Assembly: GCA_029781035.1 (NCBI GenBank)
Contig: JAKOXK010000064.1
Span: 1 to 64,000 of the forward strand
From: Armatimonadota bacterium
GTDB taxonomy: Bacteria > Armatimonadota > Fimbriimonadia > Fimbriimonadales > Fimbriimonadaceae
Reading direction: 5' to 3'
DNA: 64,000 nucleotides
Below the pieces are notes generated by a model. It was not told the DNA's origin. It saw only the letters and a program-made list of their open reading frames with translations, and did no database searches. The translations under genes and the position numbers were made by a program. Positions within the stretch are counted from its first letter, which is position 1; each line of letters begins with the position of its first letter. Shown in pieces: positions 1 through 64,000 of the stretch.

Positions 1-567
1 CAGCGGAAGGTATGGCTTCTGCTGGAACCCACCGATGGCCTCCAATGCAGCACGGCGGACAAGGGTTGAGACAGGAAACGTGAACGTGAGGTGCCTGACA
101 TCGAGCAAGCCTAGCGAAGCTTGTCCTGTCGGCCTGTTTGTCCTGATATCCTCCGACGGGAGTGTCGACGGCACGGTGGCGATCACGGATCCATCCTCGT
201 CGATCTCTTGAGTCAGGCCACTGGCCAAGACCACGTCGCTGTCATCAAATGCGGTGACCTGGCTCGCAAGCTTGTCCGGCGGCCAGAGGTCGTCGCCTTC
301 CAGGATCGCGACGACCTCCCCTGTCGCGGCCCCCAGGGCACGATTGTAGGTGTCCGCAAGATGATCAAGGCCCGTGTGTTCGATCCGTATGAGTCGGACC
401 CGTGGGTCTTTGAAAGTGCGGACGACCTCTACGGTTTGGTCAGTCGAGCCGTCGTCTACCACCACGACTTCAAGGTCGCCAAATGTCTGGCTGAGAACGG
501 AATCCAAACAAGCTCTGATGTAAGGCCCGTGGTTATAGGTTGGGGTGACGACGCTCACCCGGGGCAT
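1..567 (-). CDS. Family 2 glycosyltransferase (3' end outside window)
   Basis: The minus strand from an ATG at 567 reads MPRVSVVTPTYNHGPYIRA, then VVVVDDGSTDQT (residues about 34-45) and ILEGDDLWPPDK (about 86-97). These are the nucleotide-binding start and DDG/DxD-like signatures of GT-A fold family 2 glycosyltransferases, which move a sugar from a nucleotide-sugar to a glycan or lipid acceptor on the cytoplasmic side. An in-frame TAA lies just upstream of this ATG, so it is the first possible start. The frame is open for 189 codons and runs off the window at position 1, so the C-terminus and acceptor specificity are unseen. Donor and acceptor are unknown. Confidence 0.85.
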   Translation of the reverse strand, partial: MPRVSVVTPTYNHGPYIRACLDSVLSQTFGDLEVVVVDDGSTDQTVEVVRTFKDPRVRLIRIEHTGLDHLADTYNRALGAATGEVVAILEGDDLWPPDKLASQVTAFDDSDVVLASGLTQEIDEDGSVIATVPSTLPSEDIRTNRPTGQASLGLLDVRHLTFTFPVSTLVRRAALEAIGGFQQKPYLPL

Positions 568-737
568 GGACTGTGGTTTACCCGAGACCGTGTCTCTCCG
601 GTACGGCACGACCGGCGCAATATGAAGACCTTATGGTGCACGTTCCCGGGCCAAAAAACGCGCCTCACGACCAAACTCCGCTATGACCACCGGTATGCGA
701 CTGTTTCGTTGTCACACCGCGCCGTGCTCGGCGTCAG

Positions 738-790
738 CAAGGGACGAACTCAGGCTTGCCGGTCTGTACGGCAAACCGCGTCGTCCCTTG
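738..790 (-). terminator. Hairpin downstream of the KBL gene
   Basis: A perfect 10-bp inverted repeat (CAAGGGACGA at 738-747, TCGTCCCTTG at 781-790) encloses a second stem (TTGCCG 756-761 / CGGCAA 769-774). It begins 7 bp beyond the stop codon of the minus-strand KBL gene, where a transcription terminator would be expected. It has no clear U-tract, so it may act with a factor or as an mRNA 3' stabiliser. Confidence 0.55.
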
Positions 791-796
791 TAACCT

Positions 797-2044
797 TCAC
801 AGTCCGAATTTGGCGACCAAGTCCTTCTTGCCCAATCCCAGGATCCCGTGCTTCTCGCCAACCTTTCGGAACGCGGCCAACGCCACGTCGAGATGGGCTT
901 TGTCGTGGGCTGCGGAGAGCTGCGTGCGGATACGCGCTTGTCCCTTGGGTACGACTGGAAAGAAGAAGCCCACGGCGTAGACGCCTTCGGCGAACAGGTC
1001 TTTCGCGAAGTCTTGTGCGAGTTTGGCGTTGTAAAGCATCACGGGCACGATGGGCGAGTCGCCGTTCTTGATGTCGAGTCCCGTCTCGATGAGCCCCTTC
1101 CGCCAGTACTCAGTGTTCCACTCCAGCTTGTCGCGACGTTCGGTCGAGGAGAACAACAGGTCCATGACTTTGAGGGCGCCGCTCACGATCACGGGAGCGA
1201 CCGTGTTGGAGAAGAGATAGGGTCTGGCGCGTTGCCGGCACATTTCGACCAACTCACGGCGTCCGCTCACGCAGCCTCCGCTTGCGCCGCCCAGTCCTTT
1301 GCCAAGCGTCGTCGTGATGATGTCGATCTTGCCGAACACGCCGCAGTGCTCGTGTGTCCCGCGGCCCGTTTTGCCCATGAATCCAGACGCATGAGAGTCG
1401 TCCAGGAACGTCATGGCGTCGTACTTCTCGGCGAGCGCGACGATCTCATCCATCTTCGCTACGTCGCCGTCCATCGAAAACACGCCGTCGGTGACGATCA
1501 CACGGAAGCGCTTGTCCTGGTGCTCTTGAAGTTTCTCCTCCAAGTGCCCCATGTCGGAGTGCTTGTAGGTGTCGTTCATCGCCTTGCACAGGCGCATGCC
1601 ATCGACGATGCTTGCATGGACTAGACGGTCGGCAATCATCACGTCCTGCTCGCCCAGGATGGCCTCGAACACGCCGGCGTTGGCATCCATGCAGGACGGG
1701 AAGAGGAGGGTGTCCTCAGTGCCGAGGAACTCGGTGAGGCGCTGTTCGAGTTCGCGGTGGATGTCCTGTGTGCCGCAGATGAAACGGACCGAGGACATGC
1801 CGTACCCACGATGGTCGAGTCCGGCGTGCGCAGCCTGCACAACTTCCGGATGGCTCGAGAGCCCGAGATAGTTGTTGGCGCACATGTTGATGACGCGCTT
1901 GGGAGTCGCCCCTTTGGGGTATTCGACTTCGATTTCCGCGCCCTGTGGCGCATGGATATACCGTTCTTCTTTGAAAAGGCCCGCCTCTCGAACCGATTCG
2001 AGTTCGCAGGCGAAGTGCCTTCGCGTGGTGTTGCTGTAAGACAT
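797..2044 (-). CDS. kbl: KBL-type alpha-oxoamine synthase (2-amino-3-ketobutyrate CoA ligase / glycine C-acetyltransferase family)
   Basis: A 415-residue PLP enzyme of the alpha-oxoamine synthase family. It matches KBL over its length: CANNYLGL near residue 54, SVRFICGTQD, TDGVFSMDGD, DDSHASGF, and the PLP-lysine segment TTLGKGLGGASGG near residue 246. KBL proper interconverts glycine plus acetyl-CoA and 2-amino-3-ketobutyrate. Here, however, the gene is last in an operon with a stand-alone ACP, an acyl-CoA synthetase and a holo-ACP synthase. That context resembles acyl-ACP-dependent family members (serine palmitoyltransferase-like), so a long-chain or ACP-bound acyl donor is a real alternative. 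Relative to KBL it has a short N-terminal extension and about 15 extra C-terminal residues. Fold and chemistry are certain; the substrate is not. Confidence 0.88.
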   Translation of the reverse strand: MSYSNTTRRHFACELESVREAGLFKEERYIHAPQGAEIEVEYPKGATPKRVINMCANNYLGLSSHPEVVQAAHAGLDHRGYGMSSVRFICGTQDIHRELEQRLTEFLGTEDTLLFPSCMDANAGVFEAILGEQDVMIADRLVHASIVDGMRLCKAMNDTYKHSDMGHLEEKLQEHQDKRFRVIVTDGVFSMDGDVAKMDEIVALAEKYDAMTFLDDSHASGFMGKTGRGTHEHCGVFGKIDIITTTLGKGLGGASGGCVSGRRELVEMCRQRARPYLFSNTVAPVIVSGALKVMDLLFSSTERRDKLEWNTEYWRKGLIETGLDIKNGDSPIVPVMLYNAKLAQDFAKDLFAEGVYAVGFFFPVVPKGQARIRTQLSAAHDKAHLDVALAAFRKVGEKHGILGLGKKDLVAKFGL

Positions 2045-2112
2045 ATTTCTCGACGTCCCCTATTCCTAATGCAGAGTTTCAAGTGGGGTCTGCATCTCAC
2101 AAACCCCCGCTT

Positions 2113-2364
2113 TCACTTTCCTCCGAACCGCTGTACCAGTACAACAATGCTCTCGACAGTGTCGAAGGCTTCTGGGCTGGCGTCTGCGTCCGGAATCTGG
2201 ATTCCGTACTTCTTTTCCAGGAAGCGCTTCAGGGACACCATCGAAAACGAGTCGACGATGCCGCCGCTGATCAGGGGAGTGTCCACTTCGACCTCGCGGT
2301 CGTCGTCCTCCTCCAGATACTCGCGGCGTACGTATTCCAAAACGACTTGTTTCATCTCATCCAT
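2113..2364 (-). CDS. Stand-alone acyl carrier protein
   Basis: An 83-residue acidic protein with the ACP signature GGIVDSFSMVSLKRFLEKK. Ser39 in the DSF motif is the predicted 4'-phosphopantetheine site, here DSF instead of the DSL of AcpP. GGAGTG lies 5-6 nt before the ATG at 2364. It sits between the acyl-CoA synthetase (39 bp upstream) and the KBL-type enzyme (68 bp downstream), and the operon also encodes a holo-ACP synthase. I infer a dedicated carrier that hands an acyl group to the alpha-oxoamine synthase. It is not the fatty-acid-synthesis AcpP, whose usual fabD/fabG/fabF neighbours are absent. Confidence 0.88.
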   Translation of the reverse strand: MDEMKQVVLEYVRREYLEEDDDREVEVDTPLISGGIVDSFSMVSLKRFLEKKYGIQIPDADASPEAFDTVESIVVLVQRFGGK

Positions 2365-2403
2365 AGGTTCACTCCGTTGTGTTTGGTCGGTTGCTTATGA
2401 CAG

Positions 2404-4104
2404 TCATTCGTCTTCGAGCGTCGAGATGTCGCCGACTTCCTCTCCCCACTCCTTGGCATGGAGCACTCGGCGCATGATCTTTCCACTCCGGTTCTTTGGA
2501 AGCGAGGTCACAAACTCGATCGCTTGCGGCATCGCGAGTGGCGAAAGGTGCTTGCGGCAGAAGTTCATGATCTCCAGTTCGAGATCATCATTGGGTTCGT
2601 AACCTTGCTTGAGCGCGATGAACGCCTTGGGAACCTCCATGTTCACCGGGTCGGGCATGCCGATCGCGGCCGACTCTGCGACCGCCGGGTGCTCGAGGAG
2701 GGCCGACTCGATCTCGAACGGGCCGACGAGGTGACCACCCGTGTTGATGACGTCATCGTCGCGGCCCACGAACCAGTAATAGCCGTCCGCATCGATGCTG
2801 GCACGGTCGCCGCTCAGATACCACCCGTTCACGAATTTGCTGGCGTAGATCTCCGGCTTGTTCCAGTACTGTCGGAACATGGACGGCCAGCCGGGCCGCA
2901 GCGCGATCAGGCCGACCGCACCCGGGTGGTCGAACGGCTCGAAGGTTTTTGGATCCACTACCGTCGCCACAATGCCAGGGAACGGCTTGCCCATCGAACC
3001 GGGCTTGATCGGCAGGCCCGGCATGTTCGTGATCACGATCGAACCTGTCTCGGTCTGCCAGAACGTGTCGTGAAACGGCAGACCCAGCACCTTCTGAGAC
3101 CAGATAACGGCCTCGGCGTTCAGCGGTTCTCCAACGGACGCCAGATGCCTCAGAGACGAGAGTTCGTGTCTCTTCGGTGCTTCCTCGCCCTCCTTCATGA
3201 GCAGTCGGATAGCCGTCGGCGCCGAGTACCACACGGTGATCTTGTGCTTTGCGATAAAACCGTACCATCGGTCCGCTGAGAACCCAGCGTCCAAGATGGC
3301 TTGCGTGGTGCCGTTGGCCCATGGCCCGATGATGCCGTAGCTGGTGCCCGTCACCCAGCCAGGGTCGGCGGTACACCAATAGACATCGGATTCCTGCAGA
3401 TCGAGAACCCAGCTTGCCGTCAAATACTGAGAGAAGACGGAGTTGTGAACGTGGAGCGCACCTTTCGGCTGACCTGTCGTGCCGCTAGTGTAATGCAGCA
3501 CGCTGGGCGTCTCGGGTGTCGTCGGGTACGACTCGAAATCATTGACTTTGGGTGCGTTGTCCAGGTCGAACCCTACCTCGCCATCGGCTAACTTCCGGTC
3601 GCCAGCGTCGATGATCACAGAAGTCTCGAGTGCGGGCAGCTGATCCCTGATCTTTCGGACCTTCAGCCCGTGCTTGTGCTGAGTCAGCACAACCTTGGCG
3701 CCCGAACTTTCGAGGCGAGTCAACAGCGACTCGTCGCCGAAAGCCGAGAACAACGGCTGCACGATCGCTCCCAGTTTCAGTACGGCCAGGAAGCCGATGT
3801 ACAACTCCGGGACGCGGTCCATAAAGACGCACACTCGGTCGCCGGGCTGAACTCCAAGACCGCGCAAGTGAGCGGCGAACGTGTTCGTCAGGACACGCAT
3901 GTCGTCGAACGTGAACCGGCGCACTTCGCCCGCATGGTTCTCCCAGATCATCGCCAGCTTCTTGGCGCGCCCCGTTTGACAGATGCGGTCCGTGCAATAC
4001 CAGCCGATGTTCAACGGCTGTCCCTCCTTGTAGCCCAGCTCATGGCGGGCGATCGACCAATCAAAATGCTTGAGTTCTTCTTCGAATCTCGCGATGTTCG
4101 TCAT
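2404..4104 (-). CDS. AMP-forming acyl-CoA/acyl-ACP synthetase (acetyl-CoA synthetase-like)
   Basis: A 566-residue ANL-superfamily adenylating enzyme. The P-loop-like motif YTSGTTGQPKG is near residue 208. The GD of YLSGDRASIDADGYYWFVG and the hinge (VGRDDDVINTGG) lie in the last third, and the catalytic lysine in NRSGKIMRR is near residue 542. Overall it most resembles the acetyl-/propionyl-CoA synthetase branch. It activates a carboxylate as acyl-AMP and passes it to CoA, or, as the adjacent acp suggests, to the phosphopantetheine of that ACP (inference). Its start overlaps the 3' end of the holo-ACP synthase gene by 44 bp, so the two are probably translated in a coupled way. Confidence 0.87.
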   Translation of the reverse strand: MTNIARFEEELKHFDWSIARHELGYKEGQPLNIGWYCTDRICQTGRAKKLAMIWENHAGEVRRFTFDDMRVLTNTFAAHLRGLGVQPGDRVCVFMDRVPELYIGFLAVLKLGAIVQPLFSAFGDESLLTRLESSGAKVVLTQHKHGLKVRKIRDQLPALETSVIIDAGDRKLADGEVGFDLDNAPKVNDFESYPTTPETPSVLHYTSGTTGQPKGALHVHNSVFSQYLTASWVLDLQESDVYWCTADPGWVTGTSYGIIGPWANGTTQAILDAGFSADRWYGFIAKHKITVWYSAPTAIRLLMKEGEEAPKRHELSSLRHLASVGEPLNAEAVIWSQKVLGLPFHDTFWQTETGSIVITNMPGLPIKPGSMGKPFPGIVATVVDPKTFEPFDHPGAVGLIALRPGWPSMFRQYWNKPEIYASKFVNGWYLSGDRASIDADGYYWFVGRDDDVINTGGHLVGPFEIESALLEHPAVAESAAIGMPDPVNMEVPKAFIALKQGYEPNDDLELEIMNFCRKHLSPLAMPQAIEFVTSLPKNRSGKIMRRVLHAKEWGEEVGDISTLEDE

Positions 4105-4507
4105 AGAAGAGGTTGTCTCCTCTTTCGTCCTGATCGTGCCAGCCCTCGAGCACGACGTACGCCACCCCTAACTCACTGTCTGCGGCACAGGAGAGCCACG
4201 CGGCACGCGCGCCTATCGTTTCCGCTCGCAAGCGCGCACCGCCGTGCCACACGATCCTTCGGGAGCCTGAAGCTTCCTGCAGCACCTCGATGCCGTCCCA
4301 AGACACCCCTTCGCTGATTCCCGTCCCAAGCGCCTTCGCTGCGGCTTCTTTGCCTGCAAAGCGAAGGGCCAGCTCCTTGGCAGAACCAGCACATTGGGTG
4401 ATTTCGGCTTCGGTGAAGACGGCGTCGAGAAAACCACCATCGGGTCGCGCTAGTTCGCGCTTCATTCGGGCCACGCTGATCACGTCCATCCCGATCCCGA
4501 TGACCAT
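4061..4507 (-). CDS. acpS: Holo-ACP synthase (4'-phosphopantetheinyl transferase, AcpS type)
   Basis: AcpS-type transferase that moves 4'-phosphopantetheine from CoA to the conserved serine of ACP. Both family signatures are present: GIGMDVISVARMKREL at the N-terminus (Mg-binding Asp) and RFAGKEAAAKALGTGI (catalytic Glu/Lys region). The ATG at 4507 places GIGMD at residues 3-7, as in other AcpS proteins; a longer reading to 4555 would only add a non-homologous tail. The normal fold ends at VVLEG, followed by about 28 extra charged residues that arise because the gene runs 44 bp into the next one. It is first in the operon and presumably activates the ACP encoded two genes downstream. Confidence 0.88.
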   Translation of the reverse strand: MVIGIGMDVISVARMKRELARPDGGFLDAVFTEAEITQCAGSAKELALRFAGKEAAAKALGTGISEGVSWDGIEVLQEASGSRRIVWHGGARLRAETIGARAAWLSCAADSELGVAYVVLEGWHDQDERGDNLFYDEHREIRRRTQAF

Positions 4508-4549
4508 GGTGCTGACTGAGTCTACCGTCGTTCTGCCACAATCCACGGG
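4508..4549. promoter_or_regulatory. 42-bp divergent promoter region between acpS and the second alpha-oxoamine synthase
   Basis: Only 42 bp separate the two divergent start codons. On the plus strand CACAAT (4537-4542) lies 7 nt before the ATG at 4550. On the minus strand TAGACT (plus 4519-4524) lies 11 nt before the ATG at 4507. Both mRNAs would then have almost no 5' leader, and the two -10 boxes are close enough for one regulator to affect both. Confidence 0.5.
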
Positions 4550-5755
4550 ATGCACCTAAGCCTTCAGGACTGGCTGAAAGACCAGCTTGACCAACTCCGT
4601 CGCGACTCACAATACAAGACTCCGAGGTTCCTCGAGACGCCGACAGGGGCTCGCCCAGTGATCGATGGACGCGAGGTGATCAATCTTGCCACCAACAATT
4701 ATCTGGGCCTTGCAAACCATCCGCAGGTGAAGAAGGCGGCGTTGGCTGCGATCGAGCGGTGGGGCGTCGGTGCAGGTGGCGTGAGATGGATCGGCGGCAC
4801 CATGCAGGTCCACAACCAGCTGGAGTTGGAACTTGCGGAGTTCAAGCACGTTGAAGCTGTCCTCGTGTTCACCAGCGGCTTCACAGCAAACAGCGGCTGC
4901 ATCCCCGCGGTACTCACTGAAAAAGACGTCGTGATCAGTGACGAACTCAACCACGCGTCGATCATCGACGGCATCCGACTCAGCAAAGCCGTCTATCAGA
5001 AGTCAGAAGGCTGGGTCTACGCGCACAAGGACATGGATGGCCTCGAGGCCTGCTTGCGAAAGGCAGAAAAGCAGGGATTTGAGAAGAAGATGATCATCAC
5101 CGACGGCGTCTTCTCGATGGATGGGGACATCGCGCCCCTGCCCGAGATCGTGCAGCTCGCCGAGCAGTACGGAGCGTTCGTCATGCTCGACGACGCCCAT
5201 GCGAGCGGCGTGCTGGGCAAGAACGGCGCCGGCACCGTCTCCCACTTCGACCTCCATGGGCGAGTGGACATTCAACTAGGCACGCTCTCCAAGGCGCTCG
5301 GCGTCGTAGGAGGTTACATTGCCGGATCGCAGGCGCTCAAGGAGTGGCTCATCAACCGCGGGCGGCCTTACTTGTTCTCCACGGCCCACCCGCCGATGGT
5401 CGCCGCGGCCCTCATCGCCTCACTCGAAATCATGCAGACCGATCCTGAACCGATGGAGCGGCTCTGGGCGAACACGAGGTGGTGGAAGAACGCACTTGCC
5501 AACGCGGGGTTCGACACACTCGGCAGCGAGACACCGATCACACCCGTTTACGTAGGCGACGAGGCCAAAGCTCAGCAAATGGAACGGCTACTGTGGGACG
5601 AAGGCGTGTACGCGCTTTCGATCGTCTATCCGACTGTCGCCAGGGGTCGGGCCCGGATACGGACGATGCCGTCGGCGTTGCACTCGACCGAAGACCTGGA
5701 GCTTGCGCTGAACGCCTTCAAGCGCGTAAGGGACCGTTTGACGGGCCCTGCTTAG
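4550..5755 (+). CDS. Second alpha-oxoamine synthase (KBL/BioF-like PLP acyltransferase)
   Basis: A 401-residue alpha-oxoamine synthase with NLATNNYLGLANHP, GGVRWIGGTMQVHNQLE, TDGVFSMDGD, DDAHASGVLG and the PLP-lysine segment LGTLSKALGVVGGY (Lys near residue 249). The GTMQVHNQLE form and the YAHKDMDGLE stretch resemble the Bacillus/Thermus enzymes annotated as glycine C-acetyltransferase or 8-amino-7-oxononanoate synthase. Several of those accept a range of acyl-CoAs. It condenses an amino acid with an acyl thioester to give an aminoketone. It is clearly a different branch from the enzyme at 797-2044. No threonine dehydrogenase and no bioA/D/B genes lie nearby, so the pathway cannot be fixed from context. 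Confidence 0.85.
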   Translation: MHLSLQDWLKDQLDQLRRDSQYKTPRFLETPTGARPVIDGREVINLATNNYLGLANHPQVKKAALAAIERWGVGAGGVRWIGGTMQVHNQLELELAEFKHVEAVLVFTSGFTANSGCIPAVLTEKDVVISDELNHASIIDGIRLSKAVYQKSEGWVYAHKDMDGLEACLRKAEKQGFEKKMIITDGVFSMDGDIAPLPEIVQLAEQYGAFVMLDDAHASGVLGKNGAGTVSHFDLHGRVDIQLGTLSKALGVVGGYIAGSQALKEWLINRGRPYLFSTAHPPMVAAALIASLEIMQTDPEPMERLWANTRWWKNALANAGFDTLGSETPITPVYVGDEAKAQQMERLLWDEGVYALSIVYPTVARGRARIRTMPSALHSTEDLELALNAFKRVRDRLTGPA

Positions 5756-5798
5756 GAAGCTCGCTTGGCCCTTGTGGGCCACCGAACCGTGCTTTGAA

Positions 5799-5838
5799 GA
5801 CAGCCAGCCTTCAGTCAGACCGCTGAAGGCTGGCTGTC
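5799..5838. terminator. Bidirectional terminator hairpin
   Basis: A perfect 16-bp stem (GACAGCCAGCCTTCAG at 5799-5814, its complement at 5823-5838) closes an 8-nt loop. It sits between the convergent ends of the alpha-oxoamine synthase gene and the minus-strand TlpA-like gene, so it can serve both. No strong U-tract follows on either side. Confidence 0.8.
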
Positions 5839-5851
5839 GGGCGACAGTGAC

Positions 5852-7174
5852 TTACTCGCCGGAGGCGAGCAGTTCTTCGACCTGCTTTCGGAACTCGGCG
5901 AAAGAGTCCTTGCTATAGCCGACGTGCACGCTATGGATCACACCTTTGCGGTCGATCAGGATCGCGGTGGGAATGGCGTTGACACCGTATTCCTCCATGT
6001 TCGACCGGTCGCCCAAGACCACTGACCACGGCATCTTGTGCTCTGACTTGAACTCGGCCATCTTGGCGAACTCGGTGTCCTTGTCCATGGTTCGGCCGGG
6101 CATGCCTTCACCTTTGTAATAACCGTAGTAAGTGGTCACGCTGACGACTTCGAGGCCTTTGCTGTGCAGGTCGCCGTACATCTGCTCCATGTCGGGGAAG
6201 CTGGCGATGCAGGGCCCGCACCAGTGGGCAAAAAAGTCGACGATCACGACTTTGCCGCGCATGGACTCCAAGCCTTTGAAATCTCCGTGGCTCCTCTCTG
6301 CCGTGATCATCGGGGCGACGCTGCCCTCGAGCGTCATGCGGGTGAGGGCCATCTGGGCGTTGCGGTGGACGGGCGAGTCTTCGGGGATCTTGGCCATGGC
6401 ACTGGTCAACACCTTCTTGGCCTCGTTCTTCTTGCCGGCATCGGCCAGCAACTCGGCCCGCTTGCTGGCGAACGAGAACACCTCGGTCTCGTTCATCTGC
6501 TTACCGGCCTTCTCCAGCTCGGCGAGCCTGTCGGCATCGGACTTCGGGGGATTCGTCCCCGTCTGGGGGCGACTCTTTTCACTGGCCAAAACGCGCTTCG
6601 CGTAGTCTTTGGGATCCTCCAGCAAGACTTTCTTCTCGACTGAATCGAGAGTCTTCAGGGCCGGTTCGAGCCCCTTCTTCTCGTAGATCGTGTCCACGTA
6701 GACGTTGGTCGTCATTGAGGCCAGAGAGCGGGAGCTGTTGGCATCGGGGACGGGGATTGTGTCGAGCGTCGAAGCGAGCGAGTCGGCCTCGCCTTCGGCG
6801 TTGCACGACTGCGCCATCAGGTACATGGCCTGAAACTTGATGGGGTCGGCGGGGTTGGTGGTGAGGAACTTGCGCGCCAGGTCACAGCACTCGTGGTTCT
6901 TGCCTGCGCTCTGGAAGAGCCTGGCCCAGAGGTACGCGTCTTTGGCGTCGATCTTGCCAACGTCGACATCCTTGATCAGGTCGTTGAGTTTTGCCTGGAC
7001 CTTCTGTGCGATCTCTTGGTAGTTCGGATTGGCGCCAGAGTCGCGCGCCTGCTTGATCAGGTCCGCGCGCAGCTGGTCGATCTGCGTCCCGATCTTCTGA
7101 GCATCGGCAGCCGTCTGGCCAAAGGCGGCCGCACAAGCGACGGCCAAGAAGCAAGCGAGTAGAAGGCGCTTCAT
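5852..7174 (-). CDS. Secreted TlpA-like thioredoxin-domain protein with helical N-terminal region
   Basis: A 440-residue protein with a Sec signal peptide (MKRLLLACFLAVACAAAFGQ). An alpha-helical, TPR-like region follows to about residue 280. The C-terminal thioredoxin fold has FFAHWCGPCIASFPDM (redox Cys pair near residues 319-322) and the cis-Pro segment NAIPTAILIDRKG. TlpA/ResA-type proteins reduce disulfides or apocytochromes outside the membrane; the partner here is unknown. TACACT lies exactly 7 nt upstream of the ATG, suggesting a leaderless mRNA. It is transcribed alone and ends at the hairpin at 5799-5838. The role of the N-terminal domain is unassigned. Confidence 0.85.
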   Translation of the reverse strand: MKRLLLACFLAVACAAAFGQTAADAQKIGTQIDQLRADLIKQARDSGANPNYQEIAQKVQAKLNDLIKDVDVGKIDAKDAYLWARLFQSAGKNHECCDLARKFLTTNPADPIKFQAMYLMAQSCNAEGEADSLASTLDTIPVPDANSSRSLASMTTNVYVDTIYEKKGLEPALKTLDSVEKKVLLEDPKDYAKRVLASEKSRPQTGTNPPKSDADRLAELEKAGKQMNETEVFSFASKRAELLADAGKKNEAKKVLTSAMAKIPEDSPVHRNAQMALTRMTLEGSVAPMITAERSHGDFKGLESMRGKVVIVDFFAHWCGPCIASFPDMEQMYGDLHSKGLEVVSVTTYYGYYKGEGMPGRTMDKDTEFAKMAEFKSEHKMPWSVVLGDRSNMEEYGVNAIPTAILIDRKGVIHSVHVGYSKDSFAEFRKQVEELLASGE

Positions 7175-7181
7175 AGCCCAA

Positions 7182-7187
7182 AGTGTA
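7182..7187 (-). promoter_or_regulatory. -10 box of the TlpA-like gene, leaderless spacing
   Basis: Minus-strand TACACT (4 of 6 to TATAAT) with 7 nt between it and the ATG at 7174. The transcript would start at or next to the start codon. Other genes in the window show the same spacing. Confidence 0.45.
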
Positions 7188-7381
7188 CACCAGGATCTTC
7201 ACCGGAAAACCCAAACTGAGCAGCGGGAATCGAGCGTTCAGCTCCGCGGAGTCGAGGGTACTCGTCGAAGTCTCTGACGCTCTGCAAAGCGGCCAGCATG
7301 GTGCACCCAAGACACAGGGAATGACAAAGAAGAATAACGAACTTGACAAACTTCCGGAGGGGGAGGGGTACCGTCTCAAAT

Positions 7382-7846
7382 GTGAAAGCAATCGCTCTTA
7401 CAATCCTAGGGTTTCCGTCGACGTTTGCCCTTGACCAATATGTCTACGATATTCCACCGTCCTGTCTCACAACGGGTACTGAGCGCACACAGACGGTGAG
7501 GATCGAAACGAACATGACCGGATCCGATATCACGGTCGGAACCCAATGGCACCATGTGGATTCGCACTACGAATGTACCGGCAGCTCCGCTTCCTCTCCC
7601 AACCCGCCATGGGGCAGTGCCTTCTTGTGGCTGTTCAACACTCCCGGATCGTGGGATGCCTCCTCTGGTGGAACAGTTCACGCCCTCAAAGTCAGAACTT
7701 GGTATTGGCACTGGCTCGAAGACGAGGGTACTGACCAATGGCACCAAAGCGCCAACACCTATACTCGCTACCTGAACGAGCAGTACAATTTCGAGTTGCT
7801 CAGCGAAGAGCACGATGCTACAGGTGGAAACCAGGGCGGTGGTTAG
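7382..7846 (+). CDS. Secreted protein of unknown function
   Basis: I do not recognise this family. From a GTG at 7382 the product is 154 residues, beginning VKAIALTILGFPSTFA, a plausible short signal peptide, followed by a Trp/Tyr/Ser-rich region (WHHVDSHYECTG, WYWHWLEDEGTDQW) with a Gly/Asn-rich end. The GTG is chosen because a strong purine-rich RBS (GGAGGGGGAGGGG at 7356-7368) lies just upstream, and the alternative in-frame start at 7343 would place that RBS inside the gene. It is followed after 3 bp by another secreted protein, so the two probably form an operon and may act together. Confidence 0.6.
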   Translation: MKAIALTILGFPSTFALDQYVYDIPPSCLTTGTERTQTVRIETNMTGSDITVGTQWHHVDSHYECTGSSASSPNPPWGSAFLWLFNTPGSWDASSGGTVHALKVRTWYWHWLEDEGTDQWHQSANTYTRYLNEQYNFELLSEEHDATGGNQGGG

Positions 7847-7849
7847 GAA

Positions 7850-8830
7850 ATGAAGCGGCAGTTCCTTCTTTGCATGACTCTATGGACACTCGCGGTAGTG
7901 CCGTATGCTTCGGCACAAGAGCTGCGGACACTTGCCACACATGAGGAGCCCACGAAGGAACAGGTTGCGCTGCTCTCAGTCGACCTTGATAAGCTGGACG
8001 CACAAGCTGCCGCAGCGAACGTTGAAGTGGTTCGCGACGGCGACGATATCCTCCTTTTCGACGCCGATCTTTACAATATCAGACGCATGTCTCTTTGCAT
8101 CAGGGGCTTTGATGTGTTGGCCCGCTTAGCGAGGGACGGAAAGACAATGTTCAAACTCGGTGACCTCGCCGATGGAGACAAGCGGGCTGTGCGTGAGATA
8201 CTGTTGGCTCAAGGGGTTGCGGAGGACGCGGGCCCAGCGCTTTTCGACGACAAATCGCCGGTCAGTATCGGTATGTCTTGGCGGATTGAATGCCAAGCAG
8301 GCGGGAAGTCGGTCGCATTCAACGCCGGTCACGCCCCTGTCTCGGACTTCAAGCAAAGACAAAAGTACACGTCAAAAGAGGTTCAGAAGTTCGACAAAGA
8401 CGAGCTTCCCCGTCAGTGGACCAAGTGGCATAGCATCGATGAAGTGCGCTTCCGCCATAGCGCTGGCTTACGCCTCGTGTCCACGCGTCGCGCTGGTGCC
8501 GTCGCCAAGATCGAGAAGATCATGGAGGAGAGGATCGAAAAGCAATCAAAGGATTATGAAGATCGGCAGGCCGCCCTCAAGTCGGCCTTCCTCTCAAAGG
8601 ACTCGCCAAGTGCTCAGGAGCAGGCAAGAGCTTTGCCTGACAAGTTGAAGGCAGACATGGTCGGTGGCTGGAGGTCGCTAGGTTTTGCGAGCCAAGACGC
8701 GGCAGGCAGCTTCCTTGACTCGGCATCGATAACCACTGTGACCCCGACGGTCATGATCTCGATCGGCTGGTTGGGAGACCAAGTCGGGCGGGGCACTGCG
8801 GTCACGACCAACGTCAACCGTCGAGGCTGA
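7850..8830 (+). CDS. Secreted protein of unknown function, paired with the preceding gene
   Basis: A 326-residue protein with a clear signal peptide (MKRQFLLCMTLWTLAVVPYASAQ) and no domain I recognise. The middle is charged and helical (KIEKIMEERIEKQSKDYED, about residues 220-240, coiled-coil-like), and the C-terminus is Thr/Val-rich. Two cysteines (LCIRGF, RIECQAGG) could form a disulfide. It starts 3 bp after the preceding gene, so co-transcription and coupled translation are likely. Confidence 0.7.
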   Translation: MKRQFLLCMTLWTLAVVPYASAQELRTLATHEEPTKEQVALLSVDLDKLDAQAAAANVEVVRDGDDILLFDADLYNIRRMSLCIRGFDVLARLARDGKTMFKLGDLADGDKRAVREILLAQGVAEDAGPALFDDKSPVSIGMSWRIECQAGGKSVAFNAGHAPVSDFKQRQKYTSKEVQKFDKDELPRQWTKWHSIDEVRFRHSAGLRLVSTRRAGAVAKIEKIMEERIEKQSKDYEDRQAALKSAFLSKDSPSAQEQARALPDKLKADMVGGWRSLGFASQDAAGSFLDSASITTVTPTVMISIGWLGDQVGRGTAVTTNVNRRG

Positions 8831-9391
8831 GCGCTCCGGCTAGGGGAGGAACCTACTCCCGCTACTCCAGTCCTTCCCGTCACCCAGTCGAGCCAGACTC
8901 GACCAGCACGGAGAGCCACAGGTCGACTGGATTGAAGGGCCGTTCGCTTGGTTTCAGTAGCTGTGGAACCTCGGATCGAGTCACCGAGGAAACGTGACAG
9001 ACGTTTGGGGGCAACGGGGAATGCTGTCGATCCTCTCGGCACGAGCGTCAAGTGTTTTCGCCAGGAGGCCTGCTGATTTGGCGGAAACACTGGATTTCTT
9101 GTCGTGTCTGTCGACGTTCTTGCCGTATTTTTCGAGTTTCTTGCCGTGTTTGTCGGCAAGCACGGCAAGAACGGGCCCCTGTTTAGGCTGTGGCCGAGTC
9201 TGGCGACGCCTCCTTGGCGATGTCTCGACCACTCCGACGGGTGGCTAGGGAGACCCTGTCAGCAAGGCTGGTCGCTGAATCCAGGAGCACGGGCAGCCCT
9301 TGCCAACCGGTCGGCCGCCCTTAGAGGATTGAAGTCCCCGGCCCAGAGGCGGACTGAAGTCCGCGGTCCGTTCGGCCCCAATCTCCAAACA
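8831..9391. other. Non-coding stretch upstream of the GltD-like gene
   Basis: I see no convincing gene in these 560 bp. It contains an imperfect stem after the preceding gene (CCAGTCGA 884-891 / TCGACTGG 923-930, counting from 8000), a 21-bp-period array at 9096-9171, and a small palindrome GCGGACTGAAGTCCGC at 9349-9364, 27 bp before the CRP/FNR-like site. Confidence 0.6.
9096..9171. repeat. 21-bp-period array, locus 1 (three units plus hairpin)
   Basis: Three units start at 9096, 9117 and 9138, each beginning TTCTTG(C/T)CGT and each exactly 21 bp. The last unit starts a perfect 11-bp inverted repeat with CACGGCAAGAA (9161-9171). Read on the minus strand it gives basic/charged heptads (KHGKKLE, KYGKNVD, RHDKKSS). 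Three further arrays in the window share the period but not the sequence. Confidence 0.7.
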
Positions 9392-9432
9392 TGACGCTCG
9401 TCAGAGTGTCCGCGCTGGAACACACGCATACT
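9392..9432 (+). promoter_or_regulatory. CRP/FNR-like operator and -10 box of the GltD-like gene
   Basis: The palindrome TGACGCTCGTCA (9392-9403) is followed, 29 bp from its centre, by CATACT (9427-9432). If CATACT is the -10 box, the palindrome is centred near -41.5, the class II activator position of CRP/FNR-family proteins. The same geometry occurs at the three PFOR promoters and at the second DHOD-like gene. Confidence 0.65.
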
Positions 9433-9449
9433 CTTCATGGGGTGAAACC

Positions 9450-9554
9450 ATGCTGACGCCGTGTCAGCGAAACGCTTCACTGTCCGGCTCCGGCCATCTT
9501 GTTCCAAGGAGGCGATCAGCGCCCCCTGCGAACCGCATGAGGACAACACCGTGA
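9450..9554 (+). CDS. Putative coupled leader ORF (MLTxxQR type) before the GltD-like gene
   Basis: An ATG at 9450, preceded by GGGGTG at 5-nt spacing, opens a 34-codon frame starting MLTPCQRNA. It ends in TGA at 9552-9554, inside the GTGA that holds the GTG start of the next gene. Its first codons lie in the palindrome GCTGAC-N5-GTCAGC (9452-9468), at about +14 relative to the predicted transcript start. The same start and the same stop/start overlap occur before PFOR1 and PFOR3, but beyond MLTxxQR the three peptides do not match. It may be a regulatory uORF, or a by-product of an RNA/DNA palindrome. Confidence 0.45.
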   Translation: MLTPCQRNASLSGSGHLVPRRRSAPPANRMRTTP

Positions 9555-11175
9555 CGATGCGACCCACCGATTTGACGACCCCTCCGGACCTGACGCACGA
9601 GCGGCACACCGGGCCGTTCCGGACGCAGCGGCCGAACTACCACGATCTGCTACCGCCCTGCAACCACGCATGCCCGGCGGGTGAGAACATCCAGAAGTGG
9701 TTGACCTTGGTGACAGAAGGTAAGTACCGGGAGGCCTGGGAGACCATCCTGCGGGACAATCCCATGCCTGCGGTTCACGGTCGTGTCTGTTACCACCCGT
9801 GCGAAGCTTCTTGTAACCGCGACAAGCTGGACGGCTCAGTCAGCATCCACGCCGTCGAACGGTTCCTGGGCGACCTGGCACTCAAAGAAGGCTGGAAACT
9901 CACGCCGGCTCCTGCCACAGGCAAGAAGATCCTCGTTGTCGGGGCCGGCCCCAGCGGTCTGTCTTGTGCGTATCACCTGGCGCTCATGGGGCACTCGGTC
10001 GAGATTCGCGAGGCGGGCCCCTTGCCCGGCGGCATGATGCACTTCGGCATTCCTTCCTACCGCCTTCCGCGCAATGTTCTCGAAGAAGAGATCAAGCGGA
10101 TCGAAGACATGGGCGTGAAGATCGTGCTGAACCACAAGGTCGAGGACCTTGCAGTCGAAAAGGAGGGCTTTGACGCTGTCTTCATCGCCGTCGGGGCGCA
10201 CTTGGGCAAGCGGACGGACATCCCGGCACGCGACGCCGGAAAGATGTTGGACGCGGTGCAGTTCCTGAAGGACGTCGAACTGGGACAAGCGCCGAAGTTG
10301 GGACGTCGCGTCGCGATCTATGGCGGTGGCAACACCGCGATGGACGCGGCGAGGGTAGCACGGCGGATGGGCGTCGAACCGCTGATCATCTATCGTCGCG
10401 ACCGCGACCACATGCCCGCTCATGAGTTCGAAGCCGACGAGGCGATGGCTGAAGGGGTGAACATCCACTGGTTGCGCACGATCAAGTCCATCGAAGAAAC
10501 CTCGTTCACGGTCGAGGTCATGGAGCTGGACGAAAAGGGCCGTCCGCGCCCGACGGGCCAGTTCGAGACGCTTGAAGCCGACGACCTGATCCTGGCGTTG
10601 GGGCAGGACACGGACACGGGCTTCTTGCGCGAGATTCCTGGCCTCAAGTTCCAAGTCGATGGGACGGTGATCGTCAACAAGCACATGATGACGGGCTGCC
10701 CGGGGTCTTCGCTGGAGGCGACATGGTGCCAGCCGAGCGCACGGTCACTGTCGCTGTCGGCCACGGCAAGAAGGCGGCGCGGAACATCGACACATGGCTG
10801 AGAGGTGAAGCCTACGACAAGTCGAGCCGCACCGACATAGCCGGGTTCAATAAGCTCCACCTCTGGTTCTACACGGAGGCAGCTCAGCGTCCGCAAGGCC
10901 ATCTGGACTTGAAACAGCGCCGAGACAGCTTCGAGGAGGTTGTCTTTGGCTTGGACGCCGATGCTGCTGGGTTCGAGGCCAAACGGTGCCTGTCGTGCGG
11001 GAACTGTTTCGAGTGCGACGGGTGTTATGGAGCTTGCCCGGAAGACGCGATTATCAAGCTGGGCAAAGGCAACCGCTATCAGTACGACTACGACAAGTGC
11101 ATCGGCTGTGCCGTTTGCTTTGAGCAGTGCCCGTGCGGTGCGATCTCGATGGTGGCGGAGCCAGCGGCTCCCTAG
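9551..11175 (+). CDS. GltD-like FAD/NAD(P) oxidoreductase with C-terminal 2x[4Fe-4S] domain; apparent -1 frameshift at about 10702
   Basis: The N-terminal helical ferredoxin domain (PCNHACPAGENIQKWL, CYHPCEASCNRD), the FAD site (VVGAGPSGLSCAYHLALMG) and the NAD(P) site (AIYGGGNTAMDAARVA) match the small subunit of glutamate synthase and its NfnB/DsrL-like relatives. After the PG of TGCPG at about 10705 the reading must drop back one base to continue as VFAGGDMVPAERTVTVA, the conserved FAD-closing motif, and on to CLSCGNCFECDGC and CIGCAVCFEQCPC clusters. In the first frame it stops at 10801 (416 residues); with the shift it is about 541. Likely role: electron transfer between NAD(P)H and ferredoxin. 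No gltB partner is adjacent. The promoter matches the PFOR genes. The GTG at 9551 overlaps the leader ORF stop; an ATG at 9557 is the alternative start. Confidence 0.75.
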
Positions 11176-11221
11176 GGGTAGACAATCGCCGACAAGCCTT
11201 GTGAGGCGGCGACGACGCTCA

Positions 11222-11653
11222 CTAGAAGCACCCGTGTGGCCGCGTCGCGTACCGGACTACGGCCAGACGGTCGTGCTCATCGAACCAAAGCTGGGCCTCG
11301 TGATCGTAACCGCAGATCACCCACGGTTCCGTGCTGGGTAGATCGATGGTCCAAGCTTCTGTGAATGTGGCCCCGGGAGGTGGCTTGGGTTGGTCTGGCA
11401 CGAACTCCTGGCGAGACATTTCGTCCCGATCGATCCAGAGCCAAGGCTTGTAGTCGAAAACCTGGAGCCTACTGATGACTTCCGACTTCTTGGCGTGAGC
11501 CTTTAGCATGTCGCCCAAGTCGGACTTCGTGAAACTGACACGACCCTTTGCACCCTGACTTGCGACGAAGAGGAGGATAGCGATGAGCACTGGACCGCCG
11601 ATCACGACCGCCAGAGCGACCAGGGCACAACTCGAACGGCTTCGCTGTTCCAT
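11222..11653 (-). CDS. Membrane-anchored protein of unknown function
   Basis: A 143-residue protein with one N-terminal membrane segment (ALVALAVVIGGPVLIAILLFVA, residues about 10-31) followed by an extracytoplasmic domain containing YKPWLWIDRDEMS and WVICGYDHEAQLWFDEHD. I do not recognise the family. It lies 55 bp downstream of the HEAT-repeat lipoprotein gene on the same strand, so the two may be co-transcribed. The ending RYATRPHGCF is unremarkable. Confidence 0.6.
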   Translation of the reverse strand: MEQRSRSSCALVALAVVIGGPVLIAILLFVASQGAKGRVSFTKSDLGDMLKAHAKKSEVISRLQVFDYKPWLWIDRDEMSRQEFVPDQPKPPPGATFTEAWTIDLPSTEPWVICGYDHEAQLWFDEHDRLAVVRYATRPHGCF

Positions 11654-11708
11654 TCGAACAGTTTCAACAAGTCCTTAGGAAACGGTGCTCCCGTTGCCGC
11701 GGTCGCTT

Positions 11709-12374
11709 TCACTCGCTAGGGTGCGCGTCGACCCTGCCTTGGGCGCGGATCCTGTCCAGTGCGTGCTGAGCGTTGGCTCGGACACATTCGTTCGACGAGC
11801 CCAAGGCCCGTTCGAGCGACGGGATCGCCGGTTGGCCGATCCTAGCCAGGGCCTCAGCCGCCTGCAGACCGTCTGCAGGAACCTGCGCCGGAAGACTGTC
11901 GATGATCCCGGTGCCGTCGGGCAATACGGCCATGAGTGAGTCGACGGACCGTGGATCGCGCAGCTGGCCGAGGGCCGTGATGACCCAACTCCGAATGTCC
12001 GTGTCCTTGACGACCAGGGCATCGAGACGATCGACAGCACGAGCGTCGCCGATCTCACCAAGCAGGCCGGCGCAGTGGGCGCGGACGTACTTGTTCGGCG
12101 ACTTCAGTCCAGCAATGAGGCCTGGCACGGCGGTCTTCCCGATCCTCAAGAGTCGGTCATAGGCTGCATCGACTGCAGGGTTGTTCTCTGGAGTGCAGTA
12201 CGGCGGGTGTAGGCCGCTCTTGGGGTTCCCGAGCTGGGCGACCAAGCGCGCCACTTCGCTGTCATGGAGGGGGGTGACCTCGGGATGTGATCCGAACATG
12301 GGTGCACAACAGGCCGTGCACAGGGCGAGCGCGGCTAGGACCATGGCTTGTGGACTATGCCGTCTCGGGTTCAT
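11709..12374 (-). CDS. HEAT-repeat lipoprotein
   Basis: A 221-residue protein from the ATG at 12374, with a lipoprotein-like leader (MVLAALALCTACC near residues 11-23) and helical HEAT repeats such as AVPGLIAGLKSPNKYVRAHC, ALVVKDTDIRSWVITALGQL and AIPSLERALGSSNECVRANA. HEAT repeats form protein-binding superhelices; the ligand is unknown. This start is chosen because TATACT (minus strand) ends 6 nt upstream of it, which fits a leaderless mRNA and excludes the longer reading to 12407. Confidence 0.75.
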   Translation of the reverse strand: MNPRRHSPQAMVLAALALCTACCAPMFGSHPEVTPLHDSEVARLVAQLGNPKSGLHPPYCTPENNPAVDAAYDRLLRIGKTAVPGLIAGLKSPNKYVRAHCAGLLGEIGDARAVDRLDALVVKDTDIRSWVITALGQLRDPRSVDSLMAVLPDGTGIIDSLPAQVPADGLQAAEALARIGQPAIPSLERALGSSNECVRANAQHALDRIRAQGRVDAHPSE

Positions 12375-12380
12375 ACGGGC

Positions 12381-12386
12381 AGTATA
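12381..12386 (-). promoter_or_regulatory. -10 box of the HEAT lipoprotein gene, leaderless spacing
   Basis: Minus-strand TATACT (5 of 6 to consensus) lies 6 nt before the ATG at 12374, so transcription should begin at or next to the start codon. Confidence 0.55.
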
Positions 12387-12472
12387 CGACGGTTGTTCCA
12401 AGTTCAAAACCAGGTCATCTGTGGTGGTCTGATGAAGGATTCCCGGTGAACAGGCTGGGGCCTTCGATCATG

Positions 12473-12490
12473 TGACGGGCGTCATATAAG
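12473..12490 (+). promoter_or_regulatory. CRP/FNR-like palindrome upstream of the hdr-mvh operon
   Basis: TGTGACGGGCGTCATA contains the palindrome TGACGGGCGTCA (12473-12484), the same type found at the PFOR promoters. No NATACT box follows at 29 bp. Instead TATAAG (12485-12490) directly abuts the palindrome, so if TATAAG is the -10 box a bound protein would block rather than activate. The geometry therefore differs from the other five sites. Confidence 0.45.
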
Positions 12491-12662
12491 TGAACGTTAA
12501 AAGGGTGCGTCAATAGAGGCAAGCAACACTGATGACGGTCGCGGCGAGGTTCCGCCGACAGGCCAGTATGTCCCGTCCAGGGACCGCGCCCGAGTGTGGG
12601 CGGTTTGACATTCAGGATTGTTGCCCCACGCTCCGTTCCTCAGTCATGCGCAAGGAGGACCA

Positions 12663-13244
12663 GTGGGTTCCATTCAACGGGAGATTCGCCTTGAAAGCGA
12701 CCGCGACCCCGGCTTCGCTGACGAAATCCGTTCCATGCCGGGGTGTGAGCACCTAGACCGGTGTATTCAGTGTGCGACCTGTTCTGGAGTCTGTCCCCTG
12801 AGTGTGTACATGGATCACACACCCAGGCGGATCATGGAATTGACTCGGGATGGCTTCAAGGACGATGTGCTGCGCAGCAACACGATTTGGCTGTGCGCCA
12901 GTTGCTACGAGTGCCAGGCCGAGTGTCCGATGGAAGTGGGAGTCACGGACGTCATGGTCGCCCTCAAGAACAAGGCGATAGCTTCCGGTGTCGCGCCCAA
13001 GGACGTGCCGACGCCTGTCCTCGCTCGGGAGTTCTTCCGGATGGTCAGAGAGACGGGACGGGTCAGTGAAGGCAAGCTCGTCCAGCGGCTCTATTTGAAG
13101 ACTGGTCCCGCCAAGTTCTTCGGGATGATTGGGCTGGGCCGCGATTTGATGCGGACAGGACGCTTTTCTTTGAGGTCCGAGCGCATGAAGAGGCCGGAAG
13201 ACTTGCAGAGGGTCCTTGACGGGACTCCGGGGGTGGGGAAGTGA
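12663..13244 (+). CDS. hdrC: HdrC-like 2x[4Fe-4S] subunit of heterodisulfide reductase-type complex
   Basis: A 193-residue iron-sulfur protein with CIQCATCSGVCPLSV and CASCYECQAECPMEV, the two cubane motifs of HdrC, which wires HdrA to the catalytic HdrB. The GTG at 12663 is chosen because AAGGAGG (12652-12658) lies just upstream and homology begins soon after; a longer frame back to 12618 would bury this RBS. Its stop overlaps the GTG of hdrB (GTGA). It is the first gene of a seven-gene operon ending at 19559. Confidence 0.9.
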   Translation: MGSIQREIRLESDRDPGFADEIRSMPGCEHLDRCIQCATCSGVCPLSVYMDHTPRRIMELTRDGFKDDVLRSNTIWLCASCYECQAECPMEVGVTDVMVALKNKAIASGVAPKDVPTPVLAREFFRMVRETGRVSEGKLVQRLYLKTGPAKFFGMIGLGRDLMRTGRFSLRSERMKRPEDLQRVLDGTPGVGK

Positions 13245-14149
13245 AGTACGCCTACTACCCGGGGTGCTCTCTCAAGGCGTCAGGTAAGGCGTTTGAGGAG
13301 TCGTTGCTCGCTGTCTGCTCCGCGCTTGAGATCGAGTTGGCCGAACTGGACGACTGGAACTGTTGTGGGGCTACGGCCTATATGGCGGTGGACGAGACGA
13401 AAGGGGCTGCCCTGGCGTCGCGCAACCTGGCCCTTGCCGAGCAGACGGGCCTGGACATGGCTGTACCGTGCGCAGGGTGTTACGGCGTCCTCCTCAAAGC
13501 GCAGGCCATGCAGAGAAAGTATCCGCGCCTTGCCGACCAGGTTTCGGTCGGGCTCAAGGCAGGCGGCTTGACCTATGGTGGCCGGGTCCGCGTCAAGCAT
13601 CCCCTCGAGATTTTGGCGATGGACTTTGGCACCAAAGCGTTTCGGTCGCGGGTCAAGGTGCCGCTCAAAGGTTTGCGAGTGGCATGCTACTACGGGTGCC
13701 GGCTGGTGCGTCCGGAGTCACCGTTCGACGACTCCCATGACCCCGTGACCATGGATAACCTGCTCAAGTCGGTGGGAGCGAGGATCGTGGACTACACGCT
13801 CAAGTCCAAATGCTGCGGTGGCAGCCTCACCGGCACAATCCCCGAAGTCGGCCAAAACCTCTGCTACCAACTCCTGAAAGAGGCACAGCGGAGAGAGGCT
13901 GACGTAGTCGCGACCGCATGCCCCTTGTGTCAGTTCAATTTGGAGTGCTATCAGAAAGACATAGCTCGCAAGTACACAGACCTCAAGCCGATTCCTGTCG
14001 TGTACTTCACACAACTCCTGGGCGCCTCGCTGGGACTTGATCCAGTGGCGCTTGGGTTCCCAAGGTTGATCGTGCCGATCGAGCCGATCTTACGGGAGCG
14101 CGGAATCATGGCCAAGGCCGGAACTGAGCCGGCCAAGGCAGGCGTCTGA
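13241..14149 (+). CDS. hdrB: HdrB-like subunit with two CCG domains
   Basis: A 302-residue protein starting VKYAYYPGCSLKASGKAF, with CCG-domain cysteines in DDWNCCGATAYMAVDE (about residues 45-60) and LKSKCCGGSLTGTIPE (about 187-202), plus YYGCRL and ACPLCQFNLE. In methanogen HdrB these two motifs bind the non-cubane [4Fe-4S] clusters that cleave the CoM-S-S-CoB disulfide. In bacteria the substrate is different and usually unknown. The GTG start overlaps the hdrC stop, implying coupled translation. hdrA follows after 2 bp. Confidence 0.9.
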   Translation: MKYAYYPGCSLKASGKAFEESLLAVCSALEIELAELDDWNCCGATAYMAVDETKGAALASRNLALAEQTGLDMAVPCAGCYGVLLKAQAMQRKYPRLADQVSVGLKAGGLTYGGRVRVKHPLEILAMDFGTKAFRSRVKVPLKGLRVACYYGCRLVRPESPFDDSHDPVTMDNLLKSVGARIVDYTLKSKCCGGSLTGTIPEVGQNLCYQLLKEAQRREADVVATACPLCQFNLECYQKDIARKYTDLKPIPVVYFTQLLGASLGLDPVALGFPRLIVPIEPILRERGIMAKAGTEPAKAGV

Positions 14150-14151
14150 CC

Positions 14152-16158
14152 ATGGAACACGAGGTTCACACGAACGGAAAGGAAGAAGTCAGGATTGGGT
14201 TCTACATCTGCCATTGCGGCAGCAACATCGGCGGGACGATCGATGTCGCTGCCGTGGCCGACTATGTGAGGACGCTTCCTGGTGTCGTGGTCTCCAAAGA
14301 CTACAAGTATATGTGCTCAAACGCCGGCCAGGACATGATCGTCGAGGACATTGAGATCAATAGGCTGAACCGGATCGTGGTCGCTGCCTGTTCGCCGTTG
14401 CTGCACGAGAAGACGTTTCGGTCGGCCACGCATAAGGGCGGCATCAATCCGTTCTTCTTCCACATGGTCAACATCCGCGAGCATGGCTCCTGGGTGCACG
14501 AAGACAAGGCCCTGGCTACCGAAAAGGCCAAAGCGGTCGCGCGGGGAGCGGTCGGGAGAGTCCGTTTCCACAAGGCTCTTGAGAAACGCAAGGAACCGGT
14601 GACGCAATCCGTGCTCATTGTTGGTGGCGGGATCGCGGGCATCCAGGCTGCCCAGACCCTTTCAAACGCAGGCAAGAAGGTGTATCTGGTTGAACGCGAG
14701 CCGACGATTGGTGGCCACATGGCGCTGTTCGACAAGACGTTCCCGACATTGGATTGCGCCGCCTGCATTCTGACACCCAAGATGACCGACATCGGCAGTG
14801 ATCCCAACATCACCTTGTGGTCCTATGCCGAAGTGGTGGATGTCAAGGGCTATGTCGGTAATTTCACGGCTCAGATCCGCCACAAGCCGCGCTACATCAA
14901 GGAAGACCTTTGCGTGGGCTGTCTGGACTGTATCGACAACTGCGTCTTCAAGCAAGGCAACACTGATGACGAGTTCAACCAGTCGCTGAGCAAACGCAAG
15001 CCGGTTTACATCCCGTTTCCCCAAGCAGTCCCCAAGTTGGTCGTGATCGATCCGGAAGCGTGTACACATTTGAACGGCGGCAAGTGCGAACAGTCGTGCG
15101 CCACGGCTTGTGAACGAGACGCGATCGATTTCAACCAAAAGGAGAGTTTCGATGATATCGAAGTCGGTACGGTCATCGTGACGACGGGATTTAAGACTTT
15201 CGATGCTGCGCGCAAGCCGCTTTATGGCTATGGTCGGTACGACAACGTGTACACCGCCCTGGAGGTCGAACGCCTTGTGACCAGCAGCGGGCCGACGGGC
15301 GGTGAGGTCGTTCTTCGCGATGGCCGAAGGCCCAAGACTGTCGCCATCGTCCACTGTGTAGGGTCTCGCGACCATCAGACAAACCGGTGGTGCTCGCGGG
15401 TGTGCTGCATGTACTCGCTCAAGTTGGCGCACTTGATCAAGGAGCATACGGGAGCCGAAGTCTTCAACTTCTACATCGACATGCGGTGCGCCGGGAAGGG
15501 CTATGAGGAGTTCTACGAACGGCTTCTTGAAGAAGGGAATCGTTTCGTCCGCGGCCGCGTGGCTGAGGTGACCGACGTGCCGGTGTCTGCGGAGGAAGAG
15601 GGCAAACTGGTCGTCAAAGTTGAGGACTCCCTGGCCGGGTTTGTTCGGCGGATTCCGGTCGATATGGTCGTTCTGTCTACCGGTCTCGAACCGAGACAAG
15701 ACGCGTCGAACGTTCGGCGCATGTTCAACATCTCCTGCAGCTCGGAGGGCTTCTTCCTCGAACGTCACCCTAAGTTGGCGCCGATCAGCACGACGACGGA
15801 CGGCGTGTTCATAGCCGGATGTTGTCAAGGTCCGAAGGACATTCCTGACACTGTGGCCCAGGCTGGCTTCGCTGCTGGCGAGGCCATGGCCCTGCTGGAC
15901 AAGGGGTTCGTCGAAATGGAGCCGATGACTTCGTTCGTCAACGAGGAGTTGTGTTCCGGCTGCAAGACTTGTATCGGACTCTGTCCGTTTTCCGCGATCA
16001 CACGTGACGACGCGAAGGAGGTGGCGGTCATCAACCCCGTCCTGTGCAAAGGGTGCGGCGTCTGTGTGGCGGCATGCCCGTCCGGAGCCATCACGCAGAA
16101 CTTGTTCGAGGACTGCGAGATTTTCGCGGAGATCGAAGAGGTACTTGCCCATGCCTAA
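14152..16158 (+). CDS. hdrA: HdrA-like FAD and iron-sulfur subunit (flavin-bifurcation type)
   Basis: A 668-residue flavoprotein, close to the length of methanogen HdrA. The FAD motif is VLIVGGGIAGIQAAQTLSNA (about residues 158-177), followed by the conserved PTIGGHMALFDKTFPTLDCA. [4Fe-4S] motifs include CVGCLDCIDNC in the middle and CSGCKTCIGLCPF and CKGCGVCVAACPS at the C-terminus. HdrA is where electrons from hydrogenase, via MvhD, are split between ferredoxin and HdrBC. Its last 8 bp overlap mvhD. The complete MvhADG set downstream supports an H2-linked confurcating or bifurcating complex in the cytoplasm. Confidence 0.93.
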   Translation: MEHEVHTNGKEEVRIGFYICHCGSNIGGTIDVAAVADYVRTLPGVVVSKDYKYMCSNAGQDMIVEDIEINRLNRIVVAACSPLLHEKTFRSATHKGGINPFFFHMVNIREHGSWVHEDKALATEKAKAVARGAVGRVRFHKALEKRKEPVTQSVLIVGGGIAGIQAAQTLSNAGKKVYLVEREPTIGGHMALFDKTFPTLDCAACILTPKMTDIGSDPNITLWSYAEVVDVKGYVGNFTAQIRHKPRYIKEDLCVGCLDCIDNCVFKQGNTDDEFNQSLSKRKPVYIPFPQAVPKLVVIDPEACTHLNGGKCEQSCATACERDAIDFNQKESFDDIEVGTVIVTTGFKTFDAARKPLYGYGRYDNVYTALEVERLVTSSGPTGGEVVLRDGRRPKTVAIVHCVGSRDHQTNRWCSRVCCMYSLKLAHLIKEHTGAEVFNFYIDMRCAGKGYEEFYERLLEEGNRFVRGRVAEVTDVPVSAEEEGKLVVKVEDSLAGFVRRIPVDMVVLSTGLEPRQDASNVRRMFNISCSSEGFFLERHPKLAPISTTTDGVFIAGCCQGPKDIPDTVAQAGFAAGEAMALLDKGFVEMEPMTSFVNEELCSGCKTCIGLCPFSAITRDDAKEVAVINPVLCKGCGVCVAACPSGAITQNLFEDCEIFAEIEEVLAHA

Positions 16159-16642
16159 CGTTTTTGAACCACGGATCCTCGCCTTCTTCTGCAACTGGTG
16201 CACGTACACGGCTGCCGACCTCGCCGGCGTCTCACGCATGAAGTACGCGCCAACGACACGGGTCGTGCGGGTCATGTGTAGTGGCCGCGTGGATCCGCAG
16301 TTCGTCCTGTCGGCCTTCGCCAAGGGTGCCGACGGTGTCCTGATCGGTGGGTGCCATCCGGGGGACTGTCACTACCTGGAAGGGAACACGAAGTTCCTGC
16401 GCCGGTTCAGGATGCTGAAGAGGATGCTCGCCGACCTTGGGATTGAGCCAGAGCGGTTGCGGCTCGAATGGATCTCGGCTTCGGAGGGTGACCGGCTCCG
16501 AACGGTCGTCAACGAGATGACTGAGCAGATCAGGGCCCTCGGACCGCTCCATATGCCCGCGCACTTCAAGGAATGGGACACCGAAGTGCTCGTTGAAGAC
16601 TTGTCCCACGACCGGGAAGAAGAGGTGGGCGAGCGTGTCTGA
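16151..16642 (+). CDS. mvhD: MvhD-like [2Fe-2S] electron-transfer subunit
   Basis: A 163-residue protein with the MvhD/FlpD signature cysteines: FFCNWCTYTAADLAG at the N-terminus, VMCSGRVDPQFV, and GGCHPGDCHYLEGN. MvhD passes electrons between the NiFe hydrogenase and HdrA. The ATG at 16151 overlaps the end of hdrA; a longer upstream reading lies wholly inside hdrA and has no homology. The start of the hydrogenase small subunit overlaps its last 8 bp. Confidence 0.9.
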   Translation: MPNVFEPRILAFFCNWCTYTAADLAGVSRMKYAPTTRVVRVMCSGRVDPQFVLSAFAKGADGVLIGGCHPGDCHYLEGNTKFLRRFRMLKRMLADLGIEPERLRLEWISASEGDRLRTVVNEMTEQIRALGPLHMPAHFKEWDTEVLVEDLSHDREEEVGERV

Positions 16643-17609
16643 GAAACCCAAAATCGCGTTCTACTGGTGCGCATCATGTGGCGGCTGCGAAGAGTCGATC
16701 GTCGACTTGGCAGAGGACATTCTAGAGGTCGCCAAACTGGTCGAGATCGTGCTGTGGCCGGTGGCGATGGACTTCAAGCGAAAGGACATCGAGGCCTTGG
16801 CCGATGGGGAGATCGTTGCAACGATGATCAACGGTGCCATCCGGACGTCGGAACAGGAAGAGATGGCCCACCTTTTGCGCCGCAAGTCGCGAGTGCTCAT
16901 CGCCTACGGCTCGTGTGCGCACACTGGTGGGATCCCCAGCTTGGCGAACCAGTTCTCCCGATCCGAATTGATGAAGTACGTCTACCATGACGCTCCATCG
17001 GTCGACAATCCCGAGAGCATCGAGCCGGTGTCGGCCTATCAATCGGCGACACTGCCCGTGTTCCGAGACGTCGTTCGATCGCTGGACCAGGTCGTCTCGG
17101 TGGACTACACGCTTCCCGGTTGCGCTCCCAACCCTGCACTCGTGCTCGCCGCCGTGCGGGCCCTGCTCTCGGGAGACCTCCCACCAAAAGGTTCAGTCCT
17201 CGCGCCGGACGTCTCCCTCTGTGACGCCTGTCCCCGAATCGGCTCCAAGCCGACAGAGCTTTCGATCGAAGCGTTCAAGCGTGCTCACCTGCACCCGATC
17301 GATCCAGATCAGTGCCTGTTGGCGCAAGGCTTTGCTTGTCTGGGGCCGGCGACGCGGTCGGGATGCGGCGAGCGGTGCATCCGAGCGAACATGCCGTGTA
17401 CGGGTTGCTTTGGTCCGCTGTCGAGCGTCCGCGATCAGGGAGCGAAAGCGCTCTCCGCTTTGACCTCGGCGATAGGCGCAGACAGCGAAGACGAGATCGA
17501 CCGGGCTCTGGACGGCATTCCCGATCCGGTCGGCACCTTCTATCGATATGGACTGGCGAAGTCGATGCTCCGGCGCAAGGTCGACCTCGCAACGACCACG
17601 AAGAACTAA
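16635..17609 (+). CDS. mvhG: NiFe hydrogenase small subunit, group 3c (MvhG-like)
   Basis: A 324-residue protein from a GTG at 16635 (VSEKPKIAFYWCASCGGCEES). The FYWCASCGGCEES segment holds the ligands of the proximal cluster; the rest are in LIAYGSCAHTGGIP, TLPGCAPNP and the C-terminal run CGERCIRANMPCTGCFGP. There is no Tat signal or membrane anchor, consistent with a cytoplasmic group 3 enzyme. It relays electrons from the NiFe site to MvhD. It is slightly longer than the methanogen MvhG (about 308 residues). Confidence 0.9.
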   Translation: MSEKPKIAFYWCASCGGCEESIVDLAEDILEVAKLVEIVLWPVAMDFKRKDIEALADGEIVATMINGAIRTSEQEEMAHLLRRKSRVLIAYGSCAHTGGIPSLANQFSRSELMKYVYHDAPSVDNPESIEPVSAYQSATLPVFRDVVRSLDQVVSVDYTLPGCAPNPALVLAAVRALLSGDLPPKGSVLAPDVSLCDACPRIGSKPTELSIEAFKRAHLHPIDPDQCLLAQGFACLGPATRSGCGERCIRANMPCTGCFGPLSSVRDQGAKALSALTSAIGADSEDEIDRALDGIPDPVGTFYRYGLAKSMLRRKVDLATTTKN

Positions 17610-17613
17610 CACA

Positions 17614-19086
17614 ATGGAATCAAACGGCCAGAAGCACATAACGGTCGACCCGATCACCAGGCTGGAAGGGCACGGGAAGATCGACATTTTTCTAGACGAC
17701 AAAGGCGACGTGGAAAGGGCTTACTTCCAAGTTCCTGAATTGCGCGGGTTCGAAGTCTTCAGCCTGGGACGCCCCGCCGAAGACATGCCTCAAATCACAA
17801 GCCGCATCTGTGGGGTGTGCCCAACGGCGCACCACATGGCGTCCACGAAAGCTCTCGACCACCTTTACCACGTCGAGCCGCCGCGCCCGGCTCGATTGGT
17901 CCGCGAACTCGTCTACAACGCGTTCATGCTTGAAGACCACGCTCTTCACGTGTACGTCCTGGGGGGCCCGGACTTCATCGTGGGGCCAGAGGCGCCGGCG
18001 GCAGAGCGTAACATCCTTGGGGTCATCGGCAAGGTCGGCTTGGAAGTGGGCCAGCGCGTGATCGCCACCCGTCGTCGTGTCCGCGAACTGATCACGCACG
18101 TCGCCGGCAAGGTCATTCACCCGGTTTTCGGACTGCCGGGCGGCGTGTCGAAGGGACTGTCTCCCGACGATGTGCCAGGGTTCAAGCAACTTGCGAAAGA
18201 CGGCCTCGACTTTGCGCAGTTCACGCTCCAGGTCTTCAAGGACATAGTACTGGCCAACCGGGAGTACGTCGAGCTGATCAAATCCGACGCCTACACCCAC
18301 AAGACTTACTACATGGGTCTCGTGGACGAAAAGAACCAGCCGAACTTCTACGACGGAGACATCCGCGTCGTGGATCCTAACGGCAAGGAGTTCGCCAAAT
18401 TCAAGGAAGTCCAGTATTTGGACCACATCGCCGAACACGTCGAACCATGGAGCTACGTGAAGTTCTGCTACTTGAAGAACGTCGGTTGGAAGGGCTTCAA
18501 AGGTGGCATCGACGACGGCGTCTACAGCGTTGCTCCGCTCGCCCGTTTGAATGTGGCCGATGCAATGGCCACGCCGATCGCACAGGAAGCGTTCCTCGAA
18601 TACGAAGCGGCTCTGGGTCCGCGCCCGATTCACCACACGTTGGCGAACCACTGGGCGCGCGTGATCGAAATGGTCTACGCAGCAGAGAGACTGGTCGAGA
18701 TCATGGACGACCCAGAAGTCGCTTCGGACAACTTGCGCGTGATCCCCACCGCCACACCGGACAAAGGGATCGGCGTCGTCGAGGCTCCGCGTGGAACCTT
18801 GTTCCACCACTTTGAGACCGACCCAAACGGCATCCTTACCCTGGTCAATCTGATCGTGGCCACGCAGAACAACTCAGCCCGCATGGCCATGAGCGTCGAG
18901 ACAGCCGCCAAGGCCCTGATCCATGGGTTCGACGTCAGCGAGGGCCTGCTGAACAAGGTCGAGATGGCCTTCCGTGCCTACGATCCTTGCCACGCGTGCG
19001 CCACGCACTCGATGCCGGGCCAGATGCCGCTGGTGGTCCGGCTCCACGGTAGCGACGGGACACTACTTGAGGAGATCAAAAGATGA
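17614..19086 (+). CDS. mvhA: NiFe hydrogenase large subunit, group 3c (MvhA-like)
   Basis: A 490-residue catalytic subunit with the L1 motif SRICGVCPTAHHM (about residue 60) and the L2 motif DPCHACATH near the C-terminus, the four cysteines that bind Ni and Fe. About 25 residues follow the L2 His, giving the C-terminal peptide that the maturation protease removes. The ATG at 17614 begins MESNGQKHITVDPITRLEGH; TRLEGH is the usual large-subunit start. It heterolytically cleaves or forms H2 in the cytoplasm. No hyp maturation genes are in this window, so they must be elsewhere for it to function. Confidence 0.93.
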   Translation: MESNGQKHITVDPITRLEGHGKIDIFLDDKGDVERAYFQVPELRGFEVFSLGRPAEDMPQITSRICGVCPTAHHMASTKALDHLYHVEPPRPARLVRELVYNAFMLEDHALHVYVLGGPDFIVGPEAPAAERNILGVIGKVGLEVGQRVIATRRRVRELITHVAGKVIHPVFGLPGGVSKGLSPDDVPGFKQLAKDGLDFAQFTLQVFKDIVLANREYVELIKSDAYTHKTYYMGLVDEKNQPNFYDGDIRVVDPNGKEFAKFKEVQYLDHIAEHVEPWSYVKFCYLKNVGWKGFKGGIDDGVYSVAPLARLNVADAMATPIAQEAFLEYEAALGPRPIHHTLANHWARVIEMVYAAERLVEIMDDPEVASDNLRVIPTATPDKGIGVVEAPRGTLFHHFETDPNGILTLVNLIVATQNNSARMAMSVETAAKALIHGFDVSEGLLNKVEMAFRAYDPCHACATHSMPGQMPLVVRLHGSDGTLLEEIKR

Positions 19087-19559
19087 AGGACAGGACGCTG
19101 GTGTTGGGCTTGGGCAACGACCTGCTCGGTGACGACGGTGTCGGACTGACCGTGGCGCGGGTCGTCGAGTCCCGCCACCAGCAGCGCGACGTTGACGTCG
19201 TCGAGTCGGGCGAGGCGGGACTGGCCCTGCTGGAGATCATCGACGGCTACCGGCGTGTGGTGATCGTGGACGCGATTCAGACCGGACAGGTCGAGGCGGG
19301 CACGGTGATGATTTACGGGCCCGAGGACTTTCGCCGCGTCGTGGCACCTTCGGCACATTACTCGGGCTTGCCCGAAGTGCTGGAACTCGGTGCCAGGATC
19401 GGGTGCGACATGCCGCGGGACTTGAAGGTCGTCGCGATCGAGATCGCAGACCCGCTCCACTTCTCGACTGAACTGACTGAGAAAGTCGCACACGCGATCG
19501 AGGAAGCGGTCAGCAAAGTGTTGGGCCTCCTCGGGGAACCCGCCCTCCAAGCTCGATAG
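19083..19559 (+). CDS. Hydrogenase maturation endopeptidase (HycI/HoxW family)
   Basis: A 158-residue protease starting with the family motif LVLGLGNDLLGDDGVGLTVA; the Glu/Asp residues of this region and of IVDAIQTG bind the Ni of the immature enzyme. It clips the C-terminal peptide of the large subunit after the DPCxxCxxH motif. Its ATGA start overlaps the stop of mvhA, which is certainly its substrate. It is the last gene of the operon and is followed by a strong hairpin. Confidence 0.9.
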   Translation: MKDRTLVLGLGNDLLGDDGVGLTVARVVESRHQQRDVDVVESGEAGLALLEIIDGYRRVVIVDAIQTGQVEAGTVMIYGPEDFRRVVAPSAHYSGLPEVLELGARIGCDMPRDLKVVAIEIADPLHFSTELTEKVAHAIEEAVSKVLGLLGEPALQAR

Positions 19560-19561
19560 CC

Positions 19562-19595
19562 GGTCAGGGGCCCGGCTTTGACAGGGCCCCTGACC
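19562..19595. terminator. Bidirectional terminator hairpin after the hydrogenase operon
   Basis: A perfect 12-bp stem GGTCAGGGGCCC / GGGCCCCTGACC with a 10-nt loop, lying between the convergent protease and flavodoxin genes. Confidence 0.8.
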
Positions 19596-19607
19596 TGGAA
19601 CCGCGGT

Positions 19608-20111
19608 CTAAGAGAAGTAGGGCCTGATCTGCGCGCACCAAGCTTTGATGCGCGCGTCGGACTGGTCGGCCTGGTTGTCTTCGTCGAGCACAAGGCCCAT
19701 GAACTTGCCGCCACGAAGCCCCTTCGATGCTTCCCAGGTGTACCCTTCCGTGGGCCATTCACCGACAACTTTGCCGCCGAGTGACGTGACTTTGTCGGCG
19801 ACGATGCCGATGCCGTCCACGAACCACTTGGCGTACTTGACCTGGTCGCCTAGTCCAAAAATGGCGACGGTCTTGCCGTCAAATTCGACGTCGTCGATCT
19901 CGTCCCAGAACCGACGCCAGTCTTCCTGCAACAGGCCCTCGTCGACCGTCGAGAGGCCCAAGATGAAACCGTCGACAAAGTCGAAGTCCTCGACCGACGC
20001 TTTCTTGATGTCCTTGACCTCGGCGAGCAAGCTGCCGAGTTCCGCCGCGATCTTTTTGGCGCACTTCTCGGTGTTCCCCGTCGAGCTTCCATAGAATAGT
20101 TTGACTTCCAT
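19608..20111 (-). CDS. Flavodoxin
   Basis: A 167-residue short-chain flavodoxin. The FMN phosphate loop YGSSTGNTEKCAKKIA is at residues 8-23, with LGLSTVDEGLLQEDW and IFGLGDQVKYAKWFVDG providing the isoalloxazine loops. It carries one or two electrons between PFOR and acceptor proteins. It is the third gene of the PFOR1 - DHOD-like - flavodoxin operon, directly supporting the view that at least PFOR1 can use flavodoxin as well as ferredoxin. Confidence 0.92.
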   Translation of the reverse strand: MEVKLFYGSSTGNTEKCAKKIAAELGSLLAEVKDIKKASVEDFDFVDGFILGLSTVDEGLLQEDWRRFWDEIDDVEFDGKTVAIFGLGDQVKYAKWFVDGIGIVADKVTSLGGKVVGEWPTEGYTWEASKGLRGGKFMGLVLDEDNQADQSDARIKAWCAQIRPYFS

Positions 20112-20132
20112 CCGTGCTTTCTCCTTGTTTGC

Positions 20133-21143
20133 TCACCTAAAGGCCAAGGGCTCTGGCCGGAAGGAGAGCAGTTCTTTCATGTAGTTCGCCCTTTCGAAGG
20201 CAGAAGCGTTGGCTACGCGCTGGTGGCTCATGCAGCCTCTGAGCTGGTCGAGCGATTCGTAATCGTGGTTCGTCATCCATTCCTCGAGTCCGTACACGAG
20301 GCGACCGAGGTATTCGATCCCGCGGTCGAGGAGAATGGACGCACACGTGACAGCCCGGGCTCCGGCCATGACGGCCTTGACGACGTCGATCGGAGAGTGG
20401 ACGCCGGTACTGAGCGCGAGGTCCAGCGGCACTTTGTCGTAGAGTATCGCGATCCAATGGAGCGGCAACCTCATGTCGTGAGAGGTGCTCCATACCAAGT
20501 GTGGCTTGACTTCGCGCTTCTCGACTTCGAAGTCGGGCTGGTAGAACCGGTTGAATAGGACGAGGCCTCTCGCACCGGCTCCCCCGAGCCGTAGCGCGAT
20601 GTTCGCCACCGAACTGAACTGGGCGCCGATCTTGACAGTCACGGGAAGGGCAACCGTGCTCGCCACTGCGGTGACGACGTCCACGTAGCGCTGCTCCACT
20701 TCCTGACCGGTGACGTTGGGGTCAGTCTCGATCCAGTTAACGTTGAGTTCGAGTGCGTCGGCACCGGCGTCGGCCATCTGCTTGGCGTAGTCGATCCATC
20801 CACCCGTCGTCACCCCGTTCAGGCTCGCGATGACGGGGATGTCCAGAGTCTCCTTGGCCTTCCTGACGAGGTCGAGGTACTGGTCCGGCCCGCTATGGAA
20901 CCTGTCCGGCGTCGGAAAGTAGCTCGAGGCTTCCGCATAGCGGTCCGACCCGTAGTCGAGGTAGCTGGCGATGAGCTCTGTCTCATGCTCGATCTGTTCC
21001 TCAAAGAGCGAAAAGAGCGTGACAGCAGCGGCGCCGGAGTCTTCAAGGCGCTTCAAGCTGTCGAGATCTCGGGTCAGCGGCGAAGCGGCAGGGACGAGCG
21101 GGTTCTTGAGTTTGAGTCCGAGGTATTGAGTGCAAAGGTCCAT
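20133..21143 (-). CDS. Dihydroorotate dehydrogenase-like flavoprotein linked to PFOR
   Basis: A 336-residue TIM-barrel FMN protein of the DHOD family ([68 protein letters not shown]). It belongs to the DHOD-like subgroup commonly found next to pyruvate:ferredoxin oxidoreductase; its true reaction is not established, and a role in pyrimidine synthesis is unlikely from this context. The ATG at 21143 is 2 bp after the PFOR1 stop, with AAGGAGG inside the end of the PFOR gene. A paralogue lies at 36852-37856. Confidence 0.82.
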   Translation of the reverse strand: MDLCTQYLGLKLKNPLVPAASPLTRDLDSLKRLEDSGAAAVTLFSLFEEQIEHETELIASYLDYGSDRYAEASSYFPTPDRFHSGPDQYLDLVRKAKETLDIPVIASLNGVTTGGWIDYAKQMADAGADALELNVNWIETDPNVTGQEVEQRYVDVVTAVASTVALPVTVKIGAQFSSVANIALRLGGAGARGLVLFNRFYQPDFEVEKREVKPHLVWSTSHDMRLPLHWIAILYDKVPLDLALSTGVHSPIDVVKAVMAGARAVTCASILLDRGIEYLGRLVYGLEEWMTNHDYESLDQLRGCMSHQRVANASAFERANYMKELLSFRPEPLAFR

Positions 21144-21145
21144 TG

Positions 21146-24100
21146 TCAGGCCTCCTTGGTCGGTGCGGCCAACCGCGCATAAGCGGCCCACCGCTGGTCC
21201 ACGTCGTGCTGGGCTTCCGCCATCAGCCGCTCAGCAGTCTCGGGGTCGGCTTGCATCAACATGCGGTACCGACCCTCCCGTTCGGCATAGTCGCGCAAAG
21301 GCCGTGCCGGCGGCTGGCTGTCGAGCATCATCGGGTTCCGTCCTCGGGCAGCCCGCGACGGCACGTACCGGTAGAGGGGCCAGTAACCGCACTCCACCGC
21401 CAGTTTCTGTTGTTCGAGCCCTTTCTGCATGTCGATCGCGTGGGCAATGCAGTGGCAGTAAGCGATCACGATTGCCGGTCCCTCGTGGGCTTCGGCCTCG
21501 AGGAACGCCTTGATCGTCTGGTTGTCGTCTGCTCCGTAGGCGATCTGGGCCACATAGACGTTCCCATAGGCCATCGCCATGCGGCCGAGGTCCTTTTTCC
21601 CGGACGGTTTGCCACCTGCGGCGAACTTGGCCACCGCAGCGCGCGGCGTCGCCTTCGAAGCCTGGCCACCCGTGTTGGAGTAGACCTCGGTGTCGAGCAC
21701 CAACACCCTGACCCGTTTCCCGCTCGCGAGAACATGGTCCAGTCCGCCGTAGCCGATGTCGTAGGCCCATCCGTCTCCCCCGACCATCCACACGGACTTG
21801 TCGACCAACGAGTCGGCAAGATCGAACAGCGACTGGAGTTCAGGATCCGTCGTGCCGGCTAGCTTTGTCCTTAGCAAGTCGATGACGGTGCGGCGCTCCA
21901 ATCGCGTGGGCTCGTCCCTCTTCTCGGGCTTCAGGAGTGCTTCGGCGACTTCGCTGCCAAGCTCGCTCGAGTGGGACTCTAGCAACCGCAGCGCCTGAGC
22001 GCGCTTGGCGTCGAGCGCGAGCCTCATGCCCAGACCGAACTCGGCGTTGTCTTCAAACAACGAGTTGGCCCAAGCGGGGCCACGGCCGGAGGCGTCCTTC
22101 GCCCAAGGTGTCGTGGGAAGGTTCCCCCCGAAGATGCTGCTACAACCGGTGGCGTTAGCGACGATCAACCGGTCACCAAAGAGCTGGCTGAGCAACTTCA
22201 GGTAGGGCGTCTCTCCGCAACCGGCACACGCCCCACTGAATTCGAACAGTGGGCGCAGGAGTTGGATGTTCTTGGCATTGTCGTAGATGGGATCGTCCGT
22301 CAGGGCAGGCTTCTCCGGCAGACTCTGGAAATAGGCCCACGGCGCACGGTGCTCGTCACTCACCTCGGCGACGGGAACCATGTTGATCGCCTTCTTTCGG
22401 GAGTCTGTCTTGTCGTGCTCAGGGCAGATCTCGTAGCAAAGGTTACAGCCCGTGCAGTCTTCAGGCGAGACTTGGAGCGTATAGACGGAACTCTCAGAGT
22501 CACGAAACTCGGGCGGTGCCGATTTGAACCCAGCCGGTGCCCCCGCAAGGGCGTTTGCGGGCACGACCTTGGCCCGGATCACACTGTGGGGACAAGTCAA
22601 GACGCACTTGCCGCACTGGGAACAGAGGCTGGGCTCCCATGAAGGGATCTCAAGGCTGATCGAGCGCTTCTCGTACTGCGTGGTCGCGGTCGGGAAGGTG
22701 CCGTCCACAGGCATGGCGCTTACCGGCAACAGGTCTCCTCGCCCCGCGATCATTTCGCCGATCACGTGCTTCACGAAGTCAGGTGCATCGGACGGAACCG
22801 GCTCGCGCAGCCCTGTCTCGCTCGTGACCTGGTCGGGGACTTTGACTTCGTGGAGGTGGGCCACAGCTTGATCCACGGCGTCGAAGTTCTGCTCGATGAC
22901 CCTTTTCCCACGTTTGCCATAGGTCTTCTCGATCGCTTGCCGCACCTTCTGGACCGCCTCGTCCTGAGGAAGGATGCCGCAGAGCGCGAAGAACGCTGTC
23001 TGCATGATCGTGTTGATTCTCACCCCCATCCCCGTCTTCTCGGCGACAAAGTAGCCGTCGAGGACATAGAGCTTCAGTCTCTTCTGAATCACCGCTTCCT
23101 GGAAGTGCCGAGGAAGGTGTTGCCAGACCTCGTCAGCTGGGAACGGGCTGTTGAGCAGGACGGTCGCTCCATCCTTCGCAAGCTCAAGCACGGGATAGCG
23201 GAAAACGAGGCCAAACTGGTGCACGGCGACGAAGTTTGCCTTCTGGATCAGGTAGGAGCTCCGTATCTGCTTTGGCCCGAAGCGCAGGTGCGAGACGGTC
23301 ACAGAGCCGGACTTCTTCGAGTCGTAGACGAAATACCCTTGAGCCCAGTTGTCCGTCTCTTCGCCGATGATCTTGATGGAGTTCTTGTTGGCTCCGACCG
23401 TCCCGTCTGCGCCCAAGCCCCAGAACACCCCGCGGAATGTCTCGGGTGCTTCAGACCGGAACTCGGGGTCATAAGACAAGCTCGTGTGGCTCACGTCGTC
23501 GTCGATACCGATTGTAAAGTGGTTCTTGGGACTCGCCTTGTCGAGTTCGTCGAACACGGCTTTGACCATGGCTGGCGTGAACTCTTTGCTCGACAGGCCA
23601 TATCGGCCGCCGATGACGACCGGGTGGTTGCGGTGCGGAACCTCGGACAGCGCGGTGACAACGTCTTGGTACAGCGGCTCTCCGATCGCGCCTGGCTCCT
23701 TAGTCCGGTCAAGGACCGCGATCGCTTTGACCGATGACGGCAGGCTTGCGACAAAACGCTGACAGTCGAAGGGGCGATAAAGTCTGACCTTGACCACGGC
23801 GACCTTCTCGCCGGCCGCGACCAGCGCCTCGGCCGTCTCTTGGGCCGTTTCGGCGCCGGATCCCATAAGGACGATCACGCGCTCAGCGTCCGGCGCGCCA
23901 ACGGTATCGAACAGGTGGTACTTGCGGCCGGTCATCTGAGCGAACGACTCCATGGTCGCCTCGACGACGTTCGGCGTGACCGTGTAATAAGGGTTCACGG
24001 TCTCACGGGCTTGGAAGAAGACGTCCGGGTTCTGGGCTGATCCTCGCAATACCGGGTGGTCCGGGCTCAGTGCTCGCTCTCGATGTGCCGACACCAGGGC

Positions 24101-24733
24101 CGGATCGATCATCTGCGCGATCTGGAAGTCCTCGACCGCGGCGATCTTCTGCACTTCGTGACTGGTGCGGAAACCGTCGAAGACGTTGAGGAAGGGAACG
24201 CGGGCCTTCAGGGTCGCCGCATGGCTGATCAGAGCGAAGTCCTGGACTTCCTGCGGCGAGCCACCGAAGAGCATCCCCCAGCCTGTCGTTCGGGTCGCCA
24301 TGACGTCCGAGTGATCGCCAAAAATGGACAATGCGTGAGTCGCGACGGTCCGGGCCGATATGTGGAACACCGTCGGGGTGAGCTCACCCGCGATCTTGAA
24401 CATGTTCGGGATCATCAAGAGCAATCCCTGACTGGCGGTAAAGGTTGTGCACAAGGCACCGGCTTGCAGGGCGCCGTGAACGGCCCCAGCGGCACCGCCT
24501 TCGCTCTGCATTTCCTGGACAGTCGGGACGAGGCCCCACAGGTTGGCATCCTTGTGGGCCGCCCACTCGTCGCAGAGCTCGCCCATCGCGCTGCTGGGCG
24601 TGATCGGATAGATGGCGATAACCTCGCTGACTTTGTACGCGATGCGGGCAGCGGCTTCGTTACCGTCGATGGTGACCCACGTCGTTGCGGGAAAGCTTTT
24701 GGTTGGTTCTACTGGTTTGATGGCTAGGGTCAT
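21146..24733 (-). CDS. nifJ: Pyruvate:ferredoxin (flavodoxin) oxidoreductase, paralogue 1
   Basis: A single-chain 1195-residue PFOR with all domains in the usual order. The pyruvate-binding region near the start has YPITPSSAMGELCDEWAAH. The two ferredoxin-type clusters are CSQCGKCVLTCPH (about 703) and CTGCNLCYEICP (about 762). The proximal cluster cysteines are in CAGCGETPYLKLL (about 836), and the TPP/Mg site is GGDGWAYDIGYGG (about 987). It converts pyruvate + CoA to acetyl-CoA + CO2 and reduced ferredoxin/flavodoxin, or the reverse. It heads an operon with the DHOD-like gene and flavodoxin. Its ATGA start overlaps a 55-codon leader ORF. It is more divergent than paralogues 2 and 3, which resemble each other. 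Confidence 0.96.
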   Translation of the reverse strand: MTLAIKPVEPTKSFPATTWVTIDGNEAAARIAYKVSEVIAIYPITPSSAMGELCDEWAAHKDANLWGLVPTVQEMQSEGGAAGAVHGALQAGALCTTFTASQGLLLMIPNMFKIAGELTPTVFHISARTVATHALSIFGDHSDVMATRTTGWGMLFGGSPQEVQDFALISHAATLKARVPFLNVFDGFRTSHEVQKIAAVEDFQIAQMIDPALVSAHRERALSPDHPVLRGSAQNPDVFFQARETVNPYYTVTPNVVEATMESFAQMTGRKYHLFDTVGAPDAERVIVLMGSGAETAQETAEALVAAGEKVAVVKVRLYRPFDCQRFVASLPSSVKAIAVLDRTKEPGAIGEPLYQDVVTALSEVPHRNHPVVIGGRYGLSSKEFTPAMVKAVFDELDKASPKNHFTIGIDDDVSHTSLSYDPEFRSEAPETFRGVFWGLGADGTVGANKNSIKIIGEETDNWAQGYFVYDSKKSGSVTVSHLRFGPKQIRSSYLIQKANFVAVHQFGLVFRYPVLELAKDGATVLLNSPFPADEVWQHLPRHFQEAVIQKRLKLYVLDGYFVAEKTGMGVRINTIMQTAFFALCGILPQDEAVQKVRQAIEKTYGKRGKRVIEQNFDAVDQAVAHLHEVKVPDQVTSETGLREPVPSDAPDFVKHVIGEMIAGRGDLLPVSAMPVDGTFPTATTQYEKRSISLEIPSWEPSLCSQCGKCVLTCPHSVIRAKVVPANALAGAPAGFKSAPPEFRDSESSVYTLQVSPEDCTGCNLCYEICPEHDKTDSRKKAINMVPVAEVSDEHRAPWAYFQSLPEKPALTDDPIYDNAKNIQLLRPLFEFSGACAGCGETPYLKLLSQLFGDRLIVANATGCSSIFGGNLPTTPWAKDASGRGPAWANSLFEDNAEFGLGMRLALDAKRAQALRLLESHSSELGSEVAEALLKPEKRDEPTRLERRTVIDLLRTKLAGTTDPELQSLFDLADSLVDKSVWMVGGDGWAYDIGYGGLDHVLASGKRVRVLVLDTEVYSNTGGQASKATPRAAVAKFAAGGKPSGKKDLGRMAMAYGNVYVAQIAYGADDNQTIKAFLEAEAHEGPAIVIAYCHCIAHAIDMQKGLEQQKLAVECGYWPLYRYVPSRAARGRNPMMLDSQPPARPLRDYAEREGRYRMLMQADPETAERLMAEAQHDVDQRWAAYARLAAPTKEA

Positions 24734-24897
24734 GGGCGCTCACCTCTTGAGGAGCCGGAAAAGCGGCTTAAAGAGAATCTGAGGAGGGGTATGCCGCGAG
24801 CATCGGGATGCGGCTGGGTGAGGCCACCGGTCTCTCGGGTGGCGGCGTCGCGTGGATGGTCGCGGGCTCGTCTATGGCGCTGACTTCGTGTCAGCAT
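24730..24897 (-). CDS. Putative coupled leader ORF (MLTxxQR type) before PFOR1
   Basis: A 55-codon minus-strand frame from the ATG at 24897 (MLTRSQRHRRARDH...) ends with TGA at 24732-24730, overlapping the PFOR1 start as ATGA. GGGTG lies 4 nt before the ATG. The first codons form the palindrome GCTGAC-N5-GTCAGC (24879-24895), at about +13 from the predicted transcript start. The peptide is Arg-rich and otherwise unlike the other two leaders. Confidence 0.45.
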   Translation of the reverse strand: MLTRSQRHRRARDHPRDAATRETGGLTQPHPDARGIPLLRFSLSRFSGSSRGERP

Positions 24898-24913
24898 CAG
24901 GCACCCGGGACTG

Positions 24914-24955
24914 AGTATACGAAAACGCTGATTCTGCGTAATGTGACGCGCGTCA
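24914..24955 (-). promoter_or_regulatory. CRP/FNR-like operator and -10 box of PFOR1
   Basis: Read on the minus strand, TATGACGCGCGTCACA contains the palindrome TGACGCGCGTCA (24944-24955), followed 30 bp from its centre by TATACT (24914-24919). This is a class II activator arrangement. The GCTGAC-N5-GTCAGC element lies just downstream of the transcript start. Confidence 0.7.
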
Positions 24956-25038
24956 TAGGACGAAGACTCCCCTACATGGCTGTGGACTTCGCGGAACGGT
25001 TTGAGGCGTTGGGAGCCAAAGGCCTTTGAACCTCGGTA

Positions 25039-25079
25039 TGACGCGCGTCAGCGCACAGACGGGGATCGAGGACGATACT
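25039..25079 (+). promoter_or_regulatory. CRP/FNR-like operator and -10 box of PFOR2
   Basis: The palindrome TGACGCGCGTCA (25039-25050) is followed 29 bp from its centre by GATACT (25074-25079). It lies 84 bp from the divergent PFOR1 operator, so the two PFOR genes have separate copies of the site. No GCTGAC-N5-GTCAGC element follows. The leader of roughly 190 nt to 25280 holds a 53-codon frame that does not share the MLTxxQR start. Confidence 0.7.
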
Positions 25080-25279
25080 TCACCTGATTCCCATGCATGC
25101 AGAGCGCCCTTCGCCTGTTTGGTGGTGTGACTGTCGAGAGCCGGCGCACCGCACCGGTGTGCATGGGTCAGGGCCGATCCAGGAACTCTCTGGCCTGTCG
25201 GCCCGCTCTCGACCCAAGACTCAAGAGTCGAAGGCGCTCGATCCGGCACCAAGGGTGAGCGCGGGACGTGAAGTTCAAG

Positions 25280-28200
25280 ATGACCGTTGCTGAGACCAAG
25301 CCGGAGCACAAAGCTTCCCACAAAACCCTGACCGCGACCGTGGACGGGAACGAAGCGTGCGCCTATGTCGCCTATCGAGTGAACGAGGTCGCCACGATCT
25401 ATCCGATCACGCCCAGCAGCCCTATGGCGGAGTTCGCCGACCAATGGTCCGGCGAGGGTGTCACGAACATTTGGGGCACCACGATGAGCGTCATGCAGAT
25501 GCAGAGCGAGGCGGGTGCCGCGGGTGCCCTGCACGGCAGCCTGCAAGCGGGGTCTCTGGCCACGACTTTCACGGCCAGTCAGGGATTGCTGTTGATGATC
25601 CCGAACATGTACCGCATCGCGGGCGAACTGACGTCGTGCGTCATTCATGTTGCGGCGAGGGCCTTGGCGACTCAGAGCCTTTCGATCTTTGGCGACCACC
25701 AAGATGTGATGGCGGCTCGAACCACGGGGTTCGCGCTTCTGTCGTCCAGTTCCGTGCAAGAAGCGCACGACATGGCCCTTATCGCCCAGGCGGCGACGCT
25801 CGAGGCCAGGATCCCGTTCGTGCACTTCTTCGATGGCTTTAGAACCAGCCACGAGGTCAACAAGATCTCAGTCTTGAGCGACGAGACGATCCGCGCCATG
25901 ATTCCCGAGTCGGCGGTACTGGCCCACCGGGCCCGTGCTCTGAACCCGGACAATCCCTTTATCCGCGGAACGGCTTCGAACCCAGACGTCTACTTCCAAG
26001 GCCGCGAGGCCGTCAATGCGTTTTACGACAGGTGTCCCGACGTGGTGGAGCAGGCGATGGCCCAGTTCGCAACGTTGACTGGACGGACGTACAAGCTGTT
26101 CGAGTACTTCGGCGATCCCCAAGCCGAACGGGCGGTCGTCCTCATGGGTTCAGGAGCTGAGACGGCGCGAGAGGCCGTGGAATATCTCGCGTCAAGAGGC
26201 GAGAAGGTTGGGGTAGTCCAGGTTCATTTGTACCGGCCGTTCGCGAGCCAAAAGTTTCTCGCTGCGTTGCCTGAGTCGGTCAAGGCAGTAGCAGTCCTCG
26301 ACCGGACGAAGGAGTCGGGATCCGTGGGTGAGCCGCTCTACCTGGACGTCCTGGCCGCCCTGGGTCGCGGCGGCCGGTGCAGCGTCAAGGTTGTCGGTGG
26401 TCGCTACGGATTGGGCTCGAAGGAGTTCCATCCGGGCATGGTCAAGGGTGTCTTCGACGAGCTTCTTAAAGAGGAGCCGAAGAGCGGCTTCACCGTGGGC
26501 ATTGAGGACGACGTCACCCACAAGAACATCGCGTTCGACCCCGACTTCTCGACGGAACCGGCCGACGTCCACAAAGCGGTCTTCTATGGACTGGGTGCCG
26601 ACGGCACGGTCGGAGCCAACAAGAACACGATCAAGATCATCGGTGACGATCCTCACTTCTACGCCCAGGGCTACTTCGTGTACGATTCGAAGAAGTCGGG
26701 CTCTCAGACGGTCTCGCACGTGCGGTTCGGCCATAAGCCCATCCGTGCGACCTACCTGATACGGTCCGCCGATTTCGTCGGTTGTCACCAGTTCGGCTTT
26801 GTGTACAAGGTAGACGTCCTTGGCCTGGCCGCCCCCGGCGCGACCTTCCTGTTGAACAGCCCGTACGGGCCGGATACGGTCTGGGACCGGCTGCCCCGCT
26901 CCATGCAGGAGCAGATCGTCGACAAGGGCCTCAAGTTCTTCGTGATCGACGCGAACAAGGTTGCGCGCGACACCGGCATGGGTACGCGGACGAACACGAT
27001 CATGCAGACGTGCTTCTTCGCGATCTCCGGGGTCCTGCCGCGGGAACAAGCGATCGAGAAGATCAAGAAGGCGATCAAGAAGACCTACGGCAAAAAGGGG
27101 GACGAAGTCGTCCAACAGAACTTCCGGGCCGTGGACGAGACCTTGGCCAACCTCTTCGAGGTCGAAGTGCCGAGTCAGGCATTGGGAGAACTGGAACGTC
27201 CGCCTATCGTTTCCGACCAAGCACCCGAGTTTGTCCGGACGGTGACGGCGGCCATGATCGCTGGCTTGGGTGACCAACTTCCCGTCAGCGCCGTGCCCGT
27301 GGACGGGACTTATCCCAGCGGCACAAGCCAATGGGAGAAGCGCAACATCGCGGACTTCATTCCGGTCTGGGAGCCCAGCCTCTGCATCCAGTGTGGCAAT
27401 TGCAGCTTTGTCTGCCCGCATGGCGTGATCCGGACCAAGCTCTTCCACGACACAGAAGGCCAAGGAGCGCCAGCCTCGTTCAAGTCGGCACCGATCGACG
27501 CCAAGGGCTTTCCCAACACTCGGTACACCCTGCAGGTGCTGGCCGAGGACTGCACGGGCTGCAAGCTGTGCGTCGAAGCCTGTCCGGTCCGGGACAAGGA
27601 ACAGGCTGGACGCCGGGCCATCAACATGGCGCCCAAGGAAGGGCTGCTGGACGACGCCAAGGAGAGCGTCCGGTTCTTCGAGACGCTCCCAGTCAACGAC
27701 CGCTCGTTCGTCGACTTCTCGACAGTCCGTGGGGCCCAGTTCCTGGAGCCGCTGTTCGAGTTCTCCGGCGCTTGTGCCGGTTGCGGCGAGACCCCGTACC
27801 TGAAGCTCCTGAGCCAGCTCTTCGGCGACCGGATGATCGTTGCCAACGCGACCGGATGCTCCTCGATCTTCGGCGGCAATCTGCCGACCACGCCTTGGTC
27901 GGTCAACAGCGAAGGTCGCGGGCCTGCATGGTCGAACTCCCTTTTCGAGGACAACGCCGAGTTTGGGCTCGGGATGCGCCTCTCGGCAGACAGGCACCTG
28001 GCTCTGGCGCACAAGTGTCTGCGGGAGATGGCTCAGTCACTCGGAACAGACCTTGTCGACGACTTGATCCACGCTCCTCAACGGCTTGAATCGGAAATCC
28101 GGCAGCAGCGAGAGCGGGTGGCCGAGCTCAAGAGCCTCTTGGTCAAAGACGAGTCACCGCAGGCGAGGCGCCTTTTGTCGGTTGCGGACCACCTGGTGAG

Positions 28201-28846
28201 GAGAAGTGTCTGGATCGTCGGAGGTGACGGATGGGCCTACGATATCGGGAGCGGTGGCCTGGACCACGTGCTTTCCACCGGACGCGATGTGAACATCTTG
28301 GTCATGGACACCGAGGTGTACTCGAACACGGGCGGCCAGGCGTCGAAAGCCACCCCGTTGGCTGCGGTCGCCAAGTTCGCCAACGCCGGTAAGCAGGTGG
28401 GGAAGAAGGACCTGGCCCTGCAGGCTGTCTCTTACAACAACGTTTACGTGGCCCGTGTCGCCCTCGGAGCGAACCCTCAGCAGACCCTGACTGCCTTCCG
28501 CGAGGCCGAAGCGTATCCCGGCACATCGATCGTGATCGCGTACAGCCACTGCATCGCACACGGCATCAACATGGAGTGCGGACTGGAGCAGCAGCAACTG
28601 GCCGTCCACTGCGGCTACTGGCCGCTGATCCGGTTCAACCCGGAGGTCCGGCAGTCCGGCGAGACACCTTTCGTCCTGGACTCGTCGAGACCGAAGCTGA
28701 GGCTCAAGGACTATACCGACAACGAGTTGCGCTACAGGCTGCTGAAGCAGACCAACCCGAAGGCGGTCGACCGGATGTTCAAGGAAGCACAGGAAGCCAT
28801 CGAGTCGCGGTGGAACCTGTACGAGCAGATGGCGTTGCTGCGGTAG
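25280..28846 (+). CDS. nifJ: Pyruvate:ferredoxin oxidoreductase, paralogue 2
   Basis: A 1188-residue PFOR. Key segments: YPITPSSPMAEFADQW near the start, CIQCGNCSFVCPH (about 706), CTGCKLCVEACP (about 760), CAGCGETPYLKLL (about 832) and GGDGWAYDIGSGG (about 983, TPP). Same reaction as paralogue 1. The ATG at 25280 aligns MTVAE with the MTLAI/MTLAE starts of the other two; a GTG at 25268 would add four residues. It is divergent from PFOR1 and seems monocistronic, followed by a 21-bp-period repeat array. It is closer to paralogue 3 than to 1 (same QRERV stretch near residue 940 and the same GIxMExGLEQQ near the end). Confidence 0.95.
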   Translation: MTVAETKPEHKASHKTLTATVDGNEACAYVAYRVNEVATIYPITPSSPMAEFADQWSGEGVTNIWGTTMSVMQMQSEAGAAGALHGSLQAGSLATTFTASQGLLLMIPNMYRIAGELTSCVIHVAARALATQSLSIFGDHQDVMAARTTGFALLSSSSVQEAHDMALIAQAATLEARIPFVHFFDGFRTSHEVNKISVLSDETIRAMIPESAVLAHRARALNPDNPFIRGTASNPDVYFQGREAVNAFYDRCPDVVEQAMAQFATLTGRTYKLFEYFGDPQAERAVVLMGSGAETAREAVEYLASRGEKVGVVQVHLYRPFASQKFLAALPESVKAVAVLDRTKESGSVGEPLYLDVLAALGRGGRCSVKVVGGRYGLGSKEFHPGMVKGVFDELLKEEPKSGFTVGIEDDVTHKNIAFDPDFSTEPADVHKAVFYGLGADGTVGANKNTIKIIGDDPHFYAQGYFVYDSKKSGSQTVSHVRFGHKPIRATYLIRSADFVGCHQFGFVYKVDVLGLAAPGATFLLNSPYGPDTVWDRLPRSMQEQIVDKGLKFFVIDANKVARDTGMGTRTNTIMQTCFFAISGVLPREQAIEKIKKAIKKTYGKKGDEVVQQNFRAVDETLANLFEVEVPSQALGELERPPIVSDQAPEFVRTVTAAMIAGLGDQLPVSAVPVDGTYPSGTSQWEKRNIADFIPVWEPSLCIQCGNCSFVCPHGVIRTKLFHDTEGQGAPASFKSAPIDAKGFPNTRYTLQVLAEDCTGCKLCVEACPVRDKEQAGRRAINMAPKEGLLDDAKESVRFFETLPVNDRSFVDFSTVRGAQFLEPLFEFSGACAGCGETPYLKLLSQLFGDRMIVANATGCSSIFGGNLPTTPWSVNSEGRGPAWSNSLFEDNAEFGLGMRLSADRHLALAHKCLREMAQSLGTDLVDDLIHAPQRLESEIRQQRERVAELKSLLVKDESPQARRLLSVADHLVRRSVWIVGGDGWAYDIGSGGLDHVLSTGRDVNILVMDTEVYSNTGGQASKATPLAAVAKFANAGKQVGKKDLALQAVSYNNVYVARVALGANPQQTLTAFREAEAYPGTSIVIAYSHCIAHGINMECGLEQQQLAVHCGYWPLIRFNPEVRQSGETPFVLDSSRPKLRLKDYTDNELRYRLLKQTNPKAVDRMFKEAQEAIESRWNLYEQMALLR

Positions 28847-28936
28847 GGAGCGCGGAAACCGAGTTTCGGCCTTCCGGCTTGCTGCCTCCAAACTCCGCCG
28901 ACGGCAAAGTCGCTGGTCCAAATCTGGAGGCTACGC

Positions 28937-29200
28937 CACTTGCAGGGGCTTCTGAGGCACTTGGAGGAGCTTCCAGGACACTTGGAGGAGTGTCCGAGAC
29001 ACTTGGCGGAGCTTTCGAGGCACTTGGAGGAGCTTCCGAGACACTTGGGGGAGCGTCCGAGGCACTTGGAGGAGCTTTCGAGGCACTTGGAGGAGCTTCC
29101 GAGACACTTGGAGGAGCTTTCGAGGCACTTGGAGGAGCTTTCGAGGCACTTGGAGGAGCTTCCGAGACACTTGGAGGAGCTTTCGAGGCACTTGGAGGGG
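28937..29200. repeat. 21-bp-period array, locus 2 (12.5 units)
   Basis: Units starting with CACTTGGAGGAGC recur every 21 bp from 28937 to a partial unit at 29189, with differences mainly in the second half (TTCCGAGA versus TTTCGAGG). The array fills most of the gap between PFOR2 and the convergent caspase-like gene. The plus strand encodes heptads RHLEELS/RHLEELP. Long open frames cross it in several phases, which is a consequence of the period being a multiple of three rather than evidence of translation. Confidence 0.85.
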
Positions 29201-29306
29201 CATCCTTTGCCGCCACACCCGTGCCTTGCCGCCACTGGCCCGCAAGGGAGGGGAGCAACGCCGACTACCCGGCCACGGCCTCGTCTTGGCCCGACAGTTT
29301 GCGACC

Positions 29307-30506
29307 TCAACCCTTCGGCCGGAGCGGGTTGGCGGCCTCGAGCTTCAGCAGGTCGGCGAAGCGCTGTTTCAGTTCTCGGGTCCCAGTCTCGGCGAGCCGG
29401 TGCTGCAATACGACCGACTTGCCTAGGCGCACAAACCGGATAATCTGGACGTCGCGCCTGTCTTCGCTGTCGATCTTGTTGCGCACAAACTCCTGGTAGG
29501 CCGTCTGGAGCCGGTCCTCCCCGTCGAGCTTCAGGGCCAAAGAGAGTCCGTCCAGAGCCGCCCGCTGGGCGGGCCGCGCCCACGCGCGCACCTTGGCGAA
29601 CGGGGTGGCCATGACCTCAGGGTCGGCCCTGTCGGTGACGAAGCGGCGCAGGAACACGTCCGACGTGCAGACCGGGGTGTCGATGGAGTCGTCGTTCACC
29701 AAGGAATAGGCAAAGGCTTCGTCCATGCCGGTCCGGCCGTTCCTGTCGTAATCGGCGCCACCGACATCGCGGCCCATGCGGTCCTTGCCGGTCAGGGCGG
29801 CCAAAAAGTAGCCGGTGAAGTCGTGGTAGTCAGCTTCGTTGACGTTAGGTGTGCAGCCGGCAGCCTGGCGCTGCGGCACGCTGGCGAAGAAGCCGCAGAT
29901 CCGGTGGTCGGTGAGGGGCGCGTCGGGCAGGCCGCCTTCGAAGAGCAGGTTGCCGAACGCGCCTGAGTAGCACTCGACCATCAGGACGGTGACCGGGGTC
30001 TTCTTGGGGAACTGGCTGATCTCTGCAGCGAGGCCCGTGACGGCCAGGCGCTGCTTGTCCCAGAGGTCGAAGTAGTTGTCGTTGAGGCCGCTCCGGTTGT
30101 TCGGGCTGCCGTGGCCGGTGAAGTAGAGGAAGGCGCCGCTGTCTGGTTCCTGCTTGAGCCGGTCGGCGAGGCCTGCGAACTCGGTGTGGACGGCCTCGGT
30201 CTTCGCTGGCCCGTCTTGGCGCGGAAGTTGAGGGGCGCGGTAATAGGTCTTGCCTTTGCCGCTGTCGCAGAGCACATTCTCCGATTTCGGGTCGCCATCG
30301 GCGAAGAGGACGCGCATCTCGCTGGAAGCCGGCTTGACCCGGTCCATGTAGCGGACGTTGCTCTCGATCGCCACCTGGTTGTGCTTGGGTTCGGGACCCC
30401 CGCCGACGACCAAGACCTGCAGTTTTGGTGGTGGGCTCGGCTGGAATCCCATGGCGAGGCCGCCAAGGGCAGCGAGGAACCAGCGGGTCTTCTGTCGAGG
30501 ATCCAT
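29307..30506 (-). CDS. Secreted caspase-like (clan CD) cysteine peptidase
   Basis: A 399-residue protein with an N-terminal hydrophobic leader (RWFLAALGGLAMGF). Its catalytic dyad is visible as FLYFTGHGSPNN (His) and VLMVECYSGAFG (Cys), typical of clan CD peptidases (caspase/legumain/gingipain fold). A YDRNGRTGMDEAFAYS stretch resembles a Ca-binding loop. The ATG at 30506 is preferred over one at 30524 because TACAAT (minus 30523-30528), a good -10 box, overlaps the upstream ATG. Substrate and role are unknown. It is transcribed alone, convergent with PFOR2. Confidence 0.75.
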   Translation of the reverse strand: MDPRQKTRWFLAALGGLAMGFQPSPPPKLQVLVVGGGPEPKHNQVAIESNVRYMDRVKPASSEMRVLFADGDPKSENVLCDSGKGKTYYRAPQLPRQDGPAKTEAVHTEFAGLADRLKQEPDSGAFLYFTGHGSPNNRSGLNDNYFDLWDKQRLAVTGLAAEISQFPKKTPVTVLMVECYSGAFGNLLFEGGLPDAPLTDHRICGFFASVPQRQAAGCTPNVNEADYHDFTGYFLAALTGKDRMGRDVGGADYDRNGRTGMDEAFAYSLVNDDSIDTPVCTSDVFLRRFVTDRADPEVMATPFAKVRAWARPAQRAALDGLSLALKLDGEDRLQTAYQEFVRNKIDSEDRRDVQIIRFVRLGKSVVLQHRLAETGTRELKQRFADLLKLEAANPLRPKG

Positions 30507-30522
30507 GGCAGTAACGCGATCC

Positions 30523-30528
30523 ATTGTA
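30523..30528 (-). promoter_or_regulatory. -10 box of the caspase-like gene
   Basis: Minus-strand TACAAT (5 of 6 to consensus), 16 nt before the ATG at 30506, predicting a leader of about 10 nt. Confidence 0.4.
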
Positions 30529-30751
30529 CGACGTCCCCGGCCCGGTGTCGATCGGATGCCACGGAAGTGTCGTGCAGGTGCCCCGTCCGCGGCGCGACTG
30601 CCAGGGAACTAGAGCCGGCGGAGGGCCCTTACCGGGCCGAAGTTGGCCACCTGGAGACCGTGTGGAGCCTACGCTCCCCGGGGTCATTTGACGAACGCGC
30701 TAAAATGGAAGCCGTGCCCGGGCCGAACGACCTTTTGGGCAAGGAAACGAC

Positions 30752-32005
30752 ATGCTGACCGCAACCGTCCTCATGGCCCTGACCGGGCTCCCTGCCCCGT
30801 CGGTGGCCGCCGACAAGTTGACCATGGATCCGAAAGGGGCCGTCACCGCCAAGCTGGGTTACTATCCGGTCCAGATCGCCCTTTCCCCGAACAAGCCGCC
30901 ACAGATCAAGAAGGAGCCGACCTACATGACGACTCCCAAGTACGGCGTCATTCACCTGGGCAACGGGCCTAAGAGCGAGTACGTCGTTGCCCTGGACGAA
31001 CCGGAAGGCAAGGACTGGAAGATCTACGTCGACAAGAACCAGAACGGCAACCTGGCCGACGACGGTGACGGTGGCTGGGGAAACAAGAGCGACCGCGGTG
31101 GTCGGACCATGTACGGCGTCTTGGACCTCACCCTGCGCGCCTCCTGGGGCACACCGTCGAAGGAGACTTCGCACGCCGACTACGGTATCGGTCTCTACCG
31201 GTTCAGCAACCTGGCTCCGTTGCTGATGTACCGCGAGGCCGCCCGCACGGGGATGGTCAGCCTGGCTGGCAAGAGTTATAAGGCAATGCTCGTCGAGAAC
31301 GATGCCGACGGCATATTCAACAAGACGGTGACCTCGGCCGACGAAGCCACAAAGTCACGTCCGGTATGGCTGCGGGTGGACACGGGCAACGACGGCAAAT
31401 ACGCCACGACGATCGATCCGCGCGCCCCCTTCAACTACGACGGCAAGGCCTACGAGGCGATCATCAGCGAAGATGGTGCGAGTATCTCGATTCAGCCCAC
31501 GATGAAGGCAGTGATCGACCTGACGCCGAAACAACCGGAGGCGAAGCCCTTGCTCAAGGCGGGCGTACAGGCACCCGACTTCTCGGCCGAGAAGTGGGGC
31601 GGAGGGAGCTTGCACCTGTCCGACTACAAGGGCCAGATCGTTGTCCTTGACTTCTGGGCGACCTGGTGTGGCCCCTGCCAGCAGTCGATGCCGCACATCG
31701 AATCGGTCTTCAAGTCCGTCAAGAACCAAGGCGTGACCGTGCTCGGCGTCTGCGTCTGGGACGACAAGGCGGCGTATGAGGAATGGGTGCCCAAGAACAA
31801 GGAGAAGTACACGTTCCAGTTCGCGTTCGATCCAGCTGGAAGAGGCGCCAATGGTATTGCCAGTACGATGTTCAACGTCAGCGGCATACCCACGACGTAT
31901 ATCATCGACAAGGACGGCAAGGTGGCTGACGCGATTGTCGGGTATGAAGACGGCGACAAGCGGGTTGAAGAAGCTCTGAAGAAGTTGGGAGTCAAGTTCG
32001 ACTAG
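30752..32005 (+). CDS. Secreted TlpA-like thioredoxin-domain protein
   Basis: A 417-residue protein with a signal peptide (MLTATVLMALTGLPAPSVAA). A beta-rich N-terminal domain of about 240 residues with Asp/Asn-rich loops (VDKNQNGNLADDGDGG, EF-hand-like) follows, then a TlpA/ResA thioredoxin fold with DFWATWCGPCQQSMP (Cys pair near 307-310) and SGIPTTYIIDKDG. It probably reduces or exchanges disulfides outside the membrane. AAGGAAA is just before the ATG. It ends at a strong terminator hairpin. It shares only the thioredoxin domain with the TlpA-like protein at 5852-7174. Confidence 0.85.
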   Translation: MLTATVLMALTGLPAPSVAADKLTMDPKGAVTAKLGYYPVQIALSPNKPPQIKKEPTYMTTPKYGVIHLGNGPKSEYVVALDEPEGKDWKIYVDKNQNGNLADDGDGGWGNKSDRGGRTMYGVLDLTLRASWGTPSKETSHADYGIGLYRFSNLAPLLMYREAARTGMVSLAGKSYKAMLVENDADGIFNKTVTSADEATKSRPVWLRVDTGNDGKYATTIDPRAPFNYDGKAYEAIISEDGASISIQPTMKAVIDLTPKQPEAKPLLKAGVQAPDFSAEKWGGGSLHLSDYKGQIVVLDFWATWCGPCQQSMPHIESVFKSVKNQGVTVLGVCVWDDKAAYEEWVPKNKEKYTFQFAFDPAGRGANGIASTMFNVSGIPTTYIIDKDGKVADAIVGYEDGDKRVEEALKKLGVKFD

Positions 32006-32014
32006 TCGTCCGCC

Positions 32015-32070
32015 GACAAGCCCCTCCCTCGGATCCACGGCCAACCTGGGATCATGGGGAGGGGCTTGTC
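32015..32070. terminator. Terminator hairpin between the TlpA-like and receiver genes
   Basis: A 14-bp stem (GACAAGCCCCTCCC at 32015-32028, complement at 32057-32070) with a 28-nt loop lies between two convergent genes and is followed by ATTT on the plus strand. Confidence 0.7.
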
Positions 32071-32093
32071 ATTTCGGGGAGAGCTCAATCGAG

Positions 32094-32477
32094 TCAGCTC
32101 AGTACTTCGCTGGGGTTGAAAGGCTTCGAGACGTAGGAGTCGGCCTGAAACGCAAGGTCTGTCCGCTGGCCCCACCAGACGGCGTCTGCTGTCATAAGGA
32201 CGACTTTCATGCCTTTGGTGCGCTCGTGGGTGCGTATCCACTCGATGACTTCGTATCCGTCCATTCGGGGCATGAGCAAGTCGAGAACGGCCACGTCGAA
32301 CGGCTCTTGCTCAAGCAGTTCAACGGCCTCAGCACCGTCTGAAGCGACCTTGACCTGATAGCCTTTCCGTTCAAGGTTGACCTGGAGAAGCCGCGTGACG
32401 TGGAGCTCATCGTCGGCGACGAGGATGCGCTTGGCACCGCTCTCCGTTGAAGTGGTGTCTCTGCAGGCCATTTCCAT
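32094..32477 (-). CDS. Stand-alone response-regulator receiver protein
   Basis: A 127-residue CheY-like receiver with no output domain. ILVADDELHV carries the acidic pair, VAVLDLLMPRMDGYEV the phospho-acceptor Asp (about residue 66), VVLMTA the Thr and YVSKPFNP the Lys. It is divergent from PFOR3 across a 327-bp region. No histidine kinase is nearby, so its partner is unknown; an anaerobic-metabolism link is only positional. Confidence 0.85.
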   Translation of the reverse strand: MEMACRDTTSTESGAKRILVADDELHVTRLLQVNLERKGYQVKVASDGAEAVELLEQEPFDVAVLDLLMPRMDGYEVIEWIRTHERTKGMKVVLMTADAVWWGQRTDLAFQADSYVSKPFNPSEVLS

Positions 32478-32610
32478 TTGCGATGGTGCTGCTCCCCAAA
32501 CGCCGGTCGTGCGCCCATGGCCTCCGGTCGCTTGGCCCTGATCTTCTGGACGCCGAGACTCGCATCGATAGTTCGAGGTCCCTGGCTCGGGCAGGCTTAA
32601 GATGCCCTTA

Positions 32611-32651
32611 TGACGCGCGTCACAACATGGGTTTGGCTACTGACAGATACT
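32611..32651 (+). promoter_or_regulatory. CRP/FNR-like operator and -10 box of PFOR3
   Basis: TATGACGCGCGTCACA with the palindrome TGACGCGCGTCA (32611-32622) is followed 29 bp from its centre by GATACT (32646-32651). The GCTGAC-N5-GTCAGC element (32670-32686) lies at about +13. The layout is the same as at PFOR1 and the GltD-like gene. Confidence 0.72.
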
Positions 32652-32667
32652 GAGACCGGGTGGTTTC

Positions 32668-32808
32668 ATGCTGACCGTTCGTCAGCGCTTGATCACTGTC
32701 TTTGAATCCGAGCCACGATGCGGTTGCGTCCCGATCGCAACCTTGCAGCCCAGTTGGCATCAGTCCAAGGCCCCTAACCGATGGGCTCCATCAGGTGACG
32801 CGTCATGA
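32668..32808 (+). CDS. Putative coupled leader ORF (MLTxxQR type) before PFOR3
   Basis: A 46-codon frame from the ATG at 32668 (MLTVRQRLITVF...) ends in TGA at 32806-32808, overlapping the PFOR3 start as ATGA. GGGTG lies 5 nt before the ATG. The first codons are part of the GCTGAC-N5-GTCAGC palindrome. The sequence after the first seven residues is not conserved among the three leaders. Confidence 0.45.
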   Translation: MLTVRQRLITVFESEPRCGCVPIATLQPSWHQSKAPNRWAPSGDAS

Positions 32809-35800
32809 CCCTTGCTGAAAAACAATCCGCACACGCTTCCGACCCCTACGGCAATCAGTGGGTCACGATCGACGGCAACGAGGCTTGCGCCCACGTGGCG
32901 TACCGGGTGAACGAGGTCTGCGCGATCTACCCCATCACTCCGGCGACTCCGATGGCAGAGTTGGCCGATCAATGGTCTAGCGAGGGGCTGACGAACCTGT
33001 GGGGCCGAGTTGTCGACGTGGTGGAGATGCAGAGTGAGCTCGGTGCTGCCGGAACCTTGCACGGCGTGCTCCAAGCAGGCTCTTTGGGCACCAGTTTCAC
33101 TTCATCTCAGGGCCTGATGCTGATGATCCCGAACATGTTCAAGATCGCAGGCGAACTGACCCCGGCCGTGATCCATGTGGCCAGTCGGGCCATGGCTGCC
33201 AACGGTATCTCCATCTTCTGCGACCACCAAGACGTGATGGCTGTCCGCCAGACGGGATGGGCGATGCTCTCTTCAAGCTCCGTCCAAGAAGCACATGACT
33301 TCGCCTTGATCGCTCAAGCCGCTTCTTTGACAGCGCGCATTCCGTTCCTCCACTTTCTCGACGGGTTCCGTACCTCGCACGAGGTCAACAAGATCGCCCT
33401 GATCACGGACGACCAAATGCGGGAGATGGTCACTGAAGAACTTGTCTTGAGCCACCGGAAGCGCGCACTCAATCCCGACAACCCGTTCATGCGGGGGACG
33501 GTGCAGAACAACGACATTTACTTCCAGGCACGCGAGACCATCAACAGCTTCTATAAATCGTGTCCGGAGACCGTTCAAGCAACGATGGACCGGTTCGCTC
33601 AGTTGACCGGACGCCAGTACCACTTGTTCGACTACTACGGACACCCTGAAGCCGAGCGCGTCGTTGTCATCATGGGCTCGGGTGCAGAGACGGCCAGAGA
33701 GACCGTCGAGTTCCTCGCTCGGCACGGTGAACGAGTGGGCGCCATCCAAGTCCACCTCTACCGACCCTTCTCAGTCGACGCTTTCGTCGACCTCATACCT
33801 CGGTCGGTGAAGGCTATAGCCGTATTGGACAGGACAAAGGAGCCTGGCGCCACCGGCGAACCCCTGTACCTGGATGTCGTGAACGCGCTGGTCGAGTCCG
33901 GAAAGAGCCCCAAAGTGATTGGAGGCCGGTACGGACTGGCCGGTAAGGAGTTCCATCCGGGCATGGTCAAGGCCGTCCTGGACGAGCTCTTGAAAGCTGA
34001 TCCGAAGAACCACTTCACTGTCGGCATCGTGGACGACGTGGCCTTCACAAGCCTCGACTACGACCCGGATTACTCCGTCGAGCCCGATTCGGTGCACCGC
34101 GCCGTCTTCTTTGGACTCGGAGCGGACGGGACGGTTGGCGCGAACAAGAACACCATCAAGATCATCGGAGACGACCCGGAGTTCTACGCGCAGGGCTACT
34201 TTGTCTATGATTCGAAGAAGAGCGGTTCACAGACCGTTTCCCACGTCAGGTTCGGCAAGGAACCCATCCGCTCGACTTACCTGATCCGGTCCGCGCAGTT
34301 CGTCGGGTGTCACTTTTTCGGATTCATCGACCGCATGGACGTCCTTGCCTGTGCGGCGCCAGGGGCCACGTTGCTTCTGAACAGCCCCTACGGACCGGAA
34401 GACGTCTGGGACAGGCTGCCCCGCGTGATGCAGGAGCACATTCTGTCCAAACGGTTGAATTTCTTCGTGATCGACGCGACGGCAGTGGCTCGCGAGACCG
34501 GCCTTGGGGCTAGGACGAACACCGTCCTCCAAACCTGTTTCTTCGCCATATCCGGGGTACTGCCTCGCAATCAGGCAATCAGCAAAATCAAAGACTCCAT
34601 CCAAGCCACCTATGGCAAGAAAGGCAAGGAGGTCGTGAAAATGAACTTCAAGGCGGTCGACACGACGTTGGCCCGCCTGCACCAAGTGGTTGTTCCGGAA
34701 CGCGTTACGAGCACCCTGGAACTTCGAAAGCCCGTTCCTGACCACGCGCCTGAGTTTGTCCGGACTGTCACCGGCGCAATGATTGGAGGCATCGGCGACC
34801 TGCTCCCGGTCAGCAAGCTCCCCATCGACGGCACATACCCGAGTGGCACGACTAAATGGGAGAAACGGAGCGTCGCCGATTTCGTCCCAGTCTGGGAGCC
34901 GGAGATTTGCATCCAGTGCGGCAACTGCAGCTTCGTCTGCCCTCATAGTTGCATCCGCACCCGCCTCTTTGACGCCAAGAAGCTGGCCGATGCTCCAGTG
35001 GGCTTTAAGTCGAACGCGATCGACGCCAAGGGGTTCCCCGAGACGCAGTACACCCTGCAAATCTACATGGAGGATTGCACAGGATGTGCTCTTTGCGTCA
35101 ACGCCTGTCCGGTGAAGGATCTCTCGGACGCATCCCGCAAGGCGATCAACATGGTCACCAAGGGAACCCTGGCTGAGGAGAACCGCACCCAGCTTGCTTT
35201 TCTCGAAAGCCTCGCCGTCAACGACCGGTCCTACGTGGACTTTTCGACTGTCCGCGGCGTCCAGTTCCTTGAGCCGCTGTTCGAGTTCTCAGGAGCCTGT
35301 GCCGGATGCGGCGAGACCCCCTACGTGCGACTTCTCTCCCAGCTTTTTGGCGATCGGATGATGGTCGCGAACGCGAGTGGTTGCTCATCGGTTTTTGGAG
35401 GGTGCTTGCCGACGACTCCTTGGTCGACCAACCATGAAGGAAGGGGGCCGGCATGGGCCAACTCGCTGTTTGAGGACAACGCTGAGTTCGGACTGGGCAT
35501 GCGGCTGGCCGCGAACCGGCACATGGAACTGGCTCACGACCTGCTCCGCCAGATGGTGCACGACTTGGGCGAATCGTTCGTTGACGAACTGATCTATGCT
35601 CCTCAGAGGCTTGAGTCGGAGATTCGGCTCCAGCGAGAAAGGGTGCAACAACTGCGCGAAGAACTGGGTCGACGGCAGTCCGTGCTAGCCAAGCGCTTGT
35701 TGGCAGTGGCTGACCATTTGGTCAGAAGGAGTGTCTGGATTGTTGGCGGCGACGGATGGGCCTATGACATCGGAAGCGCTGGAGTGGACCATGTGCTTGC

Positions 35801-36368
35801 GAGTGGTCGGGATGTGAACCTCCTGGTTTTGGACAACGAGGTTTATTCGAACACCGGCGGCCAGTCTTCAAAGGCGACTCCCATGGCGGCTGTCGCCAAG
35901 TTCGCGAACGCCGGCAAGCAGGTTCCCAAGAAGGATTTGGCCCTTCAAGCCATCGCGTATGGAAACGTCTATGTCGCCCGGATCGCGATGGGGGCCAATC
36001 CTCAGCAAACACTGACTGCGCTCCGAGAGGCGGAGGCCTATCCTGGCCCGTCTCTCATCATCGCTTACAGTCATTGCATCGCCCACGGTATCGACATGGA
36101 GAAGGGCCTCGAGCAGCAGAATCTTGCTGTCCACTGCGGTTATTGGCCACTGATTCGCTACAACCCCGAAGTTCAAGACGGTGAGAGCCCGTTCGTGCTC
36201 GATTCGGCCAGGCCCGGCTTGGCGCTTTCGGAGTACACCGACAACGAACTCCGCTACCGGATGCTGAAGAACACGAACCCCAGCGAGGCCGAGCGTATCT
36301 TCAAATCGGCTCAGGACCAGATTAACCGTCACTGGCGGCTTTACGAACAGATGGCTGGGATGCGTTAG
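32805..36368 (+). CDS. nifJ: Pyruvate:ferredoxin oxidoreductase, paralogue 3
   Basis: An 1187-residue PFOR: YPITPATPMAELADQW near the start, CIQCGNCSFVCPH (about 705), CTGCALCVNACP (about 760), CAGCGETPYVRLL (about 832) and GGDGWAYDIGSAG (about 982). All cluster and TPP residues are present, so it should be active. The substitution of PSS by PAT in the first motif and GCSSVFGGCLPT for GCSSIFGGNLPT are small differences near the active site that might change 2-oxoacid preference (inference). A DHOD-like paralogue lies 480 bp downstream with its own promoter. Confidence 0.95.
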   Translation: MTLAEKQSAHASDPYGNQWVTIDGNEACAHVAYRVNEVCAIYPITPATPMAELADQWSSEGLTNLWGRVVDVVEMQSELGAAGTLHGVLQAGSLGTSFTSSQGLMLMIPNMFKIAGELTPAVIHVASRAMAANGISIFCDHQDVMAVRQTGWAMLSSSSVQEAHDFALIAQAASLTARIPFLHFLDGFRTSHEVNKIALITDDQMREMVTEELVLSHRKRALNPDNPFMRGTVQNNDIYFQARETINSFYKSCPETVQATMDRFAQLTGRQYHLFDYYGHPEAERVVVIMGSGAETARETVEFLARHGERVGAIQVHLYRPFSVDAFVDLIPRSVKAIAVLDRTKEPGATGEPLYLDVVNALVESGKSPKVIGGRYGLAGKEFHPGMVKAVLDELLKADPKNHFTVGIVDDVAFTSLDYDPDYSVEPDSVHRAVFFGLGADGTVGANKNTIKIIGDDPEFYAQGYFVYDSKKSGSQTVSHVRFGKEPIRSTYLIRSAQFVGCHFFGFIDRMDVLACAAPGATLLLNSPYGPEDVWDRLPRVMQEHILSKRLNFFVIDATAVARETGLGARTNTVLQTCFFAISGVLPRNQAISKIKDSIQATYGKKGKEVVKMNFKAVDTTLARLHQVVVPERVTSTLELRKPVPDHAPEFVRTVTGAMIGGIGDLLPVSKLPIDGTYPSGTTKWEKRSVADFVPVWEPEICIQCGNCSFVCPHSCIRTRLFDAKKLADAPVGFKSNAIDAKGFPETQYTLQIYMEDCTGCALCVNACPVKDLSDASRKAINMVTKGTLAEENRTQLAFLESLAVNDRSYVDFSTVRGVQFLEPLFEFSGACAGCGETPYVRLLSQLFGDRMMVANASGCSSVFGGCLPTTPWSTNHEGRGPAWANSLFEDNAEFGLGMRLAANRHMELAHDLLRQMVHDLGESFVDELIYAPQRLESEIRLQRERVQQLREELGRRQSVLAKRLLAVADHLVRRSVWIVGGDGWAYDIGSAGVDHVLASGRDVNLLVLDNEVYSNTGGQSSKATPMAAVAKFANAGKQVPKKDLALQAIAYGNVYVARIAMGANPQQTLTALREAEAYPGPSLIIAYSHCIAHGIDMEKGLEQQNLAVHCGYWPLIRYNPEVQDGESPFVLDSARPGLALSEYTDNELRYRMLKNTNPSEAERIFKSAQDQINRHWRLYEQMAGMR

Positions 36369-36408
36369 GGGGTTTGGGTCTCGGGTCTCGGCTTTCGGGT
36401 TTAGGGTG

Positions 36409-36467
36409 TCCCCTCCCCGTCAGATGATTGTGCTGATGAGGAAGCGGGCAGGGGGTGGAGATCCGGA
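36409..36467. repeat. Dispersed 59-bp repeat, copy A
   Basis: The stretch TCCCCTCC...GATGATTGTGC..GATGAGGAAG... recurs with roughly 85% identity at 52113-52170. Both copies lie just downstream of a gene's stop codon. It may be a REP-like element or a remnant of a small mobile unit. Confidence 0.6.
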
Positions 36468-36516
36468 ACTAACCCTGTCTTGAACCTGCAGGGCGTTTTT
36501 TCCTGTCTTGACGGAA

Positions 36517-36675
36517 GGTCCGTCGGAACAGCTCTTCGGTTCGTCGGGACATTTCCTCGGTCCGTCGGAACAGTTCTTCGGTTCGTCGGAACAGTTCTTC
36601 GGTTCGTCGGAACAGTTCTTCGGTTCGTCGGGACATTTCCTCGGTCCGTCGGGACATTTCCTCGGTCCGTCGGGG
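36517..36675. repeat. 21-bp-period array, locus 3 (7.5 units)
   Basis: Units starting GGT(C/T)CGTCGG(A/G)ACA recur every 21 bp at 36517, 36538, 36559, 36580, 36601, 36622, 36643 and a partial one at 36664. The minus strand encodes heptads RRTEELF/RRTEEMS. It lies between PFOR3 and the DHOD-like gene, about 110 bp upstream of that gene's operator. Confidence 0.85.
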
Positions 36676-36786
36676 TAGCAACCACCCTAGCCTCCGTGAG
36701 AACGAGCCAGCGCCCGACCGCGCCCACCTTTGTCACGGTCGACCGGTGCCAAGCTGCCACCCGATCTGTGTCGGTTTGCCGCACTA

Positions 36787-36827
36787 TGACACGTGTCAGC
36801 CAAATGTCCGGCCCGCTCGCGGATACT
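36787..36827 (+). promoter_or_regulatory. CRP/FNR-like operator and -10 box of the second DHOD-like gene
   Basis: The perfect palindrome TGACACGTGTCA (36787-36798) is followed 29 bp from its centre by GATACT (36822-36827). The transcript start would be about 18 nt before the ATG at 36852, so there is no leader ORF here. Confidence 0.68.
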
Positions 36828-36851
36828 TGTGAGTAGGGGTCAACGAAGACC

Positions 36852-37856
36852 ATGGACCTCAAGACTCACTACCTTGGCCTTGAACTGAAACACCCAGTCG
36901 TCGCCTCGGCGTCGCCGCTCTCACGGGACATCGACGGGGTCATCCGCTTGGCGGAAGCCGGTGCCTCGGCGATCGTCCTGTTCTCGCTCTTCGAAGAGCA
37001 GATCCAGTTCGAGCGCGAGTCGCTGGAGTACTTGATCGGCAGGAGCACGGACAGCTTTGCCGAGTCGCTCAGCTATTTCCCGATGCCGAACGAATACAAC
37101 CTCGGACCCGGGGACTATCTGGAACTGATCCACCGAGCCGCTCATGCTGTCGATATCCCCATCATTGGAAGCTTGAACGGCGTGTCCGAGGCTGGTTGGA
37201 CCGAATACGCCAAAGATATCGTGGAAGCGGGCGCCAAGGCCATTGAACTTAACATCTTCTACGTTCCAGCCGATCTTGACCAGACGGGTCATCACGTCGA
37301 AGACCAGTACGTCGACATCGTGAAGGCTGTCAAGTCGGTCGTCAACGTCCCTGTTGCGGTCAAGTTGGCTCCGTTCTTCAGTTCCATGGGCAACATGGGC
37401 CGCAGATTGGTGCATGCGGGTGCCGATGGTCTCGTGCTCTTCAACAGGTTCTATCAACCCGATTTCGACATCGACGAAAGGGTGGTCGAGTCCCGGCTCG
37501 ATCTCAGCAGCGCGAGCGAGATCCGGATCGCCCTTCTTTGGATCAGCCTCCTTCACGGTCGACTCCACTGCTCGCTCGCCGCGACGAGCGGGGTCGAGGG
37601 AGCCACCGAAGTGGTCAAATACCTTCTGGCCGGTGCCGACGCGGTCATGACAACCTCAGCTCTTCTCCGCTTCGGCCCCAAATACCTGGGAAGCATGGTC
37701 GAAGGGCTTGAAGCCTGGATGGAAGAGCAGGGATATCAGTCCGTCACCCAGATGAAGGGATGCATGAGTCACCTCAAGTGCGCAGAGCCAGAGGCATTGG
37801 TCCGAGCGAACTACCTCAAAGTGCTCCAGAGCTACAAGTCCACGTACGTCCCCTGA
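36852..37856 (+). CDS. Dihydroorotate dehydrogenase-like flavoprotein, paralogue 2
   Basis: A 334-residue TIM-barrel FMN protein homologous to the one at 20133-21143 ([90 protein letters not shown]). The PFOR-linked DHOD-like subgroup has no firmly assigned reaction. The gene has its own copy of the CRP/FNR-like promoter, which ties it to the PFOR regulon. The tryptophan dioxygenase gene follows after about 60 bp with a separate likely promoter. Confidence 0.82.
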
Positions 37857-37905
37857 TGGGGTGTGCCAGTCCGCTGACCCGCATGCTGCCCGCTTGACAG
37901 GGGTG

Positions 37906-37911
37906 TATCCT
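37906..37911 (+). promoter_or_regulatory. Possible -10 box of the tryptophan dioxygenase gene, leaderless spacing
   Basis: TATCCT lies 6 nt before the ATG at 37918, the same spacing as other leaderless candidates here. TTGACA occurs at 37894-37899, too close to be its -35 box. Confidence 0.3.
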
Positions 37912-37917
37912 CGTGGC

Positions 37918-38760
37918 ATGGGCGCACGACCGTTTGAAGAGACAATCCAGACGGACTTCAGCCATCAACTGGACTACGGTGGCTATTTGCACCTGGACGA
38001 ACTGCTCGGGGCGCAAAAGCCCCTGAGCGTTCCTGAGCATCACGACGAGATGCTCTTCATCATCCAGCATCAGACTTCTGAGCTTTGGATGAAGCTGGTC
38101 GTCCACGAGCTGAGGGCCGCCATTGCTTTTGTCCAACAGGACCGACTTGAACCAACGTTCAAGATCCTCGCTCGGGTCAAGCACATCCAGCGGATGCTCT
38201 ACGAGCAGTGGGCCGTTTTGGAGACGCTGACGCCAAGTGAATATGTGCAGTTCCGCGGAGTCCTGGGCCACGCGAGCGGGTTCCAGTCGCACCAGTTCCG
38301 TATGATCGAGTTCCTCTTTGGAAACAAAGATCCGGACGCCGTCCGGGTATTCAAGCACAAGCCAGAGATCGAAGGCGCTTTGAGGGGGGTTCTGTCTTCT
38401 CCAAGCCTGTACGACGAGTTCTTGAGGCACCTGAGTAGGCGAGGGTTTCCCATTCCGGAGTCCTCGGTGGAGCGTGACTGGTCGCAGCCCTACACTGAGC
38501 GTGAGGAAGTCGTAGCCGCGCTCAAGCTCATCTATGACTTTCCGGAACAGCATTGGGACGCGTACGAGATGGCTGAGAAGCTGGTCGACGTCGAGGAGCA
38601 GTTCGCGTTGTGGCGCTTTCGGCACATGATGACGGTGGAGCGGATCATTGGACACAAGATGGGAACCGGCGGTAGCTCGGGCGTCAGTTTCCTGAGGAAG
38701 GCCGTCAACATCCGGCTGTTCCCCGAGCTTTGGGCCGTGAGGACGGAGATCGGGAGGTGA
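37918..38760 (+). CDS. kynA: Tryptophan 2,3-dioxygenase
   Basis: A 280-residue heme dioxygenase that opens the indole ring of L-tryptophan to N-formylkynurenine. Family segments include [51 protein letters not shown] and the C-terminal [20 protein letters not shown], which includes the heme-ligand His and the substrate-binding region. The ATG at 37918 precedes the homologous part by a few residues; a longer frame to 37861 adds nothing conserved. The stop overlaps the GTG start of kynureninase. It needs O2, so this organism meets oxygen at least sometimes. Confidence 0.92.
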
Positions 38761-39962
38761 CCCTGCCGCCCGGACCGATCGACGAACCGTTTGTCAAGGC
38801 GCACCTTCGGCCCCTCTTCGACCGACACCTGACCAGCTACGACGGCATCTATCTTGCCAACCACTCCTTGGGCCGTCCCCCCGACCAGTCACTCAAGAAC
38901 GTGGACCGGGCTATGGCCCTGTGGGCCGAGCGGATGGACGACTGCTGGAGTGACGATGCCTGGATGGGGGAAGCCAAGGCGTTTCGCGCCCGCATCGGGC
39001 GCATTCTTGGTTTGTCTGGCTCAGACTGCGTCGTCCCCAAGGCGTCTGCCGGCCAAGGCTTGCGAGCGGTGTTGAACTCGTTTGCCAGGCCGGATCCCCT
39101 TCAGATCGTCACGACACTTGGTGAGTTCGACAGCATCGACTTCACGCTAAGGGCTTATGAACAGGCCGGCGCCGCACAAGTCGCTTGGGTCGATGCATCG
39201 GCCCGCGATGGCGTCGTTCCCCTCTTTGAGCCGGAGCCCATCGCAGAGGCTATTGGCCCTGAGACCGACTTGGTCGTCGCGTCTTTGGTCTTCTTCACGA
39301 CCGGCCAGATCCTCAAGGGTCTCGACTTGATCCTAGACCGTGCCCGTGCCAACGGATCACTGCTTCTTCTCGACGTCTACCACGCCGCCGGCGCTCTGCC
39401 TTTGCCAGATGTGTTGGCGGACGTGGACTTCCTGATCGGGGGATCCTACAAGTATCTGCGGGGCGGACCCGGGGCCGGCTATTTGGCGGTCCATCCGCGC
39501 CACCTCGGTCGCCGAACACTCGACACCGGATGGTTTGCGAAAAGGGAAACGTTTTCCTATGAGCGTCCGCCGACGCCTGAGTTCGCTGAAGGGGGAGACG
39601 CTTGGCTCGAGAGTACGCCTGCCGTGTTGACGGCCTACCAGGCGAACCCTGGACTGGAGATCGTTGAGGCGCTGGGCGCCGAGCGGATTCGTCAGGCCAA
39701 TCTCGAGAGGCAACGGTGTTTACGGGACGCGCTGCGAGCCAACGGAGTGCCGGTGTTCGACCCACGGCGCGACGACGAATACGGTGCGTTCGTCTTGATC
39801 CCTCACTCGGACGCCGATGCACTAGCCAAAGCCTTAGCAAAGAGCGGCGCGTGCGTGGACGCTCGGTCCGGCTTTGTCCGCTTGGGGCCCGACTTCCTGA
39901 ATTCGTTTGTGGAACTCGAGCGCGCGGCCGAGATCGTGGGGAAGGTGGCTTCACAAACTTAG
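38757..39962 (+). CDS. kynU: Kynureninase
   Basis: A 401-residue PLP enzyme that cleaves kynurenine to anthranilate and alanine. It shows [14 protein letters not shown] at the N-terminus, [15 protein letters not shown] (PLP Asp) and [19 protein letters not shown] (PLP Lys near residue 231). The start is a GTG at 38757 overlapping the dioxygenase stop (GTGA), implying coupled translation. The intermediate step (kynurenine formamidase, kynB) is not encoded nearby. A strong hairpin follows the stop codon. Confidence 0.88.
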
Positions 39963-39990
39963 TGGGCCCGGACTCTCAGCCCGGGCCCAC
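39962..39990. terminator. Terminator hairpin after kynU
   Basis: A 10-bp G+C-rich stem (GTGGGCCCGG at 39962-39971, CCGGGCCCAC at 39981-39990) with a 9-nt loop lies between the convergent kynU and PEP-CTERM genes. Confidence 0.75.
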
Positions 39991-40007
39991 ACTTGGAGAG
40001 GATGTCG

Positions 40008-40700
40008 CTACTTACGTCGTCGGGCCAAGAGAGCGACGAGGCCCGATCCCAGCGCGATCAGGGAAACCGGTTCGGGAACGGTCTCGGTCGTCCATCGCCC
40101 GTTCGGCAGGTCCAGGATGAACCGAACCGCGTTGACGCCGTCCGAGTCGAACGTGGCGTTTCCGGAAGAGTTGCCGAAGTCGGCCCCGATCGAGTAGCCC
40201 CAGTCACCGGCTCGGCGGAACTTGAACTGATAGCTGCCGGCCGCGACCGACACGTCGGTCTGATAGACCCCGTTTCCCATAGCGGTCATCGAAGCGAACG
40301 GATCGGTCCAACCGTTCACGTCACCCATGAGGTCCCAGCCAAAAAGCCCTGAATCGGCCCATCCCACGCGCTTGTCGTTCGCCGGGTTCCAGCCATCGGA
40401 CCAGGTCGTGTTCGGCATGAAGAAGAAGGTGATGTCACCGTTGGCGTCTGCGACGGTCCGGGCGTTCGAAGGTGGACCGTTGAATGACCAGTCCGGCGTC
40501 GTGCACTTGAACTCATAGCCTTGGCCCGCCACCAGCCCAGTCTGCGTCGCTGTCCAGACCCCACTGCCATTGAAGGTCTCATTGAGGACGAGGTCACCAT
40601 CGGCACCCCAGTTGTTGAACTCTCCTCGGACGACGTACTGAGCCATCGAAGCCGACGCTAGGACGGCAACACCGGCTGCAAATAGAACGCGAATACTCAT
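40008..40700 (-). CDS. PEP-CTERM protein with starch-binding-like domains
   Basis: A 230-residue exported protein: signal peptide (MSIRVLFAAGVAVLASASMA), then two similar modules starting VVRGEFNNWGADGD and LMGDVNGWTDPF that resemble SusE/CBM48-type carbohydrate-binding folds. The C-terminal sorting signal is VPEPVSLIALGSGLVALLARRRK-like (VPEP, hydrophobic stretch, RRRK). PEP-CTERM proteins are processed by exosortase and displayed outside the cell. It is divergent from the GH31 gene, and a LacI-type operator lies between them, so I infer binding of the glucan degraded by the neighbours. The ATG at 40700 has GGAGTGGAGTGG just upstream. Confidence 0.8.
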   Translation of the reverse strand: MSIRVLFAAGVAVLASASMAQYVVRGEFNNWGADGDLVLNETFNGSGVWTATQTGLVAGQGYEFKCTTPDWSFNGPPSNARTVADANGDITFFFMPNTTWSDGWNPANDKRVGWADSGLFGWDLMGDVNGWTDPFASMTAMGNGVYQTDVSVAAGSYQFKFRRAGDWGYSIGADFGNSSGNATFDSDGVNAVRFILDLPNGRWTTETVPEPVSLIALGSGLVALLARRRK

Positions 40701-40767
40701 GTGCCCACTCCACTCCCGGCAATCGAGAGCGACCTCGGTCGCCTCCATCATACGGCGGCCTCATCTC

Positions 40768-40788
40768 TATAGTCCAGTATACGTATTC
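40768..40788 (+). promoter_or_regulatory. GH31 promoter with LacI-type operator
   Basis: TATAGT (40768-40773) is followed after 3 nt by GTATACGTATTC (40777-40788), which differs at two positions from the perfect palindrome GAATACGTATTC before the lacI gene. The operator would overlap the transcript start and so repress. On the minus strand TATACT falls in the same stretch and could serve the PEP-CTERM gene. Confidence 0.6.
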
Positions 40789-40871
40789 TCAAGAAGGACA
40801 AACGGCCCTGGTAATTGGAGGAATCCCGTACATTTGCCAAGGCCCCGGTGGCGGCTACTGTTTGGTCCACA

Positions 40872-43208
40872 ATGGCGCCGCCGATGTTCTACACGAAGTA
40901 CCCGCACCCCTCCAACTTCTCATTCGTGACGGACTTCGATGCGGCTACTGGAAGGGCTCGAGCGGGGAAGAGGCAGTTCCAGTTTTCAGCCACGAGCCAT
41001 GTGGATGGCTTTTTCCATCTGGCGGCAAGAGATCCGGGGACTTGGCTCCCGAACGTGTCGTTGCTCGAACTCGACGTGCCAGGAACGAGCCCGGACAGCC
41101 GCGTCCGCGTTGGGCCCGGACTGGATCTGGCGTTGCTGGACCAAGCAGGTACGCCTCTTGTTCAGAGTGTCCCAGGGCATGCGTTTGGAGTGTGCGGTGA
41201 GGCATCCATGTTCCTGTTCGAAGTCTCTGACGACGCCCAATTCCTCGGCATGGGTGAGAAGGGTCTTGGTCGCATCGAACTTTCCGGAGTCAGGACCAAG
41301 TTCTGGAACACAGATGTGTGGAGTGACTTCCACTGGTCGCAATGGAAGGATCACCCGGTCGATCCGACCTACTTCTCGACTCCGTACGTAGCGGTAAGGA
41401 CCGGTGGCAAGTGGGTGGGATTTCTCCTTCACAACCCTGGCGTGACGTTCATGGAGACGCCCGGCACAGACCGCACACGTGTCTTCGCCGAATGGCAGCG
41501 GACATCACGCCATCTGATCCTTGGGAGCGAGAATGGCGAACCGAGCCTTTGGATCTTCACGTCCGACGACCTGGCCGGCTTGACGCGCAAGCTCCAGGGA
41601 CTGGTCGGGAAGACTCCTTTGCCCCCCCTGTGGTCCTTGGGATACCACCAGTCACGTTGGGGGTACGGAGGTCAGAAGGACATTTTGGAACTTGACAGGC
41701 AGTTCGCAAAGCACGGCATTCCGTGCACAGCGGTCTGGCTCGACCTGGACTACATGGACGGCGCCCGTGTCTTTCAGGTGGCCCCCAAGCAGTTCCCGGG
41801 CGGGGTAGAAGCGACCGTCTCAAGGCTTGACTCTCGAAGAAGGATCGTCCCCATCCTCGATCCTGGAGTCAAGAGAGAGAACGGCTACCGCGTGTACGAT
41901 GACGGCCATGCCAAAGACGTCTTCTGCCACAACTCGGAGGGAAGCGAGTTCGTCGGAATCGTCTGGCCAGGCGAGACTGTGTTTCCAGACTTCACGCTGG
42001 CCTCGGCCAGAGAATGGTGGTCTGGATATGCCAAGGAGTTCCGTCAGTCGGGATTTGGGGCTGCTTGGGTCGACATGAACGATCCCTCCACTGGTCCAGT
42101 CGATCCCACTGAGATGCTCTTCAACCGTGGTAAGGAGCCACACGCGCTCCACCGCAACCAGTACGCACTGGGCATGCAAATGGCGACGCGGGAGGGCTTC
42201 ATGCTGGCTGAACCGGGTGAACGACCATTCATCCTTTCCCGGTCTGGTTCGACGGGCACGAGCCGGTACTCCGCCGTTTGGACTGGAGACAACGTTTCCA
42301 ACGAGTTCTATCTTCGACAATGTGTCCCGACGACTTTGGGGATGTCGCTCAGTGGAATTCCGTTCAATGGCCCTGACGTGGGCGGCTTTGGTGGCGACGC
42401 CGACGACGAGCTCATGGTCCGGTGGATGCAAGCCTGCCTGCTTTTCCCCTTCTTCCGCAACCACTCGACACTCGAAAGTCGGCGCGAGGAGCCTTGGCAC
42501 TATGCGGCCAGTACGCGCAAACAGCTCGCCCATGCAATCCGTTTGCGTCACCGGTTTCTGCCCTATCTCTACCAACTGTTCATCGGCCAAGAGGAATTGG
42601 GTGATCCTATCGTTAGGCCGCTGATCTACGACTTCGACGATCCCGCTTTGGCCTCGGTCAACGACGAGTTCATGGTTGGGCCCTTCGTGCTTCACGCCCC
42701 TGTGCTCGGTGTAGGCCAGACCGACAGAAACGTGATTCTGCCCGGAAGCGACCCCTGGTACAACCTCAGCACCGGAAAGTGGCTCCCGCCAGGTGAGCAC
42801 CGCCTCGGCGTTCCTCTGGGATCGTCTCCTCTGTTCCTGAGGTCGGGCGCTGTCGTCCCGATCCAACCGGAACTGCCGACTGACAACAGGGTCGACCTGG
42901 CGAACCCCGTCTTGTTGGTGGCTGTACCCCCGTCTTGGATCGGCGAGACCCAGGCCGAATACTGCGCGGACGATGGCCTCACCTTCGACTACCGTAAGGG
43001 TGTCCGGTCAAAGGGTACGGTCAGCGTTAGTGGTGCGACCGCGCGATGGGATCAAACACAGAGCGGCTTTGGATCTCTGCACCCCGTGATCGCTTGGCCG
43101 GTGGGCAGCCCCGTAGAGGTCGTTGGATCCTCGGGCCCCAGTGAGAAACTGGACCTGCAGTTTCTCGGCAGGGCCCTGAAGTGGGAAGCGACCACTCTCT
43201 CCCGCTAG
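40872..43208 (+). CDS. GH31 alpha-glucosidase-type glycoside hydrolase
   Basis: A 778-residue GH31 protein. The nucleophile is in WVDMNDPSTG (about residue 402), with NDP replacing the usual NEP. LWSLGYHQSRWGYGG, VWLDLDYMDG, FILSRSGSTGTSRYSAVWTGD and GPDVGGFGGD are classic GH31 segments. It releases terminal alpha-linked sugars, probably alpha-glucose from maltodextrins given the GH13, LacI and ABC genes downstream. No signal peptide is visible, so it may act in the cytoplasm. The start is uncertain: an ATG at 40872 has no good RBS, and a TTG at 40815 would add 19 residues. Confidence 0.88.
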   Translation: MAPPMFYTKYPHPSNFSFVTDFDAATGRARAGKRQFQFSATSHVDGFFHLAARDPGTWLPNVSLLELDVPGTSPDSRVRVGPGLDLALLDQAGTPLVQSVPGHAFGVCGEASMFLFEVSDDAQFLGMGEKGLGRIELSGVRTKFWNTDVWSDFHWSQWKDHPVDPTYFSTPYVAVRTGGKWVGFLLHNPGVTFMETPGTDRTRVFAEWQRTSRHLILGSENGEPSLWIFTSDDLAGLTRKLQGLVGKTPLPPLWSLGYHQSRWGYGGQKDILELDRQFAKHGIPCTAVWLDLDYMDGARVFQVAPKQFPGGVEATVSRLDSRRRIVPILDPGVKRENGYRVYDDGHAKDVFCHNSEGSEFVGIVWPGETVFPDFTLASAREWWSGYAKEFRQSGFGAAWVDMNDPSTGPVDPTEMLFNRGKEPHALHRNQYALGMQMATREGFMLAEPGERPFILSRSGSTGTSRYSAVWTGDNVSNEFYLRQCVPTTLGMSLSGIPFNGPDVGGFGGDADDELMVRWMQACLLFPFFRNHSTLESRREEPWHYAASTRKQLAHAIRLRHRFLPYLYQLFIGQEELGDPIVRPLIYDFDDPALASVNDEFMVGPFVLHAPVLGVGQTDRNVILPGSDPWYNLSTGKWLPPGEHRLGVPLGSSPLFLRSGAVVPIQPELPTDNRVDLANPVLLVAVPPSWIGETQAEYCADDGLTFDYRKGVRSKGTVSVSGATARWDQTQSGFGSLHPVIAWPVGSPVEVVGSSGPSEKLDLQFLGRALKWEATTLSR

Positions 43209-43299
43209 TGCCCAACCACCAAGCGTTCAAGGCGATCGCTTCCGATCCGTCTTTTTCCACATTTCTGGCCGTGGGCCCACGATTCGCGCAAAACCACCG

Positions 43300-43319
43300 T
43301 ATACTGTGAATACGTATTC
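43300..43319 (+). promoter_or_regulatory. lacI promoter with perfect LacI-type operator
   Basis: TATACT (43300-43305) is followed after 2 nt by the perfect 12-bp palindrome GAATACGTATTC (43308-43319). This is the same -10/operator layout as before the GH31 gene, suggesting autoregulation by the LacI-family product. Confidence 0.65.
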
Positions 43320-43354
43320 TCCGGCTGGATGCACAGCCGAAAGGGTCGCGGCCA

Positions 43355-44374
43355 ATGAGGGTCACGCAACAAGACATCGCCCGATTCGCACAGGTTTCAC
43401 AGGCCACAGTCTCCCGTGTCCTGGCTGGCGATGGCCGTGTTGAACCGGACATCAGGCAAAAGGTGCTCGAGGCGATCGAGCAGCACAACTACCAGCCAGA
43501 TGTGCGTGCCCGGTCGCTTCGGACTCAGTCTACGGGTCTGATCGGTCTGGCTGTCAAACGCCCCCATGGAGGTCTCGATGGCGATCCCTTCTACACGAGT
43601 CTGATCTCTGAGATTCTGGATGGGCTTGAGGACACCGAGTACCACTTGTGCATCGAGACTGTTCCAGAGGGCCCCGACCAGTTTGAGGCCTACGACGAAC
43701 TTCTCCGCACTCGTCGCGTCGACGGTCTTGTCCTCGTGGAGTCGGAAGCCGACGATGAGCGGTTAGAGCTTCTCCAGCGCGACCGGTTTCCCTTTGTCCT
43801 CATCGGCAATCCCATGGGTCACAGGGTCTGGTCCGTCGACAACGACAATGTCTATGCGGGACAGATCGCGACGCAACACCTGTTCGAAAGCGGATACCGT
43901 AAGGTGGGATTCATCGCGGGCCGCCATGGGGTGACTGTCAGTGAAGACCGGATTGAAGGCTACACGCGCATTGTCAACCAATTCGAAAGCGAGCCCATGG
44001 TGTGGCACTCGGACTTCGGACTTGAGGCTGCCCGCGACGTTGCGCTCTTAGCCTTGTCCGGCAAAGACGCTCCAGAAGCCATGGTGGTGCTGGACGACTA
44101 CATGGCAATGGGTGTGGTCGTCGCGTCGAGGATGCTGGGGATCCGGATTCCGCAAGACCTTGGGCTCGTCAGCTTCAACGACAGCAACCTTTGCCTTGTC
44201 TTGGAGTGCGGTCTCTCCTCGGTCAGCCTCGATATACCGCGACTAGTGCGAACCGCCCTTTCCACACTCCTGCACTTGACTGGTTCCAAAGAGCTCGTCG
44301 AACCCAAGCGCGTGGTCGTTCCTTGCTTCCTGCGTGTTCGTGGCTCATCGATCCGTACGGGGGGGTTGCTTTGA
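43355..44374 (+). CDS. LacI-family transcriptional regulator
   Basis: A 339-residue repressor: N-terminal helix-turn-helix (TQQDIARFAQVSQATVSRVL, residues about 4-23), hinge helix (PDVRARSLRT) and a periplasmic-binding-protein-like effector domain (GLIGLAVKRP ... AMVVLDDYMAMGVVVASRML ... LGLVSFND). It probably senses an alpha-glucan oligosaccharide and controls the GH31 and lacI-GH13-ABC transcripts through GAATACGTATTC sites. The effector is unknown. The GH13 gene overlaps its stop codon (TTGA). Confidence 0.9.
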   Translation: MRVTQQDIARFAQVSQATVSRVLAGDGRVEPDIRQKVLEAIEQHNYQPDVRARSLRTQSTGLIGLAVKRPHGGLDGDPFYTSLISEILDGLEDTEYHLCIETVPEGPDQFEAYDELLRTRRVDGLVLVESEADDERLELLQRDRFPFVLIGNPMGHRVWSVDNDNVYAGQIATQHLFESGYRKVGFIAGRHGVTVSEDRIEGYTRIVNQFESEPMVWHSDFGLEAARDVALLALSGKDAPEAMVVLDDYMAMGVVVASRMLGIRIPQDLGLVSFNDSNLCLVLECGLSSVSLDIPRLVRTALSTLLHLTGSKELVEPKRVVVPCFLRVRGSSIRTGGLL

Positions 44375-46575
44375 TCGCTCTCTTGGGTGCGGCGATGGCT
44401 CTCGCTGAGGCGAATCCGGGACACGTGTTCCGCTACAGCGCCCCAGCGGGAACCCGGTCCGTCTGCCTCGCGGGCAGCTTCAACAACTGGAGCAAGGAGG
44501 CCAACCCCATGCGCTTGCAGGCCGATGGCACGACTTGGAGCATCGATCTGCCCCTCGCGCCTGGGAAGTTCCAGTACAAGTTTGTCGTCAACGGTGAGAC
44601 CTGGATCACGGATCCGGGCGCACCGTCCCTGGACGATGGCAACGGCAACACGAACTCGGTCGTAATCATCTTTCCCCCGGGATATGACGTGCCAGCTCGA
44701 AAGGGCGACGGCACGATCACCTACGGTGTCGTCAACCATTTACAGACGCTTCCAGCTCTCAATTGGGACCGAGGCTGGTTGACTCTGACCCTCCAGGCGC
44801 GGCCAAACGACGTGGAGCGCGTGTCGGTCGACATTCAGGTCGGAACGGGCAAGCGTCAGAAGGTCGTTATGGCGGACCGCGGAGGCGACGAGTTTACGAC
44901 GAATTATGTCGCTTCCATTCCATGGAACCGGACTGAGCCCGTCCGATATGACTTTGAACTGGATGACGGTGGGCGAGGACCAGGCATCTACGATCGGTCG
45001 GGCTTTTGGTACCAGAAGGAGTCGGACGGCACGTCGGCGGACGAGCGGTTCGTCCTTGATCCCAAGACATACCACCCGTTCGTGCCGCCAACCTGGGTTC
45101 AGAAGAGCTTCATCTATCAGATCTTTCCAGACAGGTTTGCCGACGGGGACAAGAGCAATGATCCACCCGGGACGGTTCCTTGGGACAGCAAGCCCACTTG
45201 GTACACGTGGTTTGGAGGAGACTTCGCCGGTGTTCGGGAGCACTTGGACTATCTGAAGAGCCTAGGTGCCGACTGTGTGTACTTCAACCCCATCTTTGAA
45301 GGGCCGAGCAATCACCGGTACGAAGCGACCGATTACAAGCGTGTCGATCACAGACTAGGGACTAACGCCGAGTTCGCCAGCCTGACCAAGAGGATGAGCG
45401 ACGAGGGCATCCGGGTCGTGCTGGACGGAGTGTTCAACCACACCGCGACCGACTTCTTCGCTTTCGCTGACCTCCTCAAGAACCAGCAGAAGTCCCGTTA
45501 CCTCGACTGGTACCACGTCACCTCGTTCCCCGTCGAGGTCAAGATGCCGCCACCCTACGTCGCTTGGTTCGGGTTCGCCTCGATGCCCAAACTGAACCAC
45601 GAGAACCCTGCCGTCCGTGACTACCTGCTGAGCGTTCCCGACTTCTGGGGCAAGACGGCCACCATCGCGGGTTGGCGTCTGGACGTCCCCAACGAACTGC
45701 CGTTCGACTTCTGGCCCTTGTTCCGGAGGCACATCAAGGCCTTTGGACAAGACAAGTGGATCGTCGGTGAGATTTGGGGCGACGGTTCACCATGGCTGAA
45801 GGGAGACATGTTCGACTCCGTGATGAACTACCAGTTCCGCAACGCGGTATTGGCGTTTGTGGCTCACGGAACCGCGTCTCCCAGCCAGTACTGGAGCGAC
45901 CTCATGCGTGTGGAAGACGCGTATGGCACCCAGGTCTCTCGGAACATGATGAACCTGATCAGTTCGCACGATGTCCCGCGGATCCTGACCGAGTGCAGTG
46001 GTGACGCCCGGTTGGCTCGAATGGCCGCGATGCTCCAGTTCACGTGGGTTGGAGCACCCAGCGTTTACTACGGCGATGAACTGGGCATGGAGGGCGCCAA
46101 GGATCCCGACAATCGGCGAGGTATGCGTTGGGATCTCGTGACTGCGAACAACCCGTTCCTTCTCACGTACAAGGCGTTGTCTCAGCTGCGAGCGGGTGTC
46201 CCGGCCCTCACCGAGGGCGACCCGGCCCTGATCGCCACAGACGACAAGCGCGGTCTCCTCGTCTTTCGACGCGAGTTTGCGAACCAGTGGGCAGTTGTCG
46301 GCGTGAACCGAAGCCTGGAAAAGCAGGAGATCCACGTGGCGCTGAAGGGGGCGGCCAAGGTTTGGCGAGCCTGGAACGGCGCCCAATCAGTGCAGTTCAA
46401 AAACGAGGCCCAACCGTCTGCAGGTGGCCAAGTCACCGTCACCGTCGAGCCCTTGTCGATCGTCGTTCTAACGCCAAAGGAACAGGCTGCGGCGCAATCC
46501 AGCATGCTTTCCGAATCTCGTCACTCGTCACTCGTGACTTCCCACTTATCCCATCCCATAGGTGCACATCCATGA
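44371..46575 (+). CDS. GH13 alpha-amylase-type enzyme with N-terminal CBM48-like domain
   Basis: A 734-residue protein. An E-set/CBM48-like domain ([28 protein letters not shown]) is followed by a linker domain and a GH13 barrel. Catalytic residues: Asp in [10 protein letters not shown] (about 436), Glu in IVGEIWGDG (about 468) and the transition-state Asp in SSHDVPRI (about 532). The layout matches neopullulanase/cyclomaltodextrinase-type enzymes. The TTG at 44371 overlaps the lacI TGA and yields a short hydrophobic start ([11 protein letters not shown]) that may be an export signal; an ATG at 44395 is the alternative. Its stop overlaps the pseudopilin start (ATGA). Confidence 0.88.
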
Positions 46576-47519
46576 ATAACTACCGCCGATCGGCTTTTAC
46601 CCTGATCGAGCTCCTCGTCGTCATCGCGATCATCGCCATCCTTGCGGCGATCCTGTTCCCGGTGTTTGCCCAGGCCAAGGTCGCCGCGAAAAAGGCCGTG
46701 GCCATTTCGAACATGAAGCAACTCGGCATGGCCGTCATGCTTTACGCAGAGAACGAGGACGACGCGGCACCGCCCCGCTATCGTCTCAACTGCGGTCCTC
46801 GCACGAGCGGCGGCGATCCATCCGATGGCATGAGCTGGGACATTTTGATCCAGCCGTTCACGAAGAGCTACCAGATCATCATGTCGAACATGGACAGCGG
46901 GCCCCTCTATCCCAGCCCGTTCGGCAGCGTGAGACGCAGCTACGGTGGTGCCGCCAACTTCTTCCGGGGCTATCAGGCCTGTGCGCAATACAACCAAAAA
47001 GCGGCTTATTCGACTCCGCCTATGACCTACTTCCCGCAACCGGCGGACACGGTCATGATCGGCGAAGAGCGGATGCTCAACACCAAGGGCGATCCGACCA
47101 AGTATTGGGCCAGCATGGATTGGGCGGCCAAGACGGGAACGCCTGGCTATTACAACGCTGTGTTCGAGGACACTCGCAACATCAACCTGGGCGGCGACGG
47201 CTCCACCAACTGTGTGCCCAACAAGATCTGCAAGTCGTGGTGCTATATCAACAACGACTACGCCGAAGGTTCCGTGTGGGCCATGGCCGATGGTCATGCC
47301 ACCTACAGAAAGGGAACCGGCAAGACAAGCGACGGATACAACAACGGCACTGAGTTCAAGGGATACGAGCATCGCGCCGGAACCTGGGACATCGATGGCG
47401 AGAACAACCTCCAGTGGACTGGCGGTATGTCTTGTATGGCTTGGGACACTCAACCTGACCCCAACCACTACAACCGCAACTGCGCGGTTCCCGGTGAAAC
47501 GACAGTCCAAGGGCAATGA
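46572..47519 (+). CDS. Type II/IV pseudopilin-like protein with prepilin cleavage motif
   Basis: A 315-residue protein with an N-terminal class III signal ([20 protein letters not shown]), cleaved before Phe by prepilin peptidase, and a long globular domain ending near [15 protein letters not shown], a feature of the large DUF1559-like pseudopilins of Planctomycetes and Armatimonadota. These are usually abundant paralogues of unknown role, thought to be surface or secretion components. Here it is embedded in the glycan operon, with ATGA overlaps to both the GH13 gene and the next gene, so it should be expressed with the sugar-uptake proteins. Confidence 0.88.
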
Positions 47520-47803
47520 AACGCAATGTCCCGACTGTGCTGTTGGTCGTGGTGGGGGCGGTCATCGCTGCTGGGCTGATCTTCTTCGGCATCAAGTCAC
47601 TGGGCTCGGATTCGACGAGGCCCTCGCCAGAGCTGGAGAAATCGATGGACGACTTCCGCTCTCAGAACGCACAGAAGACCGGCGGCACAGTCGACGACCA
47701 GAGTGGCGCACCGGTCGACTCTCGTTCGGGCGGACAGGCGCATTCTGGTTCGAACGAACGTCAGGAAAACGACGAGATGAAGGCGCGCAACGCTGGGCAC
47801 TAG
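47516..47803 (+). CDS. Small single-pass membrane protein of unknown function
   Basis: A 95-residue protein with one membrane helix ([22 protein letters not shown], residues about 5-26) followed by a hydrophilic, Ser/Gly/Gln-rich tail with no recognised fold. It starts with ATG inside the stop of the pseudopilin gene (ATGA), and small proteins like this often follow DUF1559-like pseudopilins. A role in assembling or anchoring that pilin is a guess from position. Confidence 0.6.
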
Positions 47804-47833
47804 CCGCTTGTTGCCGACTAGAGAAAGGACGAG

Positions 47834-50353
47834 ATGCCTGAATGGAGCCGCCAGACCCCAAGCTCCGTGGTCTTGCGGCTCTTTCCTTCTCGACTCGTCA
47901 GAGCAAGGATGCTGTGCATCGGCCACAATGAAAGCGCATTGCGCTTTTTGAGTCTGTTCCTTGCGACGACGCTTGGCACGGCGGCCTTCGCTGAGAAGTC
48001 CATCGTGAACGTCTGGGGCCTGACTCCCGGCCCCGACAGCAAAGGCCAGGAAGCGGTCATCTCCGCTTTCGAGCGTCTCAACCCCGACCTGAAGATCAAG
48101 TCGACAAAGATGGGGGCAGGCGACATGAACCCCCAGAAACTGCTGACAGCGATTGTTGGCAAGGTTCCGCCGGACGTCATTGCGCAGGACCGCTTCAGTC
48201 TCAGCGACTGGGCAAGCCGGGGCGCATTCCGCCCGCTCGACGATCTCATCGCACGTGACCGCGGCAAAGATCCACTCTGTCCTGTGCCCGAGCAGTACTA
48301 CGCTCCGGCTTGGAAGGAGACTCAGTACGACGGCAAGACCTATGGAATACCGAGTGGGGCCGACGACCGCATCCTGTACTGGAACCGCACCATCTTTCAA
48401 AGGCACGCTGAGGAACTGCGCGAGGCAGGCCTGGATCCAACCCGGCCACCGCGCACATGGAGCGAAACGCTCGCCTACGCCAAGATCCTAACGGAACGCG
48501 ACAAACGGGGCAACCTCGTCACTGCGGGATTCATCCCCAACTGGGGCAACTCTTGGCTGTATCTTTTCGCGTTCCAAATGGACGCCAGCTTCATGTCGGC
48601 TGATGGAACCAGGTGCACGCTCGACTCTCCCCAGGCCGAGACGGCGCTGCAGTTCATGGTCGACGGCTACAAGATCCTCGGTGGTTATGACCGGGCCCAG
48701 CAGTTCCAAAGCGGGTTTCTGAGTAACGAGAACGACCCCTTCATCCTCGGAAAAGTCGCGATGAAGATCGACGGGGACTGGATCCTTTCTTCGCTCAGCC
48801 GGTACGGTCCCGACCTTGACTTTGGTGTCGGGCCTCCGCCAGTGCCGGATGACCGTTACTACCATCGGGGCGCCTTCGCCGACGACAAGGACACCTTTGT
48901 CACGTGGATCGGTGGTTACAGCTACGCGATACCAACCGGGGCCAAGAACCTCGATGGGGCGTGGAGGTTCATTAAGTTCTTGGCGAGCAAAGAAGCACGG
49001 CTGACCGAGGCCAAGGCCCAGGCTAACTACGATCGCAGTCGCGGCCGAGAGTACGTGCCGCGGATCCAAGCGAACCGTGAAGCCAATCTTGCGCTGCTTG
49101 AGCAGTTCTCGCCCAAGAACCCCAACTTTGCGGCCGCGCTCGCCATGCACGTCAAGCTCGCCGACGTCGGCCGGATCCGCCCGCCGACCGTGGTCGGGCA
49201 GACACTGTGGTCGAAACATGTCGAAGCACTCGAGGCGGCGTGCAAGCTGGAGAAGACACCGAAGCAGGCCCTGCTGGACAGCCAAGCCGCCGTCCAACGG
49301 GAGCTCGACGCCGATCTCGAGTACAGCCACCTCAAGCCGTTCAGCTTCGGACCGCCGACATTCGGTTGCTGCGCTCTCGGTCTGGGGTTGCTCGGATGGT
49401 CCGTCTGGTCGTTCCGGCGCAAGAAGCTGGGTCGGCTAGCGAGGAGCGAGGCGTTCTGGGCGTACCTCCTGATCTCGCCGTGGGCGATCGGCTTTCTAGT
49501 GTTCACCCTAGGGCCCATGATCGCCTCGATCTTCATGAGCTTCACGCAATACAACGTCTTGAGCGAGCCGCGGGCTGTCGGACTAGGCAACTACACCGAC
49601 ATGTTCGGCGCTGACCGTGAAAGCGTCCTCAAGGCGTTTGGTAACGTATTCTATCTGACCGGGATTGGCGTCCCGCTCGGCATCGTCACTGGACTGTCGG
49701 TGGCCCTGTTGCTGAACACCTCGATCCGAGGCATCCGGTTCTATCGGACTGTTTTCTACATGCCGGCGATCGTTCCCGCCATCGCGAGCGCAGTCCTTTG
49801 GAGCTGGGTTCTCAGTGGCGACCCCAACAAGGGCCTCATCAACTCGCTCTGGCAAGAGACGATCACGAACTGGACGCATGTCGCACCCCCCGGCTGGTTT
49901 CAGGTGGCTGACTGGTCGAAGCCGGGCCTGATCCTCATGGGAGTTTGGGGCGCGGGCGGCGGCATGATCCTTTGGTTGGCCGGGCTCAAAGGAGTGCCAG
50001 GACAACTCTACGAAGCGGCTCATATCGATGGTGCCAACGCCTGGCAGCAGTTCTGGAAAGTCACTCTGCCGATGCTCAGTCCCATTGTCTTCTTCAATTG
50101 CGTCACGGGGCTGATCGGAGCGATCCAGATTTTCGACCAGGTCTACGTCTTCATGGGTCCGGACACCGGGCTGGCGGGGCCCTCGAACTCGATGCTGACC
50201 CCTGTCGTCTACTTGTTCCAGCAGGCGTTTCGGTTCTTCAAGCTCGGATACGCGTCAGCGCTCGCCTGGTTCGTCTTCATCGTCATCCTCGCTTTGACCC
50301 TCCTGCAATTCAGACTGTCGAAGAAGTGGGTCTATGTGGAGGCCGACAAGTGA
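47834..50353 (+). CDS. Fusion of sugar ABC transporter substrate-binding protein and permease (MalF/UgpA type)
   Basis: An 839-residue protein joining two normally separate subunits. After a signal/anchor region (LRFLSLFLATTLGTAAFA, about residues 36-53) comes a family 1 solute-binding domain (IVNVWGLTPGPDSKGQEAVI ... FVTWIGGYSYAIPTG ... AWRFIKFLASKEARLTEA) to about residue 500. A membrane helix (FGCCALGLGLLGWSVW) leads into a binding-protein-dependent permease with LISPWAIGFLVFTLGP and the EAA loop EAAHIDGANAWQQFWKVTLP (about 729). Binding protein and channel are thus tethered, with the binding domain outside. AAAGGA precedes the ATG. The second permease follows; no ATPase gene is present. 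Confidence 0.88.
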   Translation: MPEWSRQTPSSVVLRLFPSRLVRARMLCIGHNESALRFLSLFLATTLGTAAFAEKSIVNVWGLTPGPDSKGQEAVISAFERLNPDLKIKSTKMGAGDMNPQKLLTAIVGKVPPDVIAQDRFSLSDWASRGAFRPLDDLIARDRGKDPLCPVPEQYYAPAWKETQYDGKTYGIPSGADDRILYWNRTIFQRHAEELREAGLDPTRPPRTWSETLAYAKILTERDKRGNLVTAGFIPNWGNSWLYLFAFQMDASFMSADGTRCTLDSPQAETALQFMVDGYKILGGYDRAQQFQSGFLSNENDPFILGKVAMKIDGDWILSSLSRYGPDLDFGVGPPPVPDDRYYHRGAFADDKDTFVTWIGGYSYAIPTGAKNLDGAWRFIKFLASKEARLTEAKAQANYDRSRGREYVPRIQANREANLALLEQFSPKNPNFAAALAMHVKLADVGRIRPPTVVGQTLWSKHVEALEAACKLEKTPKQALLDSQAAVQRELDADLEYSHLKPFSFGPPTFGCCALGLGLLGWSVWSFRRKKLGRLARSEAFWAYLLISPWAIGFLVFTLGPMIASIFMSFTQYNVLSEPRAVGLGNYTDMFGADRESVLKAFGNVFYLTGIGVPLGIVTGLSVALLLNTSIRGIRFYRTVFYMPAIVPAIASAVLWSWVLSGDPNKGLINSLWQETITNWTHVAPPGWFQVADWSKPGLILMGVWGAGGGMILWLAGLKGVPGQLYEAAHIDGANAWQQFWKVTLPMLSPIVFFNCVTGLIGAIQIFDQVYVFMGPDTGLAGPSNSMLTPVVYLFQQAFRFFKLGYASALAWFVFIVILALTLLQFRLSKKWVYVEADK

Positions 50354-50393
50354 CCAGTGCTCGTTGCTCGGTCGGCCCGCCGGAAGTGCAGCC

Positions 50394-52103
50394 ATGAAAG
50401 AGGGGATCCACGCACTCGCAGCCCTCATGTTCTGGGCAGGGATCGTGCTCGGTCTGCGGGGCTTGCTGCTCGCGGCCAGGTTGATCTTCAAGCCGCCAGG
50501 GATGGACAGGCACGCTACTGCCGTTGGCCTGGGCTGGAGCATGGGTCTCGGCGGGGCCGGGATTCTGATCGGCGAAGGGCTCTTCCCACCTCATGGGCTG
50601 GGGATCCCCGTCGCGTGGCCAGCTCTGGCAGTCCAAGTCTGGCTCTCGGTCTTCTGTGCGATCGTCGCCCTCGTCACTTTCTTTCAGGCCGTGAGCGGCA
50701 GTCGGGAAAGCCGTCGTTGGCTCGTGCCGGTTCTTTGGGCGGCGGCGTCCGCAGGCTGTTGGCTCCTGCCTCGGGCCAATCCCAAACCGGTCGAGTTCCT
50801 GACGGGGCATATCTTCATGAGCCCCTCGAGTCTCGGTGCCGTCGCCACCCTTGCTGTGGCGGCCGTGACCGCCATCTCGTTGGCCTCGAGGTCGGCCCGG
50901 GCGAAGGGCATCGTGGCCACCGTCGCCACCCAACTTGGACTCCTCGTCGGTTGCGTCGTCTTCGGTCTCCCCTTCCTCTTCCTCCTTGTCACGAGTTTCA
51001 AAGAAGACCAAGACATGTCCAGCCCGCACGGCATCGTGTGGATTCCGCGAGTCAAGCAGACCGCGCCGGTCCTCGACCCTGAGAGCCCTTACTACGAGGC
51101 GCCGTACAAAGGCATGACGGTGCAGGCAGACCTGGAGAAAGCGAATCCCGACGGGACGCTGACCCTCCGCATCGCCCATCCGCTTTACTTCGGAGGCTTC
51201 ACCTTCAACGTACCCAAGGCCCAAGCCAAGCAGATCCCACGGGACATGGAACTCGTGACCGCCAAGCTGGACGGCCAGGATGTCGAAGGCGTCATCTTCC
51301 AAAAGCTCCCCGACGGCAGCCAAGACGTCGAGATCCTCAAGCCCGTGTCCATGAAGGGACAGCGCCACACTTTCGCTCCCAAAACCACCGCTTTTGTCCG
51401 TCCTATGAGCCTGCGCTGGAAGAACTATGTCGAGGCGCTCGAATACCTGCCGCCCGAGGCCGACTACGGCTGGGTCTACCTCCGCAACACGCTCTGGCTC
51501 GTCGTCATGAACGTCCTCGGAACGCTCGTCTCGTGCAGCCTGGTCGCCTACGCATTCGCGAGGCTGCGGTTCCCCGGCCGGGACGTCCTTTTCAAGATCA
51601 TGCTCAGCACCATGATGCTGCCCGCGGCGGTCACGCTCCTCCCCCAGTTCCTCATCTTCCGCTCGTTCGGGTGGATCGACTCGCTCAAGCCGATGTGGGT
51701 CACCGCTTGGTTTGGCTCGGCGTTCATGGTCTTCATGCTCCGCCAGTTTTTCGAGCAGGTGCCCTACGAACTCGAAGACGCCGCCAAGATCGACGGCTGC
51801 AGTTACCTGCGCTCGCTTTGGTCCGTCATGCTCCCCCAGGTCAAGCCGGCCCTGGCGGTCATCGCGATCATGACCTTCATGGGTGCATGGAACAACTTTA
51901 TGGGGCCGCTCGTTTACTCGTCCTCGCCGGAAACCCTGCCGATCTCCTATGCCGTGCAGCTCTTCAACGGCGACCGCAACACCGAGCCGGGCTTGCTCAT
52001 GGCGTTCGTCACGATGTCGCTCGTGCCGGTCGTCGCGCTCTTTGCCTTCGCCCAGCGGTTCTTCATCGAGGGCGCCTCGCTCAGCGGTTTCGGCGGTCGG
52101 TAG
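50394..52103 (+). CDS. Sugar ABC transporter permease (MalG/UgpE type) with N-terminal membrane extension
   Basis: A 569-residue permease, about twice the usual 280. The C-terminal half is standard MalG-type: LRNTLWLVVMNVLGTLVSC, MMLPAAVTLLPQFLIF, and the EAA loop EDAAKIDGCSYLRSLWSVML (about residue 462). The N-terminus adds several helices (about residues 5-200), and an external insertion of roughly 130 residues follows the first core helix (from SFKEDQDMSSPHG to about YVEALEYLP). The ATG at 50394 has GGAAG upstream. It pairs with the fused permease to form the channel; an ATPase (MsmX-like) must come from elsewhere. Confidence 0.87.
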   Translation: MKEGIHALAALMFWAGIVLGLRGLLLAARLIFKPPGMDRHATAVGLGWSMGLGGAGILIGEGLFPPHGLGIPVAWPALAVQVWLSVFCAIVALVTFFQAVSGSRESRRWLVPVLWAAASAGCWLLPRANPKPVEFLTGHIFMSPSSLGAVATLAVAAVTAISLASRSARAKGIVATVATQLGLLVGCVVFGLPFLFLLVTSFKEDQDMSSPHGIVWIPRVKQTAPVLDPESPYYEAPYKGMTVQADLEKANPDGTLTLRIAHPLYFGGFTFNVPKAQAKQIPRDMELVTAKLDGQDVEGVIFQKLPDGSQDVEILKPVSMKGQRHTFAPKTTAFVRPMSLRWKNYVEALEYLPPEADYGWVYLRNTLWLVVMNVLGTLVSCSLVAYAFARLRFPGRDVLFKIMLSTMMLPAAVTLLPQFLIFRSFGWIDSLKPMWVTAWFGSAFMVFMLRQFFEQVPYELEDAAKIDGCSYLRSLWSVMLPQVKPALAVIAIMTFMGAWNNFMGPLVYSSSPETLPISYAVQLFNGDRNTEPGLLMAFVTMSLVPVVALFAFAQRFFIEGASLSGFGGR

Positions 52104-52112
52104 ATTCCGGTT

Positions 52113-52241
52113 TCCCCTCCTCGTCCGATGATTGTGCAGATGAGGAAGGGGCTAGGGGATGGAGGTCCGAAGCGCCCTTTCTCCACCCCCAACCCCCTCC
52201 TCATCGTCGGGGCACGAGCCATCCCCGAAGACGAGGAGGGG
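52113..52241. repeat. Inverted-repeat element including dispersed 58-bp repeat, copy B
   Basis: The first 58 bp match the element at 36409-36467 at about 85%. CCCCTCCTCGTC (52114-52125) is exactly inverted at 52230-52241 (GACGAGGAGGGG), so the whole 129-bp segment could fold into a large hairpin. It lies between the convergent permease and fucosidase genes and may also end transcription of both. Confidence 0.6.
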
Positions 52242-52252
52242 GCTCCGGACAC

Positions 52253-53506
52253 CTAGCCCGGTGCGCGGAAGACGCCGAGCTTGTACGCGTCTTTGTCCAA
52301 GGTCAGCCGCACGATCGTGTCGGTTTCCCCCTTGCTCTCGCCGGTCAGCGTCCAAAAGTTGAGGTCGGTCGCCAGCTTCACGGTGCCTGGCGTCAGGCAC
52401 TCGACCTTCCTCACCTTCGCCGGGAGGGCCTGAAAGGCGACGCGGCCACCCTTCCAGTCCAGTAAGTGCACGTAGACCTCCTTGCCCTTGCACGTAGCGC
52501 CGCCCCAGGCGCCGTTCTTCCAGGGGCCGCCGCGCGTGCCGTAGACGCTGCTTCCGTACTTCTTCAGCCAGGCGCCGAGCTCGCGCAAGCGGTCAGCCTG
52601 ACGCGGCTCGATGCGTCCGTCCGGCATCGGCCCGACGTTCAGCAGCAGGTTGCCGTCGCCCGTCACGGTCTCGACGAGAATGTGCAAGACCTCGGGCAGG
52701 GACTTCATCCGATCGTCGGGCTTCCACGCCCACTGCGTGCAGAGCGTCATGCACGTCTCCCAAGCCCGACCCCGCTGGAAGCCGCCCACCCGCTGCTCGG
52801 GCGTGTCGTAGTCGCCGGTGCCGCCCTTGCCGATCCGGTCGTTGACCACCAGCGCCGGGTCCAGGTTCCAGAGGAACTGCCGCAAGTCGGTCGCCATCTG
52901 CATCGTGTAGGGGTGCTCCCACTGGCCGTCGAACCACAACATCTTCAGGTGATAGTTCTTGACAAGTTCGGTCAGCTGGACCTTGACGTATTTCATGTAC
53001 GCCGGCATGTCGGGGCGCGGCTTCATCGTCGTGCCGCCCGGGCTGCCGGTGGGGTAGAGCGGGTTGTGCCAGTCGAGGATGGAGTAGTAGCTGCACATGG
53101 CCAGCCCGTGCTTCTTGGCCGCCGCCGCGATCGCGCCCATCACGTCCCTTTTGAACGGCGTGTGAGCGATGGTGTAGTCCGTCTGCTTGCTCGGCCACAG
53201 GCAGAAGCCGTCGTGGTGCTTGGCGGTCGGCACGACGTACTTGAACCCTGCCTGGGCGGCGAGTTTCATCCAAGCTTCGGCGTCGAACTGGGTCGGATCG
53301 AAGGTCTTGTAGAGGTTGTCGTACTCCTCGACCGGCACCTCCTGGCCGCGCGACCATCCGATCTCGGTGCCCTTTTGGCTGACCGGTCCCCAGTGGATGA
53401 ACATCCCGACGCGGGCGGCGCGGAACCATGCCAGGCGCTGCTCTTGGTGGGCGGGTGTCTCCTGCATTTGTCCGATTGTGGCGGCGAGCACGAGGGCGGC
53501 GAGCAT
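52253..53506 (-). CDS. Alpha-L-fucosidase (GH29)
   Basis: A 417-residue GH29 enzyme with an N-terminal export signal (MLAALVLAATIGQM). Family segments are ARVGMFIHWGPVSQKGTEIGW, YVVPTAKHHDGFCLWPS, the nucleophile Asp in LKMLWFDGQWEHP (about residue 192) and GDGNLLLNVGPMPDGRI. It hydrolyses alpha-L-fucosyl linkages outside the cell by a retaining mechanism. It is convergent with the ABC genes, so it is not in the glucan operon. A 21-bp-period array lies just upstream of its start. Confidence 0.92.
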   Translation of the reverse strand: MLAALVLAATIGQMQETPAHQEQRLAWFRAARVGMFIHWGPVSQKGTEIGWSRGQEVPVEEYDNLYKTFDPTQFDAEAWMKLAAQAGFKYVVPTAKHHDGFCLWPSKQTDYTIAHTPFKRDVMGAIAAAAKKHGLAMCSYYSILDWHNPLYPTGSPGGTTMKPRPDMPAYMKYVKVQLTELVKNYHLKMLWFDGQWEHPYTMQMATDLRQFLWNLDPALVVNDRIGKGGTGDYDTPEQRVGGFQRGRAWETCMTLCTQWAWKPDDRMKSLPEVLHILVETVTGDGNLLLNVGPMPDGRIEPRQADRLRELGAWLKKYGSSVYGTRGGPWKNGAWGGATCKGKEVYVHLLDWKGGRVAFQALPAKVRKVECLTPGTVKLATDLNFWTLTGESKGETDTIVRLTLDKDAYKLGVFRAPG

Positions 53507-53586
53507 GCCTTTTAACCTGGCACGGTTTTGCGCCGAGGGGCATGACCGGCGTCACGTGGCGTTCGCCGGAGCGGATTTTCCGCCCG

Positions 53587-53712
53587 GAAAGCCCCTGCCG
53601 CTGTCCGGAAAAATGGTCGCGGCGGACAGAAAAGTCTTCCCGGCGGACAGAAAAATGGTCGCGGTGGACGGAAAAACGGTCCCGGCGGACGGAAAAGTGG
53701 TCCCGGCGCCTG
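53587..53712. repeat. 21-bp-period array, locus 4 (6 units)
   Basis: Units beginning GAAAA(A/G)TGGTC(G/C)CGGC start at 53587 (degenerate), 53608, 53629, 53650, 53671 and 53692, exactly 21 bp apart. The plus strand encodes heptads SRRTEKW/SRRTEKS, similar in pattern to the RRTEELF heptads of locus 3. It lies in the divergent region between the fucosidase and FN3 genes. Confidence 0.85.
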
Positions 53713-53804
53713 ACGCGGAGGTTTTTCCAAGGGCTACAGAAAAGTCAAGTTAGGCCGAGAATCCCCGTTGAGCCGCCCCGAAAGGTCGGCCAAGGAAGAA
53801 GACA

Positions 53805-54443
53805 ATGGGACAGAACAACTGGCAAAAGCGGAACGACGCCGACTTGGCCCAAGCGGCTCACCAGGCTTACACGACCATCAGCGCCAACCTCTTGGCGTAC
53901 GGCGCCTCGAACACGCTGGCCACCGCCCTCGACACGGCCGTCACCGGCTTTGACGGCAGCATCACCAACGCGACCGCCGCGCGGGCGGCTTCTCTGGCGG
54001 CGACCCAAGCCAAGGCCGCGGACAAGGCCACGGTGGTGGACGCGCTGAACGCGATCGGGGCGGTGATCTACAACAACCCGACGGTTTCGCCCGAGATGCT
54101 GGTGGCGGCGGGCTACGCGGTGCACGACACGAGCGGGACGAAAGTGGTGCCGCAAGAGCCGACCGGCCTGCTGGCGACGCCCTATGCGAACAGCACCGTG
54201 GAACTGGAATGGAACCGCAACGGGAACCCGGGCTCTGTCACGTTCTTGATCGAGACGAGCACCGACAACCTGAACTGGACGATCCTGCTGACGACGACCA
54301 AAGCGCGACTGACGGTAAGCGGCTTTACGCCGGGTGCGCAGGCTTGGTTCCGCGTGAGCGCGACGGCGAACGGCATCGTCTCGCTGCCTTCGAACACGGC
54401 CGTCATCTATCCGAGCGGCGGGCAGCAGTTGAAGGTGGCGTAA
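53805..54443 (+). CDS. Fibronectin type III domain protein
   Basis: A 212-residue protein. The helical N-terminal half (about residues 1-105) is Ala-rich, with ATQAKAADKATVVDALNAIG. A single FN3-like beta domain follows (PTGLLATPYANSTVELEWNR ... FLIETSTDNLNWTILLTTT ... AWFRVSATANG). There is no signal peptide. Similar small helix-plus-FN3 proteins occur in Planctomycetes and Verrucomicrobia without assigned function. AAGGAAG precedes the ATG. The gene ends immediately before a large inverted-repeat element. Confidence 0.7.
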   Translation: MGQNNWQKRNDADLAQAAHQAYTTISANLLAYGASNTLATALDTAVTGFDGSITNATAARAASLAATQAKAADKATVVDALNAIGAVIYNNPTVSPEMLVAAGYAVHDTSGTKVVPQEPTGLLATPYANSTVELEWNRNGNPGSVTFLIETSTDNLNWTILLTTTKARLTVSGFTPGAQAWFRVSATANGIVSLPSNTAVIYPSGGQQLKVA

Positions 54444-54565
54444 GGGAGCAGCGCGCGTCCTCGCGCGCCGGGGCGCTCTCTGAGCGCCCCCAGACCTCAC
54501 GCGCGGGGCGTGGATCTATTCAAGCGCTGCAAGCGCTTGGGCGCGCGAGGACGCGCGCTGCTCCC
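54444..54565. repeat. 122-bp element with perfect 26-bp terminal inverted repeats
   Basis: A 26-bp sequence beginning GGGAGCAGCGCGCGTCCTCG (54444-54469) is perfectly inverted at 54540-54565. Between the arms lie two further hairpins (GGGGCGCTC/GAGCGCCCC and CAAGCGC/GCGCTTG). It starts at the base after the FN3 stop codon and ends 3 bp before the cyclophilin stop, so it fills the whole gap between the convergent genes. It could be a bidirectional terminator or a MITE-like non-autonomous element. Confidence 0.75.
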
Positions 54566-54568
54566 GGG

Positions 54569-55252
54569 TCACTTGACCGGCCACTTTTCGATCTTGACCG
54601 ACTTGAGCAGGACGGCCTTTTTGGGGTCGACCTTGCCGTTCAGGTTCTGGTCGGTCGGGCCCGTCGCGACGATCTTGTCGGCGACGTCCATGCCTTGGAC
54701 GACCTTGCCGAAGGCGGAGTAGTGTCCGTTGAGGAACGAGGAGTCCTTGACGACGATGAAGAACTGGCAGCCTCCCGAGTTTGGTTGGCCGGTGTTGGCC
54801 ATGCTGACGATGCCGCGGACGTGGTCGATGTCGTTGAACTCGTCAGGAGCGGTGTACTCGTTGCCGCCACTGCCCCAAGCATCGGCCTTGGACATGTCTT
54901 TCGAGAGCGGGTCGCCGCCCTGGACCATGAATCCGGGCATGCAGCGGTGGAAGCGGGTGCCGTTGTACACGCCGTCGTTGGCGAGCTTCATGAAGTTGCC
55001 GACGTTCTTGGGCGCGCGGTCCAGATAGAACATGATGACGATCTTGCCCATGCTGGTGTCGAGCACGGCCACGTCGTCGCCATCCTTCGGCTTGTCGGCG
55101 AGCGGAGGCAGGGCGGGGGGCGTGTCCTGTTTTTGCTCAGTCGGCGGAGGCGTCGTCGAGTCGTCCTTCTTTTGGTCGTTCGTCGGGGAGCAACCCTGGG
55201 CGAACATCAACGCCAAAGCGGCGGAAAGGATCCATGCGGACCGGCGGAACAT
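54569..55252 (-). CDS. Cyclophilin-type peptidyl-prolyl isomerase, lipoprotein-like
   Basis: A 227-residue protein: export signal with a possible lipobox (LALMFAQGC), a Pro/Lys/Asp-rich linker to about residue 60, and a cyclophilin domain (FYLDRAPKNVGNFMKLANDG, GTRFHRCMPGFMVQGGDP, GGCQFFIVVKDSSFLNGHYSAFG). It accelerates cis-trans proline isomerisation of exported proteins. CATAAT lies 7 nt before the ATG, so the mRNA is probably leaderless. A paralogue is at 58082-58723. Confidence 0.88.
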   Translation of the reverse strand: MFRRSAWILSAALALMFAQGCSPTNDQKKDDSTTPPPTEQKQDTPPALPPLADKPKDGDDVAVLDTSMGKIVIMFYLDRAPKNVGNFMKLANDGVYNGTRFHRCMPGFMVQGGDPLSKDMSKADAWGSGGNEYTAPDEFNDIDHVRGIVSMANTGQPNSGGCQFFIVVKDSSFLNGHYSAFGKVVQGMDVADKIVATGPTDQNLNGKVDPKKAVLLKSVKIEKWPVK

Positions 55253-55259
55253 GCCTGGG

Positions 55260-55265
55260 ATTATG
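55260..55265 (-). promoter_or_regulatory. -10 box of cyclophilin gene 1, leaderless spacing
   Basis: Minus-strand CATAAT (5 of 6 to consensus) with 7 nt to the ATG at 55252, the same spacing as at the second cyclophilin and the dCMP deaminase genes. Confidence 0.55.
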
Positions 55266-55287
55266 CACTGTCGCGACTTGGCGAGGC

Positions 55288-55323
55288 AAAAAGAGCGGGC
55301 CCAACCAGAAGCCGGGCCCGCTC
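55288..55323 (-). terminator. Intrinsic terminator of the subtilase gene
   Basis: On the minus strand a 10-bp stem (GAGCGGGCCC / GGGCCCGCTC) with an 11-nt loop is followed by CTTTTTG, the best U-tract seen at any hairpin in this window. It lies 6 bp beyond the subtilase stop codon. Confidence 0.85.
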
Positions 55324-55328
55324 ACGCG

Positions 55329-57935
55329 TCACGGGTTCACGAACCAGCGCGTGTGGTCCAGCTTGCTCGCCCAACTGGTCTGGGCGGGCAGGGTCTGGTT
55401 CCGCTCGAAGTACACCGCGGCCTTCACCTCGCCGGTGGCCTGATCCACGAAGCGGCTGAGGTCACCGGTGCCGTCGGCGTTGACGGCGCTGTCGCCGGAG
55501 GTGGCGGCCGTGTCGGAGACCAGCTCATAGTCGCCGATGGCGTAGTTCCAGTAGAGCACCTTCATGTGGACGTTGCTCAAGTTGGACTCGCCCTCCGCGA
55601 CGAGATTGAGCCGAGTGGGGTTGGCGACGGGGCTCTGGCCGGTGACGACGACGCCGCTTTGGACATAGGCTTGGTTCGTGGCTTGGAGCGGGGCGCGAAG
55701 GGCGACGTAGCTGTTGTCGCTCTTGGCGAGCTCGGTGATGCCGCCACTGACGATGCTGAGCGGCTTGTAGGACGACAGGGTGCTGGGTAGGATGCTCGAA
55801 ACGACTCCGCTGACGACCAGGCCGAAGTCGGCGTCCATTTCCGTGGTCTCTGTGTGGCCGTCTTGAACCAGGGCGTCGGCCGAGACCGTCACCGTCCAGA
55901 CTCCAGGTTGCGGGTTGTTGATCCAGACGTTCTGAAGGGTGTTGCGGGTGTCGGCGCCGCCGCCTGCAGCAGTCACGTTCGGGGCGTCGGTGGTTGCGAG
56001 CATGCCGTTGTTGCCGTAGTAGCCGATTCCGGTCGGGTCCGTCACATGAAGCGTGAGCGTGTTGACACGGGTGGGGTTGGCGTTAGGCGCGGCCCAGTAG
56101 TCGGTGTAGTCGAGGGTCGCCTTGAACGACGGCGTGCCCGGAGCGACATAAAGCCGGTACGTCTTCGACTGCATGTTCTGGAGCAAGTCAGACTCGTCGA
56201 CGACGAACGTGGAGTTCCGGACGTCGTAGATGTTCTGGACGTTGGGCAGGCCCCATCCTTGGATCCTTCTTTCGATGTCGTTTTGCGTGTTCGGGTACGT
56301 CATGGCTTGATTGATGACCATGGCGCGCGCGGTCGAACTGTGGGCTCGGTTGTCGAAGACCGTCGCTCCCAGGCAGGTGTTGCCGAAGATTCCATCGCCC
56401 CACATCTGATAGAACAGGCCGAAGCAGCCCGCCGACATCGGCGTTGCCGCGCTCGTCCCGCTGAATCCGGTCGTGTAGGCAGTGTCCGAAGTGTTGGTCG
56501 GACAGAAGATCGAGTCGTAGTAGAAGCACAGTTCGGGCTTCATGCGCCCATCGGCAGCGGGGCCTGTGCTGGCGCCGCTGTTCCAACGGTCGTCGGCGAG
56601 GTTTTGGTTGTCGATGTGGTACACGCCTCCGATCGAGACGATGTTCTTCGCCCAAGCTTGCGGCCGGACGCTGGAATTGTTGCCGTAGTTGCTCATCGAC
56701 TGACATATGAGCAGGTCAGTCTTGAAGATGATCTCGTCCATGTAAGAGGAGATCGTGGTGTAGGAGCCGGTCAGGGAATCGCCCCAGCTGTTCGACTCGA
56801 TCACGCAGTGGTAGGTGTTGACCGTGTCCTGGGTCAGGCTCAGCCGCTGGGCACCGGTCCATCCTGTCGAATAAGTCGTGAACACGCCTTGCGCGTCAGG
56901 AAGCATGCCTTTGCCCTGGCCGTTGGCTTTCCCGCTCCCGAACACGATGCCGGTGGTCGAGGAGCCATGGCTCGTGTCGGAACTATTGTTGCGGACAGTC
57001 ACATGACCGACGAAATCCTGGTGCGTGGCGCGGAATCCGCCATCGATGACTTGCGCGTTGACTCCTTGTCCGGAATAGCCGGCCACAGCCTGGATGGTGT
57101 CGGCACCCGTGATCGCCCTCACGTTGTTCATGTCTGGCTCAGGTCGACCCTTAAGATCCATGAAGAGGAGGCCGTTGACTGCCGCGACTTGGGGGACAGC
57201 CTTTGGCTCAAGGCGGACTTCCATGATCGTGCCAGCATCCGGGCAAGCCAGGACGACCCCGCCAAGTGCCTGAATGTCCCGAGCGACCGCCTGCTTCCTT
57301 ACTCGGTCGTCGCCGGCGATCTGGACGTTGTACTCCGCAGTCGTGAGAGTAGCGTGCGCAATGCCCGCAACGAGGGACTCGTCCAGACGCCAAGCTGGTT
57401 CAAGCGGTCCGACCCACCGGACGAAGGGCATCGCCCGGATCTCCGGAATCCTCTGCGGCGGGACTTGGACGACATAGGCGTTGTCTGGAAGGTAGTTCTC
57501 GATGACTCCTCCCGCGGCTTGAATCATCGACCGGTACTCCTCAAGGGGCTGGGAAACAAACTGAACAACGAACATCTCGTTTCCGTCCCTTGCTTTCAGG
57601 CTTGATGGAACGGTGGGCACGCCCTTGAGCGGATCAAACGAGCCTGCTCGTAACCGCAATTCCCCCGAACTCGTCGCGACCCGTTCGAGCGAGCCATCCC
57701 GACCTGTGACTGCGTAGAACTGTTGCTTGGAAGACGACGATCCCTCGTCCCAGACAACGACCTTCGTGTCCGAATGGGGGATCGAGAGGGTCCGCAGACC
57801 CGTGACATTCGAGTCGGTTTGTCGCAAGACGATCGAGCCAAGCAAGACCCTCGATCCGTCGGACATGCGGTCCACACGAGCGGTTAGTGAGCCGCTCGAG
57901 GTCAAAACGACGAGGGCAGCAAGCATCAGGTTCAT
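55329..57935 (-). CDS. Secreted subtilisin-like serine protease (S8)
   Basis: An 868-residue exported protease with a short signal peptide (MNLMLAALVVLTSSGSLTA). A propeptide-like region (FVVQFVSQPLEEYRSMIQ) runs to about 280. The catalytic Asp is in NAQVIDGGFRATHQDF (about 296), the His in DTSHGSSTTGIVFGSG (about 322) and the Ser in GFSGTSAATPMSAG (about 492), followed by beta-rich C-terminal domains. The ATG at 57935 is chosen because GGAG lies 6-7 nt upstream and the signal peptide begins there; a longer frame adds a Cys-rich stretch without homology. Substrates are unknown, and it probably digests extracellular protein. Confidence 0.88.
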   Translation of the reverse strand: MNLMLAALVVLTSSGSLTARVDRMSDGSRVLLGSIVLRQTDSNVTGLRTLSIPHSDTKVVVWDEGSSSSKQQFYAVTGRDGSLERVATSSGELRLRAGSFDPLKGVPTVPSSLKARDGNEMFVVQFVSQPLEEYRSMIQAAGGVIENYLPDNAYVVQVPPQRIPEIRAMPFVRWVGPLEPAWRLDESLVAGIAHATLTTAEYNVQIAGDDRVRKQAVARDIQALGGVVLACPDAGTIMEVRLEPKAVPQVAAVNGLLFMDLKGRPEPDMNNVRAITGADTIQAVAGYSGQGVNAQVIDGGFRATHQDFVGHVTVRNNSSDTSHGSSTTGIVFGSGKANGQGKGMLPDAQGVFTTYSTGWTGAQRLSLTQDTVNTYHCVIESNSWGDSLTGSYTTISSYMDEIIFKTDLLICQSMSNYGNNSSVRPQAWAKNIVSIGGVYHIDNQNLADDRWNSGASTGPAADGRMKPELCFYYDSIFCPTNTSDTAYTTGFSGTSAATPMSAGCFGLFYQMWGDGIFGNTCLGATVFDNRAHSSTARAMVINQAMTYPNTQNDIERRIQGWGLPNVQNIYDVRNSTFVVDESDLLQNMQSKTYRLYVAPGTPSFKATLDYTDYWAAPNANPTRVNTLTLHVTDPTGIGYYGNNGMLATTDAPNVTAAGGGADTRNTLQNVWINNPQPGVWTVTVSADALVQDGHTETTEMDADFGLVVSGVVSSILPSTLSSYKPLSIVSGGITELAKSDNSYVALRAPLQATNQAYVQSGVVVTGQSPVANPTRLNLVAEGESNLSNVHMKVLYWNYAIGDYELVSDTAATSGDSAVNADGTGDLSRFVDQATGEVKAAVYFERNQTLPAQTSWASKLDHTRWFVNP

Positions 57936-58068
57936 CAAAAACTCCGACACACCAGAGCGCTTCGCGCACCGATGACACCTACAGTATGCCAAAGAAAACT
58001 CTAATGATGCGTCGGTACAGCATTCCTGACAGGCAATGGGGGTAATCCCCTGCTCCTGCGCGAGGTGG

Positions 58069-58074
58069 CATAAT
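58069..58074 (+). promoter_or_regulatory. -10 box of cyclophilin gene 2, leaderless spacing
   Basis: CATAAT with 7 nt to the GTG at 58082. Confidence 0.55.
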
Positions 58075-58081
58075 CTGCGCT

Positions 58082-58723
58082 GTGAACGCCGCCCTTCTCG
58101 CTCTTTCTTTGGTGACTGTGGGAGGCTTTCCCAAGGAACCAGTCACGATGCAAGACAGCACCCACCTCGGCCAGACCGCAGCTCCCGATGCCCCCACGCC
58201 AGCCAAGGGCGAGGAAGTGGCGGTGATCAAGACCGACAAGGGCGAGTTTGTCCTCAAGTTCTTCCCCGAAAAGGCACCGAAGCACGTTGAGAGCTTCAAG
58301 AAGCTCGTCAATGACGGGTTCTACAACGGAACACGCTTCCACCGGTGCATACCAGGGTTCATGATCCAAGGTGGCGATCCGTTGACCAAAGACCTGTCTA
58401 AGTCCGACATGTGGGGCACGGGAGGGCCGGACTTTTCGCTCAAGGCTGAGTTCAACGATGTGAGCCACAAGCGCGGAATCTTGAGCATGGCCCGGTCGTC
58501 GGACCCGGATTCGGCCGGCAGTCAGTTCTTCGTCGTGGTCAAGGACAGCACGTTCCTCGACCACAATTACACGGCGTTCGGCATTGTCGTCAAAGGCATG
58601 GACGTGGTCGACAGAATCGTGGCGACTGGCCCGACGGGACGCGGCGAGAACGGTCGTGTGGATCCGGCAAAGGCCGTTGTCATCGAAAAGGCTGAGATCA
58701 AGACTTGGCCGCTTTCCGAATGA
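58082..58723 (+). CDS. Cyclophilin-type peptidyl-prolyl isomerase, exported
   Basis: A 213-residue protein starting at a GTG, with a short hydrophobic leader (NAALLALSLVTVGGF) and a cyclophilin domain (FFPEKAPKHVESFKKLVNDG, GTRFHRCIPGFMIQGGDP, GSQFFVVVKDSTFLDHNYTAFG). It is close in sequence to the cyclophilin at 54569-55252 but lacks the Cys lipobox and the long linker, so it may be soluble outside the membrane. The predicted mRNA is leaderless. Confidence 0.87.
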   Translation: MNAALLALSLVTVGGFPKEPVTMQDSTHLGQTAAPDAPTPAKGEEVAVIKTDKGEFVLKFFPEKAPKHVESFKKLVNDGFYNGTRFHRCIPGFMIQGGDPLTKDLSKSDMWGTGGPDFSLKAEFNDVSHKRGILSMARSSDPDSAGSQFFVVVKDSTFLDHNYTAFGIVVKGMDVVDRIVATGPTGRGENGRVDPAKAVVIEKAEIKTWPLSE

Positions 58724-58785
58724 TCAGGCTTCGAGTGGGTTGTGCCCGAAGACTCAGTCGTCTTTGGGTACAAGCCTCCTTCCCG

Positions 58786-58791
58786 CATAAT
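58786..58791 (+). promoter_or_regulatory. -10 box of the dCMP deaminase gene, leaderless spacing
   Basis: CATAAT with 7 nt to the ATG at 58799. Confidence 0.55.
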
Positions 58792-58798
58792 CACCGTC

Positions 58799-59272
58799 AT
58801 GGCTGACCGCCCGAGTTGGGACAGCTACTTCATTCAGATCGCGCACTTGGTCGCGACAAGGGCAACGTGTCCGCGGCTCTCCGTGGGCGCTGTGGTTGTC
58901 CGCGACCGCCGCATCCTGGCAACGGGATACAACGGCGCTCCGCGTGGCCTGCCCCACTGTCCGGAAAGCGGTGACAAGAAGGACTGGCCGGAAGGCTGCA
59001 TGAGGGCTGGCCACTGCATCCGGTCTCTGCACGCAGAGCAGAACGCGCTGCTGCAGGCCGCCATGTTGGGCATCGCCTGTGAGGGTGCGGCGATATATGT
59101 CACGTGCCAACCGTGCAACGCTTGTGCGAAGATGCTCATCAACGCTGGCATCACCCGCGTGATCTACGAGGGAGACTATCCCGATCCTTTTTCGTTGGAA
59201 CTCTTCAGAGACGCCCGAATGGAGGTCTTCCGATACCTTGATGGTAGGTTAGAGGAAGTAGAGCTCGGCTAA
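58799..59272 (+). CDS. dCMP deaminase (ComEB-like zinc deaminase)
   Basis: A 157-residue zinc deaminase. The catalytic and Zn-binding motifs are SLHAEQNALLQA (His, Glu near residues 78-80) and TCQPCNACAKMLI (two Cys near 104-107). The CPRLSVGAVVVRDRRILATGYNG segment and the long loop with CPESGDKKDWPEGC are typical of dCMP deaminase/ComEB. It converts dCMP to dUMP for thymidylate synthesis. It starts a string of closely packed genes (wecA-like GTG begins at the next base after its stop). Confidence 0.9.
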   Translation: MADRPSWDSYFIQIAHLVATRATCPRLSVGAVVVRDRRILATGYNGAPRGLPHCPESGDKKDWPEGCMRAGHCIRSLHAEQNALLQAAMLGIACEGAAIYVTCQPCNACAKMLINAGITRVIYEGDYPDPFSLELFRDARMEVFRYLDGRLEEVELG

Positions 59273-60313
59273 GTGCAGCAGTTGATCGTCCTCTTCGCCA
59301 AGATCCCGGGGCAAGACCCGATGGCGGGTTTTCGCTATCCCTTGCTCACGATGGTGGTCGCCATGCTCATCACGGTCGGCCTGACGCCCCTGGTGCGCAT
59401 TCTGGCGACGAAGCGGGGAGCCGTCGACGATCCGACTCGTGACGACCGACGTGTCCACACAAAGCCGATCCCTCGCTGGGGAGGCATGGCGATTTACGGA
59501 GGAGTTGTGGCCGCCCTCCTGATCATGCTGCCCGTGACCAACGCGCGGTCTCCGTTCCCGCCTTACCTGTGGGGCATGATCGCGCTGGGCGGGGTCGTGG
59601 TCGTGCTCGGAGCCATTGACGACCTCAAGCAATTGTCAGCCAAGATCCAGCTTGCGTACTTGGTGGCAGTGGGCCTCCTTGTCCAGCTACCCTTCAACCG
59701 TGTGGGCCGAGTGCAGATTCAGGGCATGGAGATGCCTATCTTTGGGCACCACACGAACTGGGTGGCTTTCGGCGGATGGGCTTTCGTCCTCACGGCCATC
59801 TACATTTTCGTTGTCACGAAAACGATGGACACGATCGACGGAATCGACGGCCTTGCCGCCGGTATCGCGAGCATAGCCGCAGGCACTCTGGCCATCATCG
59901 CGACGTACGAGTCGCAACCGCGTGTCGCCTTGATCTCGGCAGCGGCGGCGGGCGCCTCTGTCGGCTTCCTCCGGTACAACTACAATCCGGCCCGGATCTT
60001 CATGGGAACCGGCGGTGCACAGTTCCTCGGATTCTGGCTGGCGTCTCTATCGATCGTCGGAGCCCTCAAGACGGCCGCGGCCTTGGCCGTCTTCATTCCC
60101 GTGCTCGTGTTCGCTGTTCCCTTGTTCGACGCGGCGATCGTTGTCATTCGCCGGGCCATGAGCGGATCTCCGATCACGCAAGCCGACAAGCGTCACTTGC
60201 ACCACACCCTGTTGGCCAAGGGTTTGTCGCAGCGACAGGCAGTATGGGTGTTGTACGTCGTCGCGATCACGCTATGCGGTGCACTGATTGCGATCGTGAG
60301 GATGTATGGCTAA
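59273..60313 (+). CDS. wecA: Undecaprenyl-phosphate sugar-1-phosphate transferase (WecA/TagO/MraY-like)
   Basis: A 346-residue multi-pass membrane enzyme with the polyprenyl-phosphate sugar-phosphate transferase signatures: VHTKPIPRWGGMAIYGGV, LGAIDDLKQLSAKIQL (DDxx), TKTMDTIDGIDGLAAGI (nucleophile Asp region) and QADKRHLHHTLLAKGLSQRQA. It transfers GlcNAc-1-P (or a related sugar) to undecaprenyl phosphate to begin polysaccharide or teichoic-acid-like polymer synthesis. The GTG start directly follows the dCMP deaminase stop, and its end overlaps the 2-epimerase gene by 8 bp. Confidence 0.88.
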   Translation: MQQLIVLFAKIPGQDPMAGFRYPLLTMVVAMLITVGLTPLVRILATKRGAVDDPTRDDRRVHTKPIPRWGGMAIYGGVVAALLIMLPVTNARSPFPPYLWGMIALGGVVVVLGAIDDLKQLSAKIQLAYLVAVGLLVQLPFNRVGRVQIQGMEMPIFGHHTNWVAFGGWAFVLTAIYIFVVTKTMDTIDGIDGLAAGIASIAAGTLAIIATYESQPRVALISAAAAGASVGFLRYNYNPARIFMGTGGAQFLGFWLASLSIVGALKTAAALAVFIPVLVFAVPLFDAAIVVIRRAMSGSPITQADKRHLHHTLLAKGLSQRQAVWVLYVVAITLCGALIAIVRMYG

Positions 60314-61439
60314 GTTCAAAGCGGTCTTCGTTGTCGGGACGAGACCCGACGCAATCAAGACCGCCCCCGTCGTTCTTGAGTTTCAACGGTTCGCCGACTC
60401 CGTTGACACAGTCCTCGTCTCCACCGGGCAACACCGTGAGATGTTGGATCAAGCTCTGGGAGCCTTCGGACTCCACGCGACGGACGACCTCGGCTTGATG
60501 CGGCATGGCCAGTCGTTGGCCGAACTGACATCGAGCGCGCTGGTCGGTCTGGATGCCGTCTTTGAGCTCCACCGTCCCGACGTCGTTTTCGCGCAAGGGG
60601 ACACAACGACGACTTTTGTTGCTGGCCTGTCCGCCTTCTATCGTCAGACTCCTTTCGCCCACATCGAAGCGGGCCTGCGAACAGACACTGTATTCGACCC
60701 ATTCCCTGAGGAGTTCAATCGGAGGGCGGTGAGTCTATTCGCCGATCTTCACTTTGCGCCGACTCAATGGGCCGCCGACAACCTCGCGCGGGAAAACGTG
60801 CAGCGCGATTCGGTTTTCGTCACGGGAAATACAGGGATCGATGCCGTCAGACTGATCGCGGCCAGCGAGAAGCGGGCATGGTATGCGAATCGGTCTGAGA
60901 GGGTCGTTTTGTTGACGACCCACCGACGCGAGAATTGGGGAGAGCCCCAACAACGGATCGCTGAAGCGGCAAAGAGGATCGTGACTGCGTTCGACGACGT
61001 CCTTTTGGTCGTTCCGATGCACAAAAACCCACAGGTTAGGGAAGTCTTGTCTTCAGTCCTAGGCGGTCTGCCCCGGACGGAGTTGATCGAGCCGCCAGAC
61101 TATGCGGAGTTTGTCAAACTTTTGGAGCGATCGACCTTGGTGCTAACTGATTCCGGTGGAATACAGGAAGAGGCGCCGACGTTTGGGGTGCCTGTCCTCG
61201 TCCTGCGAGAGACCACGGAGCGGCCCGAAGGAGTTCATGCCGGCACTGCGAAGCTCGTTGGGACGGACGAGGATGCCATCGTGTTGGAGGCAACGCGGCT
61301 TCTGAGTTCTAGTGAGGACTACTCGCGTATGGCCAAAGCTCTCAGCCCGTATGGCGACGGCCGTGCCGCCTGCCGGATCCGATGGGCTACCTTGGACCGA
61401 TTTGGCGTGACTTCACCTCAGGAGTCCATGTGGACCTGA
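60306..61439 (+). CDS. wecB: UDP-N-acetylglucosamine 2-epimerase (non-hydrolysing)
   Basis: A 377-residue enzyme interconverting UDP-GlcNAc and UDP-ManNAc. Family segments: VVGTRPDAIKTAPVVLEF at the N-terminus, STGQHREMLDQALGAFG, AQGDTTTTFVAGLSAFY, HIEAGLRTDTVFDPFPEEFNRR and TDSGGIQEEAPTFGVPVLVLRETTERPEG. It overlaps wecA upstream and uppP downstream, suggesting one transcript for glycan-lipid precursor synthesis. Confidence 0.94.
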   Translation: MAKFKAVFVVGTRPDAIKTAPVVLEFQRFADSVDTVLVSTGQHREMLDQALGAFGLHATDDLGLMRHGQSLAELTSSALVGLDAVFELHRPDVVFAQGDTTTTFVAGLSAFYRQTPFAHIEAGLRTDTVFDPFPEEFNRRAVSLFADLHFAPTQWAADNLARENVQRDSVFVTGNTGIDAVRLIAASEKRAWYANRSERVVLLTTHRRENWGEPQQRIAEAAKRIVTAFDDVLLVVPMHKNPQVREVLSSVLGGLPRTELIEPPDYAEFVKLLERSTLVLTDSGGIQEEAPTFGVPVLVLRETTERPEGVHAGTAKLVGTDEDAIVLEATRLLSSSEDYSRMAKALSPYGDGRAACRIRWATLDRFGVTSPQESMWT

Positions 61440-62314
61440 TTCAAGCTGTAGTCCTTGGTTTGATCCAAGGTCTGACCGAGTTCCTGCCGATCAGCAGTAG
61501 CGGGCACCTCTTCCTCCTTCCCGACCTGCTGCATTGGAACGACGCAGGGGCAGGGTTCACGGCCGTGATCCAACTCGGCACCATCCTCGCCGTCTTGATC
61601 TACTTCAGACATGACTTGGCCAGGACGTTGAAGGGTTGGACGGCGGCATTCAGCGATCCGACCAAGCGGAACAGCAGCGAGGCTCGTCTTGCGTGGGGAA
61701 TCGTCCTGGGGACAATTCCGATATCCGTGTGCGGACTGGCCCTTGAGAAGAAGATCGACACCGACTTCCGATCGGCTGTGATCGTCTCCGGCACCCTCAT
61801 CAGTTTCGCCCTTCTCCTTTGGGCCGCCGAAGCGGTCGGGAAGCGCAAACGAGGGCTGTCGGACGTGACGGTCAAGGACGGTATCGTGATCGGTCTCTGG
61901 CAGTGTCTGGCTCTCGTTCCTGGCTCGAGCCGGAGCGGCTGCACGATCACAGGGGCATTGTTCAGCGGTATGGACCGTGCGACTGCGGCCCGCTACTCGT
62001 TTTTGTTGTCGATTCCCGCAGTGATCCTATCGGGTCTGTACAAGATGTTCAAGGAGCGACACGAGTTGCTTGGCGCCGGGGCAGTTCCGACCCTAGTCGC
62101 CACGGTCGTGGCCTTTGTCACCGGATACTGGTCCATATCGTTCCTGATGAAGTACCTCCAGACGCGTTCAACGGGCGTCTTCATCGTGTATAGGATCGTG
62201 CTGGGCCTGCTCATTCTGACTCTCTTGATGGCTGGTGTCGTACGAGCGAAGCCGACATCAGGACCGACCGCCTTCCACACCCATGGGATTCATCAAGCGG
62301 CGTCAAGAGCCTGA
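61430..62314 (+). CDS. uppP: Undecaprenyl-diphosphate phosphatase
   Basis: A 294-residue BacA-type membrane phosphatase with GLIQGLTEFLPISSSGHLFL (catalytic Glu/Ser region) and LVPGSSRSGCTITGAL, the two conserved motifs. It recycles undecaprenyl diphosphate to the monophosphate carrier used by WecA and peptidoglycan synthesis. The GTG at 61430 has CAGGAG at 5-nt spacing; it overlaps the last 10 bp of wecB. The C-terminus overlaps pth by 32 bp. Confidence 0.92.
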   Translation: MDLIQAVVLGLIQGLTEFLPISSSGHLFLLPDLLHWNDAGAGFTAVIQLGTILAVLIYFRHDLARTLKGWTAAFSDPTKRNSSEARLAWGIVLGTIPISVCGLALEKKIDTDFRSAVIVSGTLISFALLLWAAEAVGKRKRGLSDVTVKDGIVIGLWQCLALVPGSSRSGCTITGALFSGMDRATAARYSFLLSIPAVILSGLYKMFKERHELLGAGAVPTLVATVVAFVTGYWSISFLMKYLQTRSTGVFIVYRIVLGLLILTLLMAGVVRAKPTSGPTAFHTHGIHQAASRA

Positions 62315-62879
62315 ACTGCCACCAGTCGCGATGATCGTCGGGCTGGGCAACCCCGGAGCCCAATACGCAGGGACGCGCCACAACGTGGGATTTGAGATAG
62401 TCGAGAGCTTGGCCAAGGCCAAGGGGATCGCTCTCAAAACGCACCGATACCAGTCTCAGTACGGCATCGGTTTGGTTTCCGGCTGCTCTGTCGTACTTGT
62501 CAAGCCACTGACTTACATGAACTTGAGCGGACGGGCGGTCGCGTCCTTAGCGAGGACGTTTGCGATCCAACCAAACCATATCCTTGTTGTCGCTGACGAC
62601 ATGGATCTCCCGCTCGGCCGGCTTCGGCTCAAGGCAAAGGGTAGCTCTGGCGGGCACAACGGGCACAAATCAATCATCCAGCAGTTGGGAACAGACGAGT
62701 ATCCCCGCCTTAAGGTTGGGATCGGGAAGGAAGGGGACGCGATCGACCATGTGCTCAGCCGGTTCAGCCCGCAGGAGCGGTCCACCTTGAGCACGGTTCT
62801 GTCGCGCTCGGTAGAGGGCTGTGAATTGTGGCTCAGCGAGGGCGCGGAAAAGGCAATGAACTTCTTGAATTCGAGTTAG
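62283..62879 (+). CDS. pth: Peptidyl-tRNA hydrolase
   Basis: A 198-residue Pth that releases tRNA from stalled peptidyl-tRNA. Present are MIVGLGNPGAQYAGTRHNVGFE (catalytic His), KPLTYMNLSGRAV, VVADDMDLPLGRLRLK (Asp) and GGHNGHKSIIQQLGTDEYPRLKVGIG. The ATG at 62283 adds a 16-residue lead before MIVGLG; an ATG at that second Met is a possible alternative start. Its stop overlaps that of the convergent gene by 4 bp. Confidence 0.92.
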   Translation: MGFIKRRQEPELPPVAMIVGLGNPGAQYAGTRHNVGFEIVESLAKAKGIALKTHRYQSQYGIGLVSGCSVVLVKPLTYMNLSGRAVASLARTFAIQPNHILVVADDMDLPLGRLRLKAKGSSGGHNGHKSIIQQLGTDEYPRLKVGIGKEGDAIDHVLSRFSPQERSTLSTVLSRSVEGCELWLSEGAEKAMNFLNSS

Positions 62880-63250
62880 CCGACAAGAAGCGCTTCGGCC
62901 ACTCTCTCACAGAAAGTGTGCTGGGGCGAAAGAACGTGAATCGGCCCACAGATGCCGTTCCAGACGGGTGTCACACGATCCATGTAAGCATGGTAGACCC
63001 GGTGACCGTCGGCAGTCGTCGACCAGCGAGACGTGCCTGGACAGGTGCGGAGAAGGACGTACCAACCTGGCATCAGATCGATCTCGTCCGAGAAGAAATG
63101 GACTCCTGGGCAGAGCGAGGATTCGTCGAAGGCGGCTTCCGCCACGACAGCGTGACCACGAAGAGGCACACGCATCGAGCCTTGGTTCTGAAGGAGGATG
63201 AACTCCTTGCCAATCGCCTCGCTCTTCTGCACTCCAACGATCCGGATCAT
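62876..63250 (-). CDS. Small conserved-looking protein of unknown function
   Basis: A 124-residue protein from the ATG at 63250 (MIRIVGVQKSEAIGKEFILL), with NQGSMRVPLRGHAVV, HFFSDEIDLMPGWYVLLRTC and a C-terminal YMDRVTPVWNGICGPIHVL. I do not know the family; the mixed beta pattern somewhat resembles lamin-tail-like domains. GAGGA lies 8 nt before the ATG, and a promoter (TTGTCC - 16 bp - TATGAT) is just upstream. It sits downstream of the MarR gene on the same strand with a gap of about 110 bp. Confidence 0.6.
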   Translation of the reverse strand: MIRIVGVQKSEAIGKEFILLQNQGSMRVPLRGHAVVAEAAFDESSLCPGVHFFSDEIDLMPGWYVLLRTCPGTSRWSTTADGHRVYHAYMDRVTPVWNGICGPIHVLSPQHTFCERVAEALLVG

Positions 63251-63274
63251 GGGCGCCGTTCCTCGGTTCTTTCG

Positions 63275-63302
63275 ATCATACTGACGCAAATTCGCAGGAC
63301 AA
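63275..63302 (-). promoter_or_regulatory. Sigma70-type promoter of the small unknown gene
   Basis: Minus-strand TTGTCC (63297-63302), 16-bp spacer, TATGAT (63275-63280), 24 nt before the ATG at 63250. Confidence 0.5.
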
Positions 63303-63359
63303 CGCCGCGCTTTTTGCAGTTTTTCCACATCGAGTTCTGTCGAAGACTGGAAAACCAGT

Positions 63360-63800
63360 TCACTCTCCTCCTCCCAAGTCGGATTCGAGGTTCGACATGA
63401 CCCTCTCAAGGAGCCCTGACAGCCGTTCGGCTTCGGTGTCGCTGATCCCTTTCACCATCGTCTTCTCGGACTCCGAGACCAGACGCTTGATCTGCTTCAT
63501 CAGGGTCTTGGACCGGTCGGTGAGAGCAAGGATCTTGACGCGTCGGTCTTGCTGGCTGGGGACTTGCTCCAGGAGGCCCTTCTGCACGTGAGAGAAGACT
63601 GTCTCACTCAGGGTCGCTGCCGTCACTCCCAGACGTCGGGCGACTTCAACTTGACTTGCCTTCTTTCCGGCCGAACTCACTGTCGTCAGGAGCTGAAACG
63701 TGCCCCACGAGACGCCAATCGCTTTGAGACGGGGCTCGAGCCACGATGATTGCAGCTCGTACACGGCGGCGACAAGGGCGCCAATCTGCTCCGTCGGCAT
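63360..63800 (-). CDS. MarR-family transcriptional regulator
   Basis: A 146-residue winged-helix regulator: helices ELQSSWLEPRLKAIGVSWGTF, HTH SQVEVARRLGVTAATLSETV, wing VPSQQDRRVKILALTDRSKT and a C-terminal dimer helix. MarR proteins usually repress their own gene and neighbours and respond to small molecules or oxidants. There is no cysteine-based sensor visible. A palindrome lies 4 bp upstream of the start. Confidence 0.88.
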   Translation of the reverse strand: MPTEQIGALVAAVYELQSSWLEPRLKAIGVSWGTFQLLTTVSSAGKKASQVEVARRLGVTAATLSETVFSHVQKGLLEQVPSQQDRRVKILALTDRSKTLMKQIKRLVSESEKTMVKGISDTEAERLSGLLERVMSNLESDLGGGE

Positions 63801-63804
63801 ACCG

Positions 63805-63817
63805 TCAGGTTACCTAA
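63805..63817. promoter_or_regulatory. Probable MarR operator
   Basis: TCAGGTTACCTAA is an odd-centred palindrome (AGGT-T-ACCT with T/A flanks), a form common for MarR-family operators, placed directly upstream of the marR start at 63800. This suggests autorepression. Confidence 0.5.
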
Positions 63818-63828
63818 CGGCGCCCGGA

Positions 63829-63999
63829 TCAGACCAAGATGTCCAGGACGCTTTTCTCAGAGTCGAGCGCCGTTCTGAGTACCTGGATACTAGCTTGCTG
63901 TTTGGTCTTAGCAAGACTCAATGAAGACCAGGTCTGGGCCAGGTCTTGATCACCGTCCATCACGTTCTCGAGCGCCGTTTCGACCTCCGCTTGCGCCGA
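63829..63999 (-). CDS. C-terminal part of a small helical protein (possible YjfB-like motility protein)
   Basis: The last 56 codons of a minus-strand frame entering from beyond the window end with a TGA at 63831-63829. Visible residues include LENVMDGDQDLAQTWSSLSL and KTKQQASIQVLRTALDSEKS, ending VLDILV. The KQQASIQVLRTALDSE pattern resembles small putative motility proteins (YjfB-like), but too little is visible to be sure. Confidence 0.45.
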   Translation of the reverse strand, partial: SAQAEVETALENVMDGDQDLAQTWSSLSLAKTKQQASIQVLRTALDSEKSVLDILV

Positions 64000-64000
64000 C

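Follow-up and report, generated by a model that had tools for sequence, protein, structure and literature searches.

Does the long open frame at positions 47834–50353 of this DNA encode a genuine fusion of a sugar receptor with an ABC transporter channel, and if so, what would the fused protein do? The stretch analyzed here (the window, 64,000 nucleotides) contains on its forward strand a single frame of 839 residues plus a stop codon, with no internal stops in the translation. Receptors and channels of this kind are usually encoded by separate genes, a rule invoked in the sequence-only reading of this DNA and true in general; the two are separate in Sinorhizobium, in Deinococcus, in a bin labeled Bacteroidia, and in other transporters of the window's own genome. 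The fusion described below is nonetheless real and conserved, and its mechanism is clear in outline.

Architecture of the fused gene and its junction

The fused gene comprises the following parts.

47834–47992, + strand: N-terminal region with a Sec-type signal peptide (hydrophobic stretch), likely cleaved after ...TAAFA at residue 53
47993–49330, + strand: family 1 (SBP_bac_1) oligosaccharide-binding domain, residues 54–499, with a long helix (476–499) at its end (Pfam, model, fold alignment)
49331–49348, + strand: short hinge between receptor and membrane, residues 500–505 (model; length constant in family orthologues)
49349–49420, + strand: added transmembrane helix, residues 506–529, predicted to take the chain back to the cytoplasm (model, homologues)
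49415–49450, + strand: basic cytoplasmic loop RRKKLGRLARSE, positive-inside (sequence; preserved in relatives)
49451–50350, + strand: MalF/UgpA-type permease, residues 540–839 (Pfam, NCBIfam, PDB relatives)
50009–50083, + strand: EAA loop, the ATPase coupling motif, residues 726–750 (conservation)

Pfam matches SBP_bac_1 to residues 72–388 (E 3e-32, 113 bits against a cut-off of 26) and BPD_transp_1 to residues 616–831 (E 4e-13, 49.8 bits against a cut-off of 26.4). The nearest NCBIfam models are UgpB for the receptor half and UgpA and MalF for the permease half; SugA, AlgM1, and MalF are the PDB relatives of the permease half, while the receptor half aligns to 4rjz and 4r9g/4r9f with a VIA-align Z of ~36. 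An AlphaFold2 model of the fusion, built on 48 homologues, has a mean pLDDT of 80, with most of the receptor at 85–98 and the junction at 84–91, and falls to 45–60 in parts of residues 630–720 of the permease core. Along the chain, the model places a signal-peptide helix (residues 34–49), the receptor ending in helix 476–499, a hinge of ~6 residues, helix 506–529, helix 534–568 (TM1 of the permease), and the permease core. The open frame, the Pfam domains, and this model bear out the single-chain fusion and the topology first proposed from the letters alone. The start codon at 47834 is preceded by a ribosome-binding sequence that we judged by eye to be good; alignments with most relatives start between residues 18 and 60, and translation could alternatively start at the Met at residue 26.

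The core of a MalF-type permease begins in the cytoplasm. With an N-terminal receptor outside the membrane, one added helix is needed to return the chain to the cytoplasmic side, and the fused homologues that we examined carry a single extra hydrophobic helix, together with a basic loop, directly before permease TM1. The extra membrane helix claimed for the window protein is present in the model as helix 506–529, but its expected hydrophobicity is weak in this copy (mean Kyte-Doolittle below 1.4 over 19 residues); the helix is clearly hydrophobic in most relatives. The claim of an intact EAA loop held without reservation: within Y726 E727 A728 ... D732 G733, the residues E727, A728, D732, and G733 are invariant across the 48 homologues.

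Conservation along the protein is lowest at the junction, with 40–53% identity among family orthologues compared to 60–87% on either side, and its reading frame is kept throughout. A hinge and helix region this variable would tolerate cutting, and the chain might accordingly be cleaved near the hinge to give a free periplasmic receptor, with the added helix left behind on the permease. We consider such processing unlikely, since the hinge plus helix segment has a constant length in the alignment of family orthologues, no conserved cleavage motif is visible at the junction, and a free receptor would gain nothing from obligatory 1:1 co-synthesis with the channel. In addition, a natural MalE-MalF fusion (Licht et al. 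2019, Res Microbiol 170:1-12, pmid 30193862) is cited as a transport-competent supercomplex in the passage of PMC7756565 that refers to it, so that a related protein is reported there to work while fused. We infer the topology given above, a receptor that is tethered and not released, and transport by the fusion; tethering can reasonably be expected, given how short the hinge is in the model, to remove diffusion of the receptor.

Distribution and origin of the fusion

Could a sequencing or assembly error simply have joined two adjacent genes? Distant homologues on Sinorhizobium pSymB lend this idea some substance, as their receptor and permease genes are adjacent and in the same reading frame, and the loss of one stop codon could fuse them. 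The same uninterrupted frame recurs, however, in dozens of independently assembled genomes, two other fusions lie on other contigs of the window genome, and the frame survives a fast-evolving junction. We assign an artefact a negligible probability, the sequencing-error reading being ruled out by the in-frame orthologues. The domain order does recur in relatives: the orthologues are fused, and none was found as two genes with a stop codon at the junction.

Of the two further fusions in the window genome (98 contigs, 96% complete), the one on contig C50 is 51% identical and the one on C35 is 30% identical; unfused transporters lie on contigs C92 and C94. Among 61 near genomes, nearly all of those from the same family have a single-frame orthologue at 52–78% identity, and in-frame orthologues are found in about 30 genera of the window's family. 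Named relatives with the fusion are Fimbriimonadaceae and other Armatimonadota. When 201 genomes drawn across the phylum were surveyed, a single-frame orthologue was present in 31 of 45 Armatimonadota family codes; one representative frame per family (L077–L107) was checked with the receptor and permease profiles, and the one exception, L085, is an orthologous fusion in other respects but has an in-frame TAG within its receptor part. All three records examined in the plasmid collection have receptor and permease as separate genes.

The TAG of L085 (genome G132, contig C1, about 2.18 Mb) may be a sequencing error, the mark of a pseudogene, or a site of read-through. Two further loci sit in unexpected bins: a fused version, 59% identical (L042), lies on a contig binned as Methanoregulaceae that looks like Armatimonadota DNA, and a split version (L059) lies on a contig binned as Bacteroidia. 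Both may be binning errors.

Trees were computed separately for the two halves, with 87 rows for the permease and 78 for the receptor. The window's fused clade is recovered in both (46 rows with an SH-aLRT of 99 for the permease, 45 rows with an SH-aLRT of 100 for the receptor), as expected if the halves travel as one chain, and the two halves appear from these sequences to have been together since early in the phylum. The other fused clades are L003/L116/L135, L108–L113, L114/L115/L129–L134, L128, and L136, and unfused relatives are interleaved among the fused clades. A single clade for all fused permeases was rejected with the full set (p-AU 0.0026) and was not rejected once the long-branched L136 was left out (p-AU 0.061). 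Multiple origins of the fusion are thus likely, if not firm, on these trees.

Loci L117–L121 are unfused members of the same family, with overlapping genes in the unusual order permease-receptor-MalG, and their permeases are nearer to the window's than are those of some other fused types.

The partner permease and the proposed importer

The gene directly 3' of the fusion encodes a second permease, with the following features.

50394–52103, + strand (frame opens at 50334): partner permease of MalG/UgpE type, 569 aa (BPD_transp_1 at 62.8 bits; UgpE/MalG nearest in NCBIfam)
50394–50909, + strand: five added N-terminal transmembrane helices of the partner, residues 1–172 (alignment, model)
51006–51419, + strand: periplasmic insert of the partner between core TM1 and TM2, residues 205–342, with two tandem beta repeats (model strands 223–327)

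The partner occupies this position at almost every orthologue locus, its start codon often overlapping the stop codon of the fusion, and measures about 566–590 residues in the window's family. Its insert, conserved across that whole family, consists of two ~65-residue halves that repeat one another (hhalign probability 97%, E 8e-11). The insert has no Pfam match above cut-off (PriA_3primeBD, at E 0.085, falls far under its own) and no sequence in the PDB matches it below E 1.2, and the fold searches, which used the whole partner model, were a poor test of it. The five-helix extension has no Pfam match at E≤1. Duplication of the partner's membrane-helix pairs was also considered and is not supported (hhalign probability 2%).

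Neither addition extends to all fused systems. Outside the window's family but within its fused clade, the partner frame is mostly 370–580 residues long, with no five-helix match and a weak or absent match to the insert profile, and in the other fused clades the partner is mostly a plain protein of 274–322 residues, which indicates that the insert is no requirement of the fusion. The unfused homologues likewise have a MalG partner of about 275–297 aa with no insert.

Escherichia coli MalF carries a periplasmic domain, P2, and extra N-terminal helices, and P2 sits between core TM1 and TM2. The partner insert thus has the same position as P2, but the extra helices and the periplasmic insert are found on MalF in E. 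coli and on the MalG-type subunit here. One tentative reading, to which we give somewhat less than an even chance, is that Armatimonadota moved oligosaccharide uptake widely to tethered receptors through more than one fusion, and that the MalG-type subunit of the Fimbriimonadaceae evolved a duplicated periplasmic beta domain that would cradle the receptor, mirroring P2 of E. coli MalF.

An orphan MalG-type permease at L137 (1362–3020; contig C50 of the window genome G000, 42.9–44.5 kb) has a periplasmic insert of ~260 residues and lacks a neighboring MalF. It may pair with the orphan fusion L003 on contig C35, which has no MalG beside it.

The genome encodes exactly one MalK-type ATPase (OB_MalK, contig C12), which adjoins no fusion. 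In MsmX- and MsiK-type systems a single ATPase is shared, and by analogy the simplest reading is that the ATPase here would be shared between importers; we infer that it serves the fusion importer. The lack of an adjacent ATPase gene would also suit a membrane sensor that is not a transporter subunit. We find this very improbable, given that the invariant EAA loop contacts the ATPase in this family, that a permease partner adjoins the fusion in the orthologue loci, that Pfam identified no signaling output domain, and that a MalK-type ATPase is encoded elsewhere in the genome. In our view the fusion is likely to supply both the receptor and one channel subunit, out of two, of a CUT1 (MalFGK2-type, type I) oligosaccharide importer, for which a family 1 receptor, an EAA-loop permease, a second subunit of MalG/UgpE type, and a MalK-type ATPase with an OB/TOBE domain are all present.

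In the importer we propose, the signal peptide would export the N-terminal half, and the receptor would fold outside the inner membrane. The added helix would then cross back, letting the permease half start in the cytoplasm as usual and leaving the receptor suspended by the ~6-residue hinge directly above the channel. The fusion would pair with the downstream MalG-type subunit and with the one MalK-type ATPase that the genome encodes, present in two copies. As the partner has no binding domain detectable with Pfam, each complex is predicted to hold one covalently tethered receptor.

This arrangement shares with E. coli MalEFGK2 the receptor fold, the MalF- and MalG-type subunits, the EAA loop, and a MalK-type ATPase encoded in the genome, but E. 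coli MalE is a separate soluble protein whereas the receptor here is fused. Covalent attachment of one or more receptor domains to the translocator is also seen in OpuA and GlnPQ. OpuA is fused in the manner of GlnPQ and is a homodimer. In GlnPQ, likewise a homodimer, the receptors follow the membrane domain at its C-terminal end, attached by a flexible 19-residue linker (PMC8025302), and each complex has at least two receptors; in the window system a single N-terminal receptor, on a hinge of ~6 residues, would belong to a heteromeric complex. The same receptor and permease families are encoded by separate genes in the unfused L059, in Sinorhizobium (L074), in Deinococcus (L076), and in L068 of the window's own genome, with the gene order receptor-permease-MalG in the first three.

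The closest precedent is the MalE-MalF fusion of Licht et al., also cited in a passage of PMC9045158. As described in such citing passages, it resembles the window protein in joining one receptor domain with the same fold to MalF in an importer of the MalFGK2 type, and in having a single receptor per complex. PDB entry 6ffl is titled as the MalE domain from Bdellovibrio bacteriovorus. By fold alignment it is 17% identical to the window receptor and 36th in rank. We take 6ffl and the fusion of Licht et al. to be the same protein. The architecture itself is thus already known; the fusion studied here differs in being common to most of a phylum.

Substrate, gene neighborhood and significance

Three genes for sugar metabolism and its regulation lie upstream of the fusion in the same orientation.

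40815–43208, + strand: GH31 alpha-glucosidase-like enzyme (Pfam, NCBIfam)
43355–44374, + strand: LacI-family regulator (Pfam)
44191–46575, + strand: GH13 cyclomaltodextrinase/maltodextrin-glucosidase-like enzyme with a CBM48-type domain (Pfam, NCBIfam); translation probably begins downstream of 44191

Because GH13, GH31, and LacI genes adjoin the fusion, a maltodextrin, an oligosaccharide of the alpha-glucan type, is favored as the probable substrate and ligand. A tethered importer for another oligosaccharide, such as beta-mannan or mixed plant oligosaccharides, with the GH13 and GH31 genes incidental, is a possible but somewhat unlikely alternative. The nearest solved receptor by sequence, also among the best by fold (4r9f/4r9g), binds manno-oligosaccharides, and the neighboring genes are not conserved beyond close relatives: the GH13/GH31/LacI block is kept only in L026, L047 (where GH31 is downstream), and L049, and a GH13 neighbor is found in 3 of 28 loci, the transporter pair elsewhere having no conserved sugar-enzyme neighbors. 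Against this alternative stand the enzymes and the LacI regulator just upstream, in the same orientation and retained in those three relatives. Other near solved receptors, 4qsd and 4qrz, bind sucrose/maltotriose.

Our literature search found no description of the fusion in Armatimonadota. The new elements are its occurrence across nearly the whole phylum, its probably repeated origin, and its elaborated partner; the distribution, the side-by-side occurrence of fused and unfused versions, and the partner's duplicated periplasmic domain are the less ordinary features of the system. Importers with soluble receptors are believed to owe their affinity and speed to an excess of receptor, and one transporter family that is both fused and unfused in one phylum, often in one genome, offers a direct test of what tethering costs or gains. 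Tallies of binding proteins that seem to be "missing" from Armatimonadota genomes can also mislead; the genome paper of Fimbriimonas ginsengisoli lists 28 substrate-binding proteins versus 68 permeases, and its main text contains neither "fused" nor "maltose" (PMC4072686).

Positions 47518–47802, between a prepilin-like gene and the fusion, encode a small protein (~95 residues) that has a single membrane helix and a charged tail.
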